Origin: Nanobdellota archaeon
GTDB taxonomy: Archaea; Aenigmatarchaeota; Aenigmatarchaeia; Aenigmatarchaeales; Aenigmatarchaeaceae
Direction of reading: 5' to 3'
Assembly: GCA_018901655.1 (NCBI GenBank)
Contig: JAHIEG010000016.1
Location: forward strand, 1-40,801
Length of the DNA stretch: 40,801 bases
Position 1 is the stretch's first letter. Each line of letters opens with the position of its first letter. Positions 1-40,801 of this stretch are shown here, piece after piece. The translations under genes were made by a program, and so were the position numbers. The notes under the pieces are model-generated. The model made no database searches, was not told the DNA's origin, and saw only the letters and a program-made list of their open reading frames with translations.

Positions 1-27
1 ACCAAAATACCAATATTTAAAAATTAC

Positions 28-426
28 TTGAAAACCACATTAAAAGAAAATCTGAAAGAATCTGAAGACGATTTAGATACTAGACTGATGTTATTAGAAG
101 AATATATGAATAATATAATATCTAATTTTAATTCATATGATAACATTTGGTCAGAGCTAATAATGTACTGTAAAACAAAACAATCATGCAATATTTGTAT
201 GGAAATATCGGATATATTTTCTTCTATAAAAAAATATACCGAAAAAGAAATGTTAAAATTAAAAGAAAAAAAAGAAAATATCACAGATAGTATAATACTA
301 ATAAACTTGATGTTATTAAGAACACATCTTTTTCTGTTATGTATTAATAATAATGTAGAGTATTTAGATATTTTAGAAAATATAATTTTTTATGAGAAAT
401 ACGAAAACTTGGGATTCACATGTTAA
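28..426 (+). CDS. hypothetical helical protein paired with PIN gene
   Basis: This is a 132-codon frame starting at TTG. The frame stays open back to base 1, so the true start may lie outside the window and the gene may be 5'-partial. The product is rich in Lys, Glu, Asn and Ile, looks mostly helical, and has a short Cys pair (about residues 54-57). I recognise no family. It overlaps the start of the PIN-domain gene by 7 nt, so the two are probably co-translated; a partner or antidote role is only inference from that pairing. Confidence 0.6.
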   Translation: MKTTLKENLKESEDDLDTRLMLLEEYMNNIISNFNSYDNIWSELIMYCKTKQSCNICMEISDIFSSIKKYTEKEMLKLKEKKENITDSIILINLMLLRTHLFLLCINNNVEYLDILENIIFYEKYENLGFTC

Positions 427-1160
427 CATGTGTAACGCCAGATACTAATATATTAATTTCTTTACAAACTCCAAAAAGTACCCATTATAAAAACGCACAA
501 AATTTTACATATGATATGAAAGACAAATGTCTATATTCTGCATATAATGTAAAAGTTGAATTTATTCATATAATTTCTAAATGTATAAAAGAAGCCTTTT
601 CTATTTTAATAGTATCAATGAGCGAAGCAAATAATGCTGGATTATTTCACGACCCAATTAATTTTAATAAAGAATTTGATAGATTAATGTGTGAAAAAGT
701 AGAAAATATAACAAAAAATGATACAAGGGAAATAACAAGAACATTTTTATATAAGATATTAGCTGGTATAAATATATTCAAAATAAAAAAATCAAATCCA
801 CTAATTATTCAAAACCTTCGTAGAGAATTTGAAAAACAACCTGATATACAATTTAATATTATACTTAAATTATTTAAAAATGTAGAACATTGCCGAATCA
901 TGAAGACCGAAGGAAAAAAATATGATTTTAATTATACGAGAACCATTTTAAATTGGTATCATAGGAAAAATCGCTTTTTCTTTAAAAACGGTAAGTTTGA
1001 ACAAGGTGATGCTTTGATATCCGCAGAACTATTAACTAGTATAACCTCTCATAATAAACCAAATATCTTTATTACGTTTGATCGTGATTTTTATGATGAT
1101 CTATCTAAAATTTTCAGAAAAGAAAGTTTAGTTAGCTTAGTTAAACATATGAAACTATAG
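420..1160 (+). CDS. PIN-domain ribonuclease-like protein
   Basis: The 246-residue product fits a PIN-like RNase. It has PDTNILISL near the N-terminus (first acidic residue), an acidic VKVEF segment, GDALISAELL (GDA in place of the usual AD/GD) and ITFDRDFYDDL near the C-terminus, the last PIN strand with its acid. PIN proteins cut RNA using three or four acidic residues and Mg or Mn. At nearly twice the size of VapC toxins, it carries an extra helical insert (about residues 60-190). The ATG overlaps the upstream helical gene by 7 nt. Domain is fairly sure; substrate and toxin status are unknown. Confidence 0.7.
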   Translation: MLTCVTPDTNILISLQTPKSTHYKNAQNFTYDMKDKCLYSAYNVKVEFIHIISKCIKEAFSILIVSMSEANNAGLFHDPINFNKEFDRLMCEKVENITKNDTREITRTFLYKILAGINIFKIKKSNPLIIQNLRREFEKQPDIQFNIILKLFKNVEHCRIMKTEGKKYDFNYTRTILNWYHRKNRFFFKNGKFEQGDALISAELLTSITSHNKPNIFITFDRDFYDDLSKIFRKESLVSLVKHMKL

Positions 1161-1327
1161 TAGAAATAATTATATATCTATTATTCTAAATTCCTAATAA
1201 AGAGCAACATATTCTCCACCACCATTTCACTACCTTCATGGGTAAGTGTCCTTTATTCTAATTTAAATTATTAAATATTATATGAATAAAATAGATAATC
1301 AGAGTATAAATGAATTAGATAGGTTAA

Positions 1328-1897
1328 TCAAATAAGTCTTTTAACATCCTTTCTAACAGCTTCAATAAACTTAACATCAAGATTATCTACAAGTATTTTC
1401 GATTCTTCAACAAATTTAATAGTATTTTTAATCATATCATCTAGACTAATTATAACACTTGTTTCAACATCATATTGAAGATTTTCTCTCCTATCTCTAA
1501 CATCTTTTAACACGCTTAATAGTTTCTGTTCTATTTTTACTTTTTCAAGTTCTTTAACAATATTAGTTAAACCCTTATACTGATCTAGGAATTTCTTATC
1601 AATCTTCCCGGTCTTAATAAAATATTTTTCAATTACTGCAACTGTACATGTATGATCTTTGCTTTTTAATCCAATTCTAGTTAAAATAGATAAACATGCT
1701 TGATACATAGAATAATAAGCAGATATTACGGTCCAGTCAGAATATTTACCAACTTTCAAATAATTCATAACTTCTATATTTTTTAATGCTTTTTTGTAAT
1801 GCATTTCACTTAATTTAGAACTTTGAGTTGTTATTATAATTCCACCGCCGTCTTTACCTTTTTCTAAACAGTTTTTTATTGTTTTTTCTCTAACCAT
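1328..1897 (-). CDS. HEPN-domain protein of an MNT/HEPN pair
   Basis: The 189-residue protein contains a UPF0332-like HEPN helical core (KYSDWTVISAYYSMYQACLS, about residues 51-70). HEPN proteins paired with a minimal nucleotidyltransferase form toxin-antitoxin systems in which HEPN is the RNase. The usual RX4-6H active-site motif is not obvious: the candidate region reads RRENLQYD, with Gln where His would be expected, so activity is doubtful. The gene overlaps the upstream nucleotidyltransferase by 22 nt and has an AGAGGT ribosome binding site 6 nt before ATG, implying translational coupling. Confidence 0.75.
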   Translation of the reverse strand: MVREKTIKNCLEKGKDGGGIIITTQSSKLSEMHYKKALKNIEVMNYLKVGKYSDWTVISAYYSMYQACLSILTRIGLKSKDHTCTVAVIEKYFIKTGKIDKKFLDQYKGLTNIVKELEKVKIEQKLLSVLKDVRDRRENLQYDVETSVIISLDDMIKNTIKFVEESKILVDNLDVKFIEAVRKDVKRLI

Positions 1898-2523
1898 TTT
1901 AATACCTCTCTCATATAAAATTCCGTTCCAAATAAAATAACATGATTGTTATATATTTCATATACTAATGTTTGCTTTTTATACATTCCTTCCCCAAAGT
2001 CAGTAGTAGTTAGAATAAAAGGTGATATTTTTTTACTATGACTTTCACTTATTCCTTTACACACGCTTCTTAGAGTATGATCCCATTTTTCATATTCAAC
2101 TTTTGTTCCAACTCGTACAATAAATAAGACATCTATATCACTACTCTCTGTCTCTGTTTTTTTAGCAAATGAACCAAATATTATGATACTAACTATAACA
2201 TCGTTGAGCATAAATTGGAATTCACTTAAAATTTTGTCTGAAATAAGTTTTAATATTGGGTTTGATAAGAGTTTTTCTTTTTTCTGACTTTCTATCAACT
2301 CTCCAAGCTTTTCAACAGATGAATTGCTATAATTTAAATTATATATCCCGGTTTTGCCCCGTACTAGTTTGTTTAATATTTTTTCATTAGTCATATTTTC
2401 TAAAACTTTGAATGCCGAAATATATGGCATTTTACTTAGTTTTGATATCTCAACTGAAGTAAACTCTTTTTCGGGGGTTTTGAAAAGAATACTCAATGTT
2501 TTTAATTTATTTTCTGAAAGCAT
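1876..2523 (-). CDS. winged-helix MNT nucleotidyltransferase (antitoxin-like)
   Basis: The N-terminal 60-70 residues resemble a winged helix (FTSVEISKLSKMPYISAFKV). The nucleotidyltransferase domain follows with the pol-beta motif GSF-A..-SDIDVLFIV (GS...DxD). In MNT/HEPN systems the MNT subunit AMPylates and silences the HEPN toxin. The fused DNA-binding domain suggests it also autoregulates, and a 16-bp palindrome lies in its promoter. The family call is solid; the detailed role comes from characterised relatives. Confidence 0.85.
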   Translation of the reverse strand: MLSENKLKTLSILFKTPEKEFTSVEISKLSKMPYISAFKVLENMTNEKILNKLVRGKTGIYNLNYSNSSVEKLGELIESQKKEKLLSNPILKLISDKILSEFQFMLNDVIVSIIIFGSFAKKTETESSDIDVLFIVRVGTKVEYEKWDHTLRSVCKGISESHSKKISPFILTTTDFGEGMYKKQTLVYEIYNNHVILFGTEFYMREVLKWLEKKQ

Positions 2524-2541
2524 ATAATCATCTATATTTTT

Positions 2542-2557
2542 ATATAGATATCTATAT
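2542..2557. promoter_or_regulatory. palindromic operator candidate in MNT/HEPN promoter
   Basis: A perfect 16-bp palindrome, ATATAGATATCTATAT, lies 19-34 bp before the MNT start codon, beside a second related stretch (TATAGATATATA, 2559-2570). On the minus strand a TATA-like CTATAAATA is immediately upstream. A repressor bound here would block transcription. The winged-helix domain of MNT is the natural candidate, but AT-only palindromes can arise by chance in this genome. Confidence 0.4.
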
Positions 2558-2609
2558 TTATAGATATATAAGGTTGTTGGTAGATTTAATTATTATTTAA
2601 AATTTCATA

Positions 2610-2660
2610 GGTAATCCAGATTCTTCACTGTGCGCTATTAACACAGATAAGATTTTAAAA
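2610..2660 (-). repeat. interspersed gene-end repeat, copy C
   Basis: This copy begins GGTAATCCAGA, continues through a GC-rich TGTGCGC core and ends AAAAGTTGAGATGG on the plus strand. It matches copies at 3160-3204, 3847-3874 and 12029-12094. On the minus strand it begins 12 nt after the stop codon of the HNH gene at 2672. Confidence 0.5.
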
Positions 2661-2671
2661 GTTGAGATGGT

Positions 2672-3115
2672 TTAAAATTTAAATTTAATTGGTTGTTTTC
2701 TTATAATATTTCCAAACATATCAGTTTTTGGCTTTCTACTTGTTTTCTTTTTAGGTTTTTTCTTAGTTGTCTTTTTTACTTTCTTTTTAGTTGTTGTTTT
2801 AACTCTTATGGTTCTTACTTCAGTTCCACCCCATGCTGTCTTAACTTTCTTTCTGACTTTTTTATCTTTCTGGTGTATCTTATCATGACAGTTAGAACAT
2901 ACTAGAATCATATTTACTATTTTATTATCGCTTCGGTTATGGTTTACATGATGTAAAACAGGCCTTACACCCATTATTTTAAAAGATTTTTTACACTTCT
3001 TACATTTACCCTTTTGAAATTCTAGTAAGTGTCTTCTATCTGAAGCTCTTACCGGTTTTCTTTTAATTGTTTTCTTACTACTAAACGGTTCGCTTAACAT
3101 CGGGTTTCTTACCAT
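2672..3115 (-). CDS. HNH endonuclease with lysine-rich C-terminal tail
   Basis: The 147-residue protein has an HNH/zinc-finger nuclease core: CKKC, then LHHVNHNRSDN, then CSNCHDKIHQ (about residues 37-82). This provides the beta-beta-alpha-metal His residues and a structural zinc site. Residues about 88-130 form a Lys/Thr-rich tail (VKTTTKKKVKKTTKKKPKK) like those on the small basic proteins at 26167 and 27261; such tails usually bind DNA non-specifically. A TATA-like TTTTTATATCC about 26 bp upstream suggests a leaderless transcript. The nuclease call is strong; the biological target is unknown. Confidence 0.85.
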   Translation of the reverse strand: MVRNPMLSEPFSSKKTIKRKPVRASDRRHLLEFQKGKCKKCKKSFKIMGVRPVLHHVNHNRSDNKIVNMILVCSNCHDKIHQKDKKVRKKVKTAWGGTEVRTIRVKTTTKKKVKKTTKKKPKKKTSRKPKTDMFGNIIRKQPIKFKF

Positions 3116-3159
3116 AATAATAATTGAACAAAAGGATATAAAAACCTAACACAGAGATA

Positions 3160-3204
3160 GTTAGAATTTTAACTGCACGTAGATAGGATTATTAAGGTTG
3201 AGAG
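3160..3204 (-). repeat. interspersed gene-end repeat, copy A
   Basis: Plus-strand landmarks are TTAGAATTTTAACTGCACG and ATTATTAAGGTTGAGA (3188-3203). The second matches copy B in 15 of 16 bases. On the minus strand it begins 6 nt after the stop codon of the 39-residue ORF and lies upstream of the promoter of the HNH gene. Confidence 0.55.
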
Positions 3205-3210
3205 ATAGAA

Positions 3211-3330
3211 CTATCTATCGTCAAATCTTCCTCGAGCTTTTCTTGTTATCGTTCTTCTCCCGAACATATCGGTATCTACATCTTCATCTTTTCTTATTTT
3301 TCTATGAACTCCTATAACTGATTTCGCCAT
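3211..3330 (-). CDS. small basic protein, 39 aa
   Basis: ATG at 3330 opens a 39-codon frame encoding MAKSVIGVHRKIRKDE...DMFGRRTITRKARGR. It is strongly basic and ends with a DMFGRR motif that echoes the TDMFGNIIRKQ end of the neighbouring HNH protein, so the two may share a C-terminal element. A TAGGAGATGAA-type ribosome binding site precedes the ATG. It sits 12 nt after the next minus-strand gene. Function unknown. Confidence 0.55.
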   Translation of the reverse strand: MAKSVIGVHRKIRKDEDVDTDMFGRRTITRKARGRFDDR

Positions 3331-3342
3331 TTTATTCATCTC

Positions 3343-3534
3343 CTAATTTTCACCTAATCCACGATTTCTAACCCTAGCAGTTATAATTCTATCATCTATT
3401 ATAAACGGCTTGGCAAACATCTTTATTGGTCCGTCTTCTGGATCAGTTTCGTCGTCCTCATCTATCAATAAGGTTAGCATTAAGCTTACTTTTTGATCTA
3501 ATTCTATTAGTTTAGCTTCTAGTTTTTTAGTCAT
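3343..3534 (-). CDS. hypothetical small protein, 63 aa
   Basis: I start this at ATG 3534 because GGGGTG lies 7 nt upstream; a longer reading to 3636 (97 aa) is possible. The product (MTKKLEAKLIELDQKVSLML...) has an amphipathic helix or short coiled coil, then an acidic DEDDETDPEDG stretch and a basic C-terminus. No family recognised. It lies 12 nt before the 39-residue basic ORF, so the two are probably co-transcribed. Confidence 0.5.
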   Translation of the reverse strand: MTKKLEAKLIELDQKVSLMLTLLIDEDDETDPEDGPIKMFAKPFIIDDRIITARVRNRGLGEN

Positions 3535-3677
3535 TTTAGAACACCCCAATTGATTTGGGTGGTTTAGTTTTAAAGCCATTTGGGTAGTTGGATGTATATG
3601 ATTGGAAGAGTATGATAAATCTTCCTTATAGACCATAGATTCACTAACAATTTATTATAGAAAATAAACATATATTT

Positions 3678-3851
3678 ATGAGTTTAATTGAAGATGTTTT
3701 TTCATATATAAAACTTTGTATACTAATACCACTTTTAATAATGATTGGAATGATATTTGGTACAGATTTATCTTGGCTTACTATATTTATCACTGGACCA
3801 GCAATAGGGATATTTTTATTTATAATTGGTATTTTAGAATCTAATTGGTAA
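3678..3851 (+). CDS. small two-helix membrane protein, 57 aa
   Basis: The ATG frame encodes 57 residues with two hydrophobic segments (about residues 11-27 and 34-53), giving a helical hairpin in the membrane. A TTATTATAG TATA-like box about 25 bp before the ATG suggests leaderless expression, divergent from the gene at 3343. Its stop codon overlaps repeat copy D. No family recognised. Confidence 0.5.
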   Translation: MSLIEDVFSYIKLCILIPLLIMIGMIFGTDLSWLTIFITGPAIGIFLFIIGILESNW

Positions 3852-3874
3852 TCCAGAATTCTTTAACCGCGTGA
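3847..3874 (-). repeat. interspersed gene-end repeat, copy D
   Basis: The plus-strand sequence starts GGTAATCCAGAATTC and continues TTTAACCGCGTGATTTT. Its first 11 bases are identical to copy C. It lies 2 nt past the stop codon of the minus-strand gene at 3877, in the gap between converging genes. Confidence 0.5.
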
Positions 3875-3876
3875 TT

Positions 3877-4437
3877 TTAATCTATATCTCTTTCCAATTT
3901 CTTTATCTTATTATTAATTTCTGATAATTTCTGTCGATCTACTTTGATACCTTCTGATATCAGGTCTTTTAGGTTTTCTTTTTGTTTTTCTAATTTTTTT
4001 ATCTCTTTTTTAATTCCACGTCTAGACTCAATTCCCTTTTTATTTTCGTCCATATACTCCTTAATAAATTTCTTGAGTTCATTTTTATCTTTTATTTCAA
4101 AGATATTTGGATTGCCGGCCTTTTTATTCCATACAACAAAATCAGATATGAACACCCCTCTTTTAAAATTAATACTCATGTAAGTTCTACCTAACATTTC
4201 TGAAATTTCTTCTACCATTTTACTAGTATCTAATAATAATGTGTATTCGTCAGCTGTCCATCCGGAAGAGAATAGTTTATCACCCAGTCTATCGGTTCTT
4301 GTGTCAATAATTTGTTCTGTCTCTACAACCGAATAAACTGTTTTTAGAAATTCAATGAATTTTTCTATTTGTTTTTCATTCATTTTTATAGGTCTGTCAA
4401 AGTCGATATGTCCAAAGTCGCCTAATAATAGCATCAT
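3877..4437 (-). CDS. SANT/homeodomain-like protein with coiled-coil tail
   Basis: I start at ATG 4437, which forms an ATGA overlap with the upstream stop; the longest frame reaches 4458. Residues about 70-125 form a three-helix HTH candidate: GWTADEYTLLL, EEISEMLGRTYMSINFKRG and VVWNKK. The C-terminal 60 residues are a charged coiled coil (KKEIKKLEKQKENLKDLI). The protein is a diverged paralogue of the next upstream gene across its N-terminal region and HTH. It is the last gene of the seven-gene MORC/SNF2/HNH/methyltransferase operon. DNA binding is inference. Confidence 0.65.
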   Translation of the reverse strand: MMLLLGDFGHIDFDRPIKMNEKQIEKFIEFLKTVYSVVETEQIIDTRTDRLGDKLFSSGWTADEYTLLLDTSKMVEEISEMLGRTYMSINFKRGVFISDFVVWNKKAGNPNIFEIKDKNELKKFIKEYMDENKKGIESRRGIKKEIKKLEKQKENLKDLISEGIKVDRQKLSEINNKIKKLERDID

Positions 4438-4817
4438 TTGTGTTTCGCCTCCATACATTCTTTAATCGTGTTTATACCTATTGGCATTTTTTTACCGTTC
4501 TTTTTAGCCCATGCTATTATTTCTGTTGTTTTTGCTCCTCTTGTTAGATCTATACTTGCTTTGCTTCTCTTGAGCTTATTTGCTATTTCTTCATTACTTA
4601 GATCAGAAAATAGTAAAACTATGTCTTTTGGTGTCCATTTTTTACTTGTTGTCTCCCCCTTCTCTCCAGTATATCTTGGCGGTTCGTCTACTTCCCTCCT
4701 TTTTATACCGGGAAAGTTTTGTTCCATGTATTTTATTATCTTTTTCGTTTGTTCTTCAGAAGCCCATGGAGGTATCTTGAAATCAACATATCTATCATGA
4801 CGAATTGTTATTATCAT
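4434..4817 (-). CDS. SANT/homeodomain-like small protein
   Basis: ATG 4817 is preferred over GTG 4826 because GGTG lies 8 nt upstream. The product (127 aa) has an N-terminal strand region (MIITIRHDRYVDFKIPP), a helix, a linker and a Myb/SANT-like unit: KWTPKDIVLLFSDLSNEEIA, then LKRSKASIDLTRG, then IIAWAKK. It shares the pattern WT..LL..EEI..L.R..SI..RG with the following gene. Its start is 1 nt after the zinc-finger gene. A target-recognition or regulatory role in the operon is inferred from position. Confidence 0.65.
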   Translation of the reverse strand: MIITIRHDRYVDFKIPPWASEEQTKKIIKYMEQNFPGIKRREVDEPPRYTGEKGETTSKKWTPKDIVLLFSDLSNEEIANKLKRSKASIDLTRGAKTTEIIAWAKKNGKKMPIGINTIKECMEAKHK

Positions 4818-4818
4818 T

Positions 4819-5139
4819 TTATTCACACCACTTATGTTTCATCATATTTATTCTTTTTATTCTTGTTTTGCAACATTTATCTGAACAGAAAATTTTACTA
4901 CTGCGCGATTTTCTTGCAAATGGTTTTTTACAAACTATACACGAATATACTCTATTTTCCGTTCTTTTTGCAGTTGATTTACCACCTTTCTTTGAATAAC
5001 TATTTTCTAGTTTTTGACATTTTTTTGAGCAATATTTCTTTGTTTTAGTGTTCGCCACAAATTCTTTATTACATCTAATACATTTCTTTGTATTTTGATT
5101 TGGTTCTAACAGTTTGCTGAATAGTTTATATTTTCTCAT
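4819..5139 (-). CDS. double zinc-finger (FCS-like) small protein
   Basis: The 106-residue protein contains two copies of a treble-clef-like zinc motif: CIRCNKEFVANTKTKKYCSK (then KC) and CIVCKKPFARKSRSSKIFCS (then DKC). Each has the spacing CxxC...CxxxC. The rest is Lys/Arg-rich, consistent with nucleic-acid binding. GTGATC lies just before the ATG. It follows the methyltransferase by 14 nt and is followed after 1 nt by the SANT-like gene, placing it inside the operon. No specific family assigned. Confidence 0.7.
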   Translation of the reverse strand: MRKYKLFSKLLEPNQNTKKCIRCNKEFVANTKTKKYCSKKCQKLENSYSKKGGKSTAKRTENRVYSCIVCKKPFARKSRSSKIFCSDKCCKTRIKRINMMKHKWCE

Positions 5140-5153
5140 TTGATCACATATTA

Positions 5154-6326
5154 TTAATCATTTAATTTATTATCATATTTTTTCATTATTACACACCTAT
5201 TTGTTTTAGTTCCTTTATTTTTAGCATTTTTACTGAAAGCTTTGGATATTTTAGGTGCGGATATGTGATTTATTAATATTTTTTCTACTTCAAATCCCGT
5301 TTCACTTGCTAATTCAATAATCAATTCTTCCAAGTTCACTCTTTTTCCATTATTTCCGACATCTCCAACTTCTATTATGCAGTATTTTTTAGATTTCAAA
5401 ACTCTGTGCATTTCATTCATGCTACTTTTGATGAATTTTTTATAGTCTTCCATATTGTTCGTTTGTATTAGAGTTTTTCTCAGATTTTCTTTTTCATAAC
5501 CAAGAAACCAAAACCTTAACCAATTATCATCAATATAATTAATAGCCGCAAGAAATGGAGGAGACGTAATGATCATATCGATAGAATTATTTTTCAGCGG
5601 TAATTTATTAGAATTTGCTATTTTAACATAAGATTCTTTTTGTTCAATAATACTATCTCTTAGAACTGTTTTAGCCTTTTTAAGAATCCTTGGGACGACG
5701 TCTCTAAATTCTGGTTTTGAATGATGTCGTTCACTCATTTTTCGAATAGCCTTTGCACTAGGACTTATTACATTAAAGGTAAAGACAGAAAAAAATGATG
5801 GTGAGTGACCATGTAATCTACAAAGAATAATGGCTTTAATGAATGTGTCTGTCCTATTGTTACCTAATTGTTTTTTAAGGTTCATTATCTGCGAATATGT
5901 TTTATGGTGATAAATATACTTAAATTCATCATATCCATTAAGTATTTCTTTAGAAAAATCAATTTCATATAGCCTCTTTTCAATTTCTTCGTATGTTATG
6001 TTTTTTAATTTTGCTTTTGCTATTTGAATGGCCAATGGTGAGATATCGAAACCTATGCCTATTCTTCCACTGATATTTGCTTCAAGAATAGTAGTACCTC
6101 TCCCAGCAAATGGGTCTAACACCTTATTTCCTCTTGTTGAATAATTTTTTATAAAAAATTCAGGTATTTGTGGTGCAAAGCTTGCTTGATAAGGAGTAAT
6201 ATGGTGTAAACTGTGTTTCTGTCTCTGTTTTTGTATCCAGAAAACTCCCTCTTCTACTTTTATAGTTTTACCAGCTATGTTTTTTTCATAGCCTTTAGAC
6301 AATTCTTTTGTTACTGTTTTTTGCAT
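5154..6326 (-). CDS. DNA methyltransferase (N4-cytosine/N6-adenine type)
   Basis: The start at ATG 6326 is supported by AGGTG 5 nt upstream. SAM-binding motif I is VLDPFAGRGTTILEA (about residue 68). The following strand ends GIGFDISPLAIQIAKAKL. The catalytic motif IV is DMIITSPPF (about residue 255). Ser-Pro-Pro-Phe at this site is typical of N4-cytosine enzymes, but N6-adenine activity cannot be excluded. About 170 residues separate the two motifs and may contain the target-recognition region. It protects host DNA if the neighbouring HNH, SNF2 and ATPase genes form a restriction complex. It follows the HNH gene by 11 nt. Confidence 0.9.
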   Translation of the reverse strand: MQKTVTKELSKGYEKNIAGKTIKVEEGVFWIQKQRQKHSLHHITPYQASFAPQIPEFFIKNYSTRGNKVLDPFAGRGTTILEANISGRIGIGFDISPLAIQIAKAKLKNITYEEIEKRLYEIDFSKEILNGYDEFKYIYHHKTYSQIMNLKKQLGNNRTDTFIKAIILCRLHGHSPSFFSVFTFNVISPSAKAIRKMSERHHSKPEFRDVVPRILKKAKTVLRDSIIEQKESYVKIANSNKLPLKNNSIDMIITSPPFLAAINYIDDNWLRFWFLGYEKENLRKTLIQTNNMEDYKKFIKSSMNEMHRVLKSKKYCIIEVGDVGNNGKRVNLEELIIELASETGFEVEKILINHISAPKISKAFSKNAKNKGTKTNRCVIMKKYDNKLND

Positions 6327-6337
6327 AATCACACCTA

Positions 6338-7084
6338 CTACTTACATATTTTGAAAGGATTTTTAGTTTTTAATAATTTTTCCATTTTATCTCTTTTAGT
6401 TTTTCTACCAAAATGAAATATTTTATGACAGTTTGGGCATACTATTATTATATTATCAGCAGTATCCGATCCACCTTCACTTAATGGTTGGACATGATGA
6501 GATTCTATATACGGTTTATTATCGTCTCTCTTAATGTTTTTATGGCATATAATACATTTATATTCAAAGTACTCTTTTAGAAATTCGACAAGTTGTATAT
6601 CTCTTTTAAATACACCAGTTACCGTATCTTTTTTTTCGATACCAATTACATTACTTTCACTTTTTTTTATAATTGTATCATAGAGACTTTGTTTTGGCGG
6701 TTCTTTTTCAATAACAAAACCTTTTATAATATTAATCAGATTTTGTATTTTATTGACTGCTTCAGAATGACTTATATCACTATCTTTTTTCAATTTTAAT
6801 ACCATATGTCCAATAAATAAATGAGATAATAAGTTGAATTTAAATTCATTATCTATTTCACTGTAATCATAGTACTGTTTAATATTACCAAAACTAAGTC
6901 CTACAAAAGCCGAAAAGCATTTTTCAATATCATTTAAGTTCTCAAGTAATGTCTGGATATTTTCCTCAGAATGTTCACGATGCAAAATCTTTTCCAGATT
7001 TATTATTACTGAATCGTCTATGTCTTCCCCACAAATATCTACGTTTACTTTATTATTATAGAATTGTTCTAACACTTCATTCAT
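6338..7084 (-). CDS. HNH endonuclease with helical N-terminal domain
   Basis: I start at ATG 7084, which makes an ATGA overlap with the SNF2 stop and has AGGTGG 6 nt upstream; the longer frame uses GTG 7093. The C-terminal 75 residues are an HNH nuclease: CIICHKN, ESHHVQPLSEGGSDTADN and CPNCHKIFHFG. The N-terminal 165 residues are a helical domain I do not recognise. HNH proteins cut DNA with a metal-activated water. Sitting between a helicase and a methyltransferase, this is the probable cleaving subunit of the operon. Confidence 0.85.
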   Translation of the reverse strand: MNEVLEQFYNNKVNVDICGEDIDDSVIINLEKILHREHSEENIQTLLENLNDIEKCFSAFVGLSFGNIKQYYDYSEIDNEFKFNLLSHLFIGHMVLKLKKDSDISHSEAVNKIQNLINIIKGFVIEKEPPKQSLYDTIIKKSESNVIGIEKKDTVTGVFKRDIQLVEFLKEYFEYKCIICHKNIKRDDNKPYIESHHVQPLSEGGSDTADNIIIVCPNCHKIFHFGRKTKRDKMEKLLKTKNPFKICK

Positions 7085-9615
7085 TTCAACCACCTATCAA
7101 AATTGCTCATGTAAATGCCAACTAAAGTTATTTTGTTTACATCAAATTCTAATATTTTATTAATGTGCATAATAGATTTTTCTATAAGCGGATTAAAAAT
7201 ATTAAGATTTTGATTTATTTTATTATGAATCTGATTATCGCTACTTTTATTAGTTTCAGAAAATACATTATAATTATTTATTAATTCTATGTCTTTCTTA
7301 TTTGGAAATCTAATACCAATTGATCTTTTTTTCTTTTCATTTTCTACTGAAAATACCATGTCAACAAATGGACTACCCTCTCGTGATATGTCACCACTTA
7401 CAATTATCCCATCATATTTACATAAATCATTTATCATTTCTATTACTAACCAGTGTTCAGATGTTAAAAATTCTATTGCGTTGTTTTTCATAGCAACATT
7501 TTTAAACGGTGTACCGGTAATAGTTTTTGAAGACGTAATTCCACCAAAACCACTAGGAATATTTATTTCAAAAATATTATCTCCCACAGATTTAATATGT
7601 GCTCCTTCCTTTTTATTTATTGATTGTATTATAAATCTTAAAATTTGACTCTCGTCTATTCTGTTAATTTCTTGCTTCATCAATTCGGTTTTATCCCTAT
7701 TTGCTCTTTCAAATATCGCAAGTTCTTCAAATTTATTTTTAGCAATACTCGCCTTTTTAATTTTATCTTCTAATGTTATTTCGAATAACTTAACATCAAC
7801 TTCTGTTAATTCCTCTTGTTTCATTAGTAGTTTAATTATATTACCATCCGTACTTCCTATAATTGCATCCATTGGACCAATTAAATCCTCAAAATCACTT
7901 ATTCTACTAGATAATACATCTAGAATTCTTTGTTCGATAGTATCAAAGGTAGAAAGATTATTAACAATTACAGTTTTTGTTTGCCCTATTCTATCTATTC
8001 TACCTATTCGCTGTTCTAGTTTGACTGGGTTCCATGGCATATCATAATTTATCATAACATGGCAAAATTGAAAATTTCTACCTTCACCACCAGATTCTGT
8101 CGAAATTAAAATCTGGTGATATTTTTTGAATTTTTCAATTTGTTCATTTTTTTCATCTGGTCCAAGCTTACCATTGAAAATAGCCGTTTTAAAGTGTTCG
8201 GATAGAATCTCTTCTATATATTTTTGAGTTTCTAGAAATCTTGTAAATATAATAATCTTTTCTTTCGGATTATTAACCAATATATTTGATATCATATTTA
8301 TCAACATTTCTAATTTCGAATCTTTTTTTATATTTTTTATTTTTGATATAAAATTTGTCAGTGTATTTATTTCTTCTTCAAGAGACTCCCCAGAATAAAA
8401 ACTTTCAACTGCGTTTTCTTCATTTTCTTCAGTATCTTCCATACTATTATTTATAACCATCATATCATTTTTTTCTTTTAAATTAACAACTCGCGTTTCC
8501 ATGGTTTTAAGTAATGCTTTCGGGCTAGATGTCAAGAGCTGTTGGAATATAACCATAACAAACCCATTTCCTCTTTTGCCGACCTTTATATATTTATTAT
8601 ATTGGTTCTTAGTGTATGAAGAAATTTCTTTGTAAATATTTAATTCTTCATTTGTATATTTTATTTTAACAGTATTTACTTCTCTTGGCGGGGAATTGGC
8701 AAATTCTATTCTTCTTTTGTGTCTAATAACATATTTTTTTATTATGTTACTTTGTTCTAAAATATTAATTAAATTCGCATCTTTTGGTTCAATCTTTTCT
8801 TTAAACATGCTCGGGTAATTTGTATATAACCTATTAATTAATAATTTTGATTCATATCTATAATCTTTCCCCCTTGATAGATTACGTATTGCTTCATTAA
8901 TGGAAGGTAAGTATATTTCACGATATGATTTAAAATGATCATAATTATCGAACATGTCTTTATTTATTAGTTCAAGTAAGGAATAAAATTCAAAGTCATT
9001 TAATTGGAAAGGTGTAGCAGTTAAAAATAATGCAGATTCAGTCTTACTTTTTAAACATTCTGCTAGTTCATATTTTTTTGTTTTTCTATTGTTTCCATCT
9101 TTAGAAAAATGCCTTCTTATATGATGCGCTTCGTCAAAAATTAAAAGGCCCCAATCGACATCAGATATATCTTCCTTATTATTTTTAGCATAGTCTGCAG
9201 AAATAATATATCCTCCATAAATTTCATTTTGAAGAATATCTTTTATATTTGATCTCGTAATAATTTCGCACTGTATATCGAATTTATTAGACATTTCTTC
9301 ATGCCATTGTGATACAAGATTAGCAGGAGGTATTATCAAAAAACTATTTATTTTTTTTCTTTTTAACATTTCTTTAATAATCATTCCAGCTTCAATTGTT
9401 TTTCCAAGTCCAACTTCATCCGCTAGTATTAAATTTGGTTTATCTTCACTAATTGCCTTGATTACAGTTTCAATTTGATGTGGGTATATATCTATTTTAG
9501 AGTGCCATGGAGACGTAATTGAATTTTCTCCAATCTGGTTAAGAGCGGTTGCTCTTAACCATAGTGAGAATTCATCAGGCTGAAGACTTATTGGTTTCAT
9601 ATTTTCAATTTTCAT
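7081..9615 (-). CDS. SNF2-family (RapA/HepA-like) helicase/translocase
   Basis: The 844-residue protein has the full SF2 motif set. Motif I is ADEVGLGKTIEAG, motif II is LLIFDEAHHIRR and motif III is LTATPFQLND. The C-terminal RecA lobe has IIFTRFLETQKYIEE, STESGGEGRNFQFCHVMINY and the arginine-finger motif EQRIGRIDRIGQT. Such enzymes translocate on double-stranded DNA. The last 230 residues are a non-helicase domain of unknown role. It overlaps the ATPase gene by 4 nt and the HNH gene by 4 nt. SNF2 helicases next to MORC-like ATPases and methyltransferases are known from restriction-type clusters. Confidence 0.93.
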   Translation of the reverse strand: MKIENMKPISLQPDEFSLWLRATALNQIGENSITSPWHSKIDIYPHQIETVIKAISEDKPNLILADEVGLGKTIEAGMIIKEMLKRKKINSFLIIPPANLVSQWHEEMSNKFDIQCEIITRSNIKDILQNEIYGGYIISADYAKNNKEDISDVDWGLLIFDEAHHIRRHFSKDGNNRKTKKYELAECLKSKTESALFLTATPFQLNDFEFYSLLELINKDMFDNYDHFKSYREIYLPSINEAIRNLSRGKDYRYESKLLINRLYTNYPSMFKEKIEPKDANLINILEQSNIIKKYVIRHKRRIEFANSPPREVNTVKIKYTNEELNIYKEISSYTKNQYNKYIKVGKRGNGFVMVIFQQLLTSSPKALLKTMETRVVNLKEKNDMMVINNSMEDTEENEENAVESFYSGESLEEEINTLTNFISKIKNIKKDSKLEMLINMISNILVNNPKEKIIIFTRFLETQKYIEEILSEHFKTAIFNGKLGPDEKNEQIEKFKKYHQILISTESGGEGRNFQFCHVMINYDMPWNPVKLEQRIGRIDRIGQTKTVIVNNLSTFDTIEQRILDVLSSRISDFEDLIGPMDAIIGSTDGNIIKLLMKQEELTEVDVKLFEITLEDKIKKASIAKNKFEELAIFERANRDKTELMKQEINRIDESQILRFIIQSINKKEGAHIKSVGDNIFEINIPSGFGGITSSKTITGTPFKNVAMKNNAIEFLTSEHWLVIEMINDLCKYDGIIVSGDISREGSPFVDMVFSVENEKKKRSIGIRFPNKKDIELINNYNVFSETNKSSDNQIHNKINQNLNIFNPLIEKSIMHINKILEFDVNKITLVGIYMSNFDRWLK

Positions 9616-11303
9616 TGTTTAGCCCCATCAAGCACATTGTATATTTTTCTAATGAAGTGTTCGTCTTCTAATTCAGAAGTTTCCATGTCTTTGAAAATTT
9701 TGTGTTTTTTAAGGTTTTGAACCATTTCGTATGTTGTAATAATTTTGGTTAGGACGTCAGTGGTTCTATCTGTTCCCGTTGCCGTTCTAAGTTTATTTAT
9801 TTGAGTTATCGGCAATCTTATAGATATTGGCATGGTCTCATTTTCAGGTTTTGATGTTTTTGACATTTCACTCAAAGTATCTGATAGTTGCAGAGTAGTT
9901 TTTTCTCCTGCCAATTCCATAATTTTTTTATTAATTTCTATAGCACCCATATTTTTCGAATCGTCTCTTTGGCTTTTTGCAAATTTTATTATTTCTTTTA
10001 CTATTGCTGTATTAAACTTAGCCTTATTATTTGGTGGTCTATCTTCTGCCAGTGAATGATCCCAAACATCCATTGTTCCTATATATGTCTTAATACCATT
10101 TCTAATAATTCCTGGTGCTTTTTTAAATTCTTGTAATTTTTCTTCTTTTGACAGTCTTCTTCTGTCAGCTCCTTTTCCATATAATTTTTCAATTTTTTTG
10201 TCTGTTGAAAACGTACTCCATTTTTTAGAATATGGTAATATTTCTGCTGAACTTGTACCTTTTACATAGCGTACTAATGTGCCACCATATTCAGATACCC
10301 AACCTGGTACATAAGCAGCAAGTTCAGATCTCGTATTAAAACCATGTTTAAGAGGTGCTTGCCATGGTATATTTTCAGGTTGACCATTGAAAAAAATATG
10401 TGCCTGGAGTCTCATACCGTGTGGATGGTTCATAGGAATTACCGAATTAGCTCTTGTACCAAAACCTACAGTTTCGTCTCTGATTTTTGATGCAAACATT
10501 CTCCCATTACCATACAAATACACACCGTATTCAGATTTGTTTTGTTCAGCTAATATACCGATTATCATTCTTACATTAACCCCATCTATTTCGCCAAAAA
10601 TATGTTCGGTGGGTTCAAAGCCTGGTATAAATGCAAAATTTTCTTCTATGTATTCTTTTGAGATATATGATATCGGTATAACCGGTGTTCCGTTGATATC
10701 TATTTTGATTTTATGACCGTGTTCTGCATCCTCTATTATTCTTGTTCCATATGTTTCAGCGATATGTTTTAATACATTAGAAATTTTTGGAGGTGTTTTT
10801 TTAAGTCGAGGTGATAATTCTCTTATTTCAATTGTAGTAGAATTTTCAGGTATTTTTGTTTTAATTTCAATGGTAACGGGTATGTCCCAGCTAGGTATGT
10901 CTAACCAATTTTTCGGTATAGCTACTTTTTTGGTACAATTACCAATTCTAGTGTATATTCTGATATCTTTTCCAATAGAAAACATTGCTATTTTAGCACC
11001 TTCCCCCCACGTACCTATTGAATATGGGTCCTGATGCAGTGCTTGTCCCATTTTAACTAGTGGTTCTAGTCTGTCGTTTGGAATACCCATATTCCAAGAA
11101 ATCTCTACCATATCTTTTTTAATATTAGTTTTAAAAACCAAATCTTTTAAATGATGTGTTTCGGACCAATGATCTATGGCATTGTCAATGATTTCACACA
11201 TTGCCTCTTCAAAATGTGCGGTATTTGCTTTATTTGATATTATTTTTTTAGATGGTGCTGCATCAAGGTATTCTATTATATTTTCATTTTCTTCCATATT
11301 CAT
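9612..11303 (-). CDS. MORC-like GHKL ATPase with C-terminal RHH-like segment
   Basis: The 563-residue protein opens with a Bergerat-fold ATPase: N-box EEAMCEIIDNAIDH (catalytic Glu and Asn) and a glycine-rich lid GTWGEGAKIAMFSIG. The middle resembles the MutL/MORC S5-fold region. The usual DxGxG box is degenerate (SWNMGIPNDRL). Near the C-terminus, MPISIRLPITQINKLR followed by TTDVLTKIITTYEMV resembles a ribbon-helix-helix DNA-binding unit. The start has an excellent GGAGGA Shine-Dalgarno 7 nt away. It is the first gene of the operon. Prokaryotic MORC ATPases are linked by Iyer, Abhiman and Aravind to restriction-modification clusters. Confidence 0.85.
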   Translation of the reverse strand: MNMEENENIIEYLDAAPSKKIISNKANTAHFEEAMCEIIDNAIDHWSETHHLKDLVFKTNIKKDMVEISWNMGIPNDRLEPLVKMGQALHQDPYSIGTWGEGAKIAMFSIGKDIRIYTRIGNCTKKVAIPKNWLDIPSWDIPVTIEIKTKIPENSTTIEIRELSPRLKKTPPKISNVLKHIAETYGTRIIEDAEHGHKIKIDINGTPVIPISYISKEYIEENFAFIPGFEPTEHIFGEIDGVNVRMIIGILAEQNKSEYGVYLYGNGRMFASKIRDETVGFGTRANSVIPMNHPHGMRLQAHIFFNGQPENIPWQAPLKHGFNTRSELAAYVPGWVSEYGGTLVRYVKGTSSAEILPYSKKWSTFSTDKKIEKLYGKGADRRRLSKEEKLQEFKKAPGIIRNGIKTYIGTMDVWDHSLAEDRPPNNKAKFNTAIVKEIIKFAKSQRDDSKNMGAIEINKKIMELAGEKTTLQLSDTLSEMSKTSKPENETMPISIRLPITQINKLRTATGTDRTTDVLTKIITTYEMVQNLKKHKIFKDMETSELEDEHFIRKIYNVLDGAKQ

Positions 11304-11324
11304 TTTTTTCTCCTCCTTTTTTAT

Positions 11325-11403
11325 TGTTTACAAACACATATGTTTTTTTGTTTTCTGCTGTTTACAAACATGTTTTATTTAATAAACATTATGTTTACAA
11401 GTA
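11325..11403. promoter_or_regulatory. three-copy operator array before the MORC operon
   Basis: TGTTTACAAACA occurs exactly at 11325-11336 and 11359-11370, and as TGTTTACAAGTA at 11392-11403. Each is an inverted repeat (TGTTT-N2-AAACA), and the copies are spaced 34 and 33 nt apart, about three helical turns. The third copy overlaps the operon TATA box; the first two fall in the expected leader. A looser TGTTT...AAACA palindrome lies at 11371-11388. Cooperative repression is the simplest reading. Confidence 0.65.
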
Positions 11404-11410
11404 TATAAAG
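11401..11410 (-). promoter_or_regulatory. TATA box of the MORC operon
   Basis: The minus-strand sequence CTTTATATAC matches an archaeal TATA box. Transcription would begin near 11378, leaving a leader of about 75 nt that contains two operator copies and the GGAGGA ribosome binding site. Confidence 0.55.
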
Positions 11411-11462
11411 ACCACAGTTTTCCAATAATTATACTACATGTTAGTGATTATTAGGAAAAATA

Positions 11463-11993
11463 TTAAGAAACAATTGATTCTGGTAACCCAAGTATTTTAA
11501 GTGGTAATTTTTCAAAAAAATAATGACAATCAACTGACTTTATATAATTTAAAACATCCTTATAACGAATTTTCTTAAACCAATCATTTAAAATATAGAC
11601 ATATTCGATTTTAATTCCACTCCCTTGAAATAATTTTTTATATTGTTTTAATTTAAAATCACATGTTTGTAATTTTTCATCTGTGGAACCTTCAACATTC
11701 TGAAACTTCATTTCAATAATAAATAAAGTTTTATTTGTAAAAACAAAAATAGAATCATCTGGTAAAAGACGTCTTGATATTCGCTCTTCCCACTTTATAT
11801 TTAATTTGCATAAAAATTTTTCATATAATTCATATTTACTATACATATTAGCTACAATATTTCCCTTGTACAGAAGTGTATCATCCTTAATTTGATAATT
11901 TTTAATTTTGTTGAAAGCAGTTCTGATATCAGTTTTTTTTTCAAAGGTGAGCCCTGTTACAGTTTTAGCTCCACCTATTCCACCTTTGATCAT
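11463..11993 (-). CDS. PD-(D/E)xK restriction-endonuclease-like protein
   Basis: The 176-residue protein starts MIKGGIGGAKTVTGLTFEKK. It carries LLPDDSIFVF followed by LFIIEMKFQ, the D...ExK catalytic pattern of restriction-like nucleases, then NVEGSTDEKLQTCDFKLKQY. The size and motif string match small type II-restriction-like nucleases as I remember them. It reads the same way as the MORC operon but ends 160 nt before it, and a TATA-like GTTTTAAGG about 26 bp before its ATG gives it its own leaderless promoter. It may pair with the methyltransferase of the operon. Confidence 0.75.
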   Translation of the reverse strand: MIKGGIGGAKTVTGLTFEKKTDIRTAFNKIKNYQIKDDTLLYKGNIVANMYSKYELYEKFLCKLNIKWEERISRRLLPDDSIFVFTNKTLFIIEMKFQNVEGSTDEKLQTCDFKLKQYKKLFQGSGIKIEYVYILNDWFKKIRYKDVLNYIKSVDCHYFFEKLPLKILGLPESIVS

Positions 11994-12028
11994 AATTTCT
12001 ATTAACTTTAATACCTTAAAACCTTAAC

Positions 12029-12094
12029 GGCAGACCAGACTATTTAACTCGGAGCACGATTTTGTTATACTAACAGAATTATTAAGGCTGAGAA
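12029..12094 (-). repeat. interspersed gene-end repeat, copy B
   Basis: Plus-strand landmarks are GGCAGACCAGACTATTTAAC, GGAGCACGATTTT and ATTATTAAGGCTGAGA (12078-12093). It starts 4 nt after the stop of the 41-residue ORF on the minus strand and lies upstream of the promoter of the PD-(D/E)xK gene. Its GCACG core is 61 nt from the ATG, as in copy A (60 nt). Confidence 0.55.
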
Positions 12095-12098
12095 GTTA

Positions 12099-12224
12099 TT
12101 AATTCTTTTTTTCTTTTGAATAAAGGCTTTTCAATGCCTTTCCGTGGTTAATAATAATATTTCTTTCGATTTTGTAAAATTCGATTAAGGGGTTGATATT
12201 ATCTTTATTTTTTTCTTTTATCAT
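12099..12224 (-). CDS. hypothetical small protein, 41 aa
   Basis: ATG 12224 overlaps the stop of the preceding gene (ATGA), which supports translation by coupling. The product (MIKEKNKDNINPLIEFYKIE...KEKKN) is charged and Asn/Ile-rich with one helix. No family recognised. It is third in a wHTH, zinc-finger, 41-aa set of overlapping genes. Confidence 0.5.
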   Translation of the reverse strand: MIKEKNKDNINPLIEFYKIERNIIINHGKALKSLYSKEKKN

Positions 12225-12472
12225 TCATATCCCTCCAACGATACATTATCTATCATACTACTTATTTCTGTAATTACTCTGCTATTTTCTAATTCGGTTT
12301 TTTTATCATATATTTTCGAAAATTCAATAATTTTCTCTTTACAGTTTTCTCCCTCATACTTGTAAATACAGGCGAAATGTTTTATCATATCAACCGCAGA
12401 TCTTGTTGTAAACCCGCATCGTTTGCATATTATCTCATGAGAGCAAGAATCAAAGAAAAAGAGTTCTTTCAT
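12221..12472 (-). CDS. C2H2/C2HC zinc-finger small protein
   Basis: The 83-residue protein has CKRCGFTTRSAVDMIKHFAC, a CxxC...H...C pattern resembling a C2H2-type finger (about residues 16-35), then a charged helix. It overlaps the winged-helix gene upstream by 4 nt and the 41-residue ORF downstream by 4 nt, so all three are probably one operon. A DNA-binding accessory role is inference. Confidence 0.6.
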   Translation of the reverse strand: MKELFFFDSCSHEIICKRCGFTTRSAVDMIKHFACIYKYEGENCKEKIIEFSKIYDKKTELENSRVITEISSMIDNVSLEGYE

Positions 12473-12780
12473 TTTCCCACCTTAACTGGAATATTCAGCT
12501 TAATATCTGTTTTAATCATTTCAAGCTCAGTTTTCATAACTGCTTTTACTGCTGGATTTTCTATATTAAGAATATACAATTGACCATTTCCAAGTTTCCT
12601 AGACTGTTTTATTATACCTATTTTTAAAAAATATTCTGTTATTTTATTTGCTGTTATTCTGTTAACTTCAGCATTTCTAGATACTTCAGTTGTTGTGAAG
12701 TCATATCTTGGATTATCTAAAAAGAAATCAAATATTTTTGTATGATTACCTTTGAATATTATACTAAATGCACTTGTCAT
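12469..12780 (-). CDS. winged-helix transcriptional regulator
   Basis: The 103-residue product has a clear winged helix: KIFDFFLDNPRYDFTTTEVS, the recognition region AEVNRITANKITEYFLKIGI, and a wing GNGQLYILNIENPAVKA. It is a paralogue of the protein at 23942; both share the Y-xLN-xxNP-xVK ending. It is divergent from a second small winged-helix gene at 12911. A TATA-like ATTTATAAAG lies at about 12811-12820. Confidence 0.8.
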   Translation of the reverse strand: MTSAFSIIFKGNHTKIFDFFLDNPRYDFTTTEVSRNAEVNRITANKITEYFLKIGIIKQSRKLGNGQLYILNIENPAVKAVMKTELEMIKTDIKLNIPVKVGK

Positions 12781-12868
12781 TTATATCACAATTGTTCTTT
12801 ATTTCATACCTTTATAAATATTACAAATTGATTGTATACTTTCTATATAGTTATCCTACCAAGCAAAT

Positions 12869-12886
12869 GGGTAAAGAAAATTATTG
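12869..12886 (+). promoter_or_regulatory. extended promoter GGGTAAAGAAAATTATTG
   Basis: GGGTAAAG is followed directly by a purine-rich BRE and a TATA-like ATTATTG, 25-30 bp before the start at 12911. This fits a leaderless transcript and matches the GGTAAG-type promoters at 15651, 15775, 24576 and 25691. Confidence 0.5.
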
Positions 12887-12910
12887 TGAGTGCATTTATA
12901 AACAAAGTTT

Positions 12911-13186
12911 ATGGTTATAAGTAAACAGGCACTTGATTTGCTCTATAAATTATATCGTAAAAAATGCTTTAAAAAAGGTCATATATCTGTTACAAACCTT
13001 CTCAAATCTTACAGAAACAATGACATGTTGTTATATAAAAGAGCTTTGAATGAATTAAAGCAATTGAGATTAATAAGAATGTTTCCTCATGGTAGTGAAC
13101 TTCATGTTCAGATGAATACTGATTGCACCAAAGAAATACTTCAAATTATTGAAGATGAATTTAATTTAAGTGAAAAATTATTGTAA
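12911..13186 (+). CDS. small winged-helix-like DNA-binding protein
   Basis: The 91-residue product has an N-terminal helix ALDLLYKLYRKKCF, a central helix pair YKRALNELKQLRLIRMFPHG, and a short strand, a compact winged-helix plan. It is a paralogue of the 86-residue protein at 24293: both share LL.K.YR, an EL...L/YLIR.FP.G core and a similar length. Both lie beside a winged-helix gene of the 12469/23942 family. Targets unknown. Confidence 0.65.
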   Translation: MVISKQALDLLYKLYRKKCFKKGHISVTNLLKSYRNNDMLLYKRALNELKQLRLIRMFPHGSELHVQMNTDCTKEILQIIEDEFNLSEKLL

Positions 13187-13196
13187 AGCGAAGAAA

Positions 13197-14663
13197 TTAT
13201 AGATTGTAAACAGTTCCTTGTTTAACCATTTTAACTTTCATACTTAAATGTCTAAACTTTCCAGGAAGTTCTGTATGAATAGGAAATAAACTTTTAGGTT
13301 TAATCGTCTCAATCATATCAAATATAGCAGGACCACTTGCGTGTCCAGAAGAGTGTATTTTGTGTTCTGGATACATTTTAAAAAGTTTAAGCCAGTTATC
13401 AATACGTTCCTGATCAAGTTCCATTGATTCATTAAATGGTTCACAAATACTTCGAATATGAACAGCGTTTTTAGGTTTAATATCTAACAAGTTATTCAAC
13501 TGAAAATAATTCATAAACATAACATACTTATCTTGATTTTTAGCAATCTCCTCAGCAGTAATCACGTTTTTACAACCAAGATAGCTTTTCTCCCAAGTAC
13601 TATAATCTTGCTGAACTTGTTCATTAGTAAATCCTTCTCTACCAACTAGACCCCAACTTTTCTTCGGATAAAATATCATTATATTCTTATCATCAGAAGT
13701 CGGAAGACCATTAGCTCCATACTTACTTAATAGATCTAACATGATAGCTTGTCTAACTTCAATAATTAACTTACGATTATTTTCAACAGCAGTATTATAA
13801 AATGTAAGTAGTCTTTCAGAATCTCTTATAGGAAAATTAGCAATAACTAAACCTTTCTTGTCCTTAATTACTTTACCACTTTCAGTTTGTACATACTCTT
13901 CTGTTCTAGCTTCTTTTTGAGTTATTCTTGTACCTTCAGTTATCATAAACTCTGGTTCAAAATTAGCAGCGGCGTCTACAAAATCATGACTCCATTGACT
14001 ATGTCGACCATGGAATCTTAAATCACCAGTATAAACAAGATTACCTTTACTAGTGTTAATAACAAAAGCAGTAGCTCCAGGTAAAGAATGATCTACTCGA
14101 TAAGCAGTAACTTCTAAACTACCAACTTTAAATGGTTTACCAAATTCAAAAACTCTAATCTCCCTTTTCTCAGTTCCATCTCTAGACGTTCTACGTCTAA
14201 CTCCTTCTTTAGTCTTAAGAGGAATCATTTCAAAACTAGGTTTAACTTCTGAAAACTCAGAAAAGCCACCAGCACCAGTCTCGGTAAACATATCCATTAT
14301 AGCTTTGGTCTCTGGACTAACATAGATAGGAATGTCTTTACGTAGAAAATGAATATAACCAACGTGATCCATATGAGCATGAGTTATTAGAACACCATCA
14401 ATTCCATTCTCAACTTGATCATCAATTCCCATGTGTTTACAATAGTCTCTTCTATAAATTCCTTTAACATTTGGTAGAAGTCCTAAACTCATTAAATCTG
14501 ATATACAAGATGATTTTCTAGGCGGCATATATTCTGTAAAGTATTTAGAATGTTCATTAAAATTCATTCCAAAGTCCAAAAAGATCTTAGTACCCTTGTC
14601 TTCAAGAAGTATCTTATTACCACCAATCTCTTTAACTCCGCCGTAGAACGTAAGACTTACCAT
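13197..14663 (-). CDS. beta-CASP metallo-beta-lactamase RNase (RNase J-like)
   Basis: I start at ATG 14663 (MVSLTFYGGVKEIGGNK); the longest frame adds seven residues. The metallo-beta-lactamase core carries GVLITHAHMDHVGYIHFL (HxHxDH, two zinc ions) and LVYTGDLRFHGRHS. The beta-CASP part ends IHSSGHASGPAIF and SLFPIHTELPGKF, with the conserved late His residues. The family includes RNase J exo/endonucleases and related archaeal RNA nucleases. At 488 residues it is typical. It ends an operon with three small membrane-protein genes. Confidence 0.88.
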   Translation of the reverse strand: MVSLTFYGGVKEIGGNKILLEDKGTKIFLDFGMNFNEHSKYFTEYMPPRKSSCISDLMSLGLLPNVKGIYRRDYCKHMGIDDQVENGIDGVLITHAHMDHVGYIHFLRKDIPIYVSPETKAIMDMFTETGAGGFSEFSEVKPSFEMIPLKTKEGVRRRTSRDGTEKREIRVFEFGKPFKVGSLEVTAYRVDHSLPGATAFVINTSKGNLVYTGDLRFHGRHSQWSHDFVDAAANFEPEFMITEGTRITQKEARTEEYVQTESGKVIKDKKGLVIANFPIRDSERLLTFYNTAVENNRKLIIEVRQAIMLDLLSKYGANGLPTSDDKNIMIFYPKKSWGLVGREGFTNEQVQQDYSTWEKSYLGCKNVITAEEIAKNQDKYVMFMNYFQLNNLLDIKPKNAVHIRSICEPFNESMELDQERIDNWLKLFKMYPEHKIHSSGHASGPAIFDMIETIKPKSLFPIHTELPGKFRHLSMKVKMVKQGTVYNL

Positions 14664-14684
14664 ACATACTATTAGAAACTGCAA

Positions 14685-15164
14685 TTATTTAAGGATTTTA
14701 CTAAGCCTCTTCTTATCAGTCAAATCAGTTCTATAAAACGCAGCCCAAATCGCTACATTCACAACGACTAATACCAGTCCAGTTGGAAGTAAACCAACTA
14801 GGGCCATATTAACAAAGTCATTACCGATTTGAACTTGAATAAGTGGTGCAATCAAACCACAACCAGCAGTGTTCATGAAAGCAATTGTAGGAAGGAAATA
14901 AGTCCAACGATTTCGTTTGACTTTTAAAAATAGTAATAATATAAATAAATCAACTATGTATGGAGCAATAAATACGAAAAACATTGATAGATTAGATGCA
15001 CCATTAAACACGCAGTTGACAGCTGGATTCAGTTCAAGAAATCCAAAACTTGCATCTCCACCAACTAATTCACAGGCTATGTAGTGAGCTGGTTCATGAA
15101 CAAATACAATATAAAGAATGACAGTTATAATTAAAACCAATGTAAGTTTAATTCGTTTGTCCAT
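14685..15164 (-). CDS. HExxH-containing multispan membrane protein
   Basis: The 159-residue product has about four transmembrane helices. The first is followed at once by HEPAHYIAC (HExxH at residues 23-27), resembling the zinc site of M50 site-2-protease-like peptidases or DUF3267-type membrane proteins. The second M50 motif (an LDG-type Asp) is not evident, so protease activity is uncertain. It lies 21 nt upstream of the RNase J-like gene. Confidence 0.6.
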   Translation of the reverse strand: MDKRIKLTLVLIITVILYIVFVHEPAHYIACELVGGDASFGFLELNPAVNCVFNGASNLSMFFVFIAPYIVDLFILLLFLKVKRNRWTYFLPTIAFMNTAGCGLIAPLIQVQIGNDFVNMALVGLLPTGLVLVVVNVAIWAAFYRTDLTDKKRLSKILK

Positions 15165-15197
15165 ACTCTAAATTATATATAATAGATTAAAAAGACT

Positions 15198-15467
15198 TCA
15201 GTGTTTCTCAAGTTCAGATATCCTTTTTTCAATATATGTCAATCCTTTCTTTATTTCAGAATATTTCCAAGAATCAACAAGTATCCATGATGTAAAACTT
15301 AATGTTAAAATAAACAAAACAGCAGTCATTGGATCAGGTATTACTCTTACTGTGTAAGAACTTACAAGTGCAAGAATAGCAAAATAAGAAGCAAAGACTA
15401 TTGATCTCCAGTTTAGTAGATTACTGTATTTTAAATCTAGTTGATTCTTTTCTAATTCAATATTCAT
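15198..15467 (-). CDS. small two-helix membrane protein, 89 aa
   Basis: Two hydrophobic helices (about residues 22-41 and 49-67) are followed by a C-terminal charged helix (YIEKRISELEK) likely to coil. The ATG has a textbook AGGTGATTTAA leader. It lies between two other small membrane-protein genes on the same strand. No family recognised. Confidence 0.6.
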   Translation of the reverse strand: MNIELEKNQLDLKYSNLLNWRSIVFASYFAILALVSSYTVRVIPDPMTAVLFILTLSFTSWILVDSWKYSEIKKGLTYIEKRISELEKH

Positions 15468-15476
15468 TTAAATCAC

Positions 15477-15629
15477 CTATTTTCTACTAAGATGAACAGA
15501 TGTAATAATAAGACCAAGACCAATCCAAAATGTAGGACTAAAAAGATTAGTTTGCATAGTTGGTAAACTTATAGTAACAAGCATCAGGCCAACTAAACCA
15601 AGAGCAACTTCAAAGATATTCTCTGCCAT
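15477..15629 (-). CDS. small two-helix membrane protein, 50 aa
   Basis: ATG 15629 opens a 50-codon frame (MAENIFEVALGLVGLMLVT...) with two hydrophobic stretches separated by a short polar turn. A strong promoter places a TATA box 26 bp before the ATG, so the transcript is probably leaderless. It is the first gene of the four-gene unit ending in the RNase J-like gene. Confidence 0.55.
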   Translation of the reverse strand: MAENIFEVALGLVGLMLVTISLPTMQTNLFSPTFWIGLGLIITSVHLSRK

Positions 15630-15650
15630 AAATATAATACATTAGTACGT

Positions 15651-15670
15651 CTTATAAGTTTTACTTACCC
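15651..15670 (-). promoter_or_regulatory. extended promoter GGGTAAGTAAAACTTATAAG
   Basis: Read on the minus strand, this is the clearest example of the extended promoter: GGGTAAG, a purine-rich BRE (TAAAA) and the TATA box CTTATAAG. Its TATA centre is about 26 bp from the ATG of the 50-residue membrane protein. Confidence 0.6.
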
Positions 15671-15687
15671 GTTTTGGAAATATATTT

Positions 15688-15729
15688 CTATGAATACTTT
15701 ACTTCACCATAGAATGTAAGTGAAACCAT
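15688..15729 (-). pseudogene. remnant of the RNase J-like gene 5' end
   Basis: The minus strand reads MVSLTFYGEVKYS then stop. Its first eight residues are identical to the start of the RNase J-like protein (MVSLTFYGGVKEI), and the DNA is similar beyond the codons into the upstream flank. It is best read as a partial-duplication remnant; a tiny peptide gene is possible. It also supports the chosen start of the RNase J-like gene. Confidence 0.5.
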
Positions 15730-15774
15730 AGGAGAATATGGTTTTAGTATTTATTTAAGACTTACTCTTTTGAT

Positions 15775-15793
15775 GGGTAAAGACGGTATTTAG
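15775..15793 (+). promoter_or_regulatory. extended promoter GGGTAAAGACGGTATTTAG
   Basis: GGGTAAAG is followed by a TATA-like GTATTTAG about 26 bp before ATG 15816, fitting leaderless expression of the toxin-like gene. It belongs to the same promoter class as 12869 and 15651. Confidence 0.45.
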
Positions 15794-15815
15794 TAAAACT
15801 TCAATTGTTTAAAAT

Positions 15816-16133
15816 ATGGAGTATTTTGAAAAACCAGATGTAAAAGATATTGAAGAGATAAAGAAAAAGATTTTAAAATCGAAAATTGAGTTTATTGATC
15901 ATGCTGAAAAAACACAGTGGAAAGTTGGAAGACCAGAAAGATTTGACGCAGAGAATTATTTAAAAAATAGACTAAACACTCTATATAGAGCTACAGAAGA
16001 AAACCAAAACAGAATTAAACTATGTTTTTACAGAAGCAGAAAATATGATCTTATAATAATAGCAGAATTAAAAGATAAAGTATTAAAGGTTATAACATAC
16101 TATAATTATATGAAGAAAAAGAGGTTGATATAA
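15816..16133 (+). CDS. RelE/DUF4258-like toxin candidate
   Basis: The 105-residue protein has an N-terminal helix with FIDHAEKTQW and a C-terminal beta sheet (RIKLCFYRSRKYDLIIIAEL, then VLKVITYYNY). The layout resembles small RelE/BrnT-superfamily RNase toxins. Its stop overlaps the ATG of a DUF2283-like gene by one base, a common partner for such toxins. Catalytic residues cannot be assigned with confidence. Confidence 0.5.
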   Translation: MEYFEKPDVKDIEEIKKKILKSKIEFIDHAEKTQWKVGRPERFDAENYLKNRLNTLYRATEENQNRIKLCFYRSRKYDLIIIAELKDKVLKVITYYNYMKKKRLI

Positions 16134-16456
16134 TGACAGATTTTAATTTCAGATATGATAAAGAATATGATATATTGTACATACTAAAGAAAGGCGAAAT
16201 AGTAAAACATAGCATAGATTGGGAATGTTCTTTTATAGTTGATTTTAATAGTAAAGATAAAGTAGTTGGAATGGAGATATTAGATGTCTCTAAAAATATT
16301 TTTGGATTAAATAAGAAAATAATAATGAACTTAGAGAACTGTGATATAAAAACACAACAAAAAGGAGACATGCTTCTTGTGCTTATTACTCTTAAATCTA
16401 AAAATATGGAACCAATAAGAACATCACTTCCTATTCCTATAAAAATTTCATGTTAA
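16133..16456 (+). CDS. DUF2283-like protein, antitoxin candidate
   Basis: The 107-residue protein starts with the DUF2283 pattern: FNFRYDKEYDILYILKKGEI, a conserved hydrophobic strand, and VVGMEILDVSKNI. DUF2283 proteins are often encoded next to DUF4258/RelE-like proteins and are thought to act as antitoxins. Translation is coupled to the upstream gene by TAATG. The C-terminal 30 residues are extra. Confidence 0.7.
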   Translation: MTDFNFRYDKEYDILYILKKGEIVKHSIDWECSFIVDFNSKDKVVGMEILDVSKNIFGLNKKIIMNLENCDIKTQQKGDMLLVLITLKSKNMEPIRTSLPIPIKISC

Positions 16457-16534
16457 AGGATAGAATAAAGTTAAATTTAGTTATACAATGAAACAAGAAC
16501 TTGTTATTATAAATTCCAAAATATAAAGATAATT

Positions 16535-17605
16535 ATGGAGATTGAAAAGGTTTCAATAGTCAAATGCAAAACTTATAATCAGAAACAAGTAGACAGTGCA
16601 GTTAAGAAAGCTCTTATTCTAATTGATTTTAAATTCAAGAAAAACATGAATGTTCTTATTAAGCCAAATGTAGTTGGAAGTTTTCCTCATAAACAAATTG
16701 CATGCACCACTAATCCTAAAATAATTGAATCAGTATGTAAGATATTGAAAAAAAACAAATGCAATATTATCATAGGAGATTCTCCATTCACAAATCCAGA
16801 ACAGTCATTTAAAGCATCTGGGATTGACAAAGTTGCTAAAAAATACGGGAAGGTGATTATTTTTGAACAGAGTAAATTAATTGATATTAAAGATAAAAAA
16901 GCAAAGGTTCTGAAAAACTTCAAGATGTCTTCTATGCTTAAAGATGTTGATCTGATAATCAACATGCCAAAATTAAAAACTCATACTTTAACCAAATATA
17001 CTGGAGCAATAAAAAACCTCTATGGGTGTATTCCTGGCGGCATAAAGCAACAACTTCATAATAAAGCACAGGGCGATGAAAAATTCTCAGATATACTTAT
17101 TGACATCTATCAAAATGTAAAACCTGAATTAAATATAATGGACGGTGTGATTGGAATGGAAGGCGAAGGTCCTACATCTGGTAATTCTGTGAATTCTGGA
17201 GTGATTATGGCATCCAAAAATTCAATTGCACTTGACATAGCATGTTCAAAGATGATAGGTTATAATCCAAAAGATATTTGTGCAATAAAGCATGCTATTG
17301 ATAGAAAATTATATCCTGATTATAAATTTGAATTAGTTGGTGATAAATTGCCGAAATTAAATTTCAAAAAGCCTACCTTAAATGAAATGAAAAATAGTAG
17401 AAAAATGATTAAGGGTCTGTTTAAAGAAACACCAATTATTTGTGATACAACTAAATGTGTAAAATGTGGTTTGTGTGCAAAGAGATGCCCAGCACATGCT
17501 ATAATTTTAAAACCATATCCAACTATAGACAAAAAGAAATGTATAAGATGCTTCTGTTGTATGGAAATATGCCCACAACACGCAATTTTTTTAAAACAAA
17601 ATTAA
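16535..17605 (+). CDS. DUF362 protein with two 4Fe-4S ferredoxin motifs
   Basis: Residues 1-290 form a DUF362 domain: VLIKPNVVGSFP, INMPKLKTHTLTKYTGAIKN and MDGVIGMEGEGPTSG. The last 60 residues carry two ferredoxin motifs, CVKCGLCAKRCP and CIRCFCCMEICP, each ligating a 4Fe-4S cluster. Members of this family are common in anaerobic archaea and bacteria, but the reaction is not settled; an iron-sulfur redox or cluster-handling role in the cytoplasm is inference. Its own start follows an AT-rich leader. Confidence 0.88.
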   Translation: MEIEKVSIVKCKTYNQKQVDSAVKKALILIDFKFKKNMNVLIKPNVVGSFPHKQIACTTNPKIIESVCKILKKNKCNIIIGDSPFTNPEQSFKASGIDKVAKKYGKVIIFEQSKLIDIKDKKAKVLKNFKMSSMLKDVDLIINMPKLKTHTLTKYTGAIKNLYGCIPGGIKQQLHNKAQGDEKFSDILIDIYQNVKPELNIMDGVIGMEGEGPTSGNSVNSGVIMASKNSIALDIACSKMIGYNPKDICAIKHAIDRKLYPDYKFELVGDKLPKLNFKKPTLNEMKNSRKMIKGLFKETPIICDTTKCVKCGLCAKRCPAHAIILKPYPTIDKKKCIRCFCCMEICPQHAIFLKQN

Positions 17606-17662
17606 TTTACACAATTGCATTAGTTTCAATGGGAAATAGTAGAAACAGAAAAAGACGATTAG

Positions 17663-17794
17663 ATGAAAAAAATAATGTGTGAATGGTGTAAAAAAGTAAT
17701 TAAATTCCATTATGTAGAAGGAAGATGGCTTTGTGAAAGATGTAGTAAACTTTTTCCACACTGGTCTGATTTAATAAAGTCAGATGAAATATAG
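17663..17794 (+). CDS. zinc-ribbon microprotein, 43 aa
   Basis: ATG 17663 gives a 43-codon frame with CEWC and CERC pairs 15 residues apart, a minimal zinc ribbon, followed by a tryptophan-containing helix. It ends 4 nt before the ASCH gene, so the two are probably co-transcribed. Function unknown; such single-ribbon proteins usually bind nucleic acid or protein. Confidence 0.6.
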   Translation: MKKIMCEWCKKVIKFHYVEGRWLCERCSKLFPHWSDLIKSDEI

Positions 17795-17798
17795 TATT

Positions 17799-18182
17799 AT
17801 GAAAGCACTAACGATAAAACAACCTTATGCTCATCTAATAATTAATGGGATTAAGACGATCGAGTTAAGAAGTCGGAACACTAAGTTTCGAGGTGAATTT
17901 CTTGTACATAGTTCTAAAAAATCAGATATAGAAGAAGTTAAATTAAGGAAGTTAACTGATTTAGAAACAGGAAAGGTGTTAGGAAAAGTAACTTTGAGCG
18001 AGGTTAAAAAATACAATACGTTGAAAGAGTTGATGAAAGATAAGAGTAAGTGTCAAATTAGATCTAATAAAAAATGGAAATTTCCAGTTTATGGATTTAT
18101 TCTAACCCGTTCGATGAAAATTAAACCAATTAAGTACAAAGGCCGGTTAGGGTTTTGGAATTGTAATAAACGAATCTTATAA
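17799..18182 (+). CDS. ASCH-domain protein
   Basis: I start at MKALTIKQPYAHLIINGIKT (ATG 17799). Features are the ASCH hallmark IKQPYA...I..G.KTIE, R.....RGEFLVHSS, a VLGKVTLSEV strand and a C-terminal strand IKYKGRLGFWNC. ASCH domains are beta barrels related to PUA and bind RNA; some act as RNases or modified-nucleoside amidohydrolases. It follows the zinc-ribbon microprotein by 4 nt. A duplicated 3' fragment lies at 18949. Confidence 0.88.
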   Translation: MKALTIKQPYAHLIINGIKTIELRSRNTKFRGEFLVHSSKKSDIEEVKLRKLTDLETGKVLGKVTLSEVKKYNTLKELMKDKSKCQIRSNKKWKFPVYGFILTRSMKIKPIKYKGRLGFWNCNKRIL

Positions 18183-18199
18183 ATACGACTAGAAATTAT

Positions 18200-18829
18200 T
18201 TATTTTATACATTCAGTAATAAACGTAGTTCCCATTATTACATGTGTAAATTGATTTTTTAAATCATATGAATAGCCAGAACGAAGAGAAACACTATATA
18301 CGGTTATACCAATCTTTTCAGCTAGTTCTAATGCTGGGATAAAATCAGCATCTCCAGATATAAGTACAATACAATCACATTTGTGTTCTATAGCATATTT
18401 AACAATGCTTACTGCTATAGCGATATCCACACCCTTTTCTTTAGTTGATATATCACCTATACAATCATAGCAATTAGAATTAACTAGTGGTGAGCATGTA
18501 TCACATAAACCAAGTCCAGATACTATTTCTTTTTGCTTTAAAATACGTTCCTTATTAGACAATTTTTGAAGTTTTCTTGTATTTACTTCAATCCCACTTG
18601 TTTTTAACTCTTCAAAATATTTATATTGTTTCCAATATTTTTCTTTGTTATCTTCAACATTAGGTATAGAATTATAATATTTTATCTTTTCTAAAGAAAC
18701 ATTAAAATGAGAACATATTTTATTACATAACTTGATATAAGAAACCGATTTTGGATTAATTTTCATTTTCTTTAAATTATGATAAACATTATTACCATCT
18801 ATAAAAACAACTGCTTTTTTCACATCCAT
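18200..18829 (-). CDS. NYN-domain (LabA/DUF88) ribonuclease-like protein
   Basis: ATG 18829 is preferred because GTGATT lies just upstream; the longest frame uses GTG 18838. The fold is PIN-like NYN: KKAVVFIDGNNVYHNLKK (first Asp), KGVDIAIAVSIVKYA (second Asp) and CIVLISGDADFIPALELAEK (Asp pair). A Cys-rich insert (CDTCSP...NCYDC) before the second motif could bind zinc. NYN proteins are metal-dependent RNases. It converges with the ASCH gene. The role in this organism is not known. Confidence 0.88.
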   Translation of the reverse strand: MDVKKAVVFIDGNNVYHNLKKMKINPKSVSYIKLCNKICSHFNVSLEKIKYYNSIPNVEDNKEKYWKQYKYFEELKTSGIEVNTRKLQKLSNKERILKQKEIVSGLGLCDTCSPLVNSNCYDCIGDISTKEKGVDIAIAVSIVKYAIEHKCDCIVLISGDADFIPALELAEKIGITVYSVSLRSGYSYDLKNQFTHVIMGTTFITECIK

Positions 18830-18920
18830 AATAATCACTCTCTATGAAAATAGAAGTAACCCGACATTACCTCCGAAGAGATCACATCGGGGACTTAATA
18901 ATAATTATTATAATTTTAGT

Positions 18921-18942
18921 ATATTTAAACCTTTCCTTACCC
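18921..18942 (-). promoter_or_regulatory. extended promoter upstream of NYN gene
   Basis: On the minus strand GGGTAAGGAAAGG runs into TTTAAATAT, again a GGTAAG element plus BRE plus TATA. Its TATA centre is about 90 bp from the NYN start, so a leader of about 60 nt is expected. Confidence 0.4.
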
Positions 18943-18948
18943 TCCAAA

Positions 18949-19005
18949 GATGTAAAAACGATTAAGTATAAGGGAAAGTTAGGGTTTTGGAATTGTAACT
19001 TATAA
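18949..19005 (+). pseudogene. remnant of an ASCH gene 3' end
   Basis: This stretch translates as DVKTIKYKGKLGFWNCNL then stop. It matches the C-terminus of the intact ASCH protein (IKPIKYKGRLGFWNCNK) about 0.8 kb upstream. No start codon or N-terminal part is visible, so it is a decayed partial copy left by duplication. Confidence 0.65.
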
Positions 19006-19051
19006 TTACTGCGCGCGATTCCTTTTTATTATTACACTACTAATTATAATT

Positions 19052-19291
19052 ATGAACTATGAGTCGTTAAAAGAAGCAATAGTAGATACACTTAATACTG
19101 GAGATTATACAGTTCAAAACCTATGTCAAAAAATAGGTGTAGATAATCCATCAATAATTACAGGTGTACTTGCTAGACCAGAAATGGAGAAGAGAATAAA
19201 AGAATCTGATTATGAACAATTATATGAATCAGATGGAACTTCAGTAGTAGTTGTAAAGTTTTGCGCAGCAAGTGAAGAAGATTTCTTATAA
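19052..19291 (+). CDS. hypothetical small protein, 79 aa
   Basis: The product (MNYESLKEAIVDTLNTGDYT...) has a helical N-terminal half that could be a helix-turn-helix (VQNLCQKIGVDNPSIITGVL) and a beta C-terminus (SVVVVKFCAA). A TATA-like TTTTTATTA about 25 bp before the ATG, with GCGCGCG just upstream, suggests leaderless expression. No family recognised. Confidence 0.55.
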   Translation: MNYESLKEAIVDTLNTGDYTVQNLCQKIGVDNPSIITGVLARPEMEKRIKESDYEQLYESDGTSVVVVKFCAASEEDFL

Positions 19292-19342
19292 TTCAACGTG
19301 CTATATTTAAGCTTTTCTAAACTATTATTATTAAGTGATTTA

Positions 19343-19630
19343 ATGACTATTACTGATGAATATGAAAACGCAGTTGAAAGTATAAACAAAGAAATAAGTG
19401 TAGATAGTATTGTTCAAGAAGCAAGACGTGTCGCTATACATAGATTTGTTAATGATAACATATATGTTCCACGACATAGTAAATTTAATGTATTGAAGGA
19501 ACAGGGCCTTGCTACAGTTGAAATGGAAAAATTAATATATGAAGCAAGCGATCTTAGTGCTCATGGTGAATATAAAGAAATGTTTGTTAAATTGGCAACA
19601 TTTGATAATTTAATTAGAGATTTAAAATAA
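19343..19630 (+). CDS. hypothetical protein, 95 aa
   Basis: I start at ATG 19343 because AGTGATTTA precedes it and TATATTTAA sits about 36-40 bp upstream; a longer frame begins at GTG 19298. The product is an acidic helical protein (ITDEYENAVESINKEISVDS...). It follows the 79-residue gene but has its own promoter. No family recognised. Confidence 0.5.
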   Translation: MTITDEYENAVESINKEISVDSIVQEARRVAIHRFVNDNIYVPRHSKFNVLKEQGLATVEMEKLIYEASDLSAHGEYKEMFVKLATFDNLIRDLK

Positions 19631-19701
19631 ATACATTTCTAAACTCAATTAATCTTATCTAATAAATAATTTCAGCGTTATGTTTAATTATATTCATGAA
19701 A

Positions 19702-20118
19702 TCAACATATATTAATAATATTTTCCAATGATACGCCAATATTTTTATAGAAATGTCCAAATGCTTTTTCTACGCTTATACCATACTTTTTTGCGCTATC
19801 AAGAGATAATTTAGTGTCATTTCTTTTAGCACATTTAATTACTTCTTCTGGGTCATAGAATGGTTTTGCTATAGATACATTATATTTAACACAATCACGA
19901 ACAACACAACCGAACATAAATTCATGATCAAATCCATATGGATATCCTTTATTTTTTTTCTTTGTTTTAGAAGTTTCACAGTTAATACAACCACGCATTT
20001 TAATAAAATACGGGATATCTTCTTTTTGTTCATTTTTTGTATCTATAATAGGTTCAACTTTTTGTATTTCTCCCAGACCCAATTCTTTGATATGTTGTTC
20101 TAATATTGTTTGTTGCAT
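19702..20118 (-). CDS. hypothetical cysteine-containing protein, 138 aa
   Basis: The central part has CINCETSKTKKK and CVVRDC, possibly a zinc site, followed by a helical C-terminus (DPEEVIKCAKRNDTKLSLDS). The N-terminal 40 residues are charged and probably flexible. A TATA-like GTTTAAAAAG precedes the start. I do not recognise the family. Confidence 0.55.
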   Translation of the reverse strand: MQQTILEQHIKELGLGEIQKVEPIIDTKNEQKEDIPYFIKMRGCINCETSKTKKKNKGYPYGFDHEFMFGCVVRDCVKYNVSIAKPFYDPEEVIKCAKRNDTKLSLDSAKKYGISVEKAFGHFYKNIGVSLENIINIC

Positions 20119-20170
20119 AATAATCGTTATGTTATTAACTTTTTAAACCCCACTAATCTCATTCAACGCG

Positions 20171-20184
20171 CGGTAACTTATAAC
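20171..20184 (+). promoter_or_regulatory. promoter CGGTAACTTATAAC
   Basis: GGTAA abuts the TATA box CTTATAAC, whose centre is 25 bp before ATG 20206, consistent with a leaderless transcript. GCGCG lies directly upstream. It is a compact version of the GGTAAG-type promoters. Confidence 0.45.
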
Positions 20185-20205
20185 CTTTCTACACTAACTT
20201 AGGTT

Positions 20206-20337
20206 ATGAAATGTAGTATATGTGAAAAAGATATTGGACCATTTTGGAAAAAAGGAGCACAAATATGGTGTTACAAAGGTGGAGAAGATCATTTTCATGA
20301 AAAAGATATAGAAGGAACAGGACTAGTTCAAGAATGA
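20206..20337 (+). CDS. zinc-binding microprotein, 43 aa
   Basis: A 43-codon frame starting MKCSICEKDIGPFW contains CSIC, a further Cys and an HFH pair, enough for one zinc site. The ATG is 25 bp after a good TATA box. No family recognised; it resembles short treble-clef or LIM-like fragments in spacing only. Confidence 0.5.
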   Translation: MKCSICEKDIGPFWKKGAQIWCYKGGEDHFHEKDIEGTGLVQE

Positions 20338-20367
20338 ATATATAAATCATCTTTACTAATCTGATGT

Positions 20368-20835
20368 ATGGATATTAAAGAATTTTTGAAACCGAACCAG
20401 AATAAAATAATAATATTTATAGTTTTACTTATTTTAATATCAGTTTCATTAGTATTATATTCTGGGCAATATCCTTATATGTATTCTATTAATTCAGAAT
20501 CTATGACCCCAGAACTTAATAAAGGAGATTTGGTTTTCATAAAGACAGTTGAAGAAATTAGTGTAGGTGATGTGATAGCATTTACACCAATTGGTAGAAC
20601 ATATCCTATAGTCCATAGAGTTATTTCTTTGGAAGGTGGTATTCAAACAAAAGCAGATAATAATGCTGTTCAAGATCCTTTCAAAATTAATTTAACAATG
20701 GTTCATGGTAAGATGATATTTTCTATACCTTATCTTGGTTATTTGGATATGTTTCATCTTGGTGGCTTGTTTAGAGTATTTTTAATATACGTCTTATCTT
20801 GTGTGATTATTTATAGTGGAGTGAAGAAAAAATGA
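20368..20835 (+). CDS. signal peptidase I (archaeal/ER S26B type)
   Basis: The 155-residue membrane enzyme removes signal peptides from secreted proteins. Residues 14-32 are the N-terminal anchor. The catalytic serine is Ser45 in NSESMTPELNKGDLV, and the catalytic histidine (in place of the bacterial lysine) lies in YPIVHRVISLEGG. A KADNN segment follows, and a second membrane helix ends the protein. It overlaps the next zinc-ribbon ORF by 4 nt and lies just before two lipoprotein genes. Confidence 0.93.
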   Translation: MDIKEFLKPNQNKIIIFIVLLILISVSLVLYSGQYPYMYSINSESMTPELNKGDLVFIKTVEEISVGDVIAFTPIGRTYPIVHRVISLEGGIQTKADNNAVQDPFKINLTMVHGKMIFSIPYLGYLDMFHLGGLFRVFLIYVLSCVIIYSGVKKK

Positions 20836-20963
20836 ATTTAAAATGTTTACTCGGATTCCACCGTTGGTCAAAACTTGGTGGCCCGCGCAATGTTGGAGAT
20901 GGAAAGTTTAAACAAAGTTTTGTATGTACAGTTTGTAGTAAAACTAAGAGTATGATATCTTAA
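20832..20963 (+). CDS. DUF1660-like zinc microprotein, 43 aa
   Basis: ATG 20832 overlaps the signal peptidase stop (ATGA). The product (MNLKCLLGFHRW...SFVCTVCSKTK) has the pattern C....H....CxxC seen in short DUF1660-like proteins. The overlap argues that it is translated. Function unknown. Confidence 0.55.
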   Translation: MNLKCLLGFHRWSKLGGPRNVGDGKFKQSFVCTVCSKTKSMIS

Positions 20964-21041
20964 GGGGATTCTATCAACCTTGTTATTAATTCAGAGCTTA
21001 CTAAAAAGTAAATTTATAAGTTAGAACATTCTAATTAGATT

Positions 21042-22292
21042 GTGAATAAATTTGTTTTATTATCATTAGTTCTTATTTCAATAGTCTTAGTCAGTGGATG
21101 TATATCTGGAGTTGGAATTGCATTTACTCCAATGGATGATAGTGGGGTAACAGTAGAAGGACTAAACACTGTTAAACAGGCAAATAATCAATTTGCAATA
21201 GATTATTATTCAAAACTTAATGAACAGGAAGATAGTAATATATTTTTTTCACCGTACAGTATTTCTTCAGCATTATCAATGACTTATGAAGGTGCAAAAG
21301 GACAAACAGCAGAAGAAATGGCAAACGTGTTTTATTTTCCAAACGATGATGAGTTAAGAAGATCGGCTTATGCAAGATTATATAATCAAATAAATAAACC
21401 AAATGATGATTTCAAACTAAGTACTGCAAACGCGTTATGGGCACAAGAAGATTATCATTTTGAACAAGATTATTTTGATGTTATAGATAATTATTATGGT
21501 GGAAAAGTCACGAACATGGACTTTATTACAAAAACAGAAGAATCTCGTCTAACAATCAATAATTGGGTTGAAGAACAAACTAATGACAAGATTAAAGATT
21601 TAATTCCGGTTGGTATTCTTACCTCATTAACACGTTTAGTTCTTACAAATGCAATTTATTTCAAAGGAACATGGATTACACAATTTGATTCAAAAGATAC
21701 AAGAGAACAGGATTTCAAAGTAAGTTCTGATAAAACAGTTCAAGCAGACATGATGTCATTAACTGAAGAAGATTTTAGCTATGCAGAAACAGATGATTTG
21801 CAGATATTAGAACTACCTTACGAAGGAGAAGAATTATCAATGTTAATACTATTACCAAAAGAAGATTTAGATCAGATAGAACTTACAACTGATAATTTAG
21901 AACAGTGGAGTTTAGATCTTAGAGAACAAGAAGTTAATATTTATATACCTAAATTCAAATTTGAAACAAAATATATGATGGTTAAAGACTTAATAGAAAT
22001 GGGAATGCCAAGTGCTTTTAATCCTCCAAGTAAACCATCGGGAGCAGATTTTTCAGGAATGACAGGAATAAAAGATCTATATATTACTGCAGTAATACAT
22101 CAAGCTTTTGTTGAAGTTAATGAAGAAGGTACAGAAGCTGCAGCTGCAACAGCTGTTGTTATGGGAAGGGAATCTGCTGGCCCAACAATTCCATTATTTA
22201 GAGCAGATCATCCATTCATATTTGTAATACAACAAAAAGAAACAGGAAATATATTATTTATTGGTAGAGTAATAGACCCAACACTTGAATAG
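21042..22292 (+). CDS. serpin, lipoprotein form
   Basis: A GTG start 25 bp after the TATA box TTTATAAG gives a 416-residue serine protease inhibitor. The signal peptide ends with a lipobox (VLVSGC), so the protein should be lipid-anchored outside the cell. Serpin landmarks are NIFFSPYSISSALSMTYEGA, NAIYFKGTW, ILELPYEGEELSMLILLPKE, QAFVEVNEEGTEAAAATAVV and HPFIFVI...ILFIGRV. The hinge EEGTEAAAAT is the inhibitory type. Counting from it places P1-P1' near MGRES, so P1 is Glu or Arg. Serpins are uncommon in archaea. Confidence 0.95.
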   Translation: MNKFVLLSLVLISIVLVSGCISGVGIAFTPMDDSGVTVEGLNTVKQANNQFAIDYYSKLNEQEDSNIFFSPYSISSALSMTYEGAKGQTAEEMANVFYFPNDDELRRSAYARLYNQINKPNDDFKLSTANALWAQEDYHFEQDYFDVIDNYYGGKVTNMDFITKTEESRLTINNWVEEQTNDKIKDLIPVGILTSLTRLVLTNAIYFKGTWITQFDSKDTREQDFKVSSDKTVQADMMSLTEEDFSYAETDDLQILELPYEGEELSMLILLPKEDLDQIELTTDNLEQWSLDLREQEVNIYIPKFKFETKYMMVKDLIEMGMPSAFNPPSKPSGADFSGMTGIKDLYITAVIHQAFVEVNEEGTEAAAATAVVMGRESAGPTIPLFRADHPFIFVIQQKETGNILFIGRVIDPTLE

Positions 22293-22300
22293 GTAATTTC

Positions 22301-22882
22301 ATGAAAAAACTAATCCTATTATCATTAGTATTGATTTCTATAGTGTTAGTAAGTGGTTGTACACAAACAGAAAGTTTGCAAGAACCTAAGGATTTAATAT
22401 TAACAGTGGAAAATCTTCCATCAGATTGGAGTCCATTAAGGAGCTCCGAATTAAATATTTCTGAAGTTTCTTCTAAAGCGTTGAGTAATGGTTGGTCAAA
22501 GGGTTATGGGCAAAAATTTCAAACGGATAACTATTTTATTGATTACACTATCTCATTCTATGATAATACTAATAGTGCTAAAAATATGATTTACTTACCA
22601 AAGCCAGAAGAAATCGAATTCGGTCCGTTATTAGAAAGTATACCACCAACAAATATTATAATAAATGAAAAAACAAATCCGAATCTTGGAGATTTGAGTA
22701 TAGCCTACGAGGTTGTAGGTACATATGATTATTCGGAGGATCTAATAATTAGTTATTATGTAATTCAATTTGCTAAGAAAAACATTCTTGAAACATTATT
22801 TATGCTTTCTTTTGAAAGTGATAAACTAGATTACATTCTTTTGAAAGAAGTCGCAGAAAAAGCAGAATCTAAAATCGTATGA
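22301..22882 (+). CDS. hypothetical lipoprotein
   Basis: The 193-residue product starts MKKLILLSLVLISIVLVSGC, nearly the same signal peptide and lipobox as the serpin 8 nt upstream. The mature part has WSPLRSSELNIS and alternating beta strands, and looks like an extracellular domain; I recognise no family. The shared signal sequence suggests local duplication of the export signal and co-expression with the serpin. Confidence 0.65.
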   Translation: MKKLILLSLVLISIVLVSGCTQTESLQEPKDLILTVENLPSDWSPLRSSELNISEVSSKALSNGWSKGYGQKFQTDNYFIDYTISFYDNTNSAKNMIYLPKPEEIEFGPLLESIPPTNIIINEKTNPNLGDLSIAYEVVGTYDYSEDLIISYYVIQFAKKNILETLFMLSFESDKLDYILLKEVAEKAESKIV

Positions 22883-22887
22883 TAATT

Positions 22888-23058
22888 ATGCAAATTAAAA
22901 CAAATATAGTAGAAAAAATAATTAAATTAAGATCATCTAGATTTGGACAGAAAATTATCTATTTACCAAAAGAGATGGTAAACGAGCTTGATTGGAAAAA
23001 AGACAATGAACTAAAAGTTGTTCTAGTTGATAAAAAATTAGTTATTGAAAAAGCTTAA
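22888..23058 (+). CDS. AbrB/SpoVT-like DNA-binding protein, 56 aa
   Basis: The ATG frame encodes KIIYLPKEMVNELDWKKDNE followed by LKVVLVDKKLVIEKA, the swapped-hairpin pattern of AbrB/MazE-type transcription factors or antitoxins (strand, LP.E....L...GD-like turn, strand). No toxin follows on the same strand. It may be a stand-alone regulator. Confidence 0.7.
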   Translation: MQIKTNIVEKIIKLRSSRFGQKIIYLPKEMVNELDWKKDNELKVVLVDKKLVIEKA

Positions 23059-23079
23059 TTATTTTTTAGGTTTATGAAT

Positions 23080-23169
23080 TTATAGGAATAAAAACCATAA
23101 AACAAGAATTATTGCAAGTGTAGCAAAACTAATAAAAACAATATTTTCTATTTTCATATCAATTACCAT
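23080..23169 (-). CDS. possible single-span membrane peptide, 29 aa
   Basis: This short ATG frame encodes MVIDMKIENIVFISFATLA and a further hydrophobic run, one transmembrane helix. A GGTAAACGTC element and TTTAAAC TATA-like box lie 40 bp upstream. Evidence is thin; it is listed because it accounts for the promoter signal. Confidence 0.3.
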   Translation of the reverse strand: MVIDMKIENIVFISFATLAIILVLWFLFL

Positions 23170-23233
23170 AATGTATTTGTATATCCTTTGTTTATATTTT
23201 TGATAGTTTAAAGACGTTTACCACCGTTGGTAG

Positions 23234-23881
23234 TTAATTATTTTTAGAACGGCACATTTCTTTGTATGAACAAGCTGCGCATTTTTTAGGACTATTAGTA
23301 GGTTCAAACTCACGTTCATGCATTGCAAGTTCAGCCATTCGTTGAAGTTTTTCTTCCATCTCATTAAACACATTTTCTGTAAACACCTCTTCCCAAACTG
23401 TTTGTAAAGTATCTCTATTCCTAATTCTAACCCTAATATCAAGATCTGAACGATAACAATCTTTAAACGCAATTGCATACATAAAGAGTTGAGTTTTAGA
23501 TCCAGGATAAGCTATGTCTCCAACTTTATCATCAAGTATTGTAATTCCAGTTGGTCCAATTTCAATATGATCTATTATTCCATTAAGTCTAAAGTTAAAT
23601 GATTTAATTCTTAACTCCCTAGCAACTGATGTTATTCCTTTTTTAGCTAACTCAAGTGCTTCTTCTATAGTCACTTCTTCTAAGTCCTTTGTTTCTTCAA
23701 TAAATTTAGTTTCTAACTCTTTATGTCGCGCTGTTCCTTGAAGCATTTGTTTTGTAGTTATTCTTATTCCTGACCAGATATATTTGAGTTGAAGTTCACA
23801 ATACGATTGAATATTAAACTCTGAGATTGAGAACCAAGGATTATTATTTGAGTCTATAAACATGTAAAGAATTAGAGACAC
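23234..23881 (-). CDS. orphan Cas4-like Fe-S exonuclease
   Basis: The protein has the RecB/Cas4 nuclease core: GTARHKELE (Q/G-H motif), GIIDHIEIGP (metal-binding Asp), ITILDDKVG (D-x-K) and QLFMYAIAF. Four cysteines for a 4Fe-4S cluster are present, one at the N-terminus (SYCELQLKYIW) and three near the end (KKCAACSYKEMC). Cas4 proteins are DNA exonucleases. No CRISPR array or other cas gene is in the window, so this is probably a solitary repair or mobile-element version. It starts at GTG 23881 or ATG 23863. Confidence 0.85.
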   Translation of the reverse strand: MSLILYMFIDSNNNPWFSISEFNIQSYCELQLKYIWSGIRITTKQMLQGTARHKELETKFIEETKDLEEVTIEEALELAKKGITSVARELRIKSFNFRLNGIIDHIEIGPTGITILDDKVGDIAYPGSKTQLFMYAIAFKDCYRSDLDIRVRIRNRDTLQTVWEEVFTENVFNEMEEKLQRMAELAMHEREFEPTNSPKKCAACSYKEMCRSKNN

Positions 23882-23941
23882 TTCTATTTATTGATTTTGA
23901 TACCTCAGTATAATATTTGTTTACCACCCAGGGTGGTTAGT

Positions 23942-24262
23942 TTAATTTTTAATTGAAATAAGATGATTTTTAGAAGCGTTTGAACATAATTTCATATCAA
24001 ATTCTAAAAGTGTTTTAACTAATGGGTTCTTCTTATTAAGTTTATACATATTAGCACGTCCAACTATTCTCGTTTTAACTATTATATTCTTTTCAATAAG
24101 TTCATTCCATATTTTATCCATAGTCATTCTTGCAATTCCTATTTCATCTGCTACCTGACATTTTGAATAATCAAAACTATCATATGTTAAAAAGAAATCT
24201 AATGATTTTATGAATGGTGTTTCACCAAAAACTGTTACAAATACTGATGGAGGATCTAACAT
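23942..24262 (-). CDS. winged-helix transcriptional regulator
   Basis: The start is placed at the second ATG (24262), after GATGAT; the longest frame begins at 24271. A winged helix (FIKSLDFFLTYDSFDYSKCQ, VADEIGIARMTMDKIWNELI, wing GRANMYKLNKKNPLVKTL) fills most of the 106 residues. It is a paralogue of the protein at 12469. It follows the 86-residue small winged-helix gene by about 30 nt on the same strand, repeating the partnership seen at 12469/12911. Confidence 0.8.
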   Translation of the reverse strand: MLDPPSVFVTVFGETPFIKSLDFFLTYDSFDYSKCQVADEIGIARMTMDKIWNELIEKNIIVKTRIVGRANMYKLNKKNPLVKTLLEFDMKLCSNASKNHLISIKN

Positions 24263-24292
24263 ATTTATCATCTATTTTTTATGTTTAAATAA

Positions 24293-24553
24293 CTATTCAT
24301 TTAATGTATCATTATTAGACATTAATGTTTCAATTTCTTTAAGTTTTTCTATATTTGCATACCATTGTATTCCATGTCCTGTTGGAAATCTAATTAAATA
24401 ACCTTTTCTTCTTAATTCTTCAGCTGCTAATTTTACACGATATCTTAAATGAGAAGGAAATCCTTTAATAAGTGTATCTTCTCTCCAATGATGAGTTCTC
24501 CAAACTTTATGTCTATAGAATTTTCTTAAAAGTTTCTTTTCTATTTCATCCAT
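24293..24553 (-). CDS. small winged-helix-like DNA-binding protein
   Basis: The 86-residue basic protein has helices KKLLRKFYRHKVW and KLAAEELRRKGYLIRFPTGH with a short hairpin, paralogous to the 91-residue protein at 12911. Its start lies about 27 bp after a TATA-like TCTTATGCT within an extended promoter. Probably co-transcribed with the regulator that follows. Confidence 0.65.
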   Translation of the reverse strand: MDEIEKKLLRKFYRHKVWRTHHWREDTLIKGFPSHLRYRVKLAAEELRRKGYLIRFPTGHGIQWYANIEKLKEIETLMSNNDTLNE

Positions 24554-24575
24554 GTGATAAACAAAGAATTAATTT

Positions 24576-24594
24576 AGCATAAGACTTACTTACC
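24576..24594 (-). promoter_or_regulatory. extended promoter GGTAAGTAAGTCTTATGCT
   Basis: Minus-strand GGTAAGTAAG plus a weak TATA lies 27 bp before ATG 24553. It overlaps the last codons of the upstream 77-residue gene. Confidence 0.45.
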
Positions 24595-24819
24595 ATTCTT
24601 GGTAGTTAATTTTTTGACCTTTTTAACTACTTTAATTGTTATACGGTCTTTCTTTTCTTTTTCAAGAGCTGGCAAAAGATGAGATATGAATTGTTCAGCA
24701 GTCATTTTGCGTTCAACTCCATTAGTAGTTTGTATCCACTGGTCGTCAACCTTATGATATTTTTGGGTCCAACCACTTTTCTTAATAATAAAATAGATTG
24801 TACATTCATCATTCTTCAT
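24586..24819 (-). CDS. hypothetical basic protein, 77 aa
   Basis: The product (MKNDECTIYFIIKKSGWTQK...) starts with a beta hairpin and ends with a helix and a Lys-rich tail (IKVVKKVKKLTTKNGK). No family recognised. Its 3' end contains the promoter of the next gene, so overlap of coding and control sequence is tight here. Confidence 0.5.
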   Translation of the reverse strand: MKNDECTIYFIIKKSGWTQKYHKVDDQWIQTTNGVERKMTAEQFISHLLPALEKEKKDRITIKVVKKVKKLTTKNGK

Positions 24820-24888
24820 AATAGATATTCATTAGATAGATTAAAAAGATTTAACTCTAAACAAAACTCAAGTAAAATAACAAAAATC

Positions 24889-25134
24889 TTATTTCCAACG
24901 TTTGTTAAAGTTTTTAGCATAACTAACTGCTATTTTCTTATCTTTTTTTCTAAGAGCAATTATTGCTAATTCGCCTATTCTTCTAGCTGACATTCCTTCA
25001 AAGACTTTTTTGGAAACAGTGTTAGCAACTGCGCTTGCTATTTTCTTAGTAGCTCCTGCTTTCATACAGCCTTTGATTATTTTAGCTTTACTAAATTTTT
25101 GCTTTTTTCCATTTCTTTTAACTATAGTTACCAT
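24889..25134 (-). CDS. stand-alone ATP-cone domain protein
   Basis: Eighty-one residues match an ATP-cone: VTIVKRNGKKQKFSKAKIIK, a helix bundle, and SARRIGELAIIALRKKDKKI. ATP-cones bind adenine nucleotides and usually sit in ribonucleotide reductase or NrdR. Here the domain is alone and very basic, without the NrdR zinc ribbon. It may sense nucleotides or bind nucleic acid; that is inference. Confidence 0.75.
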   Translation of the reverse strand: MVTIVKRNGKKQKFSKAKIIKGCMKAGATKKIASAVANTVSKKVFEGMSARRIGELAIIALRKKDKKIAVSYAKNFNKRWK

Positions 25135-25205
25135 AAAAATAATTAGAAATTAGAAACTAAAAAGACTATGGTTGAGCAGGGCTTTAAATAATCTAAAATA
25201 AAATA

Positions 25206-25373
25206 ATGACTATGGCAGCAACAGCACCAGGACCACAGAAAATGAAGCTTGATTATATTGTAGATAGAAAAACCTATGATGGGTTTGTTAAGCTTTGTAG
25301 TAAAAAAGGGTTTGCTCCACATATAATTATTGAAAAATTAATGAAACGTTTCGTAGACACAGGACAAGTTTAA
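25206..25373 (+). CDS. ribbon-helix-helix-like small protein, 55 aa
   Basis: A 55-codon ATG frame follows TATA box CTTTAAATAA by about 24 bp. After a short flexible start, MKLDYIVDRKTYDGFVKLCS and GFAPHIIIEKLMKRFVD give strand-helix-helix, like Arc/MetJ-type DNA-binding dimers. Likely a small regulator. Confidence 0.55.
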   Translation: MTMAATAPGPQKMKLDYIVDRKTYDGFVKLCSKKGFAPHIIIEKLMKRFVDTGQV

Positions 25374-25379
25374 TTGTGT

Positions 25380-25670
25380 TTATTCATCTCTACGATTTCT
25401 AACCTTAGCGCAATTAATCATTTGTCTAATATAATTAGTTTTACCAGTTCGACTATATTCATGATCAATTTTAGTATGACAAGATTGACAAAGGGTTATT
25501 AAATTATCAGGACGATCTGATTTTGAAAACTTAAAAGGAATAATATGATGAATCTGAAGACCTTTTTTATTACACTTGTAACATGTGTTTTTATCTCTCT
25601 TTCTAATAAGTTTAGTTAATTCTTTCCAAGCTGGATCACTTATCCTTTTAGATATAGATTCTTTAGTCAT
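25380..25670 (-). CDS. HNH endonuclease, small
   Basis: I start at ATG 25670 because the promoter TATA lies 27 bp upstream; the longest frame begins at GTG 25685. The 96-residue product is one HNH domain: DKNTCYKCNKKGLQIHHIIP, DRPDNLITLCQSCHTKIDHE, with both CxxC pairs and the catalytic HH. A free-standing nuclease of this size may be a homing or defence enzyme. Confidence 0.85.
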   Translation of the reverse strand: MTKESISKRISDPAWKELTKLIRKRDKNTCYKCNKKGLQIHHIIPFKFSKSDRPDNLITLCQSCHTKIDHEYSRTGKTNYIRQMINCAKVRNRRDE

Positions 25671-25690
25671 AAGATTAAAGAACACTCTAT

Positions 25691-25730
25691 GGTTATTAAT
25701 ACTTACTTACGAATTAGGTAGAATTATAAG
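25691..25730. promoter_or_regulatory. divergent promoter pair around TTAC...GTAA
   Basis: On the minus strand GTAAGTAAGTATTAATAACC lies 27 bp before the HNH start. On the plus strand GGTAGAATTATAAG lies 25 bp before ATG 25752. The two share the inverted repeat TTAC-GAAT-TAGGTA at the centre, so one bound factor could control both genes. Confidence 0.45.
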
Positions 25731-25751
25731 AACAGAATAACAATATTAATT

Positions 25752-25907
25752 ATGGAATGGAAATATAAGTTTTGGATCTTACTCGTCTTAGCAATCTTTG
25801 TTATCATATTAGCATATAGTTTTAGTGGTTTGATAGCTATCTTACTTGTGATTATATTTTCAATATTATTTCCTTTAACATTTTACAATCAGTTTATTAA
25901 GAAGTAA
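25752..25907 (+). CDS. small membrane protein, 51 aa
   Basis: ATG 25752 lies 25 bp after TTATAAG and opens MEWKYKFWILLVLAIFVIIL, then a second hydrophobic run and FYNQFIKK. Two short membrane helices are predicted. It is followed immediately by another small membrane ORF. No family recognised. Confidence 0.5.
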   Translation: MEWKYKFWILLVLAIFVIILAYSFSGLIAILLVIIFSILFPLTFYNQFIKK

Positions 25908-25922
25908 ATGTTATATTTGTTT

Positions 25923-26072
25923 ATGAAAAACTCACAAAATGTTTGGTCGCCTCTGTTTGCATTTTTACTAATTGGTATTGGCTTAGGGTTTGCTAACAAT
26001 GATGTTCTTCCATATACAATTCTTGGTATACTTTTTGGAATTTTATTTTTAAAGTTTAAAAATTATTTTTAA
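25923..26072 (+). CDS. small membrane protein, 49 aa
   Basis: The frame encodes two hydrophobic helices separated by FANNDVLPY. An in-frame ATG at 25908 directly after the preceding stop is an alternative start. Probably co-transcribed with the 51-residue membrane protein. Confidence 0.45.
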   Translation: MKNSQNVWSPLFAFLLIGIGLGFANNDVLPYTILGILFGILFLKFKNYF

Positions 26073-26166
26073 TTGTGAAAAAATTAATTTTTTAAAAAAC
26101 AATTACATTTATATGGATAAAAAAACTAAATTAAATTACAAAAAAATATTTTGAGGTGAATGAAAA

Positions 26167-26298
26167 ATGATTTTTGGAAGAAAAAAAGTAGTAAAAAAGA
26201 AAACAGTTAAGAGAAAAGTAGTAAAAAGGAAAACTGTTAAAAGAAAAGCAGTAAAGAAAGTTGCAAAGAAAAAGACAGCAAGGAGAAAGAAGAAATAA
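26167..26298 (+). CDS. lysine/arginine-rich chromatin-like peptide, 43 aa
   Basis: GAGGTGA about 9 nt before the ATG gives a strong start. More than half of the residues are Lys or Arg, arranged in a VKRK(T/V/A)VK repeat (MIFGRKKVVKKKTVKRKVVK then similar). It resembles histone-H1-like tails and probably coats DNA or RNA. The same repeat style appears at the start of the SWIB-like protein at 27261. A T-rich run after the stop may terminate transcription. Confidence 0.65.
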   Translation: MIFGRKKVVKKKTVKRKVVKRKTVKRKAVKKVAKKKTARRKKK

Positions 26299-26331
26299 TT
26301 CTCCGCTCCTTTTCTTTTTGAGATGATAAAT

Positions 26332-26613
26332 ATGGTATCAGAAGTTCATGCATTACATATTTTAGTAAAGACAGAAGAAGAAGCAAATACAATTCTAAAA
26401 GAAATTAAAAGTGGTACAAGTTTTGAAAAATTAGCACAATTAAAATCTACATGCCCTTCAGGAAAAAAAGGAGGAGATCTTGGTTGGTTTGGTCGAGGAA
26501 TGATGGTAAGAGAATTTGAATTAAAAGCATTTGAACTTGGTAAAGGAGAAATTTCTGGACCAGTTAAGACACAGTTTGGTTGGCATATAATCAAAACAGT
26601 TGATAAAAAATGA
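26332..26613 (+). CDS. parvulin-type peptidyl-prolyl isomerase
   Basis: The entire protein is one parvulin (rotamase) domain: VHALHILVKTEEEANTILKE, GTSFEKLAQLKSTCPSGKKG, GDLGWFGRGMMVREFE and VKTQFGWHIIKTVDKK. Parvulins isomerise proline peptide bonds. No signal peptide, so it is cytoplasmic. An alternative ATG lies at 26323. It overlaps the next gene, an exported parvulin, by 4 nt. Confidence 0.95.
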   Translation: MVSEVHALHILVKTEEEANTILKEIKSGTSFEKLAQLKSTCPSGKKGGDLGWFGRGMMVREFELKAFELGKGEISGPVKTQFGWHIIKTVDKK

Positions 26614-27227
26614 AAAAGATATTTCTTTTAACATTATTAGTAGTTATTTTTATTTCTGGATGCACTGGAACAGTTGGGGGAGATAGAGATTCACATGGAT
26701 GTTTAGGTCCAGCAGGATATACTTACAATGAAACACTAAAAGTTTGTTTAAGAGAATGGGAAATAGGAAATGTAAGCGGAGAAAGAATAGCAATTGGTAT
26801 AGTAGCAGAATCTATAGAACAATACGGATTAACAGTTGAAAGTGTAGATGTAGCTAGATGTCCAGGATGCTTTGTTATTCATTTTAATAATCCAGATTAT
26901 CAAAGAATCAATATTACATTAGCAAACTGGCAAGTAATTGAAAACGCATATACAGAAGTTCATGGTTATCATATTCTTGTTGCAACTGAAGTTGAAGCAC
27001 TTGATCTTAAAACACAAATAGATAATGAATTTGATTTTGGTGAGTTAGCAAAACTTTATTCAACTTGTCCATCTGGTCAAAGTGGCGGTGATTTGGGTTG
27101 GTTTAAGAGAGGAGCAATGGTTTTAGAATTTGAAAACGCAGCTTTTGATTTAGAAGTTGGAGAAGTATCAATTCCAGTTCAAACGCAATTTGGATGGCAT
27201 TTAATTCTAGTAACAGAAAAACGATAA
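26610..27227 (+). CDS. exported lipoprotein parvulin
   Basis: The signal peptide MKKIFLLTLLVVIFISGC with a lipobox anchors this 205-residue protein outside the membrane. Residues about 25-60 hold GCLGPAGYTYNETLKVCLRE, a small Cys-containing module. The C-terminal 90 residues are a parvulin (VHGYHILVATEVEALDLKTQ, CPSGQSGGDLGWFKRGAMVL, TQFGWHLILV). It is a paralogue of the cytoplasmic enzyme upstream and is coupled to it by ATGA, giving one isomerase on each side of the membrane. Confidence 0.92.
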   Translation: MKKIFLLTLLVVIFISGCTGTVGGDRDSHGCLGPAGYTYNETLKVCLREWEIGNVSGERIAIGIVAESIEQYGLTVESVDVARCPGCFVIHFNNPDYQRINITLANWQVIENAYTEVHGYHILVATEVEALDLKTQIDNEFDFGELAKLYSTCPSGQSGGDLGWFKRGAMVLEFENAAFDLEVGEVSIPVQTQFGWHLILVTEKR

Positions 27228-27230
27228 AAA

Positions 27231-27241
27231 CTTTATATATC
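27231..27241 (+). promoter_or_regulatory. TATA box of the SWIB-like gene
   Basis: CTTTATATATC lies 20-30 bp before ATG 27261, giving a leaderless transcript. Confidence 0.55.
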
Positions 27242-27260
27242 GCTTAAGATAATTTCTATT

Positions 27261-27491
27261 ATGGCATTATTCAAAAGAAAAGTAAAGAAAACAACAAAAA
27301 AGCCTGCTAAGAAAAAGGTTGTAAAAAAAGTTGTAAAAAGAAAAGGAAGTAAAAATGCATTCGGCACTTATAGAATTAGACCAGATGCAACATTAGGAGC
27401 TGTTCTTGGAACAACAAAACCTGTTAAACCTTCAGAAATGACAAAACTAATTTGGAAATATATCAAGAAAAAGAATCTTGGCGGAAGTTAG
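27261..27491 (+). CDS. SWIB/MDM2-like domain protein with lysine-rich N-terminus
   Basis: Residues 1-32 are Lys-rich (FKRKVKKTTKKPAKKKVVKK). Residues about 38-76 match the first half of a SWIB domain: LGAVLGTTKPVKPSEMTKLI then WKYIKKKNLGG. The usual second half of the SWIB fold (about 30 residues) is absent. SWIB modules occur in chromatin remodellers and in small proteins fused to basic tails. A role in DNA packaging is inference. Confidence 0.75.
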   Translation: MALFKRKVKKTTKKPAKKKVVKKVVKRKGSKNAFGTYRIRPDATLGAVLGTTKPVKPSEMTKLIWKYIKKKNLGGS

Positions 27492-27521
27492 GTTGTTTAA
27501 TAATCAAATTTCAGATAGGGG

Positions 27522-27541
27522 TGTCTATCTGTCAATATTAG
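27522..27541. terminator. 7-bp hairpin after the SWIB-like gene
   Basis: CAGATAG and CTATCTG pair perfectly around a GGGTGT loop, 30 nt after the stop codon. A U-rich stretch follows about 15 nt later. It could terminate transcription or shield the mRNA end; archaea mainly use U-runs, so the role is uncertain. Confidence 0.4.
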
Positions 27542-27619
27542 GCCCCCGATTTATTTCTTACTAAGATATTTTTAGAAAAGCTTAAATTCTTAAATATCAG
27601 TTCGTTAATCTATAATTAA

Positions 27620-27753
27620 GCCGGTCTAGCAAAGCTTGGTTTAATGCGCCCGCCTTGAGAGCGGGTGTGTTTCGGCACACGCAGGTTCGAAAGAGACTTT
27701 TAAAAGAGTTTCATTGAAAGAAACGGTTTCCGAATTTCCTGCGGCCGGCGCCA
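27620..27753 (+). tRNA. tRNA-Ser(UGA) with a T-loop intron
   Basis: The acceptor arm GCCGGTC pairs with GGCCGGC. The anticodon arm is CCCGC-CTTGAGA-GCGGG (anticodon TGA), there is a long variable arm, the discriminator is G and CCA is encoded. The T-stem GCAGG (27681) pairs with CCTGC (27738). The loop between them is 52 nt instead of 7, implying an intron of about 45 nt inside the T-loop, near position 58-60. A TATA box TTAAATA lies about 27 bp upstream. The anticodon loop itself is uninterrupted. Confidence 0.92.
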
Positions 27754-27816
27754 TTATGTTTTCAAATCCAATAATAACCTTTAAATAGTTTTATTCTTAA
27801 TAGAATAATACCAATC

Positions 27817-27829
27817 CCAGCTATGCTGG
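27817..27829 (+). promoter_or_regulatory. stem-loop in the rps13 leader
   Basis: CCAGC-TAT-GCTGG forms a tight 5-bp hairpin about 30 nt before the rps13 start, inside a leader of about 55 nt downstream of a CTTTAAATAG TATA box. Ribosomal operons often autoregulate through leader structures, but no specific binding site is recognised. Confidence 0.3.
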
Positions 27830-27859
27830 TTGCCAAACAAGGCACAAATAGGTGAAATA

Positions 27860-28468
27860 ATGGCTAAAAAATCAAAAGGACAAGATAAAGATAAGAAGGG
27901 TGGAAAAGCTAAAGCCAAACCTTCTAAGAAAGTAGCTAAAGTAAAACCAGTAAAAGATAAGGGTATTGGACATCCAGATTCTAAACAAGTTAAACAGATT
28001 GAAGGACTTGATATGATTGTTAGATTTGCAGAAGCAGATCTTATTGGTACAAAAAAAGTTGCAATTGCTTTAACAAAAGTTAGAGGGGTTGGAATGTCAC
28101 TCGCAAAAGCAATAGTTGATGTTTCTGGAATAGATCCAAATAAATTATCTGGACATTTAACAGAAGAAGAAATAAAAAAGTTAGAAGAAATTTCTCTTAA
28201 TCCAATGAAATTTGGGATACATAAGTTTATGGTAAATAGACAAAAAGATCCAGAAACTGGACAAGATATGCATAAACTAAGTTCTGATTTAATATTTACA
28301 AAAAAAACTGACATTGATTCAATGAAAAAAATACAATGTTACAAGGGAATAAGACACCAATTAGGATTACCAGTAAGAGGACAGAGAACACGATCTAGTT
28401 TTAGAACTGGAGCAAAAGTTGGAGTAGTAAAGAAAAAAGAACAGCCAAAATCAGCACCAAAGAAGTGA
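27860..28468 (+). CDS. rps13: 30S ribosomal protein S13
   Basis: The start MAKKSKGQDKDKKGG follows GGTGA. After a Lys-rich extension of about 45 residues, the S13 core reads IVRFAEADLIGTKKVAIALT, GVGMSLAKAIVDVSG and CYKGIRHQLGLPVRGQRTRS. S13 sits in the 30S head and contacts the 50S and tRNA. The core is archaeal; the basic N-terminal extension is unusual. First gene of the cluster rps13-rps4-rps11-rpo3. Confidence 0.96.
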   Translation: MAKKSKGQDKDKKGGKAKAKPSKKVAKVKPVKDKGIGHPDSKQVKQIEGLDMIVRFAEADLIGTKKVAIALTKVRGVGMSLAKAIVDVSGIDPNKLSGHLTEEEIKKLEEISLNPMKFGIHKFMVNRQKDPETGQDMHKLSSDLIFTKKTDIDSMKKIQCYKGIRHQLGLPVRGQRTRSSFRTGAKVGVVKKKEQPKSAPKK

Positions 28469-28473
28469 GATAA

Positions 28474-29142
28474 ATGAGAAAAATACGAAGATCATTTGAC
28501 AAACCATTAAGACCTTGGGATAAGGATACAATTGATAAGAACAAAACAATAAAAAAAGAATTTGGTCTTAGAAGAAAGAAAGAAATTCTTAGAGCTGAAA
28601 CTATTATTAGAAATTACAGAAGACTTGCAAGAGGATTAGCGGCAAATAAAGATGAAAATAAAGAACTTATTCTTTTAACAAAATTAAGAAAAATAGGACT
28701 TATAGATTCAACTGCCTCATTAGATGATGTTTTAGTATTAACAACAGGAGATATACTTAATAGAAGATTACAAACAATAATTCAGAAAAAAGGACTTGCA
28801 CGAACAGTAAAACAAGCAAGACAGTTTATAGTTCATGGTCATATTTCAGTTGATGGAAGAAAATCAAAATGGCCAAGTATGTTAATACCAATTGATAAAG
28901 AAGCAAGTATAACATTTTCTGAAAGATCAAAAGTAAAAGAAAATGTTTTAAAGAAACTTGAAGAACCAATAAAAGAAAAAGCTAAAAGTAAAGAAGAACC
29001 AAAAGTAGAAGAAAAGAAAGTAGAGGAAACAACGACCGAAGAACCAAAAGTTGAAGAAGTTATAGTAGAAGAATCAAAAGTAGAAGAAGTGGTTAAAGAA
29101 GTAGAAATAGAAGAGGTAGTAGAAGATGACGGAAAAAAGTGA
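28474..29142 (+). CDS. rps4: 30S ribosomal protein S4 with acidic C-terminal extension
   Basis: The 222-residue protein has the S4 core ([20 protein letters not shown]) and S4 RNA-binding domain ([32 protein letters not shown]). After about residue 170 comes an acidic repetitive tail ([20 protein letters not shown] and similar). Archaeal S4 usually ends near 170-180. S4 nucleates 30S assembly. It overlaps rps11 by 17 nt within the tail. Confidence 0.95.
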
Positions 29143-29524
29143 ATTACGATGGGGCATTGTCCACCTATATAGTTCATCAAATAATACGATGATTCATATT
29201 ACTGACATTACTGGAGCAGAAACAATAACAAGAATTACTGCAGGAATGATGACAGATAAAAGTAGAGAACAAGGAGAACCGTATCCAGCTTTACTTGCTG
29301 CAACAAAAGCAGCTGAACTTGCGATGGAAAAAGGAATAAACGCAGTTCATATTAAAGTAAGAGCTCCGGGAGGAATAAAATCGAAATCACCAGGAGCAGG
29401 AGCGCAGCCTGCAATTAGAGCATTGGCAAGAGCAGGAATGAGAATCGGAAGAATAGAAGATGTAACACCAGTTCCACACGATTCTTGTAGAAAGAAAGGT
29501 GGAAGAAGGGGAAGGAGGGTTTAA
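29126..29524 (+). CDS. rps11: 30S ribosomal protein S11
   Basis: The 132-residue protein matches S11: [40 protein letters not shown] and a C-terminal [21 protein letters not shown]11 lies on the 30S platform. Its start lies inside the end of rps4 and it ends just before rpo3, so translation is coupled. Confidence 0.97.
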
Positions 29525-30310
29525 ATGAAAGTTGATATAATTCAAAAAAGTGATAGAAAAATAACATTTTTGCTAGAAGGAACTACACCTCAATTTGCAA
29601 ACGCAATTAGAAGAATCTCTATGGTAGAGATACCAAATTTAGCAGTAACATATGTTGATTTTTCAAAGAATGATTCAGTTTTATATGATGAGACAATTGC
29701 TCATCGACTTGCACTAATACCTTTTGTTTTCAATGTAAAAGATTTTGAATTCAAAGAAACGTGCAGTTGTGAAGGAAAAGGTTGTACTTTATGTGAAGTT
29801 GTATTTGCAGTTAACAAAAAAGGACCATGTACGGTTTATTCAAAGGATATCAAATCTAGTAATAAGAGTGTAACACCTTTGTATGAATCTATACCAATAG
29901 TTGAATTACTTGATGGTCAGGAAATTAAATTTGCGGCAGCAGCGTCACTTGGAACAGGAAGAGATCATGCAAAGTTTACTGCAGCAGTTTCATTTTACAG
30001 ATATTATCCAAATGTAAAAATGAATACACAGGTAAAGAATCCAGAAATTTGTATAAAAAATTGTCCAAAAAATGCATTAGATATTAAAGGAAACAAGGCA
30101 ACAGTTAATACAGATTGTGATTTATGTAAAGAGTGTATAAGAGTTGCAGAACCTAAAGATTCATTGAATATTTGGGGAGACGATACAAAGTTCATATTCA
30201 CAGTAGAATCAATTTCAGGACTTAATGCAGAAGAAATATTAACAACTGCAATAAAGATTTTAAAAGACAAAGCAAGTGATTTGGAAAAAGGAATCAAGAA
30301 AATGAAATGA
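29525..30310 (+). CDS. rpo3: RNA polymerase subunit Rpo3 (RpoD) with Fe-S domain
   Basis: This is the archaeal alpha-like subunit: FANAIRRISMVEIPNLAVTY, HRLALIPFVFN and GTGRDHAKFTAAV. Residues about 178-212 insert a ferredoxin-like domain with CIKNCP and CDLCKEC, enough for one 4Fe-4S cluster. A second Cys group (CSCEGKGCTLC) near residue 80 is the usual zinc-like site. Rpo3 pairs with Rpo11 to seed polymerase assembly. It starts right after the rps11 stop. Confidence 0.96.
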   Translation: MKVDIIQKSDRKITFLLEGTTPQFANAIRRISMVEIPNLAVTYVDFSKNDSVLYDETIAHRLALIPFVFNVKDFEFKETCSCEGKGCTLCEVVFAVNKKGPCTVYSKDIKSSNKSVTPLYESIPIVELLDGQEIKFAAAASLGTGRDHAKFTAAVSFYRYYPNVKMNTQVKNPEICIKNCPKNALDIKGNKATVNTDCDLCKECIRVAEPKDSLNIWGDDTKFIFTVESISGLNAEEILTTAIKILKDKASDLEKGIKKMK

Positions 30311-30351
30311 TGACTTCCCTTTATAAAATTAGCAGATAAAATAAGATGTAA

Positions 30352-30484
30352 GCGGGGGTTTCCAAGCCTGGTCAAAGGAGCAGGACTTAAGATTTTTGAA
30401 TCTTAAGTTTTTAGAAATCATTTCAATGATAAGATATCCTGTCGCTTAGTGCGTCCGAGAGTTCAAATCTCTCCCCCCGCACCA
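30352..30484 (+). tRNA. tRNA-Leu(UAA) with canonical intron
   Basis: GCGGGGG pairs with CCCCCGC, the discriminator is A and CCA is encoded. The anticodon arm CAGGA-CTTAAG is separated from A-TCCTG by an intron of about 44 nt at position 37/38. It has a long variable arm and T-arm GAGAG-TTCAAAT-CTCTC. A TATA box TTTATAAAA lies about 27 bp upstream. tRNA-Leu between rpo3 and rpl18e is a conserved archaeal arrangement as I recall. Confidence 0.94.
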
Positions 30485-30496
30485 AATGTGATAACT

Positions 30497-30856
30497 ATGA
30501 GAACCGGACCAACAAATCCAATAACAAAAAAGTTGATTGAAGACTTAGCTACTCATGGGTATAAAGAAAAATCTAAATTTATGATTAATTTATCAAAAGA
30601 GTTAAGCGCTCCAACAAGAATAAGAACACGTGTTAATTTAACTAAGTTACAAAGAGTTTGTAAAGATAATGATGTTATAGTTGTTCCAGGAAAAGTATTA
30701 TCATATGGAATATTAAAGAGACCAATTACAGTTTCAGCATTAAGTTTTTCAAAAACAGCTGCTGATAAGATAATTAAAGCAGGTGGAAAAGTAATAACAA
30801 TTAGAGAATTAATTGGTCAAAATAAAAAAGGAACAAAAGTAAGGTTGATTAAATGA
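30497..30856 (+). CDS. rpl18e: 50S ribosomal protein L18e
   Basis: The start MRTGPTNPITKKLIEDLATH is chosen because it follows the tRNA end and matches family length (120 aa). The core carries RTRVNLTKLQRVCKDNDVIV and a C-terminal GGKVITIRELIGQNKKGTKV. It begins the second half of the cluster and overlaps rpl13 by 4 nt. Confidence 0.95.
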   Translation: MRTGPTNPITKKLIEDLATHGYKEKSKFMINLSKELSAPTRIRTRVNLTKLQRVCKDNDVIVVPGKVLSYGILKRPITVSALSFSKTAADKIIKAGGKVITIRELIGQNKKGTKVRLIK

Positions 30857-31260
30857 TTGTAGATGCAAAAGATGCAGTTTTAGGAAGATTAGCAGCAAAA
30901 ACAGCAAAGTTATTGTTAAATGGAGAAGATGTTATAATTGTAAACGCAGATCTAGCAGTTGTTTCAGGACAACCAAAAATGGTTCGTGCAAATTATGCTG
31001 GAAAAAGAAAAATAGGTTCTGCTCTTCATGGTCCTTTTTTTCCTAGATATCCAGACAGAATCGTTTGGAGAACAATTAGAGGAATGATGCCGTATAAGAC
31101 AGCAAGAGGAAGAACTGCTTTAAAGAGATTAAAGACATTTAGAGATCAGCCAGAGGAATATAAGAATGCAGAAAAGATAGTAAAGACAGCAAATAAGTTA
31201 AGATGCAGATATATTTCATTAAAAGACATATCAAAATTCATAGGTGCTAAAGTTGATTAA
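30853..31260 (+). CDS. rpl13: 50S ribosomal protein L13
   Basis: The 135-residue L13 starts MIVDAKDAVLGRLAAKTAKL and contains NADLAVVSGQPKMVRANYAG and RTIRGMMPYKTARGRTALKR. It binds 23S rRNA early in 50S assembly. The ATG overlaps the rpl18e stop; the next gene overlaps its end. Confidence 0.96.
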   Translation: MIVDAKDAVLGRLAAKTAKLLLNGEDVIIVNADLAVVSGQPKMVRANYAGKRKIGSALHGPFFPRYPDRIVWRTIRGMMPYKTARGRTALKRLKTFRDQPEEYKNAEKIVKTANKLRCRYISLKDISKFIGAKVD

Positions 31261-31660
31261 GAAAAAAACAAATCATGTATCTGGGCAAAGAAAAAGAGCA
31301 ATAGCTAGAGTTACAGCAGTACCCGGAACAGGAAAAGTAATTATTAATAAAACTTCTTTAGAAATTTATCAACCAGAAATATCAAGATTAATGATAAAAG
31401 AACCTTTAATGCTTGCAGGAGATAGTGCAAATAAATTTGATTTCAAAGTAAATGTTAAAGGAGGAGGAATTACAGGACAAGCAGGAGCAGTGAGACAAGC
31501 AATTGCAAAATTACTTGTAATTAATGATAAGAGTCTTAGGAAAAAGTTTTTAGATTATGATCGTTCATTATTAATTGCAGATATTCGAAGAACAGAACCA
31601 CATAAACCTTCACGATCAAGTGCCGGCCCGCGTCGTCACAAACAGCGCAGTAAGCGATAG
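31253..31660 (+). CDS. rps9: 30S ribosomal protein S9
   Basis: The best start is TTG 31253, 6 nt after GGTG; GTG 31244 is the longer option. The protein has SGQRKRAIARVTAVPGTGKV, an internal GGGITGQAGAVRQAIAKLL and the tail SSAGPRRHKQRSKR, which contacts the P-site tRNA. It overlaps the last codons of rpl13. In most archaea rpo10 follows directly; here an endonuclease gene intervenes. Confidence 0.95.
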   Translation: MIKKKTNHVSGQRKRAIARVTAVPGTGKVIINKTSLEIYQPEISRLMIKEPLMLAGDSANKFDFKVNVKGGGITGQAGAVRQAIAKLLVINDKSLRKKFLDYDRSLLIADIRRTEPHKPSRSSAGPRRHKQRSKR

Positions 31661-31691
31661 TATAAAGATATTCTACTCCCATCGTGGGTAA

Positions 31692-31711
31692 CCAAATCTT
31701 ATTCTATTTGG
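31692..31711 (+). terminator. hairpin after rps9
   Basis: CCAAAT and ATTTGG pair around a CTTATTCT loop, 31 nt after the rps9 stop and before the endonuclease gene. Possible 3' boundary of the ribosomal transcript, or an AT-rich coincidence. Confidence 0.3.
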
Positions 31712-31729
31712 ATTATAAATATTTAGTTT

Positions 31730-32623
31730 GTGAAAGAATTATTTGATATAATAAATGGAACTTTGCTTGGTGATGCTAGTATAAGAAGTAGTAATTGGAA
31801 ATATCCTTGCTACAAGTTAACAGCTAAGGATAAAAATTTTTTAAAGTGGTTTCAAAGGTTATTAAATGAATATAAAATAAAATCTTGGATATCACAAGAT
31901 AATAAAATTTCTGGTGTTCATTCCTTGGGTTTTTATATAAACACTTGTCCATTTTCAGAATTTAAAGATTTAGAAAGAAGATGGTATAGTAAGAACGAAA
32001 ATGGTAGTAAAACAAAAATCTTCCCTAAAGATTTAGAATTAAATCAAACTATTTTGCTTCATTGGTATCTTGGCGATGGTAGTTTTCCAAGAAGAAAAAA
32101 TGATAATAATAGAGTTTCACCAGTCGTTTTATCTACAAATAATTTTTCAAAAGAAGATATAGATTTTATGATTAAGAAATTGAAAGAACTTAATCTAAAT
32201 TTCTATCCTATTAGATATAAGAGTGGTTTTACAGGTAATTATTGTGGATATGCCATTTGGTCTAAAGTACAGGATGGAACCCCATTTAGATTCTTTAAAT
32301 TAATTGGTATAGAATGTCCAAAGGAAATATCAAAATGTATAACAGGAAGAAAAGGACTTGGATCAAATCTGCACTATTTTGGAGGCAAATGGCCAACTGA
32401 AGATGATTGGACAAGGATTATGTGCAAAGTAAAAATAGGTTCTATTCTAAGAAACAAGAGATTAGAACTAGGGTGGTCACAAAACCAATTATCCAGAAAA
32501 GTCGGAATTAGGCGAGAAAATATAAGAGATGTTGAATTATGTAAAAGAAACTTTGGTGTTATCAATTTTAGAAAAATCTTAAAGGCTTTAGATTTAAATT
32601 TTAAAGACTTCAGAAATCTTTAA
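31730..32623 (+). CDS. LAGLIDADG homing endonuclease with C-terminal HTH
   Basis: The GTG-started 297-residue protein has two LAGLIDADG helices: LFDIINGTLLGDASI (residues about 4-18) and LLHWYLGDGSF (about 105-117), each providing an active-site Asp. Residues about 235-290 form an XRE-like helix-turn-helix (RNKRLELGWSQNQLSRKVGI). Such enzymes cut long asymmetric DNA sites to spread their gene. It is free-standing, with no intein or host-protein fusion, and splits rps9 from rpo10. Confidence 0.88.
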   Translation: MKELFDIINGTLLGDASIRSSNWKYPCYKLTAKDKNFLKWFQRLLNEYKIKSWISQDNKISGVHSLGFYINTCPFSEFKDLERRWYSKNENGSKTKIFPKDLELNQTILLHWYLGDGSFPRRKNDNNRVSPVVLSTNNFSKEDIDFMIKKLKELNLNFYPIRYKSGFTGNYCGYAIWSKVQDGTPFRFFKLIGIECPKEISKCITGRKGLGSNLHYFGGKWPTEDDWTRIMCKVKIGSILRNKRLELGWSQNQLSRKVGIRRENIRDVELCKRNFGVINFRKILKALDLNFKDFRNL

Positions 32624-32658
32624 ATACATTAAAAATAACCATATGGTAGGTGATTTAA

Positions 32659-32853
32659 ATCATAATTCCAGTCCGTTGTATTTCATGTGGAAGACCAGTT
32701 GCTCAACTTTGGGAAGAATATAAGAAAAGAGTTGACGAAGGCGAAGATCCAAAGAAAGTTCTTGATGCTTTAGAAGTTAAATCATATTGTTGTAGATCAA
32801 CATTTATGACACATGTAGAAGTTGCAAAAGATATAATGAAATTTAAGCGGTAA
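32659..32853 (+). CDS. rpo10: RNA polymerase subunit Rpo10 (RpoN), ATC start
   Basis: The 64-residue product fits Rpo10: IIPVRCISCGRPVAQLWEEY, ...KSYCCRSTFMTHVE, with the atypical zinc motif CxxC...CC. The family starts M-I-I-P-V-R-C, but here the Met position is ATC (32659-32661). No ATG, GTG or TTG lies in frame between it and the in-frame TAA immediately upstream. AGGTGATTTAA precedes it, the same leader as the ATG gene at 15467. TATA-like TTTAAATAC sits about 35 bp upstream. It overlaps taw1 by 11 nt at the 3' end. Confidence 0.88.
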   Translation: MIIPVRCISCGRPVAQLWEEYKKRVDEGEDPKKVLDALEVKSYCCRSTFMTHVEVAKDIMKFKR

Positions 32854-33745
32854 GTAAAACAACCCTTGAATCTTCTTTTTCATTTGTTATTTTATAAGAA
32901 CTATTTTTCTCTATTTCTTTAGCAAAGTTTTTAATCTCTTCATGAGTTGGCATATAATCTGGTCCCAAACGTTCTCTAGAAAACCCAATAGCCATGTAAG
33001 CTTTTAGTTCTACAAACTTTGGTTTAGATTCTTCTATTATTTTTGCATATTCGTTAGGATTAATCATATTTAGATTTTTAACTAATGTTAATCTAATTAC
33101 AGATCGCTCAAAGTTTTTTAAAAGCGACAATGTTTTTTGAATTCTTTCCCAACCATCATCAATTAGTGGTTGACATGTTTTTTTGTATATCTCTTTATTT
33201 GGCGCAGCTAAAGTCATATAAAGTTGATAAGGCTGATGTTTAATTAGTGTTTCAATCATTTCAGGAATAGTGCCATTTGTTACTAAAAATGAAGTCATGT
33301 TTTTTGAATTGATTAAATCAATTAATTCTGGTAGTTTTGGATATAAACATGGTTCACCTGCTAATGAGATAGCAACTTGATTTGGATCTCCACTTTCTTT
33401 CCACTTAACCATATCAGTTCCATTAAAGCCTTTAAATCCAGCTAATAGTTTTTTTTGTTCCTCAATCATGCCGTTAAGTATTTCTTCAGGTTCATCTACT
33501 GGTCCATCCCAAATAGGTTTAGTTATATTAGTATCTCTCCAGCAAAATAAACAATTGTGATTACAATAAGAAACACCAGGAGCAATTTGTAAACAACGAT
33601 GAGTGTTTATTCCATAAAATTGCTGTTTATAACAAACACCTTTGCCTCTAATAGCTTCTCTAGTCCAAGAGCATATTTTTACAGCTGCATGTTTGTTTTT
33701 ACCTACAAAACGATATCCCATTTTCTTTAGTCGTTCAAGATCCAC
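32843..33745 (-). CDS. taw1: tRNA 4-demethylwyosine synthase (Taw1)
   Basis: The radical SAM enzyme converts m1G37 of tRNA-Phe to the tricyclic wyosine base using pyruvate. Motifs: ICSWTREAIRGKGVCYKQQF and HRCLQIAPGVSYCNHNCLFC, giving the radical SAM CxxxCxxC cluster plus three earlier cysteines for the second Fe-S cluster. Further: SLAGEPCLYPKLPELIDL. At 300 residues it is a typical archaeal Taw1. It converges with rpo10 and overlaps its last codons. Confidence 0.95.
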   Translation of the reverse strand: MDLERLKKMGYRFVGKNKHAAVKICSWTREAIRGKGVCYKQQFYGINTHRCLQIAPGVSYCNHNCLFCWRDTNITKPIWDGPVDEPEEILNGMIEEQKKLLAGFKGFNGTDMVKWKESGDPNQVAISLAGEPCLYPKLPELIDLINSKNMTSFLVTNGTIPEMIETLIKHQPYQLYMTLAAPNKEIYKKTCQPLIDDGWERIQKTLSLLKNFERSVIRLTLVKNLNMINPNEYAKIIEESKPKFVELKAYMAIGFSRERLGPDYMPTHEEIKNFAKEIEKNSSYKITNEKEDSRVVLLTA

Positions 33746-33783
33746 GTGTTATACTTTATATGTTAACAATTTAAATTTAATCT

Positions 33784-34401
33784 ATGAAAGGAAAGAGTAG
33801 GAAAGTTAAGAAAATTAAAAAAGTAATAAAAGAAAAGGGTAAAACAAATCATGCAGTTGTGATATTAGTTATTGTAATCGTTCTTGGAATAGCGGCTTTA
33901 TTTATAATGGATCGTCAGACATCTGATTTAGATATAGTTGTAGAAGTGCCTGAAGAAGAAACCACAGTTGAACCAGTAGTAGAGCCAGTTCAATCAGTGC
34001 TTATTCTTGACTGTTCAAATACTATTGGAGAACGTAGTTCAAATTATGTAGATAAAATAACAATTATGAATACGCCGGTGACAATAAGTACTATTTCATT
34101 ATTTGGCATGGGAGCAACAGAACCAGTTTCAGAAACTATTGAATTTTCAAAACTATCTTCAAACGGCGATGTGGTTTGGACAGAGAAAGTAAGTAGTGAT
34201 TGTATATCTTCAGATTGGTGTGATTTTGTGTTTGATAGACAGACTTTTGATATTGGACAAGTATTACAAATGGATAATTTGAGAGACGATGGTTCATTGA
34301 AATACCACGGTTCATGTGGATCTTCTAATCTAAAAATTGTAAGCTATTTTATTGGAAACGAATATACCTGGAATGTTCCAACGTTGAGAATTTATAGTTA
34401 A
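33784..34401 (+). CDS. membrane-anchored extracytoplasmic protein
   Basis: A very basic N-terminus (KGKSRKVKKIKKVIKEKGK) precedes one transmembrane helix (HAVVILVIVIVLGIAALFIM). An acidic linker (EVPEEETTVEPVVEPV) and a beta-rich outer domain with four cysteines (CSNT, CISSDWC, CGSS) follow. No family recognised. It lies upstream of pilin-like genes in the surface locus. Confidence 0.6.
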   Translation: MKGKSRKVKKIKKVIKEKGKTNHAVVILVIVIVLGIAALFIMDRQTSDLDIVVEVPEEETTVEPVVEPVQSVLILDCSNTIGERSSNYVDKITIMNTPVTISTISLFGMGATEPVSETIEFSKLSSNGDVVWTEKVSSDCISSDWCDFVFDRQTFDIGQVLQMDNLRDDGSLKYHGSCGSSNLKIVSYFIGNEYTWNVPTLRIYS

Positions 34402-34448
34402 AGTTAGTTTTTAATATATTTTATATATCTGAAATTGAAATCTAGTTT

Positions 34449-35267
34449 ATGAATAAAGGTATTAATGCAGTAATAGCAGTTGTGTTAATTCTTCTAATTA
34501 CAGTTGGTATAGCTATGTTAGCTTATACTTTTGCAAGTGATACATTTGATAAAACAACAGATGCTGGTACAAGACAGGTTGGAAGTGTATCAGAATCAAT
34601 GGGTGAAGATATTGAAGACATCTTAGAAGGGGAATGTATAGGTTCAGAATGCTGTGGTAATGGTGAAGTTGGTTATGGTGAAATATGTGAACTTGGAGAT
34701 ACTATCGACTGTTCTGAACTAAGTAATTATGAAACCCAGGTAATAGAATGCTTGCCTACTTGTCTTGGGTATGATGATTCACTGTGTGTTGAAATTGTTA
34801 TTCCAAACATAGATCCAGTAGCTGATTTTTCTTGGATTGCTGTAGTTGGTGGACAAATTGAATTTACAGATCAATCAATAGATTCTGATGGTACAATAGT
34901 TTCGTGGTTATGGAATTCTAGTAATGGAGTAAATTCATCGGTTCAAAACCCAACATACTTATATCAAGATTATGTTAATTCGTATACTGTTACTTTGACT
35001 GTTACAGACAATAGGGGAGGAATACATACAAAAACAGAAAGCGTTTCAATAAGCTCGATTAATGAGTGCCGTACTGATAGTCACTGTTTAATTAAATATT
35101 CAGATTATCCAATATGTGTAAATTGTGATACTTTATTCGGTGTATGTATTACAAATTCTGGAGACCGGAAATATTATACATGTGATTTATTTAATCAGGT
35201 TACCGGTGCTAAACAGTGTATATTACATACTAATTCCAATAGTTGTACTTCATGTTCTGGGTGTTAA
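34449..35267 (+). CDS. pilin-like protein with PKD domain
   Basis: The N-terminus MNKGINAVIAVVLILLITVG resembles archaeal class III (type IV pilin) signal peptides, with KG before a hydrophobic helix. A Cys-rich stretch (CIGSECCGNG...CELGDTIDCS) follows. Residues about 118-205 form a PKD domain (PVADFSWIAVVGGQIEFTDQ, TVTLTVTDNRGG). A second Cys-rich end follows (CVNCDTLFGVC, CTSCSGC). A TATA box TTTATATAT lies about 25 bp before the ATG. Probably a surface adhesin exported by the pilus machinery next door. Confidence 0.75.
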   Translation: MNKGINAVIAVVLILLITVGIAMLAYTFASDTFDKTTDAGTRQVGSVSESMGEDIEDILEGECIGSECCGNGEVGYGEICELGDTIDCSELSNYETQVIECLPTCLGYDDSLCVEIVIPNIDPVADFSWIAVVGGQIEFTDQSIDSDGTIVSWLWNSSNGVNSSVQNPTYLYQDYVNSYTVTLTVTDNRGGIHTKTESVSISSINECRTDSHCLIKYSDYPICVNCDTLFGVCITNSGDRKYYTCDLFNQVTGAKQCILHTNSNSCTSCSGC

Positions 35268-35299
35268 CATTTAATAATCAGGCGTAATATGTTTATTAT

Positions 35300-35704
35300 A
35301 TGAAAGGTATATCTCAAATCGTTGCAGTTATACTAATGTTAATGATAGGCGTTTCTATGGTTGGAGTTTTGTTTGTATGGTCTCAAAATACAGTGCTTGA
35401 TATATATCCAGAAGAAGAAACTGAAGCACAATATTTAAGACAAAGAGCATGTATAGGAATTCAAGGAGTAGTACACGGAATTAATGGAGACAATGTTACA
35501 GTAAACAACTGCGGTTCAGTTCCATTAGACGATATTAAGGTTTTTGTTAATGATGAGGTAGTAAGTCAGAAAATTGATCCAATTAAATTTAATCCTAGTA
35601 CGAATCAAAATATTACAGTAGTAGATCCAATTAGGGTTGGTGATAGAATATATGTTACTTCAGACCTAGCAATTTCACCTGTGCTTGTATATCAAACTCC
35701 CTAA
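35300..35704 (+). CDS. archaeal type IV pilin-like protein
   Basis: The start MKGISQIVAVILMLMIGVSM is a class III signal: prepilin peptidase would cut after KG, leaving a hydrophobic assembly helix. The 134-residue mature protein has beta strands as in archaeal pilins and archaellins (DUF1628-like). It lies directly upstream of the secretion ATPase, with which it is probably co-expressed. Confidence 0.8.
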   Translation: MKGISQIVAVILMLMIGVSMVGVLFVWSQNTVLDIYPEEETEAQYLRQRACIGIQGVVHGINGDNVTVNNCGSVPLDDIKVFVNDEVVSQKIDPIKFNPSTNQNITVVDPIRVGDRIYVTSDLAISPVLVYQTP

Positions 35705-35736
35705 TCTTTAATAAGAATAATAACTAAATGATTATT

Positions 35737-37674
35737 ATGAAAGCAAAGAAAAAACAAGTGAAAAAGAAGTCTTTTTTTGAAACAGGAGTATTTAAAAAAT
35801 CAACTAAAAAGAAAGCTGTCAAAAAATGTAAAGATAAAAAAACAAAACCCGTTAAAAAATTAAAGTTTAATTTTGGTTCTAAGATCGAGATAAGAAAATT
35901 ACCAAAATTTAAATTAGATAAAAGGAAAGCAATGATTATTCTTCCAAACGAGTTTAAAAAAATTAAATATGACCTAATTCCACCATTTGCTAAAGTTGAA
36001 TTAATTAAAGAAAAAAACGAAATAACTTATAATTTAATTGAACCAGAGTTAACAAAAAAAGAACAAGATGATTATGAAAGAATTATAGATGGATTAATGG
36101 AAGTAATTGATTTGGAATTAACATCAATTAAAAATAAAGAAAATGTTTTAACGTATGTAGAAAAACAAATTCAAGATGTTGTAAACGAACTAAATATTAG
36201 TTTAACAGATATTTCTCATGGTAAAATAATGTATTTTATTTATCGTGATTTTATTGGATTAAATCATATTGAACCACTATTACAAGATCCTTATATAGAA
36301 GATATTTCTTGTGATGGATTAAATATTCCACTGTATATAATTCATAGGAAGTTTGGGTCAATAAAGACCAATATTATATACAAAGAAGAATCAGAGTTAA
36401 AAGAATTCATAGTTAAAGTTGCAGAACGTTGTGGAAGATTTATTTCATATGCAGAACCTCTGTTAGATGGTTCATTACCAGATGGATCAAGGGTTCAGGC
36501 ATCATATTCAAAAGATATTACAACACACGGACCGACGTTTACGATTAGAAAGTTTACAGAAACACCATTTTCACCAATGGACTTGATTATAAACAAAACA
36601 ATTGGTTCAGAAGTATTAGCTTTCCTATGGTTAGCAGTTGAATCAGGTTCTTCTATTTTAATTGCAGGTGGAACAGGAACTGGAAAGACAACGTTCTTAA
36701 ATGTTTTATCAATGTTTATTCCACAAAATGCAAAAATTATAACTGTGGAGGACACGCGCGAGCTCCAACTACCACATGAAAATTGGATACCAGCTGTAAC
36801 CAGACCAGGATTTTCAAAAGAGTACGGTGAAGTTACTATGTTTGATCTGTTAAAAGAATCATTTAGACAGAGTCCTGATTATGTAATCGTAGGTGAAGTT
36901 AGAGGTAAGGAAGCATATGTTATGTTTCAGGGAATGGCCAGCGGTATGTCAAGTATGGGAACAATGCATGCTGGAAAAGTAGAAGATGTGATAAATAGAT
37001 TACAAACAGAACCAATTAATTTATCACCCTCTTTTATTGAAACATTAGATTTGGTATTAATTATGTCACACACAAGAGGTAAGGGACAGTCAGCAAGAAG
37101 ATTAAAAGAAGTTGTTGAAATAGAATCAATTGATTTTAAGACAGGCGCATCTAGAACAAATAGAATTTATACTTGGTTACCTTCAACAGATACATTTGAA
37201 AAACGAGGATATTCTTGGTTACTTCAAAAGATATCAAAAAATAAAGGAATTGCTCTTGAAGAACTTCAGCAAGAAGTTTTAGATAGAAAGAAAGTTTTAG
37301 ATTGGATGAGAAAAAGCAAAATAAGCGATTATAAAGAAGTTGCTAATCTGATTAAAGAATATAGACAAGATAAAGTAAAGTTTATGAAACGAATTGGAGT
37401 GGTTGAATCGGTTAAGAAACCAGTGGTAAATATTGTTCCAATTAAGAAAGCAGAAACGATTGAACCAATTAAAAAACCTACTGCGAAGATTGTACCAATT
37501 AATAAATCGGTAACCGTTATACCTATTAATAGACCAGTAAAGATTGTACCAATTAATAAACCAGTAACCGTTGTACAAACTAAGAAAACAGAAGCAGGCG
37601 TTCTGATTAAGAAACCCGTGTCAAGAGACCGGTCAGTAAAAAAGCTTATAATAAAAGAACCATTAGATAAATAG
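35737..37674 (+). CDS. type II/IV secretion (pilus/archaellum-type) ATPase
   Basis: I start at ATG 35737; the longest frame reaches 35728. A Lys-rich N-terminus (KSTKKKAVKKCKDKK) comes first. The GspE/ArlI-family ATPase core follows: LIAGGTGTGKTTFLNVLS (Walker A), TVEDTRELQLPHENWIP (Asp box), PDYVIVGEVRGKEAYVMFQG (Walker B) and SSMGTMHAGKVEDVINRL (His box). The last 80 residues are a proline/lysine repeat (IVPINKPV type). It powers assembly of the pilin-like proteins. No ArlJ/TadC-type platform gene is in the window. Confidence 0.95.
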   Translation: MKAKKKQVKKKSFFETGVFKKSTKKKAVKKCKDKKTKPVKKLKFNFGSKIEIRKLPKFKLDKRKAMIILPNEFKKIKYDLIPPFAKVELIKEKNEITYNLIEPELTKKEQDDYERIIDGLMEVIDLELTSIKNKENVLTYVEKQIQDVVNELNISLTDISHGKIMYFIYRDFIGLNHIEPLLQDPYIEDISCDGLNIPLYIIHRKFGSIKTNIIYKEESELKEFIVKVAERCGRFISYAEPLLDGSLPDGSRVQASYSKDITTHGPTFTIRKFTETPFSPMDLIINKTIGSEVLAFLWLAVESGSSILIAGGTGTGKTTFLNVLSMFIPQNAKIITVEDTRELQLPHENWIPAVTRPGFSKEYGEVTMFDLLKESFRQSPDYVIVGEVRGKEAYVMFQGMASGMSSMGTMHAGKVEDVINRLQTEPINLSPSFIETLDLVLIMSHTRGKGQSARRLKEVVEIESIDFKTGASRTNRIYTWLPSTDTFEKRGYSWLLQKISKNKGIALEELQQEVLDRKKVLDWMRKSKISDYKEVANLIKEYRQDKVKFMKRIGVVESVKKPVVNIVPIKKAETIEPIKKPTAKIVPINKSVTVIPINRPVKIVPINKPVTVVQTKKTEAGVLIKKPVSRDRSVKKLIIKEPLDK

Positions 37675-37682
37675 GGACTTAT

Positions 37683-40600
37683 ATGAAAAGAATGATTTTT
37701 GTAATGTTATTTGCAATGGTAATATTATCTGTAAATGGATTTGCAGATTTTGCCGAATGTTATTATTCAAATAATACACCGGTAAACATCTCGGATATGT
37801 CTGGATGGGGTGGCGGTGGAGTTGGGATATTTCAGATAAATCTTGGAGAAGATTTAAGATGTAATGATACGAGTGCATTTGTTAATGATGATTTGGGGAC
37901 TGGTTTCATTGAAAATTATGGTAATTTAACATTTGATAATTTCAATTTAACATTTTCCGCTTCATTTAATGGAAATTCTTACATGTATTCAGATGGCGCT
38001 GATACTAAATTGGTGATCAATAATACAAATATAACATCTTCATCAAATCACTATTTTTTAGGTGGAGGTGCTGGCACGATTATAATTATAAATTATTCGT
38101 ATATACAGGAAGCAGGTTGGAATGATGCTGACATGGGACGTGGTATAGAAGTTATGACAGGAGCAAAGATTAATATAACAAATTCAACAATGGAAAACTG
38201 TTTCGCTGGAGTAACATTGCAAACCAATGATAATTTTATAGTTAATAATACCTTTAATGATAATATATATGGCGTTTATACTATCACATCTTCTGATAAC
38301 ACGATAAGCGACAATATTATGTATTCAAATACGGTTGGATCATATTTTTTAAATTCAGCAAATAATATAATTACTAATAATACAATGACTTCGAATTCTG
38401 GTTCTGGCGTTTATTTTGTAACATCGTCAAATAGTACAATAGTAAACAATACATTCAATTCAACTAATATCGGCATTTCTCTTGAAACATCTTCAAATAA
38501 TAACACGATAGCAAATAATACTGCCAATTCAAATACCGACGGTATTTATCTCTACACATCTTCAAATAATAATACAATAATAAACAACATTGTCAATTCA
38601 AATAGCAATCGTGGGATCCATATTTCTACATCTTCTAACAATAACACAATAGTAAATAATACTGCCAATTCCAACATTAATGGTATTTATATTTCTTCAT
38701 CATCAGACAACAATACTATAATAAATAATACCGCTAGTTCAAATGGTGGTAACGGTATTTATCTCTACACATCTTCTAACAATACTATAATAAATAATAC
38801 CGCTAGTTCAAATGGTGGTAACGGTATTTATCTCTACACATCTTCAAATAATAACACAATAGTAAATAATACTGCCAATTCCAACAGTAATGGTATCTAT
38901 CTTTTCACCTCTTCAAATAATACAATAATAAACAATATAATACGGTGGAATACAGGATATGGAATTTCAGAACTTGCTTCAAGCGGTCATGTGTATTTAA
39001 ATAATTCTTTATATGAAAATGGGTATACGAGTTTTCTTACACCAAACCTTAATCGAGTAATTTCAGCCGGTACGTTACACAATTTTAACATATCAGTCCA
39101 TTTGCCAAATGACACACTGCAAGGTTTTACATTAAATACAATAACCATGTTTCCAAATATTTCCGTAGAAAATACTTCATCCAATTATTATATAATAGGG
39201 AATTTTACACCTGAAAAAATAGGTAGATATTCTTTTCGTATAAATATTACGGATAATGATAATAATACAATAGTTCATTCGTTTCCTTATTATATAATGG
39301 AAAATAGCTATGTTGATGATGTAACAGAAACAATTAATTATTATATACGACCAGATGTTATACCAACACACAATCAACCAACAGGATCAGATGCTAAAGC
39401 TATACTTTTAACGGCACCAACAACCGATAATCAATTCTCTTGTTTATTCTGGGTTCAGGCATCTTTGGATGATATTCCCTCAAATTATATAGGAATAATA
39501 AAAAATGTTAACATATCTTTTTGGTATAGGTCTACAGGAACCCCCTTCATCGGAATACAGAAAGATGTTAGTTATGATAGAAACGTTAATTTGAATCAAA
39601 GTTTATCAGTAGCCAGCGATTGGACAAATGGTAATGTAGAATTTTTACCACACTGGGAAATGGAAAATAATGAAGACTGGTATAATTTTTCAATTAAGCT
39701 CGACGGCACTGTTCCCATATTGCGTTCTGGTCCAGGTAATCTTTCAAATGTAACTATTATCATTAATCCAGCTAGTTATACTTTAATTAATGTATCAACT
39801 TTGATGATTACGATGCCGGATTATTCAAAACACCTTTCTTCTACATTCACAGCCTCAGACTTAAAATCAAAAGAAGTAATAGTTGACGGCGAAGGCATAA
39901 AAGAAATTGAAATACAAATGCCAGAGGTAGCTACATATAATGTTTATAGGGATTCTGTCTTATGCAATTCTGTAAATACTGATTGCAATTATACACAAAC
40001 AGGAACTACATTAAACGTAATTCTTAATCTTGGATCTGAACATACAATACTAATACAAGAATCAGATCCACCAGTTCGTTCAGCAGGTTCGCCAATCGGA
40101 ACAGTAAGAACAACATCAACAACTCTATCATTAACAACAGACGAGAGTGCAGTTTGTAAATACTCAACGGGTCTAAACACCATTTATTCAGCAATGACTT
40201 CAACAGCTACATCTTCAAGCACAACACATTCTTGGCCTTTAACATCTCTAAGTAACGGAGTTCATAGTTATTACATAAGATGTAATGACACGTTTGGTAA
40301 TTATAATACAAACGATTATTCAATAAGTTTTGTAGTTTCAATTCCTTCAAGCGGAGGTGGAGGAATAATTGATCTTCCAATTACAAAACCAATACGCCCA
40401 GCTGAAGATCCAACTGACACAGCAGAAATTATTGAAGATCCAATTGTTGGTGAAACATATGTTATTCCAACTGGTGGATTAGGATTACGATTAGATTATG
40501 GAATGTATTTAAACACATTTGGAACAAATGTTACAATAAATAATTTAACAAAAATAAATCCAAATGATTATCATTTATTACTTTGTAATCAAACTTTAAT

Positions 40601-40801
40601 TTACGCATATGAAATAGATGTAACTGCAGATGAAGCATATTTATGTTTTGATAAAAATTTAACAGATGTAGACATTTTATCAATTTCTACAATAGTTAAT
40701 GGTAAATGGACTAAGCTTGAAACAATAATTGAAAACGAATATAAAATTTGTGGAAAAATAAAATCAAGTCCATATATGATTTCAGGATTTTCAAGTTCAT
40801 C
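37683..40801 (+). CDS. large right-handed beta-helix surface protein (3'-partial)
   Basis: ATG 37683 opens a frame that runs beyond the window end (at least 1039 codons). A signal peptide (RMIFVMLFAMVILSVNGFA) comes first. Residues about 150-425 are NosD-type beta-helix coils of 21-29 residues (for example SNNNTIVNNTANSNSNGIYL). They are followed by Ig-like or beta-sandwich domains, then a Gly-rich linker (SSGGGGIIDLP) and an anchor-like region. It lies 8 nt after the secretion ATPase, so it shares that transcript. Likely a carbohydrate-binding or adhesive surface protein. Confidence 0.9.
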   Translation, partial: MKRMIFVMLFAMVILSVNGFADFAECYYSNNTPVNISDMSGWGGGGVGIFQINLGEDLRCNDTSAFVNDDLGTGFIENYGNLTFDNFNLTFSASFNGNSYMYSDGADTKLVINNTNITSSSNHYFLGGGAGTIIIINYSYIQEAGWNDADMGRGIEVMTGAKINITNSTMENCFAGVTLQTNDNFIVNNTFNDNIYGVYTITSSDNTISDNIMYSNTVGSYFLNSANNIITNNTMTSNSGSGVYFVTSSNSTIVNNTFNSTNIGISLETSSNNNTIANNTANSNTDGIYLYTSSNNNTIINNIVNSNSNRGIHISTSSNNNTIVNNTANSNINGIYISSSSDNNTIINNTASSNGGNGIYLYTSSNNTIINNTASSNGGNGIYLYTSSNNNTIVNNTANSNSNGIYLFTSSNNTIINNIIRWNTGYGISELASSGHVYLNNSLYENGYTSFLTPNLNRVISAGTLHNFNISVHLPNDTLQGFTLNTITMFPNISVENTSSNYYIIGNFTPEKIGRYSFRINITDNDNNTIVHSFPYYIMENSYVDDVTETINYYIRPDVIPTHNQPTGSDAKAILLTAPTTDNQFSCLFWVQASLDDIPSNYIGIIKNVNISFWYRSTGTPFIGIQKDVSYDRNVNLNQSLSVASDWTNGNVEFLPHWEMENNEDWYNFSIKLDGTVPILRSGPGNLSNVTIIINPASYTLINVSTLMITMPDYSKHLSSTFTASDLKSKEVIVDGEGIKEIEIQMPEVATYNVYRDSVLCNSVNTDCNYTQTGTTLNVILNLGSEHTILIQESDPPVRSAGSPIGTVRTTSTTLSLTTDESAVCKYSTGLNTIYSAMTSTATSSSTTHSWPLTSLSNGVHSYYIRCNDTFGNYNTNDYSISFVVSIPSSGGGGIIDLPITKPIRPAEDPTDTAEIIEDPIVGETYVIPTGGLGLRLDYGMYLNTFGTNVTINNLTKINPNDYHLLLCNQTLIYAYEIDVTADEAYLCFDKNLTDVDILSISTIVNGKWTKLETIIENEYKICGKIKSSPYMISGFSSS
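38709..38846 (+). repeat. 69-nt direct tandem repeat inside the beta-helix gene
   Basis: Two adjacent 69-nt units (38709-38777 and 38778-38846) differ at one base. Each encodes 23 residues, one beta-helix coil (NNTIINNTASSNGGNGIYLY plus TSS). Neighbouring coils are more diverged at the DNA level, so this pair is a recent duplication and a likely site of copy-number change. Confidence 0.85.

Follow-up and report, generated by a model that had tools for sequence, protein, structure and literature searches.

The genomic context of a seven-gene operon

We analyzed a 40.8-kb stretch of DNA, hereafter the window, which is a whole contig (G000:C21) of a draft genome of 664,824 bases that is 84% complete; its other contents, which include ribosomal proteins of archaeal type and a subunit of RNA polymerase, fit a small archaeon. 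Seven open reading frames, all devoid of internal stops, run along the minus strand of the window from position 11303 to 3877. In gene order these encode a MORC-like protein, an SNF2 protein, an HNH nuclease, a DNA methyltransferase, a zinc-finger protein, and two small paralogues that we refer to as SANT1 and SANT2. The successive junctions measure −4, −4, +11, +14, +1, and −4 nt, the loosest being that between the methyltransferase and zinc-finger genes, and a strong ribosome-binding site (GGAGGAG) lies 5′ of the MORC-like gene. The original prediction had proposed that these genes form a single operon, and their order, coordinates, tight junctions, common strand, and intact frames all confirm it: the seven-gene operon is real. 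Coordinates reported here use the most plausible start codons, and while the earlier positions hold overall, the starts of the HNH, SANT1, and SANT2 genes have shifted slightly. A search of Rfam returned no match.

Other genes were noted elsewhere in the window. Overlapping HEPN-like and HTH-nucleotidyltransferase genes (1328–2523, minus strand) resemble a HEPN/MNT-type toxin–antitoxin pair, and there are two further small HNH nuclease genes (2672–3115 and 25380–25685, both minus strand), a Cas4/PDDEXK_1-like nuclease gene (23234–23881, minus strand), and a LAGLIDADG homing endonuclease with a C-terminal HTH_3 domain (31730–32623, plus strand), the last situated directly after the gene for ribosomal protein S9. 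Inspection by eye additionally suggested a serpin-like secreted protein (21042–22292, plus strand) in this small archaeal genome.

A divergent MORC-like protein with a degenerate ATP-binding motif

The first gene of the operon (9612–11303, minus strand) encodes a 563-residue protein. Its match to Pfam HATPase_c_3 (E = 3.4e-4) falls under Pfam's cut-off, no PADLOC model matches it, and a first scan of genome contigs with this single sequence as query yielded no match. Relatives were found by tblastn, with E values of 2e-15 to 1e-7, and at 29 genome loci in a scan of GTDB genomes; identity to relatives is roughly 20–24%. Foldseek, queried with an AlphaFold model in which the GHKL-S5 part is mostly at pLDDT 60–87 and the whole at 53, matched MORC3, MutL, TRAP1, and GyrB at a probability of 1.00, all of the GHKL plus S5 fold. 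Homology and fold search thus agree on N-terminal GHKL and S5 domains and back the GHKL ATPase identity first proposed for this gene, though the Pfam score is sub-threshold. The Pfam, tblastn, alignment, and Foldseek results together identify the product as a divergent prokaryotic MORC-like GHKL-S5 protein, whose relationship to the prokaryotic MORC family is distant.

Conservation of the ATP-binding motifs is uneven. The N-box (E37, N41, D44) and G2 motif (GTWGEGAK) are retained, and the MORC S5 motif, GhXhhpXXRhl, is present as GVYLYGNGRMF at residues 260–270; this is a loose match, with Gly at the 'p' position, in which G260 and R268 are invariant in our alignments. Motif II reads WNMGIP (aligned as WN-MGIP) in place of the DNxGG[IV]P of most relatives. 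Two residues of the adenine-binding motif are thereby lost, the Asp at position 70 and a Gly, both kept in nearly all aligned relatives. In GHKL proteins the motif II Asp is expected to contact adenine, and its absence makes normal ATP binding doubtful unless the sequence is wrong. A full member of the family would have all four ATP-binding motifs intact; with motif II degenerate, we call this protein MORC-like.

Such a motif would be expected if the locus were a decayed or repurposed remnant, with an inactive MORC-like protein in an operon that serves methylation or gene regulation instead of defense. We regard this as decidedly unlikely, as all seven reading frames are intact, the N-box and G2 motifs are kept, and the catalytic motifs of the HNH and SNF2 proteins, detailed below, are undamaged.

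The four-gene core belongs to a known class of MORC operons

Pfam bears out each of the identities originally proposed for the next three genes. The 844-residue product of the second gene (7081–9615, minus strand) is an SF2 translocase of the SNF2/RapA/DrmD type, with matches to SNF2-rel (7e-27) and Helicase_C (3.5e-23), intact DEVGLGKT, DEAH, and QRIGRIDRIGQ motifs, and RapA as its nearest solved structure. The 248-residue HNH nuclease (6338–7084, minus strand) matches PF01844 (E = 3e-10) and, across its HNH region alone, the PADLOC mREase_IV model (2.6e-15); its HNH motif (ESHHVQPLSEGG...N...CPNCH) is intact and sits C-terminally. The DNA methyltransferase (390 residues; 5154–6326, minus strand, with an alternative GTG start at 6332) matches N6_N4_Mtase (1.1e-21) and PADLOC PDLC03325 (242 bits) and carries the motifs DPFAGRGT and TSPPF, the latter catalytic. 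N4-cytosine methyltransferases are among its nearest solved relatives, in a match that spans only about 50 residues.

This combination has a precedent. Iyer et al. (2008; PMC2292703) described a second type of MORC operon that has SWI2/SNF2 helicases, often an HNH or EcoRII-like nuclease, frequently DNA methylases, and, in some operons but not all, a VP1/RAV DNA-binding protein. In the window, a GHKL-S5 MORC-like protein is joined in one operon by an adjacent SWI2/SNF2-family SF2 helicase, an HNH nuclease, and a DNA methylase, and the four-gene core is therefore of this published MORC + SNF2 + HNH (+ methylase) type, which supports the original assignment to the restriction clusters described by Iyer and Aravind. 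The window departs from the type in adding three small genes for putative DNA-binding proteins, in its degenerate MORC motif II, in having an N4/N6-type methylase where the cytosine type is usual, and in its host, an archaeon with a 0.66-Mb genome; in addition, no operon protein has a Pfam match to the optional VP1/RAV protein.

Our GTDB scan also placed MORC relatives inside 22 bacterial DISARM loci together with DrmA, DrmB, and DrmC. The gene order there is C5-methyltransferase, Vsr, DrmD, MmeI-like methylase, MORC, OMT, DrmA, DrmB, and DrmC, with some loci lacking some of the end genes; the MORC-like gene and an adjoining OMT-annotated gene lie between the MmeI-like methylase gene and drmA (L010–L014, L016–L024, L026, L028–L033, and L035). 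Five further loci (L025, L027, L034, L036, and L063), one of them an IMG/VR contig, have MORC, OMT, and a C5-methyltransferase, sometimes with Vsr, and show no DISARM genes over the length covered. Class 1 DISARM with an embedded MORC gene (for example Microvirga terrae pR24_2; L007, L010–L035) shares with the window a MORC-like ATPase, a DrmD-type SNF2 protein, and a methyltransferase, and the operon might be thought a reduced form of that system. In favor are the place of the MORC relatives in the 22 DISARM loci and the 315 bits that the SNF2 protein scores against the DISARM DrmD model, but this score is far under the 610-bit cut-off, so the protein is not a DrmD equivalog. The window has an HNH nuclease instead of the DrmA, DrmB, DrmC, Vsr, MmeI-like, and OMT genes, and tblastn of the L007 proteins against it found only DrmD- and MORC-related stretches. 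With these key genes absent, we rejected membership in DISARM and consider descent by reduction very improbable. In haloarchaea, MORC relatives sit with Dam-family methyltransferases (L005, L006, L008, and L009); these pairs resemble the window in coupling an archaeal MORC-like gene to a DNA methyltransferase and differ in that the methyltransferase is of another family and no SNF2 partner lies alongside. That MORC relatives elsewhere accompany SNF2 proteins, methylases, Vsr, DrmABC, and Dam-family or C5-methyltransferases supports a restriction function for the operon.

No other genome among 156 of the phylum carries the MORC gene: a match in G116 was a chance one lying in an apparent S-adenosylmethionine synthetase, and G003 has a weak, partial GHKL match. 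SNF2 relatives in G029 and G031 adjoin two other large genes, and the stretches searched around them contained no match to the MORC, HNH, zinc-finger, or SANT proteins. Plasmid relatives of the methyltransferase that we inspected had no annotated MORC, SNF2, and HNH set alongside. The four-gene order occurred nowhere else in the collections searched, and the whole seven-gene set was seen once, in one draft genome.

A probable restriction endonuclease gene and a repeat array precede the operon

Two features upstream of the MORC-like gene were missed in the original prediction. The first is a gene (11463–11993, minus strand), 159 nt upstream and on the same strand, for a 176-residue PD-(D/E)XK nuclease, probably a restriction enzyme of type II-like character. 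It matches Pfam PDDEXK_11 weakly (E = 0.0028) and shares 52–57% identity with proteins of Neisseria (Neisseria gonorrhoeae) and G066 and about 31% with those of Lactobacillales; the relatives in Neisseria and G066 retain the active-site residues LPDDS...IIEMK. The similarity to the Neisseria gonorrhoeae and G066 proteins points to lateral gene transfer across the divide between bacteria and archaea. Relatives of the nuclease adjoin DNA methyltransferase genes in Neisseria, Lactobacillales, and G066, and the methyltransferase gene nearest to it in the window is the one in fourth place in the MORC operon. As the family adjoins methyltransferases elsewhere, the upstream nuclease may be a member of the MORC locus. 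The G066 copy (L109, 6005–6525) has two stop codons inside it and an intact N4/N6-type methyltransferase gene adjacent to it.

The second feature, between the nuclease and MORC-like genes, is an array of three copies of the repeat TTGTAAACA at intervals of 34 and 33 nt (11325–11400, minus strand), flanked on one side by a TTTATATA-like box and on the other by the ribosome-binding site of the MORC-like gene. The repeat occurs six times in the window against 1.4 expected, three of these copies being in the array, and its paired spacing is unique to this place in the genome of 664,824 bases. The arrangement is most naturally read as an array for repressor binding, and its uniqueness in the genome supports treating it as a candidate operator.

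Three small genes at the end of the operon

The fifth gene (4819–5139, minus strand) encodes a 106-residue protein in which two CxxC...CSxxC zinc fingers are plain, as originally called. Over the finger region it matches phrog_1271, the finger part of phage HNH nucleases (E = 1.5e-9), and an IMG/VR relative (L114, open reading frame 5935–6921) combines several fingers of this kind with an HNH domain in a single protein; the protein thus resembles, in sequence, the finger half of phage zinc-finger/HNH endonucleases. The gene has no convincing relative among the 156 genomes of the phylum.

SANT1 (127 residues; 4434–4817, minus strand, starting there rather than at the GTG at 4826) and SANT2 (186 residues; 3877–4437, minus strand, not starting at 4458) are clear paralogues, with 28% identity (E = 4e-11), and SANT2 carries an additional C-terminal coiled coil. 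Both had been proposed to be SANT/homeodomain-like proteins. Of that proposal, a pair of small, putatively DNA-binding paralogues stands (SANT1 has the motif WT...EEIANKLKRSKASI), and the three-helix fold is weakly founded: Pfam gives no match above its cut-off, the AlphaFold model is poor (pLDDT 54), and the single family matched is phrog_323, phage D5-like transcription regulators, over a short stretch and at E values of just 6e-4 and 0.018, a likeness that leaves the fold unconfirmed. We discarded SANT2 matches to integrase, head-scaffolding, and ABC-transporter families as noise, as they are weak and fall in the coiled-coil end, and SANT1 matches in G059 and G084 that are marginal and lie amid unrelated genes. 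No relatives of the SANT proteins were found in phage or IMG/VR collections.

A homologous SANT1–SANT2 pair does occur in G147, a genome of the same class, where the two genes (203–592 and 589–1173) share the identical ATGA 4-nt overlap. On its contig of 6.9 kb this pair has no MORC, SNF2, or HNH partner and is followed by a cation-transport-ATPase-like gene; the search for MORC found none anywhere in that draft genome. The contig begins 202 bases upstream of the pair, the 200 bases before it contain no zinc-finger gene, and a partner further upstream is possible. For the SANT pair, this separate occurrence is among the outcomes that the original prediction had named as refuting it. The G147 SANT2 was not found in plasmids, and none of the other MORC/SNF2 loci compared encodes a recognizable zinc-finger or SANT protein.

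These findings bear on the role of the operon's tail, for which the original prediction had suggested target recognition. The zinc fingers and a SANT1/SANT2 heterodimer could serve as specificity subunits that find the target and load the SNF2/MORC/HNH machine: the three genes are codirectional with overlaps or gaps of 1–14 nt, all three products resemble DNA-binding proteins, and phages have fingers of this kind joined to HNH nucleases. We nonetheless find this unsupported and judge it unlikely. N4/N6-type methyltransferases like that of the window usually bring their own target recognition, the SANT pair exists apart from the system in G147, and the other MORC/SNF2 loci lack such genes; the last two points speak more for a regulatory or passenger pair that is complete in itself than for a unit dedicated to specificity. 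At the other extreme, the four enzymes, perhaps with the upstream nuclease, may by themselves make up the system, with the zinc-finger and SANT genes as unrelated passengers behind the same promoter. The stand-alone two-gene unit in G147, the loose +14-nt junction between the methyltransferase and zinc-finger genes, and the lack of a second example of the full set all fit, but the +1 and −4 junctions are tight and the genes keep to one strand throughout, and we consider full independence somewhat unlikely. For the tail, a regulatory or accessory role is more likely than target recognition, and the SANT pair in particular is more likely to consist of regulators or passengers than to be a target-recognition part.

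A model for the locus

On balance, and with moderate confidence, the locus as a whole is best explained as a restriction-modification-type defense operon whose SANT pair is regulatory or a passenger and not target-recognizing. Reasoning from the activities of the protein families, the methyltransferase would mark the host's own DNA at N4-cytosine or N6-adenine, the SNF2 protein would track on double-stranded DNA, the MORC-like protein could act there as a dimerizing clamp or coupling factor, and the HNH nuclease would cut DNA without the mark, presumably that of viruses. The two-finger zinc protein probably aids DNA binding by the HNH nuclease, and the upstream PD-(D/E)XK nuclease may be the locus's second restriction enzyme, likewise cutting unmarked DNA. 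SANT1 and SANT2, at the end of the transcript, are most likely regulators of the operon (or a passenger cassette), plausibly acting via the three TTGTAAACA repeats; the weak matches of both to a phage transcription-regulator family support the regulator reading. Three observations weaken this explanation: motif II is degenerate, the four-gene order is seen nowhere else, and the MORC gene has no PADLOC model.

A bolder arrangement can be envisaged in which a MORC restriction machine works without a normal adenine-binding motif and uses the zinc-finger protein and a SANT1/SANT2 heterodimer as separate DNA-reading subunits. We think this improbable; if true, archaea would have a counterpart of the way in which MORC, SNF2, and SANT chromatin proteins are paired in eukaryotes.

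Significance

The operon type of the four-gene core was already predicted in 2008 (PMC2292703). New here are the lost motif II residues, the upstream nuclease, the TTGTAAACA array, the likeness of the zinc fingers to those of phage HNH nucleases, and the SANT paralogue pair that also occurs alone in G147. Known restriction and CRISPR systems are reportedly scarce in DPANN archaea (PMC12988326), which makes a large restriction-type operon of several genes unusual in a genome of 0.66 Mb. Systems of this type are the proposed source of the MORC + SNF2 partnership in eukaryotic chromatin proteins (PMC2292703). This operon is a small, testable version of that partnership, and the possible operator array, with the paired small putative DNA-binding proteins, may provide a handle on how such a system is controlled.
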